Shown here in pieces: positions 1-34,959 of a stretch of DNA of 34,959 nt. How positions within the stretch are numbered: the stretch's first letter is position 1; each line of letters starts with the position of its first letter. The notes under the pieces are model-generated. The model worked only from the letters and a program-made list of their open reading frames with translations, did not search any database and had not been told where the DNA came from. Where the stretch lies: assembly GCA_003231955.1 (NCBI GenBank), contig QIKL01000033.1:1-34959 (forward strand). Reading direction: 5' to 3'. The stretch comes from Candidatus Uhrbacteria bacterium (GTDB lineage Bacteria; Patescibacteriota; Patescibacteriia; 2-12-FULL-60-25). The position numbers and the translations under genes are program-made.

Positions 1-1052
1 CTTTCACCAGGTGAATGTTCTTGAAATAGGATTTTGCAGGAAGCCCATTTAAAAAATTCGCGATCTGAGATTTTTCGTTCTTTCATTATGCGAGCGCGGC
101 GCTTTGCGATCCAAATCCATGATGATGGTTTCCAAAAAAATATCCATGCGTGCCATTTTTCGCGCCACCACCCTCCTTTGAGTGCGAAAAGGAATGTGGC
201 GATTTCCACACCAAAGAACGCTGGCGCCATAAGGATAAGTGTCGGGAGTTTGGCGTAGGTTAGATTTACGATGTAGCGGTTTCGTTCCATCCAGTAGAAT
301 TTTTTAATACTTTTTGAAAATGCATAATAGTGATAGACGACACTTGAGGGTTCAAGAACGGATTTCCATCCGTGGATACGTGCGTTGAATGTGGCATCCA
401 CATCTTCATGATACATGTAGAACGGCGAGTCAAAGAGACCGATTTCATCAATCATTCGTATACGCACGAGAACGGCGGCACCGCTAAAATAAGGGACGAG
501 CAGATCTGGATTTTGTTTCCGTTCCTGTTTGATCCATGTATGTGCCGTATCGATTGTCCAACCATTGCCACCAGCGTAGCCAAAGCCAAGGAAGTGGTAA
601 CGGTTACCGATAGAGTTTATGAGGTTTTGATTTTGTCCAAGAAGGATGAATGATTGGACAAACATTATTTTCGGGTCACGTTCTGCGCGCTCGACGGCAG
701 CACGAAGGAATCCAGAATCTACATCCGAGTCTTGGTTTAGGAGAAAAGCGTAAGCGCATCCGTGTTCTTTGGCGATACGGACGCCAATATTATTGGCGCC
801 AGAGTAGCCGACATCTTTTTTATTTTTTTCAATTGTGATTTTTGGGAAGTCGATGCCGGCGTGCGGTCCCCATTCTTCCTCGATAAACGGCCAACTTGCA
901 CCATTCGGCGAGGGATTCTCGACACAAATAATCTCCACGCGTTCGCGTGGGTAATCGAGGTTTGCCAACGATGCAAAACAACGCGTGATGTCTTTATGCG
1001 AATCTTTACCGTTGTATGTGAGATAGATGATGGCGGCGCGGGGGAGATCCAT
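1..1052 (-). CDS. GT2 family glycosyltransferase, 3'-truncated by window edge
   Basis: An open frame runs without a stop from an ATG at 1052 down to base 1, about 350 codons, so the end of the gene lies outside the window. The N-terminus is a GT-A nucleotide-sugar fold (AAIIYLTYNG near residues 6-15). A DxD-like motif (NQDSDV) lies near residue 107, and a later acceptor-side motif reads MYHEDVD. A hydrophobic stretch (TLILMAPAFFGVEIATFLF) suggests a membrane-associated C-terminal part. This is the layout of rhamnosyltransferase-like GT2 enzymes that build surface polysaccharide. It is the third gene of a minus-strand glycosyltransferase operon, only 3 bases after the preceding stop. Donor and acceptor cannot be read from the sequence. 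Confidence 0.85.
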   Translation of the reverse strand, partial: MDLPRAAIIYLTYNGKDSHKDITRCFASLANLDYPRERVEIICVENPSPNGASWPFIEEEWGPHAGIDFPKITIEKNKKDVGYSGANNIGVRIAKEHGCAYAFLLNQDSDVDSGFLRAAVERAERDPKIMFVQSFILLGQNQNLINSIGNRYHFLGFGYAGGNGWTIDTAHTWIKQERKQNPDLLVPYFSGAAVLVRIRMIDEIGLFDSPFYMYHEDVDATFNARIHGWKSVLEPSSVVYHYYAFSKSIKKFYWMERNRYIVNLTYAKLPTLILMAPAFFGVEIATFLFALKGGWWREKWHAWIFFWKPSSWIWIAKRRARIMKERKISDREFFKWASCKILFQEHSPGE

Positions 1053-1055
1053 ATA

Positions 1056-2882
1056 TTAATGAGAACGCGGATGTGAGATGAATTTCCATTTTCTGAGATA
1101 TTTTTGCCAGCTCATGAGGTGACTGCGGGTTTCTTTAGTTTTGAGAATATTTATTAAAGTATTTTTTATTTTTGCGGACTGATGTCCGTGCGCGTGGCGT
1201 AGTTGTGTATTCACGGTGCAAACGACGCGGTTTCCAGATTGCCAGACTCGGCGGCAAAGATCGATATCCTCAAAATAAAGCCAGTAGCGATCGTCAAAAC
1301 CATGGAGTGACTTCCAAAGATTCCCTCGGATAAACATAGCGGATCCCTGAATCCAGTCCGCGTCCAGATCGCGCGATCGATCTGCGTCTTTCATTAAGAA
1401 ATATTGAATGTAGCGCTTACCAAATGCGGTTTGTCTAAGCGACGTGCGTTGAATGAATGGCTGATACCATGACGGGAATCGACGGCATGTATCCTGTAAA
1501 ACGCCGTCAAAGCCAAGGAGTTTCGGACCAACGAGTCCAACGTCTGGATGCGTGTTTAGATATGCCCAGAGCTGGTTAAGAATTTCCGGATCATCGAGAA
1601 TGGTGTCAGGATTGAGGATAAAATAAGCTTTTGCATCAATCCAGTCTGCGCCCATGTTCATAGAACGTCCGTATCCATAGTCGCCATTTCTAAGCAGAAC
1701 CCACGCGTCTGGAATGACTGTCGCAATAAGTTCATTGGCGCGGTAATCAATTGACGCGTTGTCTACAACTACAACGGTTGAGATACCGGAAAAATGTTCA
1801 CGTGCCGTCTGAAGTGATTGTAGAGTTTTGATGCTTAGTTCGTTATGCGAAACGATAATAATATTGACATCGGCGTTGGGTTTTGGATACGGAGCTGTGA
1901 ACGTTCCGCGATGCGTCCGAAGATATTTTGCGTGTTTTCGGAGCCGAATGAGGTCGGCCCAGTGTGTGAAAGTATCTTGGAACAGACGAACAATAAATGA
2001 CGGACGCTTTGCGATCCAATATACAATTTTTGCAAGTTCCGCTGGGATGACAAGACATCGGTTTGTTACAAGCGAGCCTATGGGAAGATGAACAATGTCC
2101 ATCCAGAGATGGTTACGGAATGATGGATACGCGTATTGTTGTTCTGATCGATTTACTTCGTTAGTGCGAAAAGTTCGACGATGATAGGCGATGGCGTCTG
2201 GAACGAGCATTGAAGTGAATCCAGCGGCGCGAAGGCGGTATGCAAGCTCCACATCTTCTTTGTAGCTGCCATATGCCGTATCAAAGAGTGCGCCGTCTGG
2301 TGAAGATGCGAGTACTGCAGAGATACGATAAACGGGAAGACACCCCGACGGACCAAAAATTGGTGTGGGCGATGACGAGATATACGTCTTCGTAAGACGT
2401 TGTCCAGCGCCGACATCACGGACAAATCCATGTAGACCCACGGCAAGTCCGAGTGAATCGACAATGTCGGTCTTTCCTTTATTTGTTTTTTTGCATCGGC
2501 TAAAATCCCAACGCAAGATTTGTCCAGAGACAGATGCGCATGACGGATGGGTGTCGAGGTAGGCGACGAGCTGTTTAATAAAGTTTGGTTCAAGGATTGC
2601 ATCGTCGTTTAAAAGAAGAACGTAATCCGTATGTACGGGACGCATGGTAAAGAGACGATTATGTGCGTTGGCGAATCCAATATTCCGTTCGACGCGATCA
2701 AGCGAGAGGGAAATCGACGATGCGGCTACTGCTTCACGAATCAAACGAGAGTTTTCTTCATCAGATGCGTTATCGAGGACGTGGAGATGCCAGTCGTACA
2801 TTGTTTGACACTCGAGGGAGGCAAAAAGATAAGGAAGATATCGGCCTCCGTTGTAACATGAAAGCTGAAGAGTAATTTTCAT
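1056..2882 (-). CDS. Tandem two-domain GT2 glycosyltransferase
   Basis: This 608-residue protein carries two complete GT2 domains. The first spans about residues 1-250, with LSCYNGG at the N-terminus, LNDDA at 91-95 as the DxD-type metal/nucleotide site, and YKEDVELAYRL near 207-217. A basic linker of about 80 residues (255-335) follows. The second spans about 338-575, with IIIVSHNELS, NPDT at 424-427 and FEDIDLCRR near 537-545. Each domain has its own acidic sites, so both could be active, giving two transfers by one polypeptide. Its ATG overlaps the TGA of the upstream glycosyltransferase (ATGA), which indicates translational coupling. Specificity is unknown; a surface glycan is likely from context. 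Confidence 0.9.
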   Translation of the reverse strand: MKITLQLSCYNGGRYLPYLFASLECQTMYDWHLHVLDNASDEENSRLIREAVAASSISLSLDRVERNIGFANAHNRLFTMRPVHTDYVLLLNDDAILEPNFIKQLVAYLDTHPSCASVSGQILRWDFSRCKKTNKGKTDIVDSLGLAVGLHGFVRDVGAGQRLTKTYISSSPTPIFGPSGCLPVYRISAVLASSPDGALFDTAYGSYKEDVELAYRLRAAGFTSMLVPDAIAYHRRTFRTNEVNRSEQQYAYPSFRNHLWMDIVHLPIGSLVTNRCLVIPAELAKIVYWIAKRPSFIVRLFQDTFTHWADLIRLRKHAKYLRTHRGTFTAPYPKPNADVNIIIVSHNELSIKTLQSLQTAREHFSGISTVVVVDNASIDYRANELIATVIPDAWVLLRNGDYGYGRSMNMGADWIDAKAYFILNPDTILDDPEILNQLWAYLNTHPDVGLVGPKLLGFDGVLQDTCRRFPSWYQPFIQRTSLRQTAFGKRYIQYFLMKDADRSRDLDADWIQGSAMFIRGNLWKSLHGFDDRYWLYFEDIDLCRRVWQSGNRVVCTVNTQLRHAHGHQSAKIKNTLINILKTKETRSHLMSWQKYLRKWKFISHPRSH

Positions 2883-3763
2883 ACGATCATATGTCGTTTA
2901 ATCCACGCTGCACCATCCGCTCCAGCGGCAGCTGCAAGGGCAAACGGTCGTAGAAGGATGATGACACATACTTGCCATGAGGGATGCCACTTGCGGAAGT
3001 AGCGGATCATACTTGCTGTAAATATAGACTGGCACTCAAGGCGTTTCATTTGCGAAAAACCCTTTCCTACATAATCTCGTGCCATTGCGTCGGCGCAATA
3101 TCGGATACGGAAGCCTTTATTTTTGACGCGTTTACAATAATCAACTTCTTCAAACCAGAGGTGATATCCATCATCAAGATAGCCAATACGTTCAAGCATC
3201 TCGCGACGGAACGCAAAGAACGATCCGCGGACTTGATCTACGTCTTGTGAACGGTCGTAGTCAAAATCCGCGGCCATATACTTTGCGATGAGTTCTGGAA
3301 ATAAGTGTTGAAGTTTGAGGAGGAGGGCAATCTGAGAACCGAATGTCGGGAAGCGGCGAACATTGTTGATTGGGTTCCCGTTTTGTCCGATAAGTTTAAT
3401 TCCGAGTACGCCGATTTCATGGTTTTCCGTTAGTTCTTTTGCGACTCGTTCAAGTGCACCCTCCTCCACAAGCATATCTGGGTTTAGTAAAATACAAATA
3501 TCGCCTCGCACGAGGCGGAGCGCCTGGTTATTAGGGTTGGCGAAGCCCGCATCCCATGCATTCGTAATGAGTCGGACGTATGGAAATTCTGTTCTGACCA
3601 TCCATGCGCTTCCGTCACGTGAATAGTTATCGACAACAAAAATTTCTATTCGTTTATCGGTTCGTAATGAATATAAGCGTAATAGATTTGCCTTAAGTAA
3701 TTCGCGGACATTCCAACTCACAATGACGATGCTAATATCCGGATTGTCATTTTTTGGCTCCAT
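2879..3763 (-). CDS. GT2 family glycosyltransferase (rhamnosyltransferase-like)
   Basis: This is a single GT2 domain of 294 residues. It opens with SIVIVSWNVRELL, has LLNPDM as the DxD-type site, and WFEEVDYCKRV as the C-terminal acidic motif typical of rhamnosyltransferase-like GT2 enzymes. The frame stays open upstream to 3859, but that start would overlap rfbF on the other strand. The ATG at 3763 is preferred because the catalytic domain begins 11 residues later and a -10-like TAGATT ends 8 bases upstream of it. It is the first gene of the minus-strand glycosyltransferase operon and is divergent from the CDP-sugar genes, which may supply its donor. Confidence 0.88.
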   Translation of the reverse strand: MEPKNDNPDISIVIVSWNVRELLKANLLRLYSLRTDKRIEIFVVDNYSRDGSAWMVRTEFPYVRLITNAWDAGFANPNNQALRLVRGDICILLNPDMLVEEGALERVAKELTENHEIGVLGIKLIGQNGNPINNVRRFPTFGSQIALLLKLQHLFPELIAKYMAADFDYDRSQDVDQVRGSFFAFRREMLERIGYLDDGYHLWFEEVDYCKRVKNKGFRIRYCADAMARDYVGKGFSQMKRLECQSIFTASMIRYFRKWHPSWQVCVIILLRPFALAAAAGADGAAWIKRHMIV

Positions 3764-3771
3764 GATGCGGG

Positions 3772-3808
3772 AATCTAGGTTGACAGCCAGGCGGGCGATC
3801 CGTAGAAT
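3772..3808. promoter_or_regulatory. Divergent promoters between glycosyltransferase operon and rfbF
   Basis: On the plus strand there is a consensus -35 TTGACA (3780-3785), a 17-base spacer and -10 TAGAAT (3803-3808). The rfbF ATG follows after only 9 bases, which places the expected transcription start within a few bases of the start codon. On the minus strand a -10-like TAGATT (3777-3772) lies 8 bases before the glycosyltransferase ATG at 3763, without a recognisable -35. The two elements nearly touch, so the two directions probably compete. No Shine-Dalgarno site is present for either gene. Confidence 0.7.
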
Positions 3809-3817
3809 TCGCCTCAC

Positions 3818-4660
3818 ATGACTGAACAGGATAGTAAGCTCCAGACGTCGGAGCGTCAATCGGTTCCCGTCGTTATTATGTGCGGTGGAATGGGAACTCG
3901 TATGCGCGAGGAAACGGAGTTTAAACCAAAGCCCATGATCGAAATCGGTGGACGACCGATTTTATGGCACATTATGAAGATTTATGCGCATCAAGGATAT
4001 AAAGATTTTATTCTATGTTTGGGATGGCGCGCGGAGAAGATTAAGGAATATTTTCTTAATTTCCATCATCTATCACAAGATTTTTATCTGGATTTGGGGA
4101 CTAATACAACGCGAACGCTGCAAAATTGTCAGGATGATTTTCGGATTACATTTGCGTATACTGGACTTTCGACCTTGACAGGCGAACGGCTTCTTCGCGC
4201 GGCAAAATATATAGATACGGACGAATTTTTACTCACATACGGCGACGGTGTTTCTGACGTTGATATGAAACAGCTATGTGCATTTCATAATTCTCGCCGC
4301 ATGACACGCGGCATCGTTGGAACAATTACGGGTATTCATCCAAAGTCTAAATATGGACTAGTGGTTCCAGATGAAGAACACGTTGTTTCGTCATTCACGG
4401 AGAAGCCGCTTCTTCCAGACTGGACGAATGGCGGATTCATGGTTCTTCAGAAGGAATTTATGGAGTATTGTGAGAAGGATCAGATGATTGAAGATGCACT
4501 CATTAATGCTTCTGTAGATGGAAAGATCGCTATGTATCCCCACGATGGATTTTGGCATTCAATGGACACTTACAAAGATAAAGAGGATTTAGAAAAGCTT
4601 TGGCTGGATAATCCTAGGTGGAAGATTTGGGACCGTGTGGGAGGTTCAAACGTCGGTTGA
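3818..4660 (+). CDS. rfbF: Glucose-1-phosphate cytidylyltransferase
   Basis: This enzyme makes CDP-glucose from CTP and glucose 1-phosphate, the first step to CDP-3,6-dideoxy- and 6-deoxyhexoses. The nucleotidyltransferase signature CGGMGTRMREET is at about residues 22-33, followed by KPKPM (36-40) and IGGRPILWHIMKIY, a run characteristic of RfbF. Further family motifs are LTYGDGVSDV in the middle and GFWHSMDTYKDKEDLEKLW at the C-terminus. The length of 280 residues compares with about 257 for typical RfbF; the extra residues are mainly at the N-terminus. Its partner rfbG follows about 1 kb downstream, separated by an unrelated cassette. pyrG, which makes the CTP substrate, lies 6 kb away. 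Confidence 0.93.
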   Translation: MTEQDSKLQTSERQSVPVVIMCGGMGTRMREETEFKPKPMIEIGGRPILWHIMKIYAHQGYKDFILCLGWRAEKIKEYFLNFHHLSQDFYLDLGTNTTRTLQNCQDDFRITFAYTGLSTLTGERLLRAAKYIDTDEFLLTYGDGVSDVDMKQLCAFHNSRRMTRGIVGTITGIHPKSKYGLVVPDEEHVVSSFTEKPLLPDWTNGGFMVLQKEFMEYCEKDQMIEDALINASVDGKIAMYPHDGFWHSMDTYKDKEDLEKLWLDNPRWKIWDRVGGSNVG

Positions 4661-4712
4661 CAACTTGCATTTTTTGTGATTGAGTGCCGTGTGGTGCGAT
4701 GTTACAGAATAA

Positions 4713-4720
4713 AAGGAGGT
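4713..4720 (+). promoter_or_regulatory. Strong Shine-Dalgarno site deciding a TTG start
   Basis: AAGGAGGT is a full complement of the usual 16S 3' end and lies 4 bases before the TTG at 4725. This supports that TTG as the start. It stands out because almost every other gene in the window lacks such a site. A weak promoter candidate, TTGAGT (4680-4685) with 17 bases to TACAGA, lies just upstream. Confidence 0.75.
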
Positions 4721-4724
4721 AGGT

Positions 4725-5546
4725 TTGGAAAATTTGGCTTTTCAAGAGGCGGTCCGACCATATAAAAAGTGTATTCGTGAGAGCGTCTCACGGGTTGGTG
4801 AAAACGCTGACGCATTTTTGAGATATCTTGCATGGGTTACGCGCGTACATGCGATCCCAGTGGGTTCTGCTAAACACAGTCCAAAGCTCGGTGAGCGTGT
4901 TGTGATCTGGACCGAGAGCGACGGACTCGGCGGGATTGAGCACGTAGCATCGATTCTGCGACGCGCTGAGCGGATCAAGGAGCCTGTTCATCTCTTCATT
5001 AGCGGAGGGAGCGAGTCGTTCTCGACGCGTGGAAATCTGCCCGCTCAGCGGATGGCGGACGCACTGAGGTTCAGCTACGGATCAGAGTTCGCTTTTGATT
5101 CGATGGTGACCGTAGATGGCTTTAGCCGGAATACCGGCCATCAAGGTCGAATTATTCCGAGTTGGCTTAAAGCCGTTCAAGCCACTGAGGTCGTTGTTGT
5201 AGCGCCGCTCTATCACATTGGGCGGTTCATGACGACGATTGGGTACGGTTGTAAGATGGCGGGTATCCATTTAGCTTTTTTCCCCATGCCATTCGGCACG
5301 TGGGATACATGGCACGGCTGTAAGGAGCCTTATTGTTGCCAGGTTCTAGAGGAATATGGATCTGTGAGAGGATTCACTTATGCGGAGCTCTGTTTCGCAG
5401 CGGATCTTCCACGCCGTCGTTTCGAAGACGTGGGCGCCGAGAATACCTCGGAGATCGAGAAGATCATCACGGGTTGGGCACGACCGCATACTCGGCTCTG
5501 TGCGGATCTCAATCCAAAGGAGGCACTCAAGTACTTTGGGATCTGA
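4725..5546 (+). CDS. YdcF/DUF218-like protein
   Basis: This 273-residue soluble protein resembles the DUF218 (YdcF/SanA/ElyC) fold. FISGG occurs at 91-95, followed by a helix with AQRMADAL. DGFSRNTGHQ at about 131-140 matches the conserved ESxSxNTxEN-type element. VVVVAPLYHIGRFMTTIGY at about 157-175 matches the family's later serine/threonine-histidine-arginine element. There is no signal peptide or transmembrane segment, unlike SanA and ElyC. The family is linked to envelope integrity and possibly nucleotide binding, but no reaction is established. It starts with TTG behind a strong Shine-Dalgarno site, is followed by its own terminator, and separates rfbF from rfbG, so it may have been inserted. 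By eye it looks GC-richer than its neighbours. Confidence 0.72.
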   Translation: MENLAFQEAVRPYKKCIRESVSRVGENADAFLRYLAWVTRVHAIPVGSAKHSPKLGERVVIWTESDGLGGIEHVASILRRAERIKEPVHLFISGGSESFSTRGNLPAQRMADALRFSYGSEFAFDSMVTVDGFSRNTGHQGRIIPSWLKAVQATEVVVVAPLYHIGRFMTTIGYGCKMAGIHLAFFPMPFGTWDTWHGCKEPYCCQVLEEYGSVRGFTYAELCFAADLPRRRFEDVGAENTSEIEKIITGWARPHTRLCADLNPKEALKYFGI

Positions 5547-5580
5547 AGAGGATAGACAGAAACGAATTGGAATTTCTCAT

Positions 5581-5611
5581 GGCGGCGCCCGATAGGACGC
5601 CGTCGTTTTTA
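5581..5611 (+). terminator. Rho-independent terminator after DUF218-like gene
   Basis: A 7-base-pair stem (GGCGGCG at 5581-5587 with CGCCGTC at 5598-5604, one G-U pair) encloses a 10-base loop and is followed by GTTTTT. It would end transcription from the 4725 gene before rfbG. Confidence 0.75.
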
Positions 5612-5666
5612 TTGACAGGAGAAATTTTGGCTGGCAAGGTTGGGTTCTGATTTTTTTGATGAAATT

Positions 5667-6710
5667 ATGGTAAAAAAATCGCTTTTGACTCCAGAACGCA
5701 GGTCATTCTGGAACAACCGGAGTGTATTTGTGACCGGTGGATTCGGGTTGCTTGGTTCACATATCGTGGAGATGCTTCATGAGGCCGGTGCGCGCGTGAC
5801 TGTACTTAAACGAGATCATGTGCCATCAAGCCGTTTATTTGAGACCGCAGCGGGACGCGCGGTAAATGTCGTTCATGGCGATTTTGAGAATTATTTTACG
5901 ATTTTTCGTGCATTAAATGAGTACGAAGTAGATGCGGTCTTCCACGTTGGCGCTCAACCGATTGCACCGATTGGCAATCGTGCGCCACTCCCAACGCTCC
6001 GTGCAAATATCATGGGGACCTGCAATGTCCTTGAAGCGGCGCGGGTATCACCGCTTATTACACGTATTCTCGTTGCATCTTCCGATAAAGCTTACGGTCC
6101 CCAACCAGTTCTTCCATACACGGAAGAAGCACCGCTTAAAGGTACACATCCGTACGATGTCTCTAAATCCTGTACGGATCTCATTGCCCAGATGTATTAC
6201 AATACATACAAACTCCCGGTTGGCGTTACACGGTGCGGAAATTTATACGGCCCCGGAGATCTTAATTGGCAGCGTATTGTCCCAGAGACGATTAAGCACA
6301 TTATTCACGATGAAGAACCGCTTATTCGGAGCGATGGAAAGTTTATTCGTGACTATTTTTACGTTCGGGACGCCGCGAATGCGTATCTTGCATTTGCTGA
6401 GAATATCGATCGTCCAGAGATCGTCGGTGAGGCATTCAATTTTTCGACAGGCAACGGTATGGACGTCATTTCGATCGTCAATGCGATCTCAAAAATTATG
6501 GGATCTGGATGCACACCAAAAATTTTGAACCAGGCAAAGGCCGAAATTCATGAACAGACGCTTTCGAGCGAAAAGGCGCTTCGGCTGTTGGGCTGGAAAC
6601 CTGAATATACGCTGGATGAAGGAATGACTGAAACAGTCGAATGGTATCGGAATTATTTTAAGGAGAAGCGCGCGTCGGAAACTGGGTTGAGCGATGCGTG
6701 TCTTTCGTGA
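5667..6710 (+). CDS. rfbG: CDP-glucose 4,6-dehydratase
   Basis: This short-chain (SDR extended) enzyme converts CDP-glucose to CDP-4-dehydro-6-deoxyglucose with bound NAD. The Rossmann motif GGFGLLG is at residues 24-30, VASSDKAYG carries the active-site Ser/Asp/Lys near 137-144, and HPYDVSK gives the catalytic Tyr163 and Lys167. SKSCTDLIAQMYYNTY and TRCGNLYGPGDLNW are runs that separate RfbG from dTDP-glucose dehydratases. The frame extends to a TTG at 5640, but the ATG at 5667 fits the family N-terminus better. It sits downstream of the cassette terminator, so it needs a promoter in the preceding 50 bases; none is convincing. Confidence 0.92.
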   Translation: MVKKSLLTPERRSFWNNRSVFVTGGFGLLGSHIVEMLHEAGARVTVLKRDHVPSSRLFETAAGRAVNVVHGDFENYFTIFRALNEYEVDAVFHVGAQPIAPIGNRAPLPTLRANIMGTCNVLEAARVSPLITRILVASSDKAYGPQPVLPYTEEAPLKGTHPYDVSKSCTDLIAQMYYNTYKLPVGVTRCGNLYGPGDLNWQRIVPETIKHIIHDEEPLIRSDGKFIRDYFYVRDAANAYLAFAENIDRPEIVGEAFNFSTGNGMDVISIVNAISKIMGSGCTPKILNQAKAEIHEQTLSSEKALRLLGWKPEYTLDEGMTETVEWYRNYFKEKRASETGLSDACLS

Positions 6711-6712
6711 CT

Positions 6713-7147
6713 ATGATTGATGGGGTTGGGATTAAATCGTTAAAGATCGTCCGTGATGATCGCGGTGCGGTTTTGCGCGTCCTTCGAAAAGATGATCCGT
6801 ATTTTTTAGCATTTGGTGAAGCGTATGTCTCTGTTGTAAATCCCGATATTATTAAAGGTTGGAAGCTGCATACGACGAATACGGGGAATATTTCTGTCCC
6901 ACATGGTCGAGTTCGATTTGTTATGCACGACCTTCGTGACGGATCCGCAACAAAGGGCGAGACACAGGAAATTTTTTTATCGCCAACAATGGAAGAATAC
7001 CGCCTGCTTACGATTCCGCCGGGCGTGGCCTATGCATTTCAAAATATATCTACGGCGCCGTCACTCATCCTAAACGTCCCGACTGAAGCATGGCGGGAAG
7101 GTGAAGGATCTCATCTGCCGATTGAGCGGATTCCCTTTGTTTGGTGA
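6713..7147 (+). CDS. Short dTDP-4-dehydrorhamnose 3,5-epimerase-like cupin
   Basis: The protein is a cupin related to RmlC, with GWKLHTT matching the region of the catalytic His, HDLRDGSATKGETQEIFLS matching the central sheet, and IPPGVAYAFQN matching IPEGFAHGF of RmlC. At 144 residues it is about 40 shorter than RmlC, the second conserved His is a Tyr, and the C-terminal catalytic Asp region is not recognisable. It may be a 3,5-epimerase or 3,4-ketoisomerase acting on the RfbG product, or a non-catalytic relative. A GTG at 6698 would overlap rfbG; the ATG at 6713, three bases after the rfbG stop, is preferred. It is probably cotranscribed with rfbG. Confidence 0.8.
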   Translation: MIDGVGIKSLKIVRDDRGAVLRVLRKDDPYFLAFGEAYVSVVNPDIIKGWKLHTTNTGNISVPHGRVRFVMHDLRDGSATKGETQEIFLSPTMEEYRLLTIPPGVAYAFQNISTAPSLILNVPTEAWREGEGSHLPIERIPFVW

Positions 7148-7153
7148 TGGAGT

Positions 7154-8443
7154 TCATTCAATGTGGAGTGTCCAGAGGCCAGTCCGACCATTTTTTGATC
7201 CAAGGATGAATAGCTGTTTTCCAGAAAAAGCGAAATCTGTGAGATTATCAAAACTCGCGAGTAAGGTTTCGAGTCGGCCGTCTCGTTGGTCTAGGTTTAA
7301 TGCGCGAAGTTTCGTCGCAGTCGCATAAAAAATATTTTTACCGTTTGTATACCACGCGGCATCTATAATTGGTTCACTTTGTCGGAGGAGAAGTTGCGGC
7401 TCCGTCGTCGGATTCCATGTCCAAATTTCGTTACCGTTTACGAGAAGTTTGTTTGGTTTTCGCGATGATGGATCCTGGCGGAGCATGTCTCCAGATGCAG
7501 TGTGATATTCAAAACCTGCATTGTCTTTAACGAGGGATAACCACTGCATACCGTTTCTGAGGATGATAATATGCTGGTTAGATGTCCAAAACGTCCACGC
7601 ACCAGGGGGAAGAGTGAACCCTTTATTCGGTGTTTTTATATCCACATAAGCTCGTCGTGTTGTTCCGTTTGGTAGCATAAGCAGATTATTTTTTAGTATG
7701 TCTATTTGGCCCGACTGGAGCGTTGATTGAGTTAATGAGAAGTTGGATGTTTGGATTGTGAGGAGTGATGCCTTATCATTTCCGATAAGATCTGAATTTT
7801 GCCAGCGATAGATACTGGGTGGAAGTTTTAATGTTTGATGGGATGTATTCGTATCAATGAGCCATGAGTGCTTTAATGGTTTTTTAGATTCAACTAACGC
7901 GTACCGTCCATTTGGAGACCAAAAGATGTTTTTTCCCTCTATATTCGGCACAGTAAGCGTAGATCGTAACAATGAATGCGTATTTATCAGGACAGCTTTG
8001 GTCGGTGTGGAAGAAGAAAGATAGAGTAGATGTTGTTTGTCCGTGGACAAACTTAAGATTCCGGGCGCTAGATTGATAATAAATTGTGGCTGTTTCTGTT
8101 TCCAGAGTTGGATATCATTAGCGAACGTCACATGCTCGGCAATAACCTCAAGTGATTTTTCCCAGGGGAAATATCCATTTTTGGATATGGTGAAATGATG
8201 TTCGCCTGGAGGCATACTTTGGATCGTCACTGGCGTCGTATTGGATATGGTTCGTCCGTCGACTTGAATATTAGCTCCCGATGGAACTGAGTCGATAATG
8301 ACGGTTCCGTTACGCTCAATCATATCTTTTTTTGGATTCCAGCGATATCCAGCCGTATAAAAAACAAGCGCTGGTGCGACGCCGAAAAATGTGATTGTAA
8401 ATATCCACGGGAGTATTCGGAGATGAAATGGTGATTTACGCAT
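7154..8443 (-). CDS. Membrane-anchored PEGA-domain, propeller-like protein
   Basis: A basic N-terminus and one membrane segment (about residues 10-30) are followed by a PEGA domain at about 46-115: GTVIIDSVPSGANIQVDGR, then TTPVTIQSMPPGEHHFTISKNGY. The remaining 310 residues are rich in Trp/Asn/Gly beta repeats (IFWSPNGRYALVESK, AAWYTNGKNIFYATA), as in WD40/TolB-like propellers. The architecture suggests an extracytoplasmic protein that binds cell-wall material or partner proteins. No enzymatic motif is seen. It converges on the epimerase-like gene with only 6 bases between stops, and is divergent from the protease gene. This combination is common in Patescibacteria but its function is not known. 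Confidence 0.82.
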   Translation of the reverse strand: MRKSPFHLRILPWIFTITFFGVAPALVFYTAGYRWNPKKDMIERNGTVIIDSVPSGANIQVDGRTISNTTPVTIQSMPPGEHHFTISKNGYFPWEKSLEVIAEHVTFANDIQLWKQKQPQFIINLAPGILSLSTDKQHLLYLSSSTPTKAVLINTHSLLRSTLTVPNIEGKNIFWSPNGRYALVESKKPLKHSWLIDTNTSHQTLKLPPSIYRWQNSDLIGNDKASLLTIQTSNFSLTQSTLQSGQIDILKNNLLMLPNGTTRRAYVDIKTPNKGFTLPPGAWTFWTSNQHIIILRNGMQWLSLVKDNAGFEYHTASGDMLRQDPSSRKPNKLLVNGNEIWTWNPTTEPQLLLRQSEPIIDAAWYTNGKNIFYATATKLRALNLDQRDGRLETLLASFDNLTDFAFSGKQLFILGSKNGRTGLWTLHIE

Positions 8444-8480
8444 AGATCTATTCTTTCATATTTTCATTTTTTATGCACCA

Positions 8481-8509
8481 TTGACTGATGTTTGGGCCTC
8501 TCGTATTAT
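8481..8509 (+). promoter_or_regulatory. Promoter of the S41 protease gene
   Basis: TTGACT (8481-8486), a 17-base spacer and TATTAT (8504-8509) form a near-consensus sigma70 promoter. The ATG at 8517 follows after 7 bases, so the mRNA is expected to be leaderless. The TTG of the -35 box is in frame with the gene and could be mistaken for its start codon. Confidence 0.8.
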
Positions 8510-8516
8510 CAGAACC

Positions 8517-9866
8517 ATGTTAGGAGATGTGAAACGGCGACCTGGCAAGGCCAGATGGATTTTTGGAGTGATTTTTATTGCGGGTTTTTCATTTGGTGCT
8601 GGATCTCTTTATGGCAGGGCGGGTGTGGTTCAGGCAGACCAAAGTTCCGCAACCTCTGCGCTTGCCAGCGCAAATTCATCTACGGTTATTGGTATCGGAA
8701 GCCCGCCGCCGGCTGATATTATGTCGCCGGCAAATTTTTCAAAATTTTGGAATCTCTGGCGAATGCTTCAACAAAAATTTTACAAGCAGCCAGTTAACCA
8801 AAAAGAGATGCTCTATGGCGCCATGAGCGGGCTCGCGCAGTCGCTCGGCGATCCGTATACAGTTTTTTTTGAGCCTAAGACCGCACAGGAATTTTCTCAG
8901 GAGTTGCAGGGTAAATTTGAAGGTATTGGTGCGGAAATTGGGATTAAAAATAAACAGTTAGAGATTATTGCTCCATTGCCAGATACACCAGCGGCGCATG
9001 CGGGACTTTTAGCTGGAGACATAATTTTAAAGATTAATAAAATGGATACGGCAGGAATGTCACTCGATAAGGCAGTTCATCTCATTCGTGGAAAGCGCGG
9101 AACACCGGTTTCATTTCTGATTGGGCGATATAAAAAAAAGGAGATAAAAAATGGAAAAGAAATACAAGCGCCGACGACCGTCGAAGTGACTGTTATTCGC
9201 GATGTCATTCATGTGAAGAGTGTTAACGTCAAATATAAAGATGGGAATATCGCGGTGATTACAGTGACAAGTTTTAACGAAGATACGAGTAAATTATTTT
9301 CCGACGCGGTTCAACAGGTTCTTGCGAAAGATGTAAAAGGCGTTATCCTTGATCTCCGAAACGACCCAGGCGGGTATCTCGATCGCGCAATTTCTATGGC
9401 GAGTAATTGGCTTGGAGATAAAGTTATCGTCAAGGAGCGCCGACAGGGGAAGATTGTTGAAGAATATCGAGGAAATCCTACAGCGCCGCTACGCGATATG
9501 CCGACAGTCGTACTTGTGAATGGAGGATCGGCATCTGCGTCGGAGATTGTAAGCGGTGCCTTGCAGGATTACAAAAAAGCGACAATTGTCGGAACTAAAA
9601 CCTTTGGAAAGGGATCCGTACAAGATTATACGCAGCTTCCAGACGGGAGTGCTGTGAAGATCACGATCGCAGAATGGCTGACACCAAAGGGCCGTTCGAT
9701 TAATAAACAAGGGATTGAACCGGATGTGACGGTCGAGCCCACTCAAAAAGACGTCAATGCCCAACGAGATACACAACTCGATAAGGCCATTGAAATCCTT
9801 ACCGGAAAGTCGGCCACAACGACCGCACCGGAAGAGACTTCATCGACCTCATCAAACGGGAACTAA
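8517..9866 (+). CDS. C-terminal processing peptidase, S41 family
   Basis: This is a CtpA/Prc-type serine protease with an N-terminal membrane anchor (about residues 14-32), a PDZ domain (about 130-225, with FEGIGAEIG and DTPAAHAGLLAGDIILKIN), and an S41 catalytic domain. The catalytic Ser is predicted as Ser340 in GGSASASEI and the Lys as Lys365 in TFGKGSVQ, with the 25-residue spacing usual for CtpA. GVILDLRNDPGGYLD is also typical. It likely trims or degrades envelope proteins outside the cytoplasmic membrane. The ATG at 8517 is chosen over the in-frame TTG at 8481 because the latter is the -35 box. The last 110 bases overlap the Nudix gene in another frame. Confidence 0.93.
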   Translation: MLGDVKRRPGKARWIFGVIFIAGFSFGAGSLYGRAGVVQADQSSATSALASANSSTVIGIGSPPPADIMSPANFSKFWNLWRMLQQKFYKQPVNQKEMLYGAMSGLAQSLGDPYTVFFEPKTAQEFSQELQGKFEGIGAEIGIKNKQLEIIAPLPDTPAAHAGLLAGDIILKINKMDTAGMSLDKAVHLIRGKRGTPVSFLIGRYKKKEIKNGKEIQAPTTVEVTVIRDVIHVKSVNVKYKDGNIAVITVTSFNEDTSKLFSDAVQQVLAKDVKGVILDLRNDPGGYLDRAISMASNWLGDKVIVKERRQGKIVEEYRGNPTAPLRDMPTVVLVNGGSASASEIVSGALQDYKKATIVGTKTFGKGSVQDYTQLPDGSAVKITIAEWLTPKGRSINKQGIEPDVTVEPTQKDVNAQRDTQLDKAIEILTGKSATTTAPEETSSTSSNGN

Positions 9867-10356
9867 GCCGCCAGAGCTTGTTCGACAGGAGATTTCCGCA
9901 GGGGGAATTATTTATCGCGTCCGCAATGGGATTGTTGAAATCTTTTTTATTAAAGATCCTTTTGGGAGATGGACATTCCCAAAAGGACACACGGAACCTG
10001 GAGAGGAATTTTTTAAGACAGCAATCAGAGAGTCTTATGAAGAAGCCGGATTGACTGGTCTTGAGCTTGTCGCCCCTCTTGGACGGACGGCATTCCGGTT
10101 TCGCCGACAAGGCACAGTGATCCAAAAAACTGTACATTTCTTTTTATTTGAAGCTCCGTCAAATGCGACGGAGCATTTTGCTTCGCGGGAAAATCTTCAA
10201 GAAGAAGGGAGAGAGCCAATTCTTGAAGGGAAATGGGTTCGACCGGCTGACGTTTTTTTTACGAGTAGTTACAAGAATTCTGATCGCCTTCTTGCAAATG
10301 CGCTGCGGGAGATTTCTTTTCGCCGTCGAAGAGGTCAACGGAAGGGACGTGTGTGA
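9757..10356 (+). CDS. Nudix hydrolase
   Basis: The Nudix box GX5EX7REUXEEXGU is complete at residues 77-99 (Gly77, Glu83, Arg91-Glu92, Glu95-Glu96, Gly98). It is preceded by GGIIYRV and RWTFPKGHTEPGE, the standard strand before the box. Such enzymes hydrolyse a nucleoside diphosphate linked to another group; the substrate here is not evident, though diadenosine polyphosphate or oxidised-nucleotide cleaning are options. The first 42 residues are basic, proline-rich and lie over the ctpA 3' end. The true start may be a weak codon further in (TTG at 9790), since the conserved domain begins only near residue 44. It sits directly upstream of pyrG. Confidence 0.88.
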   Translation: MPNEIHNSIRPLKSLPESRPQRPHRKRLHRPHQTGTKPPELVRQEISAGGIIYRVRNGIVEIFFIKDPFGRWTFPKGHTEPGEEFFKTAIRESYEEAGLTGLELVAPLGRTAFRFRRQGTVIQKTVHFFLFEAPSNATEHFASRENLQEEGREPILEGKWVRPADVFFTSSYKNSDRLLANALREISFRRRRGQRKGRV

Positions 10357-10362
10357 TATACT
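10354..10362 (+). promoter_or_regulatory. Extended -10 promoter of pyrG
   Basis: TGA followed by TATACT (10357-10362) is an extended -10 element, located inside the Nudix 3' end. The pyrG ATG follows after 9 bases, predicting a leaderless or nearly leaderless transcript. No good -35 is seen, as is common with extended -10 promoters. Confidence 0.6.
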
Positions 10363-10371
10363 CCGCCTGAT

Positions 10372-12033
10372 ATGCTACATACACGACCACGTAGACTGAC
10401 ACGCCGCCAGTCTACAATTTTTGTTGTTGGAGGGGTGATGAGTGGTGTTGGGAAGGGAATCGCGACCGCATCAATCGGCGCGCTTTTAAAAGCTCGCGGA
10501 TGCCGTGTGACAGCAGTTAAGATTGATCCGTATCTCAATGTGGATCCAGGTACACTTAATCCTATTGAACACGGCGAGGTCTTTGTGACAAAGGATGGTC
10601 TAGAAACTGATCAGGACATCGGAAATTACGAACGTTTTCTCGATGAGGATCTTACGCGCGCAAATTGTATGACGTCAGGAAGTGTGTTTAAGACGATCAT
10701 CGACCGCGAACGCGCTCTGGGATATGGCGGCCGGACGGTCGAATGGGTTCCAGACGTTCCGAACGAAGTTATTCGGCGTATCAAGCTTGCGGCAAAAAAA
10801 TCAGGCTCTGAGATCACACTTGTTGAAATTGGAGGTACAGTGGGAGAATATCAAAATCTTTTATATCTTGAAGCTTGTCGTATGATGCGGCTTGAAGCTC
10901 CTGATGACGTATTGGTCGTTTTGGTAAGTTATTTTCCGGTTCCGGGAAGTATTGGCGAGATGAAAACCAAACCAACACAGTATGCCGTGCGGACTCTCAA
11001 TAGTGCGGGACTCCAGCCGGATATCGTTATTTGCCGCGCGGTTTTTCCGATTGATGAGCCGCGGAAGCATAAACTCTCTGTTGGATGTAACGTCCCTCCA
11101 GAAGCTGTTATCGCCGCGCCGAATGTCTCGTCAATCTATGAAGTCCCGCTCAAGTTTCATGCCGAAGGGGTTACGGAACGAATTATTGAGAAGTTGCATC
11201 TTCAAAAACGGCCGCTTCGTATTTCAAATTGGATTAACTTTAATCGACGGATTAAAACATCGACTGCTCCGGTAAAGATCGGTGTGGTCGGGAAGTATTT
11301 TTCTACTGGAAATTTTGTGCTGACAGATTCATATCTCTCTGTGCTTGAAGCGATTAAACACGCGGCATGGCATTGGCACCTCAAACCAGAGATCGTGTGG
11401 TTAAACAGCGAAGATTTTGAAAGACATCCATCGGCTGTCGCGTCCGCACTCAAAAAACTTGATGGAGTCCTTATTCCTGGGGGATTTGGGACGCGCGGGA
11501 TAGAGGGAAAACTTTGTGCGATTAAATATGCGCGAGAACACAACCTTCCGTATCTTGGGTTATGTTACGGGATGCAGCTTGCAACGGTTGAAGTTGCACG
11601 GCATCTTTTGGGATGGAAGGACGCGAATACGACAGAGATTAACCCCAAGACATTGCATCCAGTGATTCATCTTATGAATGAACAGGAAGAAAAGATGAAG
11701 GATAAACATTACGGAGGGACGATGCGTCTCGGCGAGTATCCGTGTATTTTAAAGAAAGGGTCACGTACGCGTAAACTTTATGGAAAAGATCAGATTATAG
11801 AGCGCCATCGTCATCGGTTTGAAGCAAATCCAGCATATCGTTGTGAGCTTGAAGAGGCAGGTCTCGTTGTTTCGGGTGTATCGCCAAATGGTGTTCTTGC
11901 GGAGATTGTGGAGTTTAAGGACCATCCGTTTTTTGTGGCATCACAATTTCATCCAGAATTTCTCTCGCGTCCCTTTCGTCCGCATCCGTTATTTTTGGGT
12001 TTTTTAAAAGCCGCAATAATGAAGAAGAAATAA
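10372..12033 (+). CDS. pyrG: CTP synthase
   Basis: This enzyme makes CTP from UTP, ATP and glutamine. The N-terminal synthetase domain begins with GGVMSGVGKGIATASIGALL (about 20-39) and contains KIDPYLNVDPGTLNPIEHGE and the EIGGTVGEYQN run. The C-terminal class I glutaminase has GGFGTRG, the nucleophile Cys in LGLCYGMQLA near residue 395, and the His/Glu pair in SQFHPEF. At 553 residues the length is normal. CTP is also the co-substrate of RfbF in the same window. The short basic N-terminal extension before the conserved TIFVVGG is a variable part of the family. Confidence 0.97.
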   Translation: MLHTRPRRLTRRQSTIFVVGGVMSGVGKGIATASIGALLKARGCRVTAVKIDPYLNVDPGTLNPIEHGEVFVTKDGLETDQDIGNYERFLDEDLTRANCMTSGSVFKTIIDRERALGYGGRTVEWVPDVPNEVIRRIKLAAKKSGSEITLVEIGGTVGEYQNLLYLEACRMMRLEAPDDVLVVLVSYFPVPGSIGEMKTKPTQYAVRTLNSAGLQPDIVICRAVFPIDEPRKHKLSVGCNVPPEAVIAAPNVSSIYEVPLKFHAEGVTERIIEKLHLQKRPLRISNWINFNRRIKTSTAPVKIGVVGKYFSTGNFVLTDSYLSVLEAIKHAAWHWHLKPEIVWLNSEDFERHPSAVASALKKLDGVLIPGGFGTRGIEGKLCAIKYAREHNLPYLGLCYGMQLATVEVARHLLGWKDANTTEINPKTLHPVIHLMNEQEEKMKDKHYGGTMRLGEYPCILKKGSRTRKLYGKDQIIERHRHRFEANPAYRCELEEAGLVVSGVSPNGVLAEIVEFKDHPFFVASQFHPEFLSRPFRPHPLFLGFLKAAIMKKK

Positions 12034-12040
12034 AAAAATT

Positions 12041-12068
12041 ATAAAATCGCCCTCTAGGACGATTTTAT
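12041..12068. terminator. Bidirectional terminator between pyrG and rpmA
   Basis: ATAAAATCG (12041-12049) pairs with CGATTTTAT (12060-12068) around a CCT/AGG inner helix. The plus-strand A-run at 12031-12038 gives a T-rich tail for the minus-strand rpmA transcript, and the stem ends in TTTTAT for pyrG. It lies exactly between two convergent genes. Confidence 0.7.
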
Positions 12069-12069
12069 G

Positions 12070-12357
12070 TCAGTGTGTTTCGATTGGGATGACGTTGGCG
12101 AATTTTACTGTTTTAAACGCTCCAGTGAAGCGTTTAATTTTTTTATTCGTGAACTTGACAATGCCATTCGCGACTGCGAAGAGTGTGTCATCTTTACCGA
12201 TCATCACGTTTTGTCCAGGACGGATTCTGGTTCCGCGCTGACGAACGATAATGCTTCCTGTTTTTGCGTACTCACCCGCATAGAGTTTGGTTCCTAGTCG
12301 TTGACCTTGAGAATCGCGCCCGTTTGAGGTGGAGCCGCCAGCTTTTTTATGTGCCAT
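12070..12357 (-). CDS. rpmA: 50S ribosomal protein bL27
   Basis: The 95-residue protein starts with [16 protein letters not shown], the invariant L27 N-terminus that reaches the peptidyl transferase centre, and continues with [12 protein letters not shown] and [10 protein letters not shown]. There is no cleavable N-terminal extension of the Firmicutes type. L21 (rplU), the usual partner, is not adjacent. The gene stands alone between a bidirectional terminator and a divergent promoter region shared with the NifU-domain gene. Confidence 0.97.
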
Positions 12358-12398
12358 AGAGTTGGTAGTCTATTATGTGCAATCTACGAATATGCTAG

Positions 12399-12449
12399 AG
12401 ATTATGATAAAAACACCATCTTGTCAAGATATGAGAATACGGCTAAACT
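12399..12449. promoter_or_regulatory. Back-to-back promoters for rpmA and the NifU-domain gene
   Basis: The 9-base sequence CTTGTCAAG (12420-12428) reads as TTGTCA on the plus strand (12421-12426) and TTGACA on the minus strand (12427-12422). On the plus strand a 17-base spacer leads to TAAACT (12444-12449), 11 bases before the ATG at 12461. On the minus strand a 17-base spacer leads to TAATCT (12404-12399) towards rpmA; a second -10-like TAGACT lies 9 bases before the rpmA ATG. The -35 boxes share the same bases, so polymerase cannot bind both promoters at once. Confidence 0.65.
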
Positions 12450-12460
12450 ACGCATAAAAT

Positions 12461-12706
12461 ATGCCTAAATCCGAAATAGAGTTGCGTGAGGAAATCGAAA
12501 AGGTCCTGGATGTTCTTCGCGAAGGGATCGCTATGCACTCGGGAAATGTCGAGCTGGTTGCTGTTGATCCTGTCTCAGGTAAGGTTTCAGTACGATTTCA
12601 GGGGATGTGTGTCGGATGTCCAATGTCGGATTTGACACTCAAAGCTGGGATTGAAGAAACACTTCGTGAGATGATTCCAGAAGTTACTGAAGTCGTTGCG
12701 GTCTAG
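12461..12706 (+). CDS. NifU C-terminal-domain Fe-S scaffold protein
   Basis: This 81-residue protein is a stand-alone NifU C-terminal domain. The N-terminal helix (LREEIEKVLDVLREGI) leads into VELVAVDPVSGKVSVRFQG and the metal-binding CVGC (Cys50 and Cys53), followed by TLKAGIEETLREMIPEV. Such proteins carry or transfer iron-sulfur clusters. No other Fe-S assembly gene is in the window. It is read divergently from rpmA, with a predicted leader of only about 5 bases. Confidence 0.92.
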   Translation: MPKSEIELREEIEKVLDVLREGIAMHSGNVELVAVDPVSGKVSVRFQGMCVGCPMSDLTLKAGIEETLREMIPEVTEVVAV

Positions 12707-12724
12707 GTGTGCGCAACGTAAGAT
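12696..12724 (+). promoter_or_regulatory. Promoter before the membrane protein/mraY operon
   Basis: TTGCGG (12696-12701), 17 bases, then TAAGAT (12719-12724), with the ATG at 12733 after 8 bases. The -35 lies in the end of the NifU-domain gene. This would drive the mraY-ftsW-murG group with a leaderless first gene. Confidence 0.5.
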
Positions 12725-12732
12725 ATTAATGC

Positions 12733-13110
12733 ATGACGTTGGCAGAATGGCGCTTCTCCGCGCGTCTCGCATGGCAGGACGCTTTTATCCGTTGGACAAC
12801 CGTCGCGAGCGCGATTGTTGTCGTTATCGTTAGCGGTTTCATCTTGTGGCATTTAATTCCAGAAGGTCTTCGTTCCGGTATTTTGACGATGCACTATACG
12901 ATCTATCTCGGTATTGACGATATACAGAGTTGGCCATGGGCATTTATCGTCCCCGGAGGGATGTTTGGGATCGTTCTTGTGAACACAATTTTGTCATTTG
13001 GTGTATTCCGGTCCGATGCCATTGCTGCGCGCGCGCTTACGGCACTCACCGCCGTGATTATTCTTATCGCGAGCATCGGCTCGTTTTTTCTCGTTTCGAT
13101 CAATGTGTGA
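12733..13110 (+). CDS. Small membrane protein upstream of mraY
   Basis: This 125-residue protein has three hydrophobic segments: about 22-42 (TTVASAIVVVIVSGFILWHL), 70-92 (AFIVPGGMFGIVLVNTILSFGVF) and 100-123 (ALTALTAVIILIASIGSFFLV). The segment between the first two is moderately polar, with IYLGIDDIQSW. No known domain is recognised. It begins the mraY-ftsW-murG cluster and ends 12 bases before mraY, so a role near lipid II synthesis or export is a guess from position only. Confidence 0.8.
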   Translation: MTLAEWRFSARLAWQDAFIRWTTVASAIVVVIVSGFILWHLIPEGLRSGILTMHYTIYLGIDDIQSWPWAFIVPGGMFGIVLVNTILSFGVFRSDAIAARALTALTAVIILIASIGSFFLVSINV

Positions 13111-13122
13111 ACATTCTTTTGT

Positions 13123-14172
13123 ATGTTGTCTCCTTCTACGTTTGCTTTGATACGTATCCTTGCCGTGACCTTTGTCTCTTTTGTTGTTGCTATGGCATGG
13201 GCGCCGGTGATTATTAGACTTCTTCGAAAGTTTAAAATTGGAAAGCAAATTCGTGATGCGGCAAAAGCGCCGATTATGGCCGCGCTTCATGCAGCAAAAG
13301 CGGGAACGCCGACTATGGGCGGGATTCTTATTTGGGTAACGGTTCTCGGCGTAATTTTATTCGCGTCGACGGGATGTGTATTTAATAACGACGTATGGTG
13401 CAATTGGAACTTTTTATCGCGGACACAGACACTGCTTCCGCTCGGCGCATTTATCGCCGCCGCACTTGTTGGACTGCTTGATGATTATCTCAACATGAAA
13501 CGCATCGGACCGGACGGCGGAGGTCTTCGAATGCGCCATAGACTTATTAGCTACACGCTCATCGCCGTCGGAGGCGCATGGTGGTTCTTTTCAAAACTTC
13601 AATGGGATGTTGTTCACGTTCCATTCGTTGGTAATTTTGAGATTGGGTGGTGGTACGTTCTTTTCTTCGTTTTTGTCATTATTGCGACCTCTTTTTCAGT
13701 CAATGAGACGGATGGACTCGACGGACTTGCAGGCGGGCCGCTTGTCGCAGCGTTTGCCGCATACGCGGTCATTGCGTACATGCAAGGAAAAGGAGATCTC
13801 GCAGTATTCTGCGCGGCGATCGTTGGAGCTCTCATGGCTTTTCTTTGGTACAATGTGCCCCCAGCGTCGTTTTTTATGGGTGATACAGGATCCATGTCGT
13901 TAGGGACGCTTCTCGGTGTCGTTGCCTTGTTAACAAATCAACCGTTGCTCCTCCCGATTATTGGCTTACCATTTGTGATTGAATCCGCGTCGGTTCTCGT
14001 TCAGATCACGTCAAAAAAGTTTTTTAAGCGCAAAGTGTTCAAGAGTGCGCCGATTCATCACCATCTTGAAGCGATTGGCTGGAAGGAATCGCAAATTGTT
14101 TTTCGTGTCTGGATTATTTCGCTCTTCTCAGCTGGACTGGGGGTCGTTCTTGCACTAAAAGATCTCCATTGA
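13123..14172 (+). CDS. mraY: Phospho-N-acetylmuramoyl-pentapeptide transferase
   Basis: This integral membrane enzyme makes lipid I from UDP-MurNAc-pentapeptide and undecaprenyl phosphate. The family motifs are in order: GTPTMGGILIW, ALVGLLDDYLNM with the Asp pair, NETDGLDGLAGG, FFMGDTGSMSLG, and PIHHHLEAIGWKESQIV. About ten hydrophobic segments are spread over 349 residues, close to the usual length. An extra loop near residues 80-100 contains two Cys (STGCVFNNDVWCNW). The next gene overlaps its stop region, indicating coupled translation with ftsW. Confidence 0.96.
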   Translation: MLSPSTFALIRILAVTFVSFVVAMAWAPVIIRLLRKFKIGKQIRDAAKAPIMAALHAAKAGTPTMGGILIWVTVLGVILFASTGCVFNNDVWCNWNFLSRTQTLLPLGAFIAAALVGLLDDYLNMKRIGPDGGGLRMRHRLISYTLIAVGGAWWFFSKLQWDVVHVPFVGNFEIGWWYVLFFVFVIIATSFSVNETDGLDGLAGGPLVAAFAAYAVIAYMQGKGDLAVFCAAIVGALMAFLWYNVPPASFFMGDTGSMSLGTLLGVVALLTNQPLLLPIIGLPFVIESASVLVQITSKKFFKRKVFKSAPIHHHLEAIGWKESQIVFRVWIISLFSAGLGVVLALKDLH

Positions 14173-14174
14173 GT

Positions 14175-15278
14175 ATGCGTGGAGTACGACAGCGGATTGA
14201 CAGACCGTTTCTTACGACACTCATTGCTATTGTCGTTTTTGGGCTTGTTATGCTGCTCTCCGCGAGTGGCCCGTTAGGCATTCAACGATTTAATGATAGT
14301 TGGTTCTTTTTCAAACATCAAATCGTGTATGGGATCATCCCGGGAATTATTCTTTTTTATGTGTTTTCACGTTTGGACTATAAAAAACTTAGAAGTCTTT
14401 CTTTTGCCGGTCTTGTCGCAAGCATTCTCTTATTAGTTCTTGTCTACTTACCTGGAATTGGATTGCATTTTGGTGGAGCTGGCCGGTGGGTCAGACTGGG
14501 ATTTTTTTCGTTTCAACCGTCCGAATTTGTAAAAGTCACATTTTTAATCTACGTCGCTGGATGGATGGCCGCACGCTATGAGACAACGGCACGGTCATTG
14601 CAGGAAGGATTGATCCCATTTTTATGTGCACTTGGGGCTGTTTTACTCCTCCTGATTCTTCAGCCGAACACGGGATCTATGACGATAATCGCCGGTTCTG
14701 CGCTGGCGGTATATCTCGTCGCTGGAGCTCCACTCGTTTGGTTTGCGGGAATCGGGGCGTTTGGCGTCGGTCTCATTGCGCTCCTTATTAAAATTACACC
14801 GTATCGCGCGGCGCGGTTCATGACCTTTCTACATCCAGAACTTGATCCGCAGGGAATCGGTTATCATATCAATCAGGCGTTTCTCGCTATCGGATCTGGT
14901 GGTCCGTTTGGTCTTGGTTATGGACAATCGCGCCAAAAATATTTATATCTTCCCGAAGTGGCAGGCGATTCTATTTTTGCGATTATCGCTGAAGAGATGG
15001 GATTCATCGTGAGTGTGTTTCTTATTCTTGCGATGGCTTTTCTTATATATCGTTGTTTTATTATTGCAAAGAGAGCGCCGGATGCGTTCGGTAAATTTCT
15101 CGCTGTTGGGATTGGCTCTTGGTTTGCGATTCAGTCGATCTTCAACATTGGATCGATGATTGGCCTCCTTCCCATCACGGGCGTGACGCTTCCCTTTATA
15201 AGTTATGGGAGTTCTTCGATGGTCGCACTTTTTATCGCTGCGGGAATTATCGCTTCGATTTCGCGGCAAATGCGTTAA
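14175..15278 (+). CDS. FtsW/RodA/SpoVE (SEDS) glycan polymerase
   Basis: This is a multi-spanning SEDS protein that polymerises lipid II. Recognisable blocks are GGAGRWVRLGFFSFQPSEFVK, LQPNTGSMTII, the large loop GYHINQAFLAIGSGGPFGLGYGQSRQKYLYLPE, GDSIFAIIAEEMGFI, and ITGVTLPFISYGSSSM. The conserved Asp of the active site is in the loop before AIIAEE. FtsW rather than RodA is suggested by its place between mraY and murG. The frame also allows a TTG at 14169, overlapping the mraY stop; the ATG at 14175 is preferred. murG follows after one base. Confidence 0.93.
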   Translation: MRGVRQRIDRPFLTTLIAIVVFGLVMLLSASGPLGIQRFNDSWFFFKHQIVYGIIPGIILFYVFSRLDYKKLRSLSFAGLVASILLLVLVYLPGIGLHFGGAGRWVRLGFFSFQPSEFVKVTFLIYVAGWMAARYETTARSLQEGLIPFLCALGAVLLLLILQPNTGSMTIIAGSALAVYLVAGAPLVWFAGIGAFGVGLIALLIKITPYRAARFMTFLHPELDPQGIGYHINQAFLAIGSGGPFGLGYGQSRQKYLYLPEVAGDSIFAIIAEEMGFIVSVFLILAMAFLIYRCFIIAKRAPDAFGKFLAVGIGSWFAIQSIFNIGSMIGLLPITGVTLPFISYGSSSMVALFIAAGIIASISRQMR

Positions 15279-15279
15279 T

Positions 15280-16344
15280 ATGAAGATTCTATTCTGCGGC
15301 GGAGGAACACTTGGACCGGTGATGCCGCTTATTGCAGTTTTGAGGAAGGCACGCGAATTAGATGTCCGGACTTTGGCTGTATGGGTGGGAACGGTACATG
15401 GTCCAGAAAGGGGGCTTGTCGAAGCGGAAAATGTTCCATTCCACGCAATTCCTAGCGCAAAGCTCCCAAGATATCCGAGTGTTGAGCTCCTAAAGGCTCC
15501 TGTACAGTATTTTTTGGCGGGACGGATGGCAAGACAAATTATACGACGCGAACGTCCAGATCTCGTCGTTACAGCGGGTGCGTATGTTGGTGTTCCAGTT
15601 ATCCGCGCCGCAGCAAAAGAAGGCATCGTCTGTGCACTTCATCAACTGGATTGGAAACCGACGCTTTCTAATCGACTTGTTGCACATATATGTCGTTCTG
15701 TGACGACGTCGTTTGTGTATGCAAATCCTCCGTTTGGTCCGCATGTCAAGTCTGTTCACGTCAAAACACCTTGCCGCTTCTCGGGATCAAAAATGCCGAC
15801 ATCGGAAGATGCAAAGCGTACTTTCGGAATCGCCGCGTCGCGAAAAGTTATTTTTATCCTTGGCGGCGGTACGGGCGCGCGCGCCATCAATGAAGCTATC
15901 AGAGACGTTTTGGATGAATTATTAGTCCACGCGGATGTGATCCATTCAACAGGAAAGGGAAAAGCGACCAGCGGACTGAAACGGCCTGGATATCATCCGT
16001 TTGAATTGATGCAAGAAATGAGTATGAGACAGGCCTATGCAGCTTCAGATGTTGTTATTTGTCGTGCTGGGATTGGAACGCTTTCAGAGCTTGCGGCGCT
16101 TTCAAAGGCTTCTATCGTGGTTCCGATTCCACGTTCGCATCAGGAAACGAATGCGCGAGCGCTGCAAGAAGGCATCATTTGGCTTCATCAGACACAAGAG
16201 CGATGTGGAGATGCGCTGCGAAATGCGGTGAAAGATTTACTTACACATGAGGTAAAAAGGAACATGCTTGGATCAAAGCTTCATCAGCTTTTTCCGACAG
16301 ATGACGGATATGCATTGGCAGAAAAATGGATGGATGGAATGTAA
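15280..16344 (+). CDS. murG: MurG-type UDP-GlcNAc:lipid I N-acetylglucosaminyltransferase
   Basis: A GT-B enzyme that completes lipid II. The N-terminal loop is CGGGTLGPVMPLIAVL, where typical MurG has GGGTGGHV, so the His is replaced. Other landmarks are VVTAGAYVGVPVIRAAAKE, LHQLDWKPTLSNR, FILGGGTGARAINEAI, and the C-terminal donor site VICRAGIGTLSELAALSKASIVVPIP with HQETNARAL. The length of 354 residues is normal. The ATG at 15280 follows the ftsW stop by one base; upstream in-frame starts lie inside ftsW. The divergent GxGG loop is common in reduced genomes, and the assignment rests on context as well. Confidence 0.9.
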   Translation: MKILFCGGGTLGPVMPLIAVLRKARELDVRTLAVWVGTVHGPERGLVEAENVPFHAIPSAKLPRYPSVELLKAPVQYFLAGRMARQIIRRERPDLVVTAGAYVGVPVIRAAAKEGIVCALHQLDWKPTLSNRLVAHICRSVTTSFVYANPPFGPHVKSVHVKTPCRFSGSKMPTSEDAKRTFGIAASRKVIFILGGGTGARAINEAIRDVLDELLVHADVIHSTGKGKATSGLKRPGYHPFELMQEMSMRQAYAASDVVICRAGIGTLSELAALSKASIVVPIPRSHQETNARALQEGIIWLHQTQERCGDALRNAVKDLLTHEVKRNMLGSKLHQLFPTDDGYALAEKWMDGM

Positions 16345-16531
16345 AGCAATATAAAGCGTTTTTGTGATAACTGGACAATCGCTATTTTTAGCGGAGAATC
16401 AAATGAAGAGAATACCAGTGAAAAAGAATATATAGTTGAAAGCGTCAAAAAGATTGACGGAGTTAAAAAATAATGTATCGTATCTTATAGTTCATAAAGG
16501 ACATTCACAAAATATAAAAAGGAGACCAATC
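16345..16531 (+). promoter_or_regulatory. AT-rich leader with promoter and Shine-Dalgarno for the GGDEF-like gene
   Basis: This 187-base gap holds a small hairpin (CGCTA/TAGCG near 16379-16393) that could weakly end the murG transcript. A promoter candidate, TTGACG (16454-16459), 16 bases, TATCGT (16476-16481), predicts a leader of about 45 bases. AAAGGAG (16518-16524) sits 7 bases before a GTG at 16532. The region is clearly more AT-rich than its neighbours. Confidence 0.55.
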
Positions 16532-17305
16532 GTGAAAAGATACCAGCGTATTTGGGGTAGAAAAGTCTTGAAAGTTGTTGAAACGTACGACCGAAATCAG
16601 AAGCTGTTTCTGTTTGGTGTTACTGGAGACTTAAATAACCTTGGAATTTTTGTGTCTCGGTATGGACGTCCATTGGCGGAAAATCTTGTAGATATCTACA
16701 ATCGCCTCATTGGTACGTTCATGTACAGGTTCATCAAAAAACACTCAAAGGTGATTTCGGCATTTTGTATGATCCCTTCGGGAGAAGAAGTCTTTGCTAC
16801 TGGAGCAGCGGCTGATCAATTGGTTGTACATGAGTTTTTCTCACTGTTGAGGAGTGAGATGAATAATTTTATCCAAGAGAACGCTCACATCGCAGATGAG
16901 AATGTTACCGTGTCATTTGGCTGTAAAATTTTTTCGGACGATACGATCGGCGACACAGCTTCACGCTTTGTTGCGTTAGTAAGAGGACAGCAAATCCAAG
17001 ACGCTTCGTCGGCATACCTTGAACTTATGCTTGCCATGCGTCGTGAACTCGCTTACGAGCTTGACCAAGCAAAGTTTAGCTCCCTAAATGTTTCCGACTT
17101 TGATCTTGTTATGTTTTTTCGGAACGTGGTATACACCAAACTCCAGAATTACAAAAAAGAATCAAAGGAGGCACTTGTAATCCTCGCCAATCAGATACGT
17201 CAAAATGTTGAGCTTCGGGAACGCCTTCAAACCATGACGTTAAATTCCGAGTATGGCATAACAGACAAAGATGCTCAGTTCATCAATGAACTCCTTAGAG
17301 AATAG
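16532..17305 (+). CDS. Degenerate GGDEF-like protein
   Basis: This 257-residue protein looks like a diguanylate-cyclase-type palm domain followed by a helical tail. LFGVTGDLNNLG (26-38) places an Asp at 33, where GGDEF domains bind metal. SGEEV at 83-87 sits where the GG(D/E)EF signature should be, and ENVTVSFGCKIF (124-134) matches the conserved VTVSxG strand. The first Gly and final Phe of the signature are lost, so cyclase activity is doubtful; nucleotide binding or a different product is possible. Residues 150-257 are helical and charged. The GTG start is chosen over an open frame back to 16436 because of its Shine-Dalgarno site. It stands alone before a strong terminator. Confidence 0.65.
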   Translation: MKRYQRIWGRKVLKVVETYDRNQKLFLFGVTGDLNNLGIFVSRYGRPLAENLVDIYNRLIGTFMYRFIKKHSKVISAFCMIPSGEEVFATGAAADQLVVHEFFSLLRSEMNNFIQENAHIADENVTVSFGCKIFSDDTIGDTASRFVALVRGQQIQDASSAYLELMLAMRRELAYELDQAKFSSLNVSDFDLVMFFRNVVYTKLQNYKKESKEALVILANQIRQNVELRERLQTMTLNSEYGITDKDAQFINELLRE

Positions 17306-17316
17306 AGCTGACGTAA

Positions 17317-17349
17317 AAAGGCCGAATGGAATTACTCCATTCGGCCTTT
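17317..17349 (+). terminator. Strong rho-independent terminator
   Basis: A perfect 14-base-pair stem (AAAGGCCGAATGGA at 17317-17330 with its complement at 17336-17349) encloses the 5-base loop ATTAC. The A/T ends make it usable on both strands, so it can also end the tRNA-Lys transcript coming from the right. Confidence 0.9.
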
Positions 17350-17393
17350 ATCACGGGTGATTTATTTTTTGGGAAAAATCCGGAAATTTAATT

Positions 17394-17468
17394 TGGTGCG
17401 CCCGGCGGGGATCGAACCCACGACCATTGGCTTAAAAGGCCACTGCTCTACCACTGAGCTACAGGCGC
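17394..17468 (-). tRNA. tRNA-Lys(TTT)
   Basis: Read on the minus strand, the acceptor stem GCGCCTG (5' end at 17468) pairs with CGGGCGC. The D arm is GCTC-AGTGGTA-GAGC, the anticodon loop CTTTTAA gives UUU, and the T loop is TTCGATC with the usual GTTCGA-type signature. The 3' CCA is encoded (17396-17394). The outermost anticodon-stem pair is G-A instead of a regular pair. It stands alone between the terminator and a glycosyltransferase gene. Confidence 0.95.
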
Positions 17469-17599
17469 GAGGATGAAAGAGAAGGGTTTTTGACAGATTC
17501 TGGACGACAGCGCAACCGCTGGCAGCGAGATTTGTCAGACTTTCTCAAATGGGAAAAATGCGCTAAGATAATAGATGAAACGAAAAAAAATTTCAAGCT

Positions 17600-18721
17600 A
17601 TGAGGATCTCTATGATTGGGTGCAAGGGGATTCCTGCCTTCGCATCTCAGGGGGGCGGGATCGAGACACATGTCGAAGAACTCTCGACGCGTCTTGTCGA
17701 ACGCGGACATACTGTCACGGTTTATGTTCGTCCGTATGCGAATCCAGACCGAAAAACATCATACAAGAACGTTCGTCTCGTGACGATCCCGACGATTCAT
17801 CGGAAGCACCTCGACGCAGTTACACATACGTTTCTTTCATCAATCCACGCACTTTTTACACGGTCGCAGATTCTGCACTACCATGGTGTAGGTCCATCGA
17901 CGCTTTCATGGATCCCGCGAGTTTTTGCGCCATGGAAAAAGGTCGTTGTGACATTTCATAGTCGAGATAGGTTTCATGAAAAATGGCAATGGTTTGCGCG
18001 AGCGTATCTTGCTTTTGGTGAATGGACGAGCGTACACTTTCCGCATGCGACAATTGCAGTCTCTCATTCAATTCAGGTATTTTGTAAAAAGACGTGGGGA
18101 GTGACAGTGTGGTATGTCCCGAATGGCGTGGAGATTCCAAGACTCCATCCAGGGACTGATTTGCTTCAAAAGTTTGGTTTAGAGCCTGAAAAATATTTTT
18201 TTACGTTAAGCCGACTTGTTCCTCATAAGGCGGTTGAAGATGCGATTAAGGCATTTGCGCAGATCGACACGGATACGAAGCTAATTATTATTGGAGCAGC
18301 ACCATTTAATGACACTGCGTATGAAACGATGCTTCAAAAACTCGCACAAAAAGATCCGCGCGTGATTATGGTCGGAAGGCAAATCGGAAAGGAACTGATA
18401 CAAATTATTGCCAATGCATATGCAATGATTCATCCATCGCGCAGCGAAGGACTGTCCGTTGCAGTGCTTGAAGCGATGTCTTACGGAAAAATGGTCATCA
18501 TGAGTGATATTTTAGAAAATTTGGAACTCATTGATCATTCTGGCGTCGCGTATAGTGTCGGAGATGTAAAAGCATTGCGAGACGCGATTACATGGCTCCT
18601 GAGCGATCCTGCAATTGTTAAAGAACGCGGAATTCGCGCGCGTGGAGTCATTGAGAGGCTCTATTCATGGAAGAGCGTCGTTGAGCGTACGGAAGCTGTG
18701 TATAGTTCATTATGCGGATGA
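17600..18721 (+). CDS. GT4 family glycosyltransferase
   Basis: This is a GT-B retaining glycosyltransferase of 373 residues. The N-terminal domain opens with ISMIGCKGIPAFASQGGGIETHVEELS, a glycine-rich acceptor loop, and contains VVVTFHSRDRFHEKW. The C-terminal donor domain starts near VWYVPNGVEIPR and has FFTLSRLVPHKAVEDAI and the EX7E motif (EGLSVAVLE, about 282-290), followed by AMSYGKMVIMSD. It heads an operon with a translin-like gene, a GT2 gene and murD, all overlapping by ATGA or nearly so, which suggests a surface-glycan or wall-linked role. A short ORF just upstream in another frame is not supported. Confidence 0.9.
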   Translation: MRISMIGCKGIPAFASQGGGIETHVEELSTRLVERGHTVTVYVRPYANPDRKTSYKNVRLVTIPTIHRKHLDAVTHTFLSSIHALFTRSQILHYHGVGPSTLSWIPRVFAPWKKVVVTFHSRDRFHEKWQWFARAYLAFGEWTSVHFPHATIAVSHSIQVFCKKTWGVTVWYVPNGVEIPRLHPGTDLLQKFGLEPEKYFFTLSRLVPHKAVEDAIKAFAQIDTDTKLIIIGAAPFNDTAYETMLQKLAQKDPRVIMVGRQIGKELIQIIANAYAMIHPSRSEGLSVAVLEAMSYGKMVIMSDILENLELIDHSGVAYSVGDVKALRDAITWLLSDPAIVKERGIRARGVIERLYSWKSVVERTEAVYSSLCG

Positions 18722-19284
18722 AGCGAACATTGGTCTTTGCAGATTTGGCGAAGCGGTATACTGCGTCGAAAGATGCGATGTATTTGTTACAACGGTTTGG
18801 ATCAGAACTGATACGGCTTTCAAAAACCGCGATATTCGCGATGCAACGTGGAGCGGATTCACCGAACGAAATTTGTTCTGCTGAAAAGATCTTAAAAAAA
18901 GGTCAAAAAATTATCACGCGGAATCCGCATCTGAAAGATGTCGGACCGTGGCAGGCTGGACTGGAAGAATATGCGGAGGCACTTTTATTTTTCGCATTCA
19001 TTCATGAAGATCAAACAACTTTCCATTTGGTTATGAAGATGGATCCGGGGATTACGATCGGAGCGTTGTCGGATTTTGTTGGAGAGTTGGTTCGACTTGC
19101 GGTGCGTGAAGCGACATATCGGCATACGGAGCGTGTAACAAAAATTATAGAGACCGCAAATGAGATCGTTGTGTTTTTGACATCATTGGATCTGACGGGC
19201 TCTCAGCGTTCTAAAGGTGATCAATCTCGACAGCATCTTCGTCGCCTTGAAGATATTCGATACGATCTTTCTCGCCATGTATGA
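18718..19284 (+). CDS. Translin/TRAX family protein (predicted ribonuclease)
   Basis: This all-helical protein of 188 residues matches the translin family. GLEEYAEALLFFAFIHED (81-98) aligns with the TRAX helix that carries two catalytic Glu, here Glu84 and Glu87. DFVGELVRLAVREA (119-132) aligns with DLTGELMR, with Asp119 in the third catalytic position. RRLEDIRYDLSRHV (175-188) is the typical translin C-terminus, preceded by RSKGD. Translin and TRAX bind single-stranded nucleic acid, and TRAX with these residues is a Mg-dependent RNase in eukaryotes and archaea. The ATG at 18718 overlaps the previous stop (ATGA); an ATG at 18712 is also in frame. The next gene again overlaps by ATGA. Confidence 0.82.
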   Translation: MKRTLVFADLAKRYTASKDAMYLLQRFGSELIRLSKTAIFAMQRGADSPNEICSAEKILKKGQKIITRNPHLKDVGPWQAGLEEYAEALLFFAFIHEDQTTFHLVMKMDPGITIGALSDFVGELVRLAVREATYRHTERVTKIIETANEIVVFLTSLDLTGSQRSKGDQSRQHLRRLEDIRYDLSRHV

Positions 19285-19964
19285 ACGGAGAACGAATAAA
19301 AAAATCGGTTGTGGCGGCGATTGTTGTCGCTTACAATGAAGAACCGACGATCAGTGCGATCGTGAAGGCATTGGTAGATTCAACGCTTTTCCGTGACGTT
19401 ATCGTGATTAGTGATGGTTCAACCGATGGAACTGCAGATGAAGCGCGCGCCGCGGGTGCAACGCTGGTCCACCAACTTCCTTGGAAACACGGGAAGGGTG
19501 CGGCGATGATGCATGGCGTTTCACATACGGATACACCAATTCTTTTTTTTGCGGACGCAGATTTGCTTGGGCTAACGCCGGACCATTTGAAGCGGATTTT
19601 GCGGCCCGTTCTCGCAGGCACACTTGCGATGTGCGTCGGTTTGCGTGACCGTGGGCCGATCCTTATGAAGATTTCGGCGCATCTTCCGCTTATTGGCGGC
19701 GAACGTGCGATGCGTCGTAATGTGTTTGAGGATATTCCAGATAATTTTATGCAGGGATTTATGGTCGAATCCGCGTTAAATTATTATTGTCGATCTCATC
19801 ATTTACCGTATGGAACTGTTGAATTACCGGGATTGCATATCCGACGCAAGATGCAAAAAGTTGGATTTTGGAAAGGATTAAAAGAATATCTCCACATGTG
19901 GCGTGAAGTCATTGGTGCAATGCTTGTTGTACGGATTGCATATCTGAAGGGTGAGTTCCTATGA
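19281..19964 (+). CDS. GT2 glycosyltransferase, DPM/GT81-like
   Basis: This compact GT-A enzyme of 227 residues has AIVVAYNEEPTI (13-24), VISDGSTDGT (42-51), GKGAAMMHGV as the conserved Lys-Gly loop, and FFADADLLGL (89-98) containing the DxD. This resembles dolichyl-phosphate mannose synthases and glucosyl-3-phosphoglycerate synthase-type enzymes, which use a polyprenyl phosphate or a small acceptor. There is no obvious membrane helix, although the C-terminal part is amphipathic and basic. It overlaps its neighbours by ATGA at both ends, in the operon that ends with murD. The acceptor is unknown. Confidence 0.88.
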   Translation: MNGERIKKSVVAAIVVAYNEEPTISAIVKALVDSTLFRDVIVISDGSTDGTADEARAAGATLVHQLPWKHGKGAAMMHGVSHTDTPILFFADADLLGLTPDHLKRILRPVLAGTLAMCVGLRDRGPILMKISAHLPLIGGERAMRRNVFEDIPDNFMQGFMVESALNYYCRSHHLPYGTVELPGLHIRRKMQKVGFWKGLKEYLHMWREVIGAMLVVRIAYLKGEFL

Positions 19965-21367
19965 CAGAACACTGGAAAGGAAAAAAAATTCTTATTTTGG
20001 GAATTGGATCATATCCAAAAGGGAGTGGTATCTCCGCGACCCTGTTTGCGGCGCGAAGCGGTGCGGATGTTCTCGCAACCGATCTGCGTTGTGACGCCGA
20101 TTTAAAGCGGGGAATTGCTCAGTTCAAAAAATTCAAAAATGTACGGTTTCGTCTTGGAAAGCATCATCTGGAAGATATTAGGTGGGCCGATATCATCATA
20201 CGTAATCCGCGTGTTCGCCCGACATCTCGAGAGATGGTTTTTGCTTCACGGCTCGGGAAACGAATTGAATCAGATATTTCTATCTTTCTCAAGAGATGTC
20301 CGTGTTCTGTTGTTGGAATCACAGGGACGAGAGGGAAAAGTACGAGTTCGACACTTGTTGCTGCGATGTTAAAAGCTTCAAAAAGACGAACGTGGCTCGG
20401 AGGGAATATTCGTGTCTCGCCGCTTACCTTTATGTCGCGCGTGAAAAAAACGGATGTTGTTGTCCTTGAACTTTCGAGTTGGCAGCTTGAGGTTACCGGG
20501 TCTTCGGGGATCTCGCCGCATGTGGCGTGTATTACAAATTTCATGCGTGATCATCTCAATTCCTACGAAGGTATGGATGATTATGGGGAGGCAAAAGCCC
20601 AGATTTTTCGTCATCAAGGGCCGGAAGACATTCTTGTTTTAAATATGGACGATGTGTTTTGTCGTTCAAAGCTTCGTGTTGCGCCAGGGCAGATGCTTTT
20701 TTTTGCGCGGCGGCGATCAAAAGGTGTCGATGCATGGATTGGAAGAGATGCGCTTTGGATGAAAGAGGAAAAACGTATTATCTCGTTAATTCCGCTTCGG
20801 TCTGTCAAAGTTTTTGGCGAACATAATCTTTTGAACATGCTTGCGGCTGCATTGACGGCGCGCGCGGCAGGTGCAACGCTCGCGGGGATTAAAAAGGCTC
20901 TTCGAGAATTCAAGGGGATCCAAGATCGGGAAGAGATTGTTGCAGTTAAAAAAGGAATTACATTCATTAATGATACGACGGCAACAACACCAGATGGAAC
21001 GATTGCTGCGGTTCATGCTTTTGCACCGAGATTCCAGACGCTTCGATTTATCGTCGGTGGGGCGGATAAGGGGCTTGATTTTACACAATTAGCGGCAGAA
21101 CTCGCGAAGTTTAACGTTGATATTGCCGTATTACCTGGTTCTGCTGGTGCAAAGTTTATGCGTGCGTTGGATCAAAAAAATATTCCGTACACAGCGACAA
21201 AGGGATTACGTGAAGCTTTTCGATATTTAATGCTTCAAGCGACGCGAGGGGATGTGGTTATTCTCTCGCCAGGTTGTGCGAGTTTTGGAGCATTTCAGAA
21301 TGAATTTGATCGCGGCGAGCAATTTCGTTGTTTAGTAAGAGGGATTGACGTGAAACGACGAGAGTAG
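19961..21367 (+). CDS. murD: UDP-N-acetylmuramoylalanine--D-glutamate ligase
   Basis: This Mur ligase adds D-Glu to UDP-MurNAc-L-Ala. The N-terminal Rossmann domain has ILILGIGSYPKGSGISATLFA. The ATP-binding loop is ITGTRGKSTSS (120-130), with Arg where most have Asn. LELSSWQLE and ITNFMRDHLNSYEGMDDY are MurD-type central motifs, HNLLNMLAA is the adenine site, and INDTTATTPDGTIAAV plus LSPGCASFGAFQNEFDRGEQF are the classic MurD C-terminal motifs. Length 468 is normal. It is the last gene of the GT4-translin-GT2-murD operon and is away from mraY and murG, which lie upstream in a different transcription unit. Confidence 0.95.
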   Translation: MTEHWKGKKILILGIGSYPKGSGISATLFAARSGADVLATDLRCDADLKRGIAQFKKFKNVRFRLGKHHLEDIRWADIIIRNPRVRPTSREMVFASRLGKRIESDISIFLKRCPCSVVGITGTRGKSTSSTLVAAMLKASKRRTWLGGNIRVSPLTFMSRVKKTDVVVLELSSWQLEVTGSSGISPHVACITNFMRDHLNSYEGMDDYGEAKAQIFRHQGPEDILVLNMDDVFCRSKLRVAPGQMLFFARRRSKGVDAWIGRDALWMKEEKRIISLIPLRSVKVFGEHNLLNMLAAALTARAAGATLAGIKKALREFKGIQDREEIVAVKKGITFINDTTATTPDGTIAAVHAFAPRFQTLRFIVGGADKGLDFTQLAAELAKFNVDIAVLPGSAGAKFMRALDQKNIPYTATKGLREAFRYLMLQATRGDVVILSPGCASFGAFQNEFDRGEQFRCLVRGIDVKRRE

Positions 21368-21395
21368 TAGTATTCTGATAATTCATACTAATCTT

Positions 21396-21412
21396 AATCT
21401 TTTATCAAGATT
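21396..21412. promoter_or_regulatory. Inverted repeat before the AbrB-type gene
   Basis: AATCTT (21396-21401) and AAGATT (21407-21412) form a perfect 6-base inverted repeat with a 5-base centre, 11 bases before the ATG at 21424. It may be an operator for autoregulation by the AbrB-type protein, or a weak hairpin ending murD. It is not followed by a long T-run. Confidence 0.35.
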
Positions 21413-21423
21413 CCTTCTATTTT

Positions 21424-21675
21424 ATGACAAACAAAACATCAGTCGGTAGCGGTCCGAGCGTGATGGGTGTGGCTGTTCTCGGTGAGCGCGGTCAGCTCGT
21501 TATTCCTAAAGAAGCACGAGATTCTCTAAAATTAAAGACGGGAGATCGTTTTATTGTCGTTGCTGGCAACGGCCATGGTCTTATGCTTATTCCGGCAAAA
21601 CAAATCCAAATGATGATGAAACATATGTCCTCGAATTTTCGGAAAGCGGCATCCCTTCTTTCGTTGGATGTCTAG
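21424..21675 (+). CDS. AbrB/MazE/SpoVT-type DNA-binding protein
   Basis: This 83-residue protein contains a swapped-hairpin AbrB domain: GVAVLGERGQLVIPKEARDSLKLKTGDRFIVVAGNGHGLMLIPA, about residues 16-60. The run GQLVIPKEAR is the family signature. The C-terminal 24 residues form a Met-rich helix (QIQMMMKHMSSNFRKAASLL). It could regulate the export operon immediately downstream, or be a lone antitoxin-like protein; no toxin gene is adjacent. The stop codon lies in a 12-base perfect tandem duplication. Confidence 0.88.
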   Translation: MTNKTSVGSGPSVMGVAVLGERGQLVIPKEARDSLKLKTGDRFIVVAGNGHGLMLIPAKQIQMMMKHMSSNFRKAASLLSLDV

Positions 21676-21687
21676 TTGGATGTCTAG
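21664..21687 (+). repeat. 12-bp perfect tandem repeat at a stop codon
   Basis: TTGGATGTCTAG occurs twice back to back (21664-21675 and 21676-21687). The first copy encodes the last residues Leu-Asp-Val and the stop of the AbrB-type gene. The second is non-coding and ends three bases before the adaptor gene's first ATG. Confidence 0.95.
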
Positions 21688-21690
21688 TAG

Positions 21691-23565
21691 ATGACAGCTG
21701 GATATTTATCTATGCCATTTCCAAAATTTCTTAAACGCAAAACAACATACGCAATTTTGATTCTGCTTGTAGCTGGTGGATGGTGGTTTTTTGCGCAAAG
21801 TCGTAACAAAGGCCCTCATTATGAAACGGCCGTAGTTACGCGCGGTACGTTGCGTCAAACTGTGCAGGTGACAGGCGAGCTTAAACCAGCGACACGAACG
21901 GAACTTGCGTTCAAGAATCCTGGGACGATTGCCGCGATTAACGTAAAGATTGGCGATACAGTTAAAACGGGCGATATTCTTGCGACGTTAAAGGCTAATG
22001 ATGTTCAGTTTGCCGCAAAAAATGCCAGAGCAATGCTGGCAGTTGCGCAGGCAAATCTCAATGCCAAAAAGGCGGGGGATACTCCTCAAATTATTCGTGT
22101 TGCGGAGACACAGGTGGAACAAGCTGAGGCACAATATAAGAAGGCTGTTTCCGACGTAGATTCTAATAAAAAGACAACGCAAGATGCGGTGACCGCCGCT
22201 CAAATCGCGCTGCAGACGGCAAAAAATGATCTGGATAACCAAAATGCAATTGTCGCGCAAGACATACAAAACTCCATTGATGCGGCACGGCTTCAGCTTT
22301 TAGCGGCGCTCGGTCCGTTGAACAGTGGACTTTCCGACGGTGATCAAATTTCCGGCGTTGATAATACTGCGGCAAATCAGCTTTATCTTAATGTTTTGGG
22401 TTTTCTTGACATGGGTTCCCTTGATCGCTCAAAGGCTTCATATCTAAGGGCGAAGACTGCGAAATTGGATGCAGAAACATTTACACAGAATCTAACTCCG
22501 TCTTCAACAAAAGATGACGTTCAATCCGCGGCGGAAAAAATACAGAGCGCAATTACGGCCGTCCAGAGCTATCTTAGTGATGTTCAAAAAGTTCTTATTT
22601 CGAGCTTGACGGATTCAATGTTTACAAAAACGACGCTTTCCGCGGATAAGGCGATGATCAACGGCGATCGGACAACTGTATCCGCACAAAATACGGCCGT
22701 CCTTTCTGTTTTGCAGACAATTAAAAACACGGAACTAATGAAAATACAGACAATTCAAAGACTTAAAAATGCCTATAAAGCCGCACAAACCGCATATCAA
22801 ACGGCAACGACAAACGCAGATGTACAAGTCCGGGCCGCGGAGACGAATGTTGCAATCCAAAAAGCGGCTCTTGATTCAGCTCAAGCGATGTTAGATCTAA
22901 AAAAGTCTGGGCCGCGCGCGGTGGATCTCGCTCCATTGCATGCTACTGTTGAACAAGCGCAGGTTGCATATAACAGATCCTTAAACGATCTAAAAAATGT
23001 TCAGATCATTGCGCCAGTTGATGGAATTATCTCAGACGTGATCCCTGATATCGGCGAGCGGATCTCACCGAATGTCCCAGAAATTAACATGGTTGGAACG
23101 CAATCTTATGATATTCAGGCGCAGGTACCAGAGGCGGATATTACTAAAGTCCTCGTCGGCCAGACCGCTTCGACAACGCTTGATGCGTATGGAGACGGTG
23201 TGCAATTTGGCGGAAAAGTTACATCAAAGGACCCAGCAGAAACGCGGATTCAAGATGCGATCTATTATAATGTCCACGTTCAGCTAAATTCGGATGGACA
23301 TGAGGTTAAGCCTGGAATGACCGCAAATGTGACAGTGAATACTGGCGAAGCGGATCACGCGCTTATTATTCCATTGCGTGCTGTTCGGACGGACGCACAG
23401 ACCGGCATAAAGACCGTTCGGATTCTTGTAAACGGTATTGCGAAAACAAAGAAGGTCAAACTCGGATTGCGTGGTGACGAAGGGTTGATCCAAGTTTTGC
23501 ATGGGCTTTCTGAAGGCGATCAGGTTATTGTTGGTCAAACGGGTACATCTGCGTCAAAGGGCTGA
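21691..23565 (+). CDS. MacA/HlyD-type periplasmic adaptor-like protein
   Basis: This is the membrane-fusion partner of an ABC exporter, 624 residues, longer than the usual 350-400. One transmembrane segment lies at about 19-35. The first half of the lipoyl domain follows (TGELKPATRTELAFKNPGTIAAINVKIGDTVKTGDILATL, about 61-100). A very long Ala/Gln-rich coiled-coil hairpin (about 105-415) is then followed by the second lipoyl half (IIAPVDGIISDVIPDIGERI) and a beta-barrel with VKPGMTANVTVNTGE. The ATG at 21712 is an alternative start. The host is probably monoderm, so the adaptor may bridge the thick outer layer rather than an outer membrane. The ATPase gene follows after 5 bases. Confidence 0.9.
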   Translation: MTAGYLSMPFPKFLKRKTTYAILILLVAGGWWFFAQSRNKGPHYETAVVTRGTLRQTVQVTGELKPATRTELAFKNPGTIAAINVKIGDTVKTGDILATLKANDVQFAAKNARAMLAVAQANLNAKKAGDTPQIIRVAETQVEQAEAQYKKAVSDVDSNKKTTQDAVTAAQIALQTAKNDLDNQNAIVAQDIQNSIDAARLQLLAALGPLNSGLSDGDQISGVDNTAANQLYLNVLGFLDMGSLDRSKASYLRAKTAKLDAETFTQNLTPSSTKDDVQSAAEKIQSAITAVQSYLSDVQKVLISSLTDSMFTKTTLSADKAMINGDRTTVSAQNTAVLSVLQTIKNTELMKIQTIQRLKNAYKAAQTAYQTATTNADVQVRAAETNVAIQKAALDSAQAMLDLKKSGPRAVDLAPLHATVEQAQVAYNRSLNDLKNVQIIAPVDGIISDVIPDIGERISPNVPEINMVGTQSYDIQAQVPEADITKVLVGQTASTTLDAYGDGVQFGGKVTSKDPAETRIQDAIYYNVHVQLNSDGHEVKPGMTANVTVNTGEADHALIIPLRAVRTDAQTGIKTVRILVNGIAKTKKVKLGLRGDEGLIQVLHGLSEGDQVIVGQTGTSASKG

Positions 23566-23570
23566 TTGAT

Positions 23571-24305
23571 ATGGGGAGTCCAGTGATTCGGGTTGTCGAC
23601 CTAAAAAAACAATATGAAAATGACGGAGTGATCACGCCCGTCCTTCATGGATTGACGTTTGATGTGAATCCAGGAGAGTTTGTGGCGATTATGGGTCCGT
23701 CGGGATCTGGGAAATCTACGCTCATGCATATCCTTGGATTTCTTGACACGCTGACTTCTGGAAAATACGAATTTAACGGGAAAGATGTTTCAACGCTGGA
23801 TGAAGATCAGCTCGCGGACATGCGCGGAAGTGAGGTCGGATTTATTTTTCAAGCGTTTAATCTTTTGTCGCGAACGACAGTTATGGAAAATGTTATGCTT
23901 CCATTACTGTATTCTAATATTCCAGTTAGTAAGCGAAAAGAAATGGCACGGAAGACAATCGCAGCCGTCGGACTTGAACATCAAATTAACAATTTATCAA
24001 ATCGGCTCTCTGGAGGCGAGCGGCAACGTGTAGCAATTGCGCGGGCATTTGTCCGAGATCCTTCTGTTATTTTTGCGGATGAACCGACTGGAAATCTCGA
24101 TTCCCGCAGCGGGACGCAGGTAATGGAAATCTTGCAGAAACTAAATCGTGAAAGCAAGCGCACAATCATCCTTGTGACGCATGAAACATATACTTCAGAA
24201 CATGCGCAGCGGATCTTGCGGATTAAAGATGGATTGATCCAGTCGAACGAGCCTGTGGAGAATCGACGATTTGCGCATGAAAGCGTGGCGGAGCAACTAA
24301 AATAA
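23571..24305 (+). CDS. MacB/LolD-type ABC transporter ATPase
   Basis: All motifs of an active ABC ATPase are present in 244 residues: Walker A GPSGSGKST (42-50), Q-loop in GFIFQAFNLL, signature LSGGERQ (146-152), Walker B VIFADEP (166-172) and H-loop His204 in VTHE. DEPTGNLDSRSG is typical of the LolD/MacB subfamily, which drives mechanotransmission rather than classic transport. It pairs with the two following permeases and the preceding adaptor. The permease gene starts one base after the stop. Confidence 0.96.
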   Translation: MGSPVIRVVDLKKQYENDGVITPVLHGLTFDVNPGEFVAIMGPSGSGKSTLMHILGFLDTLTSGKYEFNGKDVSTLDEDQLADMRGSEVGFIFQAFNLLSRTTVMENVMLPLLYSNIPVSKRKEMARKTIAAVGLEHQINNLSNRLSGGERQRVAIARAFVRDPSVIFADEPTGNLDSRSGTQVMEILQKLNRESKRTIILVTHETYTSEHAQRILRIKDGLIQSNEPVENRRFAHESVAEQLK

Positions 24306-24306
24306 T

Positions 24307-25536
24307 ATGCTTCTGCAGGATTTGGTCACAAGTTCGTTTCAAAGCCTCGGACGGACAAAAGGCCGGTCCGCATTGACGATGCTCGGAATCGTTATTGGGG
24401 TTATGTCGGTTATTCTCGTTCTTTCAATCGGCGAATCTGCGCAACAGCATATCCTTGGGCAGATCTCTGCATTTGGATCAGATGTGATTTTTATTCGGAA
24501 CGGTCCGGTGCAGTCAACGGGACAACCTTCGCCATTTTTTAAGGAAAGTTTAACGTATAAAGACGTGAAACGGCTTGCATCTTATCCATGGGTGAAATCT
24601 GTGCTCGGTGCGTTTCTTCAGCAAGATTCAATCACGGCGCTTGGTATTACGACGAGTGCACAGATCACGGGGACGATGCCGGACGAGCTTAATTTTTCAG
24701 CAACACCACTAGCTGAAGGGACATTTTTGACGCAATCCGATGTCGATAGCCACGCGCGCGTCGCCGTTCTTGGTTCGGATGTAACGAATGCGGCGTTCGG
24801 TTCTGAGGATCCAATCGGAAAATTTATTAAAATTAACGATGTTCAATATCGTGTCATCGGTAATATGGCTCGTGCAGGATCAAGCGGTTTTTTTAATCCA
24901 GATCGTGCGGTGTATGTCCCCGTAACCTCAGCTCTTGATGCATATCACAAAAAATATCTTAGTTATATTCAGGTTAAGACGTCATTTACGAACCTGAACG
25001 AGGGGAAGGACCGAATCGCGGCGGTTATGCGTGATCGGCATAATATTGACAATCCAACGGGTAATCCGATCAAGGACGATTTTAATCTCGTATCACAAAA
25101 GGATGCGATTAAAATTGTGTCAACTGTCACAAATATTTTACAGATTCTGTTATCGTCGATCGCGGCAATCTCTCTTTTAGTCGGAGGAATCGGGATCATG
25201 AACATTATGTATGTCACTGTAACTGAACGGATTCATGAAATAGGACTTCGGAAGGCACTCGGTGCGCGTAAGCACGACATTTTGAGTCAGTTTTTGTTTG
25301 AGGCTGTGATTCAGACACTCCTTGGAGGATGTATCGGGATTGTCTTGGGTATTGCGTTCTCTTGGGTTGGAATTCAAATTATTAGTCAGTTTCAAGGAGG
25401 GTGGAAGTTTACGGTCTCAATAAACGGCATCATCCTTGGATTAAGTGTTTCCGCCGCCATTGGATTAATTTTTGGTTTTTTCCCTGCTCGTAGCGCGGCA
25501 GAATTAAGCCCGATTGACGCTTTGCGCCGAGAGTAG
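24307..25536 (+). CDS. MacB-type ABC permease, first copy
   Basis: The 409-residue protein has the MacB layout: one N-terminal transmembrane segment (LTMLGIVIGVMSVILVLSIG, about 24-43), a large extracytoplasmic MacB_PCD domain (about 45-280), then three C-terminal segments, with GGIGIMNIMYVTVTERIHEIGLRKALGARKHDI as the coupling region contacting the ATPase. Unlike full MacB, the ATPase is a separate polypeptide. It is about half identical by eye to the following gene and probably arose by tandem duplication. The next gene starts 5 bases after its stop. Confidence 0.94.
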   Translation: MLLQDLVTSSFQSLGRTKGRSALTMLGIVIGVMSVILVLSIGESAQQHILGQISAFGSDVIFIRNGPVQSTGQPSPFFKESLTYKDVKRLASYPWVKSVLGAFLQQDSITALGITTSAQITGTMPDELNFSATPLAEGTFLTQSDVDSHARVAVLGSDVTNAAFGSEDPIGKFIKINDVQYRVIGNMARAGSSGFFNPDRAVYVPVTSALDAYHKKYLSYIQVKTSFTNLNEGKDRIAAVMRDRHNIDNPTGNPIKDDFNLVSQKDAIKIVSTVTNILQILLSSIAAISLLVGGIGIMNIMYVTVTERIHEIGLRKALGARKHDILSQFLFEAVIQTLLGGCIGIVLGIAFSWVGIQIISQFQGGWKFTVSINGIILGLSVSAAIGLIFGFFPARSAAELSPIDALRRE

Positions 25537-25541
25537 CTCTT

Positions 25542-26780
25542 ATGAAGATTCGAGATCTTTTTCCTCTTTCGATGAAGGCATTGCTTGCAAACAAAGGACG
25601 GTCGTTGTTGACCATGCTTGGGATTATTATTGGCATCGCCTCCGTAATCCTTATGCTCGCCGTCGGTCAGGCGGCGCAAGGATATCTTCTCTCGCAAGTC
25701 GCAAGTTTTGGGAGTGATTTTATTTCCGTTGAAAACGGAAAACCAAGCGAAGTACGCGGTCGTCCGCCGAATCCCACAGTCAAACAATCTTTGACATACA
25801 AAGATTATAAAAAGATTAAGGGAGAAATATGGGTTCATGCGGCGACGGCAATTGTTCTCGCTCGGGATTTGGTCTCCTACGGCGGCGTGGACACATTGAC
25901 TCAAGTCACGGGGGCGACGCCCGGAGATCCTATTGTTTTTAACGGCGCCGTTAAAAAAGGTTTATATCTCTCAAATGAAGATATTTATTCACATACGCGT
26001 GCCGTCGTTCTTGGTTCTAAAGTTGCGGATGAATTATTTGGACAGGAAAATCCCATCGGAAAGACGATTAAAATTACAAAACAGCCGTTTCGTGTTATCG
26101 GCATAATGAAGCCAGCAGGAACTCGATTTTTTAGGGATGCCGATGATCAGGTCTATATTCCGGTCACAACGGCACTTGATCTCTATCATAAATCGTATGT
26201 CGACTATCTTGGGATTAAAATTCGAGATACTGTAAATATCACGCGAGCAAAAGAGCTGACGCAAGTCGCTCTGCGAGAATCGCATAATATCTATAATCCG
26301 ACGGGAGATCCTTCGAAAGATGATTTTGTTGTCGCATCACAGGAAGATGCGATTAAAAGCGTCGCGACAATAGGGACAATTCTCCAGATTCTTTTGGGTT
26401 CCATCTCTGGAATCTCGCTCGTTGTCGCTGGTATCGGGATTATGAACATCATGTATGTGACTGTTACGGAGCGGACGCGCGAGATTGGACTTCGGAAGGC
26501 ACTCGGCGCGCGCAGGCATGATATTCTCGGACAATTCCTTTTTGAGTCTATGATTTTGACGGTGATTGCGGGGGTAATCGGCATTGCCGTGGGAATAGGC
26601 GCGAGCTGGCTTGTCGTCCGAATTATTTCTCACTATCAGTCAGGCTGGACCTTTTTGATACCGTGGTTCGGGGCGCTGCTCGGATTTAGTGTTTCCGCTG
26701 GGATTGGAGTTTTGTTTGGATATTTTCCGGCGCGAAAAGCATCTGCTTTTAAACCTATTGACGCGTTGAGATATGAATGA
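25542..26780 (+). CDS. MacB-type ABC permease, second copy
   Basis: A paralogue of the preceding permease, 412 residues with the same plan: N-terminal segment LTMLGIIIGIASVILMLAVG, MacB_PCD domain, and GIGIMNIMYVTVTERTREIGLRKALGARRHDILGQFLFE before three C-terminal segments. The two copies diverge most in the extracytoplasmic domain, which suggests a heterodimer with two different faces, or two exporters sharing one ATPase. It is the last gene of the export operon; a hairpin-capable repeat follows before hrcA. Confidence 0.94.
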   Translation: MKIRDLFPLSMKALLANKGRSLLTMLGIIIGIASVILMLAVGQAAQGYLLSQVASFGSDFISVENGKPSEVRGRPPNPTVKQSLTYKDYKKIKGEIWVHAATAIVLARDLVSYGGVDTLTQVTGATPGDPIVFNGAVKKGLYLSNEDIYSHTRAVVLGSKVADELFGQENPIGKTIKITKQPFRVIGIMKPAGTRFFRDADDQVYIPVTTALDLYHKSYVDYLGIKIRDTVNITRAKELTQVALRESHNIYNPTGDPSKDDFVVASQEDAIKSVATIGTILQILLGSISGISLVVAGIGIMNIMYVTVTERTREIGLRKALGARRHDILGQFLFESMILTVIAGVIGIAVGIGASWLVVRIISHYQSGWTFLIPWFGALLGFSVSAGIGVLFGYFPARKASAFKPIDALRYE

Positions 26781-26786
26781 TGCTTA

Positions 26787-26808
26787 TTGTGATAATCTTT
26801 ATTCACAA
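26787..26808. repeat. Inverted repeat after the export operon
   Basis: TTGTGA (26787-26792) and TCACAA (26803-26808) are separated by 10 bases. It could be a weak hairpin at the end of the permease transcript or a protein-binding site. The spacing does not fit a CRP site (which has 6 bases between TGTGA and TCACA). Confidence 0.4.
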
Positions 26809-26837
26809 CACGTTAAATTTCGCTTAACGGAGCTGTC

Positions 26838-26872
26838 TTGACGAATTAGCAGTCTCCAATGTAGACTGCTAA
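26838..26872 (+). promoter_or_regulatory. CIRCE operator overlapping the hrcA promoter
   Basis: TTAGCAGTC (26846-26854), nine bases, GACTGCTAA (26864-26872) is a perfect 9-9-9 inverted repeat; the usual CIRCE is TTAGCACTC-N9-GAGTGCTAA, so one position per arm is changed symmetrically. TTGACG (26838-26843) and, 18 bases later, TAGACT (26862-26867) form the promoter, with the -10 box inside the right arm. The hrcA ATG follows the -10 after 7 bases, so bound HrcA would block both polymerase and the start codon region. Confidence 0.9.
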
Positions 26873-26874
26873 TC

Positions 26875-27558
26875 ATGGATGAACGTCTCGCGAACCTTTT
26901 GCGCCTCGTAATCGAAGATGTTATTGCGACGTGCGAACCTGTTGGTTCTCAGCGTATCGTTGATGCATACAAACTTCCCGTGAGTTCCGCAACAATACGG
27001 AACTGGTTTACGGAGCTGGAGGACCAAGGATATGTTATGCAGCCGCATCCATCCGCGGGGAGGATTCCGACGGAAAAAGGGTATCGCACGTATTTGGATG
27101 AGCTTATGCGAATAAAAATATTGGGAAAACGCGAGCGAATAGAGCTTGAACGCGCGTTTCGTTTAGCAAAAGACGAGGAGCTGGCGTTAAAGTCATCTGC
27201 GAAGGTTATTTCCGAAATTATCGGAGATGCAATGGTTCTCGGGTTGCGGGAAGCTGATACATATTATACCGGTCTCTCGAAGCTATTTTCCCAGCCGGAA
27301 TTCCGTGATTGGAACCGGGTTATCAACGTAAGCGAAGTGTTGGATAAACTGGACGATGTTTTGCTGAAGGTGCGTCATAGTGTCTATTCGGAGCCGACTG
27401 CGCTCATCGGCGGAAATTGTCCGTTTGGGTCCGCGTGCGGGTCGATTCTTATGACCTCGCGAAGCGGCGCGTTCATCGGGATCCTTGGACCGGTCCGGAT
27501 GGACTATCAACTTGGCTTTTCGCTAATGCACGAACTTCGTAGACTTCTTATGACATAA
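26875..27558 (+). CDS. hrcA: Heat-inducible transcription repressor HrcA, short form
   Basis: This represses chaperone genes by binding CIRCE. The N-terminal winged helix contains PVGSQRIVDAYKLPVSSATIRNWFTELEDQGYVMQPHPSAGRIPTEKGYRTYLDEL (about 21-77), the family hallmark. The C-terminus GPVRMDYQLGFSLMHELRRLL matches the HrcA end. At 227 residues it is about 110 shorter than typical HrcA; the central GAF-like and inserted dimerisation regions are reduced. A CIRCE element overlaps its promoter, so it is likely autoregulated. grpE follows 49 bases later. Confidence 0.93.
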   Translation: MDERLANLLRLVIEDVIATCEPVGSQRIVDAYKLPVSSATIRNWFTELEDQGYVMQPHPSAGRIPTEKGYRTYLDELMRIKILGKRERIELERAFRLAKDEELALKSSAKVISEIIGDAMVLGLREADTYYTGLSKLFSQPEFRDWNRVINVSEVLDKLDDVLLKVRHSVYSEPTALIGGNCPFGSACGSILMTSRSGAFIGILGPVRMDYQLGFSLMHELRRLLMT

Positions 27559-27568
27559 TCCCCGCTGT

Positions 27569-27595
27569 CATTCTGAGATGGTCGGAATGACATGG
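27569..27595. repeat. Inverted repeat between hrcA and grpE
   Basis: TGTCATTC (27569-27576) and GAATGACA (27588-27595) form an 8-base inverted repeat with an 11-base centre. No T-run follows, so it is not a normal terminator. It could be an mRNA hairpin that sets relative hrcA and grpE levels, or a dispersed palindromic repeat. Confidence 0.55.
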
Positions 27596-27607
27596 AACCA
27601 ATGAACT

Positions 27608-28120
27608 ATGGAAGACAAACAAACGACCGAACAAGAAAATACCGCAGAAGAGCTGGAGCAAAAAACTCACTGCGTAAAATGTGAGGAATATCTTGCCGGA
27701 TGGAAACGAGCACAGGCAGATTACGCAAATCTTAAAAAAACGACGGAGAGAGAAAAAAAAGAATTTGCAAAATTTGCAAATGAAGATCTATTGTCAGCTC
27801 TTTTGCCAGCGATTGATCAGTATGAGATGGCGCTTTCTTTTACGCCGGATCTAAATAACATTCCCGATGAGGAGCGGGAAAAATTGAAGAACTGGATCAT
27901 AGGGTTGCAGGCAGTCCGTTTGGCATGGGAGGCTGCCTTTAAGGAAATAGGCCTTGAACGGATTCCTACGGATTGCGCATTCGACCCGTTAATTCACGAA
28001 GCGATCGGCGAAGAAAAATCAGCCAAAAATCCAAGCGGACAAATCGTTCGGACAATGCAATCAGGCTGGCGTCTCAATGAAAAGCTTCTTCGTCCCGCAA
28101 AAGTTGTCATTTCTACATAA
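27608..28120 (+). CDS. grpE: Nucleotide exchange factor GrpE
   Basis: This co-chaperone releases ADP from DnaK. It has an acidic N-terminus, a long helix (YLAGWKRAQADYANLKKTTEREKKEFAKFANEDLL, about 28-62) with the GrpE DYANxRKR-type motif, and the C-terminal beta domain ending FDPLIHEAIGEE, GQIVRTMQSGWRLNEKLLRPAKVVIS. A CVKC pair near residues 22-25, before the helix, is unusual for GrpE from model bacteria and might bind metal or form a disulfide. Length 170 is normal. It lies between hrcA and hsp20. Confidence 0.96.
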   Translation: MEDKQTTEQENTAEELEQKTHCVKCEEYLAGWKRAQADYANLKKTTEREKKEFAKFANEDLLSALLPAIDQYEMALSFTPDLNNIPDEEREKLKNWIIGLQAVRLAWEAAFKEIGLERIPTDCAFDPLIHEAIGEEKSAKNPSGQIVRTMQSGWRLNEKLLRPAKVVIST

Positions 28121-28181
28121 TATATTCATTTATAGAATTCTTCATTCATTGATACATCAATAAATAAACGCATTAACGTAC

Positions 28182-28190
28182 TGATTTACT
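28182..28190 (+). promoter_or_regulatory. Extended -10 candidate before hsp20
   Basis: TGA followed by TTTACT (28185-28190) resembles an extended -10, 8 bases before the hsp20 ATG at 28199. The whole 78-base gap is AT-rich and also holds a near-palindrome ATTGAT-AC-ATCAAT (28148-28161). No CIRCE is present. Evidence is weak on its own but fits the spacing seen for other genes here. Confidence 0.4.
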
Positions 28191-28198
28191 TCTAAACT

Positions 28199-28630
28199 AT
28201 GTCTCTCATCAAATGGTCACCTTTCTTTGAGCCTTTCGACGCGATGGATGAATTCTTTAAAAATGTTCCGTCTGGGAGTCGCAGTCAGGGACTTGTTCCA
28301 GCTATCGACGTGTATGACAAACATGATTCGGTTATCATCGAGACCGCTCTTCCTGGTGCGGATCCAAGTAAAGTTCAGCTCTCGATCGAAAATGACGTCC
28401 TCTCAATCTCTGGATCATCCGAACGTAAGACGGAAGTCGATGAAAAAGATTATTATCGCAAGGAGATTCGTTCGGGATCATTTATGCGGCAGGTCAGTTT
28501 GCCCCCAGGTGTAAAAGAAGGCGACGCAAAAGCTTCATTCAAAGATGGAATCCTTACGATTACTTTTCCGAAATCGCAAACAGGATCTCCAAAGTCGATT
28601 AAAATCGATGTTCATCACGAAAATAACTAA
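28199..28630 (+). CDS. Hsp20/alpha-crystallin small heat-shock protein
   Basis: This 143-residue ATP-independent chaperone has a short N-terminal arm ([19 protein letters not shown]) and an alpha-crystallin domain (about 40-140), with [60 protein letters not shown] and [15 protein letters not shown], including the Gly-x-Leu type element. It lies inside the hrcA-dnaJ heat-shock cluster, 27 bases before dnaK, so it may share regulation with it. Confidence 0.96.
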
Positions 28631-28656
28631 CTCTTGTATTCACATATTTTACTTTT

Positions 28657-30609
28657 ATGTCTAAAATCCTCGGAATCGATCTTGGAACAACCAATTCTTG
28701 CATGGCCGTCGTTGAAGGTGGTCAGCCAAAGGTTATTGATAATGCGGAAGGCGCGAAAACGACGCCCTCCATTGTTGCTGTGAGTAAAACAGGTGAACGC
28801 CTCGTCGGACAAATCGCGAAACGTCAATCTGTTGTAAACCCGACAAATACAATTTTTAGTGCAAAACGGCTTATCGGCCGACGCTGGGACGACGAGGAAG
28901 TTCAGCGCGACGTAAAATGGCTTCCGTATAAAATTTCGCAAAAAGGCGATGGCGTGCGCATTGAGATGTCTGGCAAGGAATACGCGCCAGAAGAAATTTC
29001 GGCTATGGTTTTGCAAAAGCTTAAGGCAGATGCGGAGACGCGCCTCGGTGAGAAAATTACAGAAGCTGTTATCACCGTGCCGGCGTATTTTGACGACTCT
29101 CAACGCCAAGCAACCAAAGTCGCGGGCGAGATTGCTGGGCTTAAAGTTATGCGTATCATCAACGAGCCAACAGCCGCTGCACTCGCATACGGGTATGATC
29201 AAAAAAAGGATGAAAAGATTATTGTGTACGATCTTGGCGGCGGAACATTTGACGTGTCTGTGCTCGAGGTCGCATACGATGCGTCCACAAAACAGAATAC
29301 GGTTGAGGTAAAGGCTACAAACGGCGATACACATCTTGGCGGCGATGATGTTGATCAGGAGATTATCAAATGGATCGTTGGCGAATTTAAAAAGCAAGAG
29401 GGAATTGATCTTGCAAAGGACACTCTCGCGCTTCAACGTATCAAGGAAGCCGCGGAAAAGGCTAAAATTGAGCTATCAAGCGTGATGGAGACAGAAATCA
29501 ACCAACCTTTTATCACGAGCGACGCAAACGGTCCTAAGCACCTTCTCCTTAAGCTCACGCGGGCGAAGATGGAAGAACTTATCAGTCCGCTTATTGAAAA
29601 AACGCTTGAACCATGTAAAAAAGCGCTCGCGGATGCTAAGCTTTCGGCAAAAGATATCAACGAGGTTATCCTCGTCGGTGGGATGACGCGGATGCCGCTC
29701 GTCCAGCAGACGGTAGAAAAATTTTTCGGCAAGAAGCCGAACGTTTCAGTAAATCCGGACGAAGTCGTGGCAATTGGCGCCGCGGTTCAGGCTGGCAACC
29801 TTCAGGGGGATCTCAAAGGCGAACTTCTCCTTTTAGATGTCACACCACTCTCGCTCGGGATTGAAACAATGGGATCTGTGATGACAAAGGTGATTGATCG
29901 GAATACAACAATTCCGACATCCAAATCGCAAATTTTTTCGACGGCCGCAGACAGCCAGCCGTCCGTTGAAGTACATGTTCTTCAGGGTGAGCGCGAAATG
30001 TCGGCGGACAATCGTACACTTGGCCGCTTTACACTCTCCGGTATTCCGCCGTCGCCACGTGGTGTTCCACAAATCGAAGTGACATTTGATATCGATGCAA
30101 ACGGCATCCTTTCCGTCAAAGCCGTGGATAAAGCCACGGGCAAGGAACAAAAAATTACCATTACCGCGTCGACAAACCTATCAAAAGACGATGTTGAGAA
30201 GATGAGAAAGGACGCGGAATTGCATGCGGACGAGGATAAGAAGCACCGTGAGGGTATTGAGGCAAAAAACATGGCCGAGACGATGATTTATACAACTGAA
30301 AAGATGATGAAAGACGCGTCTGATATAGACGAAGTCGATAAAAAAGCTGTCGAAGAAAAACTTGAAGCGCTAAAAAAGATTAAAGATGGCGATGATGTTG
30401 AGGCGATTAAAAAAGCTGGCGATGAGCTTGCTCAGTCCGCACAAAAAATCGGCGAGGCTATGTACAAAAAGCAACAAGCAGATACGTCGACTGTCGAAGG
30501 ACAAGAGCATGGTACGGGTGGCAAGGATGAAGAAAAAGAGGACAAAAAAGAAGGAGAAGAACACAAGGACGAAGGGCCGAAAGAAGGAGAGTTTAAACAA
30601 GATACATAA
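28657..30609 (+). CDS. dnaK: Chaperone DnaK (Hsp70)
   Basis: ATP-driven chaperone of 650 residues. The ATPase domain has [19 protein letters not shown] at the N-terminus, [28 protein letters not shown] and [13 protein letters not shown]. The linker is [14 protein letters not shown] and the substrate domain contains [21 protein letters not shown]. The helical lid ends in a tail of about 35 residues made almost only of Glu, Lys, Asp and Gly, which is longer and more charged than in E. coli. A -10-like TATTTT (28645-28650) precedes the ATG by 6 bases. A long antisense open frame (28627-29436) is a shadow. Confidence 0.98.
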
Positions 30610-30633
30610 TCTATATTCGTAATCTATATTCGT
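30608..30633 (+). repeat. 13-bp perfect tandem repeat between dnaK and the DUF3467 gene
   Basis: AATCTATATTCGT occurs twice back to back (30608-30620, 30621-30633). It fills almost the whole gap from the dnaK stop to the next ATG at 30634. Each copy contains a -10-like TATATT. Confidence 0.95.
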
Positions 30634-30924
30634 ATGTCTGAACAACAGCCGCAGCCAGAGCCGCAGGGTCAACAGCAGATTCAAGTAAACGCAGATCCGA
30701 AGATCATGCAAGGACGGTACGCGAACGCTTTTTCTGTCACATCACAAGAACGTGACGTGGTTATCGACTTTTTGAGCCATGTGAATGCGCATGGCGTAAA
30801 TCAGGCACAACTAGTTTCGCGCGTGTTTCTTAATCACTTTGCGGCACGCGATCTTATTTCAACGCTCCAAAAAACACTTGAACAGTGGGAAAAGCTGCGA
30901 TACGAGGGAAAGAAGCCAGAATAA
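30634..30924 (+). CDS. DUF3467 domain protein
   Basis: The 96-residue protein has a Gln/Pro-rich N-terminus (residues 2-17) and a DUF3467-like core: PKIMQGRYANAFSVTSQERDVVIDFLSHV, then QLVSRVFLNHFAARDLISTLQKTLEQWE. The YAN and DF pair is the recognised family pattern. DUF3467 proteins are small beta-alpha proteins of unknown function. Its place between dnaK and dnaJ, 19 bases before dnaJ, suggests a chaperone-linked role, but that is inference. Confidence 0.85.
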   Translation: MSEQQPQPEPQGQQQIQVNADPKIMQGRYANAFSVTSQERDVVIDFLSHVNAHGVNQAQLVSRVFLNHFAARDLISTLQKTLEQWEKLRYEGKKPE

Positions 30925-30943
30925 AATTTGAAAGACCGTCGTA

Positions 30944-32029
30944 ATGCCACATAAAGATTTTTACGCCATTCTTGGCGTGCCGAAGACGGCGAGTGATCAG
31001 GACATCAAAAAGGCGTTCCGTCGTTTGGCACATGAACATCATCCAGATAAGGGTGGTAATCAGCAAAAGTTCAATGACATCAACGAGGCGTATCAGGCGC
31101 TTAGCGATAAAGAAAAACGTGCGCGATATGATCAATTTGGATCCGCCGCGTTTGAGCAGGGCGGTACGAGTGGCGGCGGATTTGGAGGATCTGGACAAGG
31201 TTTTGGCGGATTCAACGGCAGTGTGAATCTTGATGATCTCGGAGATCTTGGAGAGATGTTTGGCAGCATGTTCGGTTTTCAAACCGAACATGGCCAGACA
31301 AAGCAAGGAAAAGACATTGAGATCGACACGACAATCAGCCTCATGGACTCGGTCAAAGGAACGATCATTAAAATTAAACTGTTCAAAAATAACCTCTGTT
31401 CTGTGTGCAACGGAAGCGGTGCGGAGCCGGGATCAAAAATGGAAACGTGCGCGACCTGTAAAGGCGCAGGAAAAACAACACAGCACATGCGAACAGTGTT
31501 CGGAACAATCAAGTCGGCCGTGCAGTGTCCCGATTGCCAAGGCAAAGGAAAGCGGCCAAAATCCCTTTGCTCGCGGTGCAAAGGGACTGGCGTAGAACGA
31601 AAATCATCGGAACTCGATATCTCTATTCCCGCAGGGATCTCGGACGGCGAGGTTATCCGCATAACCGGAGCGGGAGAATATCCAGGGAACGGCGGCCGCG
31701 GGGGAGATCTCTTTGTACGAGTTCACGTTAAACCTCATCCGGTTTTTACACGTGATGGATATGATATCCGCTCGACCGTCTATATTCCGTATTCCACGCT
31801 TCTCCTTGGCGGAGAGGTGACAATTGATACGGTCGAAGGTACAGGTTCATTAAAGATTCCGGAGAATACGCAGCCTGGGACGATTTTTAAACTTAGAGGA
31901 AAAGGGATCCCTCATCTCCAAAACACTGGACGCGGAGATCATCTTGTTGTCGTTCAATCGCTTGTGACAAAAAAACTCACACGCGAACAACGCAAGACGC
32001 TTGAAGAATTGCGATCCGTCGGACTGTAA
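30944..32029 (+). CDS. dnaJ: Chaperone DnaJ (Hsp40)
   Basis: Type I J-protein of 361 residues. The J domain (about 4-66) has HPD at 33-35 for DnaK activation. A Gly/Phe-rich linker (72-112) follows. Four CxxCxGxG zinc repeats start at about residues 152, 169, 195 and 209. The C-terminal substrate domains contain DLFVRVHVKPHPVFTRDGYDI and FKLRGKGIPHLQNTGRGDHLVVV. All domains are complete. It closes the hrcA-grpE-hsp20-dnaK-DUF3467-dnaJ cluster. Confidence 0.97.
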   Translation: MPHKDFYAILGVPKTASDQDIKKAFRRLAHEHHPDKGGNQQKFNDINEAYQALSDKEKRARYDQFGSAAFEQGGTSGGGFGGSGQGFGGFNGSVNLDDLGDLGEMFGSMFGFQTEHGQTKQGKDIEIDTTISLMDSVKGTIIKIKLFKNNLCSVCNGSGAEPGSKMETCATCKGAGKTTQHMRTVFGTIKSAVQCPDCQGKGKRPKSLCSRCKGTGVERKSSELDISIPAGISDGEVIRITGAGEYPGNGGRGGDLFVRVHVKPHPVFTRDGYDIRSTVYIPYSTLLLGGEVTIDTVEGTGSLKIPENTQPGTIFKLRGKGIPHLQNTGRGDHLVVVQSLVTKKLTREQRKTLEELRSVGL

Positions 32030-32142
32030 TTAAACAAACAATTTTTACTCATGCGCGTAACCGTTTCTGTATAAATATCGCGATACGTTTGTCGTGCGTA
32101 AAATGACGGAGAGAGACCATCGTGGTATCGTTTATTTTTGGT

Positions 32143-32673
32143 ATGAGTTCAATCATTACCTATTTTGCGGCGTTAAACTGGGCCGCGCCCACGTGGGATA
32201 TCTTTATACTGCTTTTTTTTGTAATCGGCGCGTTGTTGTATGGTCTCTCATTAGGGCGCGATCGCGTCATCATCATCCTCGTTGCGGTGTATATGGGCCT
32301 TGCCGTTGTCTCGAATACGCCGCTATTAACACATCTCAATTTCACGCTTAATGTTAATCAGAATTCCATTTTCAAAATTACATTTTTCTTGGGATTGTTT
32401 GTCATTTTCTTTTTTCTCCTTTCACGCAGCGCGCTGCTCAAGACAATTGGCGGGACAAATGCTCCTGGTTCATGGTGGCAAACTATCATCTTTAGCATTC
32501 TCCAAGTCGGACTACTTATCAGCATCACACTAAACTTTCTTCCAGTAAATATGACACAGGGACTTTCAGAAGGTACGAAACAAATTTTTATGGGTGATAA
32601 TGGACGGAGTGCGTGGATGATTTTGCCAATTATCTTTATGATTATCGCTCCGAAAGGAAAAAAAGAAAATTAA
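32143..32673 (+). CDS. Multi-spanning membrane protein upstream of sigma factor
   Basis: This protein of about 176 residues has at least five hydrophobic segments, for example WDIFILLFFVIGALLYGLSLG, VIIILVAVYMGLAVVS, ITFFLGLFVIFFFLLS, IIFSILQVGLLISITLNFL and the C-terminal MILPIIFMIIAP. No domain is recognised; the arrangement resembles a CvpA-like or other small integral protein. The GTG at 32122 is an alternative start; the ATG at 32143 is preferred because ATGACG-17-TATCGT (32103-32131) would place a promoter 11 bases before it. Its stop overlaps the start of the sigma factor gene by one base (TAATG), so the two are coupled. Confidence 0.8.
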   Translation: MSSIITYFAALNWAAPTWDIFILLFFVIGALLYGLSLGRDRVIIILVAVYMGLAVVSNTPLLTHLNFTLNVNQNSIFKITFFLGLFVIFFFLLSRSALLKTIGGTNAPGSWWQTIIFSILQVGLLISITLNFLPVNMTQGLSEGTKQIFMGDNGRSAWMILPIIFMIIAPKGKKEN

Positions 32674-33167
32674 TGGATCTGAAACATTTTCCTGACTTTT
32701 ACCGCGTGAATGTCCAACGGATTCACCGTTTTATTTATTTTCGCGTTAGAGGAGACACAGACGTTGCCGAAGATCTTACACAAGATGTTTTTTTAAAGGC
32801 GTTTGCGGCATTTGAGTCGTATGACCCCAATATCAGCAGTTCGTCGTGGATTTTTACGATTGCTCGGAATCATGTCATTAATTACATGCAAAAACAGCAT
32901 CCTGGGACAAGTTTGGACGAAATTGAAAATACAATCTGGGATCGCATCCCGTGGGATAAAAAGATGGAATCTCGCCATGACCAAAAAAGGCTCATGGAGG
33001 CACTTCGTCAGCTTCCAGAGCAAGATCGAGAGATTGTCCGTTTAAAGCACATTGAAGGATGGACATTTAATGAAATTGCAGAAAAAATGGGCAAAAATGC
33101 CGGAGCTCTTCGCGTCCAATCTCATCGAGCGCTAAGGGCGTTACGGAAGATCATGAAACAAAAATGA
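32673..33167 (+). CDS. ECF-type RNA polymerase sigma factor
   Basis: This 164-residue sigma70-family protein has region 2 (RIHRFIYFRVRGDTDVAEDLTQDVFLKAFAAFESYDP, about 16-52, then WIFTIARNHVINYMQ for promoter melting) and region 4 (LPEQDREIVRLKHIEGWTFNEIAEKMGKNAGALRVQSHRALRALR, about 114-158) for -35 binding. Regions 1 and 3 are missing, as expected for ECF factors. An in-frame ATG at 32613 lies inside the membrane gene and is not used. The partner downstream is a membrane protein of the DUF5667 type, so this looks like a sigma/regulator pair. Confidence 0.94.
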   Translation: MDLKHFPDFYRVNVQRIHRFIYFRVRGDTDVAEDLTQDVFLKAFAAFESYDPNISSSSWIFTIARNHVINYMQKQHPGTSLDEIENTIWDRIPWDKKMESRHDQKRLMEALRQLPEQDREIVRLKHIEGWTFNEIAEKMGKNAGALRVQSHRALRALRKIMKQK

Positions 33168-33201
33168 TTTTCTTGTGTATATAAAAAGCGAAAATACATT
33201 T

Positions 33202-33870
33202 ATGACACGGCGGATTGAAAGAAAATTGCGGAAGATTGGACGGCAAGGAAATCCTGACCGCGCTTTTGTGCGAACGCTTGAAGCGCAGCTTCGACAAAAG
33301 GTCGGGCATCCTATCTGGTGGATTCGATGGTCCAAATTTGCTGCTGTAGGCGCAACGGCGCTCATTCTTGCGACGAGCGCAACGGGTGTCTACGCATATA
33401 CATCGGATAATGTCTTACCGAATCATCCCCTGTATTCCGTCCGTTTAGATATCGAGAAGGTCGAAGAAGCTTTGGCTGTGACACCAAGAGCGCGAGCAGC
33501 CGTGATTCGACAAATAAAAAAACGCCGAACAAAGGAACACCGGATCATGCGAACGAGGTTGGAGCTTCGGAATCGGCGCGCGCATATGAGGGCTAAACAA
33601 GTAAAATTTTTAGAGGATGATCAGGTAAAACTTCGCGAAGACCGACAAAAGACGCAGGAACAGCGGATACACATCCGTGAGGAGACACCAAAAGATTTAC
33701 GGGGGCGTATTGAGCGAATACGAGGCGAACACTCTGCCGATGCTTCCGACATCCGTGGTGAGCCGATCCACGCGGCGTTTCGAGTGATACAAGCAACAGG
33801 GACGATTGACGCTGCATCTGGGACGGAGATAAATAGAGATCGCGAGGCATCTCATAGTTTAGATGATTAA
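33202..33870 (+). CDS. DUF5667-like membrane protein, possible anti-sigma factor
   Basis: A basic cytoplasmic N-terminus (1-44) is followed by one transmembrane segment (about 45-65, FAAVGATALILATSATGVYAY) and an external part. The external part begins with NVLPNHPLYSVRLDIEKVEEALAVTPRARAAVIRQIKKRR, matching the DUF5667 pattern of LPxxPLYxxKxxxE. The rest is a highly charged Arg/Glu-rich helix. The membrane topology and location right after an ECF sigma gene suggest it controls that sigma factor, but the N-terminus has no clear zinc-binding anti-sigma motif. A GTG at 33175 is an alternative start. Confidence 0.75.
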   Translation: MTRRIERKLRKIGRQGNPDRAFVRTLEAQLRQKVGHPIWWIRWSKFAAVGATALILATSATGVYAYTSDNVLPNHPLYSVRLDIEKVEEALAVTPRARAAVIRQIKKRRTKEHRIMRTRLELRNRRAHMRAKQVKFLEDDQVKLREDRQKTQEQRIHIREETPKDLRGRIERIRGEHSADASDIRGEPIHAAFRVIQATGTIDAASGTEINRDREASHSLDD

Positions 33871-33965
33871 AAGAAGACAATCCAAGAGCTTTTTAAAGTC
33901 GGATAGGCGGCTTATTTATCGCATACTGCTGTTTTGACTTTAGGCGCTTTATTGGAAGCGGTATC

Positions 33966-34000
33966 AAAAAAAGCCCCAGGGAAACAAGGGGCTTTTTTTT
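33966..34000. terminator. Bidirectional rho-independent terminator
   Basis: AAAAAAAGCCCC (33966-33977) pairs with GGGGCTTTTTTT (33988-33999) around a 10-base loop. It has T-runs in both directions and lies between the convergent sigma-operon and the 34016-34585 gene. Confidence 0.92.
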
Positions 34001-34015
34001 GAAACGATCGTGTAT

Positions 34016-34585
34016 TTAACGGATGTTTATGGTCAATGCTGTGACGGTACCGTTAGTTCGCGCATCTTTTGAGATCATAACCGTTACATTTTCGCCGACA
34101 CTTAAATTCGACGCACGTATCGTTTGTGTTGTGAATGGACGCGGTAGAGTTTTATCCAATTTGACGCCCGCGGCCAGCTCTTTTGCAAAATCTTTAGGAG
34201 ATTTTGATATGACTTTTTGAATCACAGTCGTACTCGTCAACTTTACATTTCTGCGCGTATCAAGCCCGTCCGCAATTTTATTTGTATCCACATTTGTCGC
34301 ATTGATAATAAATCCGTCACTTGTGAGATTCGTGATAGTTCCATTCAGGATTGTAATTGGCATGGCGATGGCGGGGAACAATGTTTGCTCTCGTGCGCGC
34401 GCCGCAAGATATCCTGCACGATACTGCGCATTGAGTTGAGCTTGTGACGGAGCGCCGAACGAAAAGAGACTTCCGCCTTTTTGAATCTCGAGAGCGTTTA
34501 ATCCGACGAGGATAAAGGCTGTGATGACGAGGATAATTGAAAGAGCCGTAAGAATATATCGGCTCGTGGAAGCATGGGAGTTCAT
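34016..34585 (-). CDS. Membrane-anchored beta-rich protein of unknown function
   Basis: This 189-residue protein has an N-terminal transmembrane anchor (YILTALSIILVITAFILVGLNAL, about 9-31). An Ala/Gln-rich helix (about 47-70) follows, then a beta domain with NGTITNLTSDGFIINATN, RRNVKLTSTTVIQKV and SNLSVGENVTVMISKDARTNGTVTALTI. The pattern of strand, dipping TxV and GxxVxV resembles DUF5666-type OB/SH3-like beta barrels but is not decisive. The start is placed at the ATG at 34585 because an extended -10 element lies 10 bases upstream; an in-frame ATG at 34612 lies upstream of that element. Confidence 0.8.
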   Translation of the reverse strand: MNSHASTSRYILTALSIILVITAFILVGLNALEIQKGGSLFSFGAPSQAQLNAQYRAGYLAARAREQTLFPAIAMPITILNGTITNLTSDGFIINATNVDTNKIADGLDTRRNVKLTSTTVIQKVISKSPKDFAKELAAGVKLDKTLPRPFTTQTIRASNLSVGENVTVMISKDARTNGTVTALTINIR

Positions 34586-34595
34586 ATTTTGATGA

Positions 34596-34604
34596 AGTAT
34601 ACCA
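34596..34604 (-). promoter_or_regulatory. Extended -10 promoter of the beta-rich protein gene
   Basis: On the minus strand TGG is followed by TATACT (34601-34596), an extended -10. The ATG at 34585 follows after 10 bases, predicting a leader of a few bases at most. No good -35 is seen. Confidence 0.6.
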
Positions 34605-34680
34605 CATTTCATTTGTTAACGGTAAAAAAAACATTTGTGATCTTCGCTATACTATCTTGGTCCACACATCGTTTAATATA

Positions 34681-34794
34681 ATGTCGTTATTATTATATGT
34701 ATCAATAAATCCAGCAATTTCTAAAGACACATACACATCTAAACTGCTAAACGTGTCTAGAAAGATTTGCTCAACAAGCGATGTGTACCTCTAA
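34681..34794 (+). CDS. Candidate small ORF of 37 residues
   Basis: ATG to TAA gives a 37-residue peptide beginning MSLLLYVSINPAIS and ending STSDVYL, with a short hydrophobic N-terminus. A -10-like TATACT lies 28 bases upstream and a terminator starts 15 bases after the stop, so the unit would be self-contained. There is no Shine-Dalgarno site and the composition is not distinctive. The same interval may instead be a structured small RNA. Confidence 0.25.
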   Translation: MSLLLYVSINPAISKDTYTSKLLNVSRKICSTSDVYL

Positions 34795-34809
34795 AGTAAG
34801 ACAAAGATA

Positions 34810-34838
34810 CACCCGTGGATGCGGGTGATTTTATTTTT
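34810..34838 (+). terminator. Rho-independent terminator near right end
   Basis: CACCCG (34810-34815) pairs with CGGGTG (34822-34827) around a 6-base loop and is followed by ATTTTATTTTT. No long plus-strand gene ends here, so it implies a short transcript upstream. Confidence 0.7.
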
Positions 34839-34857
34839 GTGTGATGGTGTGGATAGA

Positions 34858-34887
34858 TTGACAAAAGAGGGATTTTTGTGTTTTAAT
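34858..34887 (+). promoter_or_regulatory. Consensus promoter at right edge
   Basis: TTGACA (34858-34863), 18 bases, TTTAAT (34882-34887). Two hairpins follow at once: GTACCTC/GGGGTGC (34898-34917) and CTAACA/TGTTAG (34921-34943). It probably starts a structured RNA or the leader of a gene beyond the window. A GTG at 34928 opens a frame that continues off the edge. Confidence 0.65.
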
Positions 34888-34959
34888 CACGGTATCTGTA
34901 CCTCAATTTTGGGGTGCGATCTAACACGTGAAAACGCTGTTAGGCTCATCGACAACTTA

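Follow-up and report, generated by a model that had tools for sequence, protein, structure and literature searches.

Palm-domain cyclases serve as GGDEF domains in c-di-GMP signalling, as Cas10 in type III CRISPR and as mCpol in Panoptes immunity. Cas10 is a multi-domain protein that belongs to a type III CRISPR locus and carries a GGDD hairpin. GGDEF domains carry a GG(D/E)EF hairpin, and Asn at +8 and Asp at +17 from the strand-1 Asp are the residues that recognize guanine in PleD. Enzymes with an SGDEF or AGDEF motif can retain activity, and degenerate GGDEF domains can serve as receptors (PMC3974145). Two further studies describe mCpol as having nearly lost the GGDEF signature while retaining the hairpin and one acid (PMC12657218, PMC12657230). 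The peptidase MccF (family S66) and the S51 enzyme MccG both cleave the aspartate–nucleotide bond in processed microcin C (PMC9239234). Here, a gene from a Candidatus Uhrbacteria contig is compared with these systems. It probably encodes a palm enzyme of the nucleotidyl-cyclase type that is cassette cargo at tRNA 3' ends and that would act with peptidases in relatives; its catalysis, product, partnership and role are all putative.

The window, which is the whole 34,959-nucleotide stretch analysed, contains a forward-strand open reading frame at 16532–17305 that starts with GTG (ATG in the closest orthologue, at locus L019) and encodes a palm-domain protein of 257 amino acids. The gene sits between murG, named from its translation, and an opposite-strand tRNA-Lys gene (17394–17468), the 3' end of which faces the palm gene 89 bp from its stop codon and is a candidate insertion target. 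Upstream lie a promoter-like pair, TTGACG/TATCGT with 16-nt spacing (16454–16481, forward strand), which is named from its match to the consensus only, and a Shine-Dalgarno-like AGGAG (16520–16524, forward strand). The stretch from this pair to the start codon, AGGAG included, is kept in L019. A sequence-only reading had already assigned the gene its own Shine-Dalgarno site and GTG start, and both are in place. It had also described a very strong terminator. A strict terminator scan counted zero here, since the T run behind the stem is short, but a perfect, terminator-like 14-bp hairpin of −23.8 kcal/mol follows the stop codon (17317–17349, forward strand) and persists with altered sequence in L019 (−22.4) and L036 (−24.8). 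Further downstream, positions 18712–19284 of the window encode a 190-amino-acid protein that we take to resemble translin-family proteins.

Homologues of the window protein occur in three other genomes. The closest, at L019 on contig L033 of genome G783, was found by a scan of genome contigs and is 79% identical across all 257 amino acids. The copy in genome G1271 (locus L036) is intact and 54% identical, and that in genome G505 (locus L025) is divergent, with about 26–40% identity in two pieces, and is split just after CGEE by one frameshift that reflects either decay or an assembly error. The gene is present in 1 of 41 genomes in the window's own order (the window genome itself), and convincing matches occur in 1 of 380 genomes in a sample of its class and in 2 of 379 in a sample of its phylum. 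The corresponding counts are 1/41 for the order and 1/85 for the class of G505, and 2/244 for the order and 1/383 for the class of G783. Weaker matches in 16 genomes of the class sample (E 0.007–0.09) and in three of the phylum sample (E 0.001–0.01) were dropped as short partial stretches. Viral contigs (five scans), phages and plasmids yielded no homologue of the palm protein; Pfam, PADLOC and PHROGs searches of the window protein gave no match, a single NCBIfam match (E 0.029) was taken as chance, and PDB sequence searches returned chance matches only. The palm family is rare and patchy over at least three orders.

The reading frame is a real gene under constraint. Comparison of the window gene with its L019 orthologue gives a dS of 0.72, a dN of 0.112 and a dN/dS of 0.155, with dN/dS of 0.126 for the palm and 0.218 for the C-terminal part. 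The palm gene and its S66 peptidase neighbour in L019 have GC contents of 0.45 and 0.46, compared with 0.27–0.43 for the 13 other genes measured there, and this contrast, together with the patchy distribution, points to horizontal transfer.

An AlphaFold model based on a five-row alignment, which holds four homologues only, reaches a pLDDT of 76 and a pTM of 0.65, with ten-residue blocks at 74–96 over residues 11–180. It predicts a palm domain at residues 1–185 (about 7–185; 16532–17086, forward strand) with strands at 26–34, 75–82, 86–93 and 127–133, and a helical C-terminal part at residues 186–257 (17087–17302, forward strand) that is modelled at low confidence (pLDDT about 46–68) and is at most a candidate for the new domain proposed in the sequence-only reading. 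A single-sequence model (pLDDT 42, pTM 0.34) was not used. All 50 matches listed by VIA-align contain GGDEF domains (Z 10.7–12.9, rmsd 2.6–3.9 over 136–149 residues). Foldseek mixes GGDEF and Cas10/Csm1 structures at E about 1e-3 (best GGDEF 4e-4, Csm1 7.6e-4), with Thg1 and class III cyclases among weaker rows, and a viral structure library gave no match to the model at E 0.001 or less. The fold had been named beforehand as a check on the sequence-only reading, and the predicted fold is a palm, with GGDEF matches up to Z 12.9. Chance resemblance was rejected on the strength of the orthologues and this model. A common fold alone is no proof of function.

The residues that would carry function are placed as expected from that reading, which had pointed to the order Asp33, SGEEV (83–87) and VTVSFG (125–130); all three are present in the translation. 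Asp33, a predicted metal ligand, ends strand 1 (16628–16630, forward strand), and Ser83-Gly84-Glu85-Glu86 (16778–16789, forward strand) lies at the modelled turn between strands 2 and 3, with the first three residues in the turn itself. Across all four homologues, 59 residues are invariant; they include the blocks T31-G32-D33, N36-L37-G38 and A49-E50-N51-L52-V53-D54, as well as G84-E85-E86, S128-F129-G130, R170 and K181. Where the alignment covers all four homologues (246 columns), invariance extends to 23 of the 34 motif columns versus 36 of the 212 others (Fisher 5e-9), the motif columns having been picked after the alignment had been seen. The two-metal carboxylates (Asp33, Glu85/Glu86) have apparently been kept, and the proposal of a repurposed nucleotide-binding or cyclic-oligonucleotide enzyme fits both the predicted fold and the invariant acids.

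Peptidase genes are recurrent neighbours of the family. An S66 (MccF-like) gene lies near the palm gene in three of the four loci (L019, L036 and G505) and an S51 gene in two (L019 and G505). At L019 the S66 gene (PF02016 1.5e-19, PF17676 3e-11) is convergent with the palm gene and an S51 gene (PF03575 6.6e-34) adjoins. The palm gene of G1271 is also convergent with an S66 gene, the product of which is 59% identical to the L019 S66 over 355 amino acids; the other S66 of G1271 shows only 28% identity over 158 residues. In G1271, the palm gene and an NTP_transf_6 nucleotidyltransferase gene (L036:6990–7616; PF06042 1e-53) are divergently oriented. At the G505 locus, an S51 gene (8e-15) comes after the palm gene and overlaps it, and a co-directional S66-like gene (L025:8333–9190; N-domain 59 bits) also follows; the latter appears to join an S66 N-terminal domain to an S51-like C-terminal half and may be a chimera or a truncated or decaying gene.

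These peptidases resemble MccF and MccG/PepE in their domains. In L019 and G1271, the S66 proteins have both N and C domains and retain Ser and His at the catalytic triad positions of MccF, and the linked S51 domain has its GLSAG serine. They differ from microcin C systems in that the catalytic Glu of MccF reads Asp at L019 and L036, and no microcin precursor or MccB-type gene was noticed near the palm genes. Since MccF and MccG cleave processed microcin C, nucleotide-aspartyl chemistry is, by analogy, a reasonable guess for the module. A literature search that does not cover most subscription journals yielded no paper linking MccF to GGDEF or Cas10 to LD-carboxypeptidase. At E 0.01, neither S51 nor S66 is matched in the window genome, and with both peptidases missing there the partners are dispensable in that genome. 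The gene had been called isolated, which is accurate for the window genome but not for the family.

Repeats with tRNA pieces bound two of the four loci. On contig L033, direct repeats of 115 nt (9287–9401 and 12536–12650, 91% identical) flank the S51-S66-palm block; each carries a piece that resembles a tRNA 3' end, and one of them adjoins a complete tRNA-Ile gene. L025 has 189-nt direct repeats (8139–8325 and 10771–10956, 68% identical), one of which spans the tRNA-Asp 3' end, and among 200 random 2.8-kb L025 stretches, taken as a control, only one had a repeat at its ends with an E of 1e-4 or lower. The palm gene is adjacent to a tRNA gene at three of four loci; the window and L036 loci showed no flanking repeats, L036 has no tRNA gene within 16 kb, and no recombinase gene was seen between the repeats among the ORFs listed for L033 and L025. 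Flanking repeats with a tRNA 3' end suggest that the family may spread in a very small tRNA-targeted cassette that lacks its own recombinase. The repeat-bounded blocks in L033 and L025 amount to 2.8–3.4 kb of cargo, like minimal tRNA-targeted islands, and the palm cassettes presumably resemble tycheposons. The convergent S51 and palm units of L033 share a predicted promoter region, as an exact 39-nt inverted repeat (L033:9622–9660 and 12382–12420) lies upstream of both.

Under the interpretation that we favour, the window protein would be a stand-alone palm enzyme of the nucleotidyl-cyclase superfamily (GGDEF, Cas10, mCpol) that binds nucleoside triphosphates and links them to form a small nucleotide product, which may be cyclic. 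The family would move as cargo of small cassettes at tRNA gene 3' ends, and the palm enzyme of the relatives probably acts with the MccF-like S66 and S51 (PepE/MccG-type) peptidases. Both peptidase families act on processed microcin C, where they cleave the bond between aspartate and nucleotide, so the module probably serves in conflict or in the handling of nucleotides, and the window genome would retain its palm gene alone. A further step would be a conflict or signalling system of a new, nucleotide-based kind, in which the palm makes a nucleotide or conjugate, the S66 and S51 enzymes cut that product or a foreign peptidyl-nucleotide, and synthesis and cleavage form one mobile module at tRNA genes of small-genome bacteria; this step is quite improbable. 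A rare family outside the profiles of the known palm cyclase systems, which retains its metal acids and is linked to peptidases of two families that destroy peptidyl-nucleotide antibiotics, would extend such systems to the reduced genomes of Patescibacteria-like bacteria, and it supplies specific proteins for assay.

Alternatively, the S66 and S51 genes could be linked to the palm gene only as shared cargo of a tRNA-targeted element, with the palm working by itself, for instance as a nucleotide synthase in anti-phage defence or stress. The window genome fits this possibility, which we rate as somewhat unlikely: it lacks both peptidases, yet the gene is under purifying selection. Against it, S66 stands beside the gene at three of four loci in two different arrangements, convergent (L019 and L036) and co-directional (G505), and in L033 the palm unit has its predicted promoter region in common with the S51 unit.

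A second alternative is that the palm binds a nucleotide, makes none and signals through the helical C-terminus as a non-catalytic sensor or receptor. The hairpin is altered to [SC]GEE[VI], the N and D at the GGDEF base-recognition positions are replaced by V41 and E50, and degenerate GGDEF domains can have a receptor role (PMC3974145). A pure receptor would need no metal acids, however, and all four homologues carry Asp33, Glu85 and Glu86 unchanged, even though one of them shares only about 26–40% identity with the window protein; the same conservation leaves unrefuted the sequence-only reading, which had named the loss of these acids in orthologues as a refuting result. We therefore regard a receptor as unlikely.

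The hairpins of the four homologues (SGEEV, SGEEV, SGEEI and CGEEV) are neither GG(D/E)EF nor GGDD. The second palm of Cas10/Cmr2 shares with the family a palm fold, a DxDNLG-type motif after strand 1 (GD[LI][DN]NLG in 4/4 homologues) and an acidic pair in the turn between strands 2 and 3; it differs in having GGDD where the family has [SC]GEE, with two acids retained, and in belonging to a multi-domain protein, whereas the window protein is a single palm protein of 257 amino acids. In mCpol, too, the GGDD motif is only partly retained. Gly occurs at +5 in six of seven Cas10 sequences examined, two of which read DVDNLG. The Pfam Cas10-Cmr2_palm2 profile (PF22335) matches one of five rows over residues 31–154, with E 9e-4 and 19.8 bits against a cut-off of 27. 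Profile–profile comparison with the full profile, in which 3/100 column shuffles reach the Cas10 score and 25/100 the GGDEF score, is not significant alone; with a palm-only five-row profile, 4/100 and 5/100 shuffles do so. Sequence detail leans closer to Cas10 than to diguanylate cyclases, while the structure search puts GGDEF first. No cas gene was noticed among the ORFs listed for the four loci.

The family also resembles mCpol (OptS of Panoptes) as a small stand-alone palm cyclase with acids both where strand 1 ends and in the hairpin, a likeness by description rather than by sequence comparison. The palm protein is about twice the usual mCpol length. Among the ORFs listed for these four loci, no S-2TM-beta membrane effector of the Panoptes type was noticed, and PADLOC gave no match for the palm or peptidase proteins scanned.

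GGDEF proteins (PleD, Dcsbis and WspR) are the best solved structural matches, and the stretch from the strand-1 Asp to the start of the next helix aligns gap-free with the window protein. The family departs from them in its hairpin and in positions +5, +8 and +17 from the strand-1 Asp, which are K, N and D in all seven GGDEF sequences examined and G, V and E in the palm family, with V41 and E50 invariant in 4/4 homologues. Pfam GGDEF (PF00990) matches none of the five rows at E up to 10. An ordinary diguanylate cyclase making c-di-GMP with a degenerate yet active motif is thus very unlikely, despite the structural matches and the activity ascribed to SGDEF and AGDEF enzymes (PMC3974145), given the missing Pfam match, the three replaced positions and the lack of a sensor domain. 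The description of the protein as a degenerate GGDEF member was too narrow: it has no Pfam GGDEF match, its guanine-recognition positions differ, and its sole Pfam palm match, below threshold, is to the Cas10 palm2. The same Pfam library, as a control, gives 2e-35 with PF00990 for a genuine GGDEF protein of G505 (L025:11060–12019), with tRNA-Asp lying between its gene and the palm gene.

Follow-up and report, generated by a model that had tools for sequence, protein, structure and literature searches.

A single-copy TRAX-type member of the translin superfamily encoded in a murein and glycosyltransferase operon of Patescibacteria

A contig of a Candidatus Uhrbacteria bacterium (QIKL01000033.1; its 34,959 nucleotides are called here the window) contains a gene of the translin superfamily which, judged by the amino acid sequence of its product, is of the catalytic TRAX type, with the TRAX acids complete, and not of the translin type. 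By profile search the gene is present in a single copy in the source genome, it lies in an operon-like group of murein and glycosyltransferase genes, and it is inherited vertically throughout the window's class, which we take to be the ABY1-like Patescibacteria. This class consists of ultra-small, streamlined bacteria; to our knowledge, translin and TRAX have been studied almost exclusively in eukaryotes and archaea.

The open reading frame of the TRAX gene starts at the ATG in position 18718 or at an in-frame ATG in position 18712, and ends with the stop codon at 19282-19284; the reverse complement of this stretch shows several stops in the one frame that was read. ATGA overlaps join the gene to a GT4-type glycosyltransferase gene upstream and to a GT2-type glycosyltransferase gene downstream, as described in the initial annotation. 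The order on the forward strand is mraY, ftsW, murG, a frame of 289 amino acids, GT4, TRAX, GT2, murD, a short frame and genes for a MacA-like adaptor, an ABC ATPase and a pair of permeases, followed by hrcA, grpE, hsp20, dnaK and dnaJ (Table 1). A scan for promoters and terminators between positions 12300 and 22000 gave matches barely above those of shuffled sequences.

Table 1. Position of the TRAX gene and of its neighbours in the window
Feature	Position	Strand	Length	Remarks
mraY	13123-14172	+		upstream of TRAX
ftsW	14169-15278	+		upstream of TRAX
murG	15205-16344	+		upstream of TRAX
Frame of 289 aa	16436-17305	+	289 aa	between murG and tRNA-Lys
tRNA-Lys (anticodon TTT)	17394-17468	-		between murG and GT4; oriented divergently to GT4 and TRAX
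GT4-type glycosyltransferase	17600-18721	+	373 aa	ATGA overlap with TRAX
TRAX-type translin-superfamily gene	18718-19284	+	188 aa	PF01997, predicted fold, alignment
GT2-type glycosyltransferase	19281-19964	+	227 aa	ATGA overlap with TRAX; missing in some relatives
murD	19961-21367	+		TIGR01087, E 3.5e-108; overlaps GT2
MacA-like adaptor, ABC ATPase, two MacB/FtsX-like permeases	21691-26780	+		after murD

The TRAX protein matches the Pfam Translin family (PF01997) with an E-value of 2.5e-11 and 44.4 bits (cut-off 25.9), the best-matching stretch being residues 116-185, and the same family is matched by 33/33 aligned relatives. The predicted structure (pLDDT 96.9, pTM 0.90) has seven helices in an all-helical translin fold, and the 50 best Foldseek matches listed from the PDB are all translin, TRAX or C3PO chains. 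The top matches, with TM-scores of about 0.7-0.84, are NeC3PO with single-stranded RNA, apo NeC3PO, human C3PO and AfC3PO; the scores of the model range between 0.77 and 0.84 to NeC3PO, and between 0.69 and 0.83 to AfC3PO. A profile of the bacterial family compared with PDB sequences ranks NEQ131 (8e-20), AfTRAX (3.5e-19), human TRAX (6e-17) and fly TRAX ahead of every PDB translin (about 1e-7). The assignment to the translin/TRAX family made in the initial annotation therefore stands, on a significant PF01997 match and a predicted helical fold like that of C3PO structures. An identity as DarP, suggested by a weak library match under the cut-off, was dropped, and PADLOC gave no match to antiphage defence systems.

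Alignment places Glu84, Glu87, Asp119 and Glu123 of the protein at Glu126, Glu129, Asp193 and Glu197 of human TRAX; the first three of these had already been proposed as TRAX acids, and the fourth had gone unnamed. The human translin and TRAX sequences used were checked residue for residue against PDB 3PJA. Human translin shows Arg, Phe, Ile and Glu at these positions and keeps only E150, and since all four TRAX acids are present in the window protein it does not belong with the non-catalytic, translin-type subunits. The relatives in the core alignment are just 22-47% identical to the query, yet the four acids are invariant in 54/54 complete relatives. They are the predicted metal-binding catalytic acids, and in the modeled fold they would cluster in three dimensions. 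The AfTRAX residue matching Asp119 is Asp in PDB 3ZC1 and Ala in PDB 3ZC0, which fits, as we infer, a catalytic mutant made for the RNA complex. Furthermore, Arg126 and Glu178 correspond in the alignment to Arg153 and Glu206 of human translin, which form a salt bridge needed for octamers and the mutation of which leads to dimers (PMC3834833); Arg126 is invariant in the 54 complete relatives, and Glu178 is kept in all but one, which has Gln. Arg164 and Lys166, also invariant, are located in B3, a nucleic-acid-binding region (PMC3299731). A rough tree with human translin as its root groups the bacterial sequences together with archaeal TRAX placed next to them, at moderate support and with partial archaeal sequences. 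Conservation of the catalytic, octamer-interface and nucleic-acid-binding positions of an RNase family, together with a nearest fold that is C3PO with single-stranded RNA, makes it very improbable that the translin fold was repurposed for envelope synthesis with a substrate other than RNA, for example a nucleotide-sugar or a nucleotide. That reading draws on the genomic context and on the label 'haloacid dehalogenase superfamily' given by NCBIfam to related proteins, which we dropped as a name and not a test.

The protein is probably a homo-octameric, metal-dependent endonuclease of single-stranded RNA that serves general RNA turnover and is co-expressed with growth genes. As a TRAX-only member of the translin superfamily, catalytically intact as far as its residues indicate, it would be the bacterial counterpart of archaeal C3PO. 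It would assemble as a homo-octameric barrel with the divalent-metal sites formed by the four acids facing the cavity, and would take in short single-stranded RNA and cut it endonucleolytically; its physiological role may be general RNA turnover or the clearing of processing by-products, e.g. pre-tRNA leaders. A TRAX-only C3PO is already known in archaea (PMC9051087, which cites Zhang 2016), and in Nanoarchaeum Trax alone reportedly degrades RNA through oligomerisation (PMC9051087). The window protein is like the archaeal TRAX-only complexes, NEQ131 of Nanoarchaeum equitans (PDB 5JR9/5JRC) and AfTRAX of Archaeoglobus (3ZC0/3ZC1), in length, all-helical fold, the four putative catalytic acids and the presence of one TRAX-type gene with no partnering translin; however, its host is bacterial (Patescibacteria), the structure-aligned identity is 18-19%, and it lies in a murein operon, whereas archaeal TRAX genes adjoin SepRS and endonuclease V (PMC8762117). 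With human and Drosophila C3PO, a translin-TRAX hetero-octamer, it shares the fold, the counterparts of TRAX E126/E129/D193/E197 and the translin R153/E206 pair; in contrast to them, a separate translin gene was not found in the window's genome, and the RNA interference context of eukaryotic C3PO is not applicable in bacteria.

Profile searches found TRAX in 28/36 genomes of the window's family and in 35/57 relatives overall. Of 380 genomes sampled across the phylum and tallied by hand from the results table, 21/33 from the class had TRAX versus 4/347 from elsewhere in the phylum, so the trait belongs to this class of Uhrbacteria-like Patescibacteria, where it is common, and is seldom found outside it. 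There is one TRAX copy per genome, and consequently no separate translin gene was found in the genomes with TRAX. In line with vertical inheritance, the distances between TRAX sequences correlate with those of GT4 (r 0.57) and of murG (r 0.69), with 0/2000 permutations for these correlations.

GT4 is found directly upstream of TRAX, on the same strand, in 24/26 family loci with upstream sequence. A murein or division gene (probes: mraY, ftsW, murG, murD, another Mur ligase, DivIC and mltG; counted by hand) is near TRAX in 42/51 class loci, 24/28 in the family and 18/23 in other families, although these loci are related by descent and the counts are thus non-independent events. The same probes gave 0/20 in the flanks of PNPase genes of the class, which rules out a chance neighbourhood. 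The placement of the gene in an envelope operon, stated firmly in the initial annotation, is therefore borne out, and this context is widespread in the class with varied arrangements: GT4-TRAX-(GT2)-murD, P-type ATPase-TRAX-Mur ligase-DivIC-PPIase, and mltG-TRAX. Exceptions include hrcA-TRAX-grpE (L132) and T2SSE-like ATPase-TRAX-metallophosphatase (L134, and L138 with the same layout), and the four relatives outside the class adjoin genes of NYN-domain, RmuC/Mrr-like, or Wzy_C and UvrD proteins.

The tight overlaps with both glycosyltransferase genes, the constancy of GT4 and the murein genes in at least three arrangements would suit a dedicated envelope regulator, in which a TRAX octamer cuts specific transcripts, either the mRNA of its own operon or a small RNA, and balances the supply of glycosyltransferases and MurD with growth. 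A murein link stronger and more varied than plain inertia requires (GT4/murD, Mur ligase with DivIC, mltG) also counts against the general-turnover reading. We nevertheless consider such a regulator unlikely: its synteny is inherited, some families have TRAX at the hrcA/grpE or T2SSE-like ATPase sites, in the four relatives outside the class the neighbouring genes are not murein genes, and TRAX is cleanly lost from intact loci. A class-wide bacterial C3PO acting as an RNase barrel in a cell-wall operon, with post-transcriptional feedback on murein and glycosyltransferase output, is distinctly unlikely.

The losses come from eight family genomes in which TRAX was absent by two profiles, one of them the family profile. 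The GT4 locus was recovered in six of the eight, and in these the gene immediately after GT4 is GT2 or murD, leaving no room for TRAX; a divergent TRAX hidden in the negative genomes is thus rejected, as the family profile finds none and the operon closes up. Because all six loci keep tRNA-Lys, GT4, (GT2) and murD, murein synthesis does not need TRAX, and TRAX, unlike an obligate murein-synthesis gene, is not kept wherever the operon is kept. The functional coupling of an RNase to glycosyltransferase and MurD expression, in the form proposed initially, is not supported: these 6/6 loci of close relatives do without TRAX, and at other loci in the class TRAX sits by other genes. Under general RNA turnover, TRAX would take no part in murein chemistry, and shared expression may be all that connects it with the cell wall: we propose that its transcription together with murein genes stems from the inheritance of tRNA-Lys, GT4, TRAX, GT2 and murD as one growth-linked block.

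The tRNA-Lys(TTT) gene is located upstream in 25/25 evaluable family loci, including two without GT4 (L037 and L039), and in 10/22 other loci of the class. This synteny is compatible with a TRAX partnership, in which TRAX would remove pre-tRNA 5' leaders or tRNA fragments and the neighbouring tRNA-Lys would reflect that role, and the archaeal SepRS and endonuclease V neighbours, as well as the action of Neurospora C3PO on pre-tRNA leaders (PMC3834833), point the same way. However, tRNA-Lys is just as conserved in the six loci without TRAX, so it marks an old block and not a TRAX partnership; tRNA synteny is common, a conserved tRNA-Arg(TCT) and/or tRNA-His being found in the PNPase flanks of about 8/20 class genomes (L144-L163); and the distribution of the RNase P protein does not follow that of TRAX. 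We accordingly regard tRNA-Lys as a TRAX-specific partner as rejected, and a tRNA-linked nuclease as improbable. Among the 57 class genomes (G000-G056), the RNase P protein was found in 51 and PNPase, by its RNase_PH domains, in all 57, both irrespective of TRAX, while RNB-family exoribonucleases (RNase R/II) were found in 0/57. Since none of these tracks TRAX, replacement of a missing RNase was rejected and no RNA pathway gap filled by TRAX was found, which counts against the general-turnover reading.

The view that this is a new setting for the family is supported in part: the murein operon context is real, whereas bacterial members of the superfamily are not new, having been reported by Gupta, Kale and Kumar 2012 (J Mol Evol 75:155), a work compared here through its citations in PMC5424206 and PMC8762117. 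Searches of the literature that combined translin with Patescibacteria or the Candidate Phyla Radiation found no report; as far as these searches tell, the class-wide TRAX in Patescibacteria and its long-lived murein context are new. A conserved TRAX with a complete active site in an ultra-small bacterial class offers a simple one-gene C3PO for study, and raises the question of what the family did ancestrally in organisms that have no RNA interference. Furthermore, its lasting proximity to murein genes suggests a testable connection of RNA decay with wall growth.

Some additional features were observed around these loci. The 289-amino acid frame of the window has no Pfam, NCBIfam or PADLOC match, and no counterpart was seen at that site in relatives, the gap holding unrelated frames on either strand. 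The tRNA-Lys gene is on the operon's own strand in L045, L046 and L123. In four loci, the GT4 site between tRNA-Lys and TRAX is occupied by a P-type cation ATPase (about 890 amino acids), identified by Pfam in L127 and by similarity in L124, L128 and L139. Finally, the Mur ligase of L128 (6548-7855, forward strand) contains the middle and C-terminal domains preceded by about 42 residues from its putative start, and a Mur ligase with such a short N-terminus follows TRAX in many class genomes.
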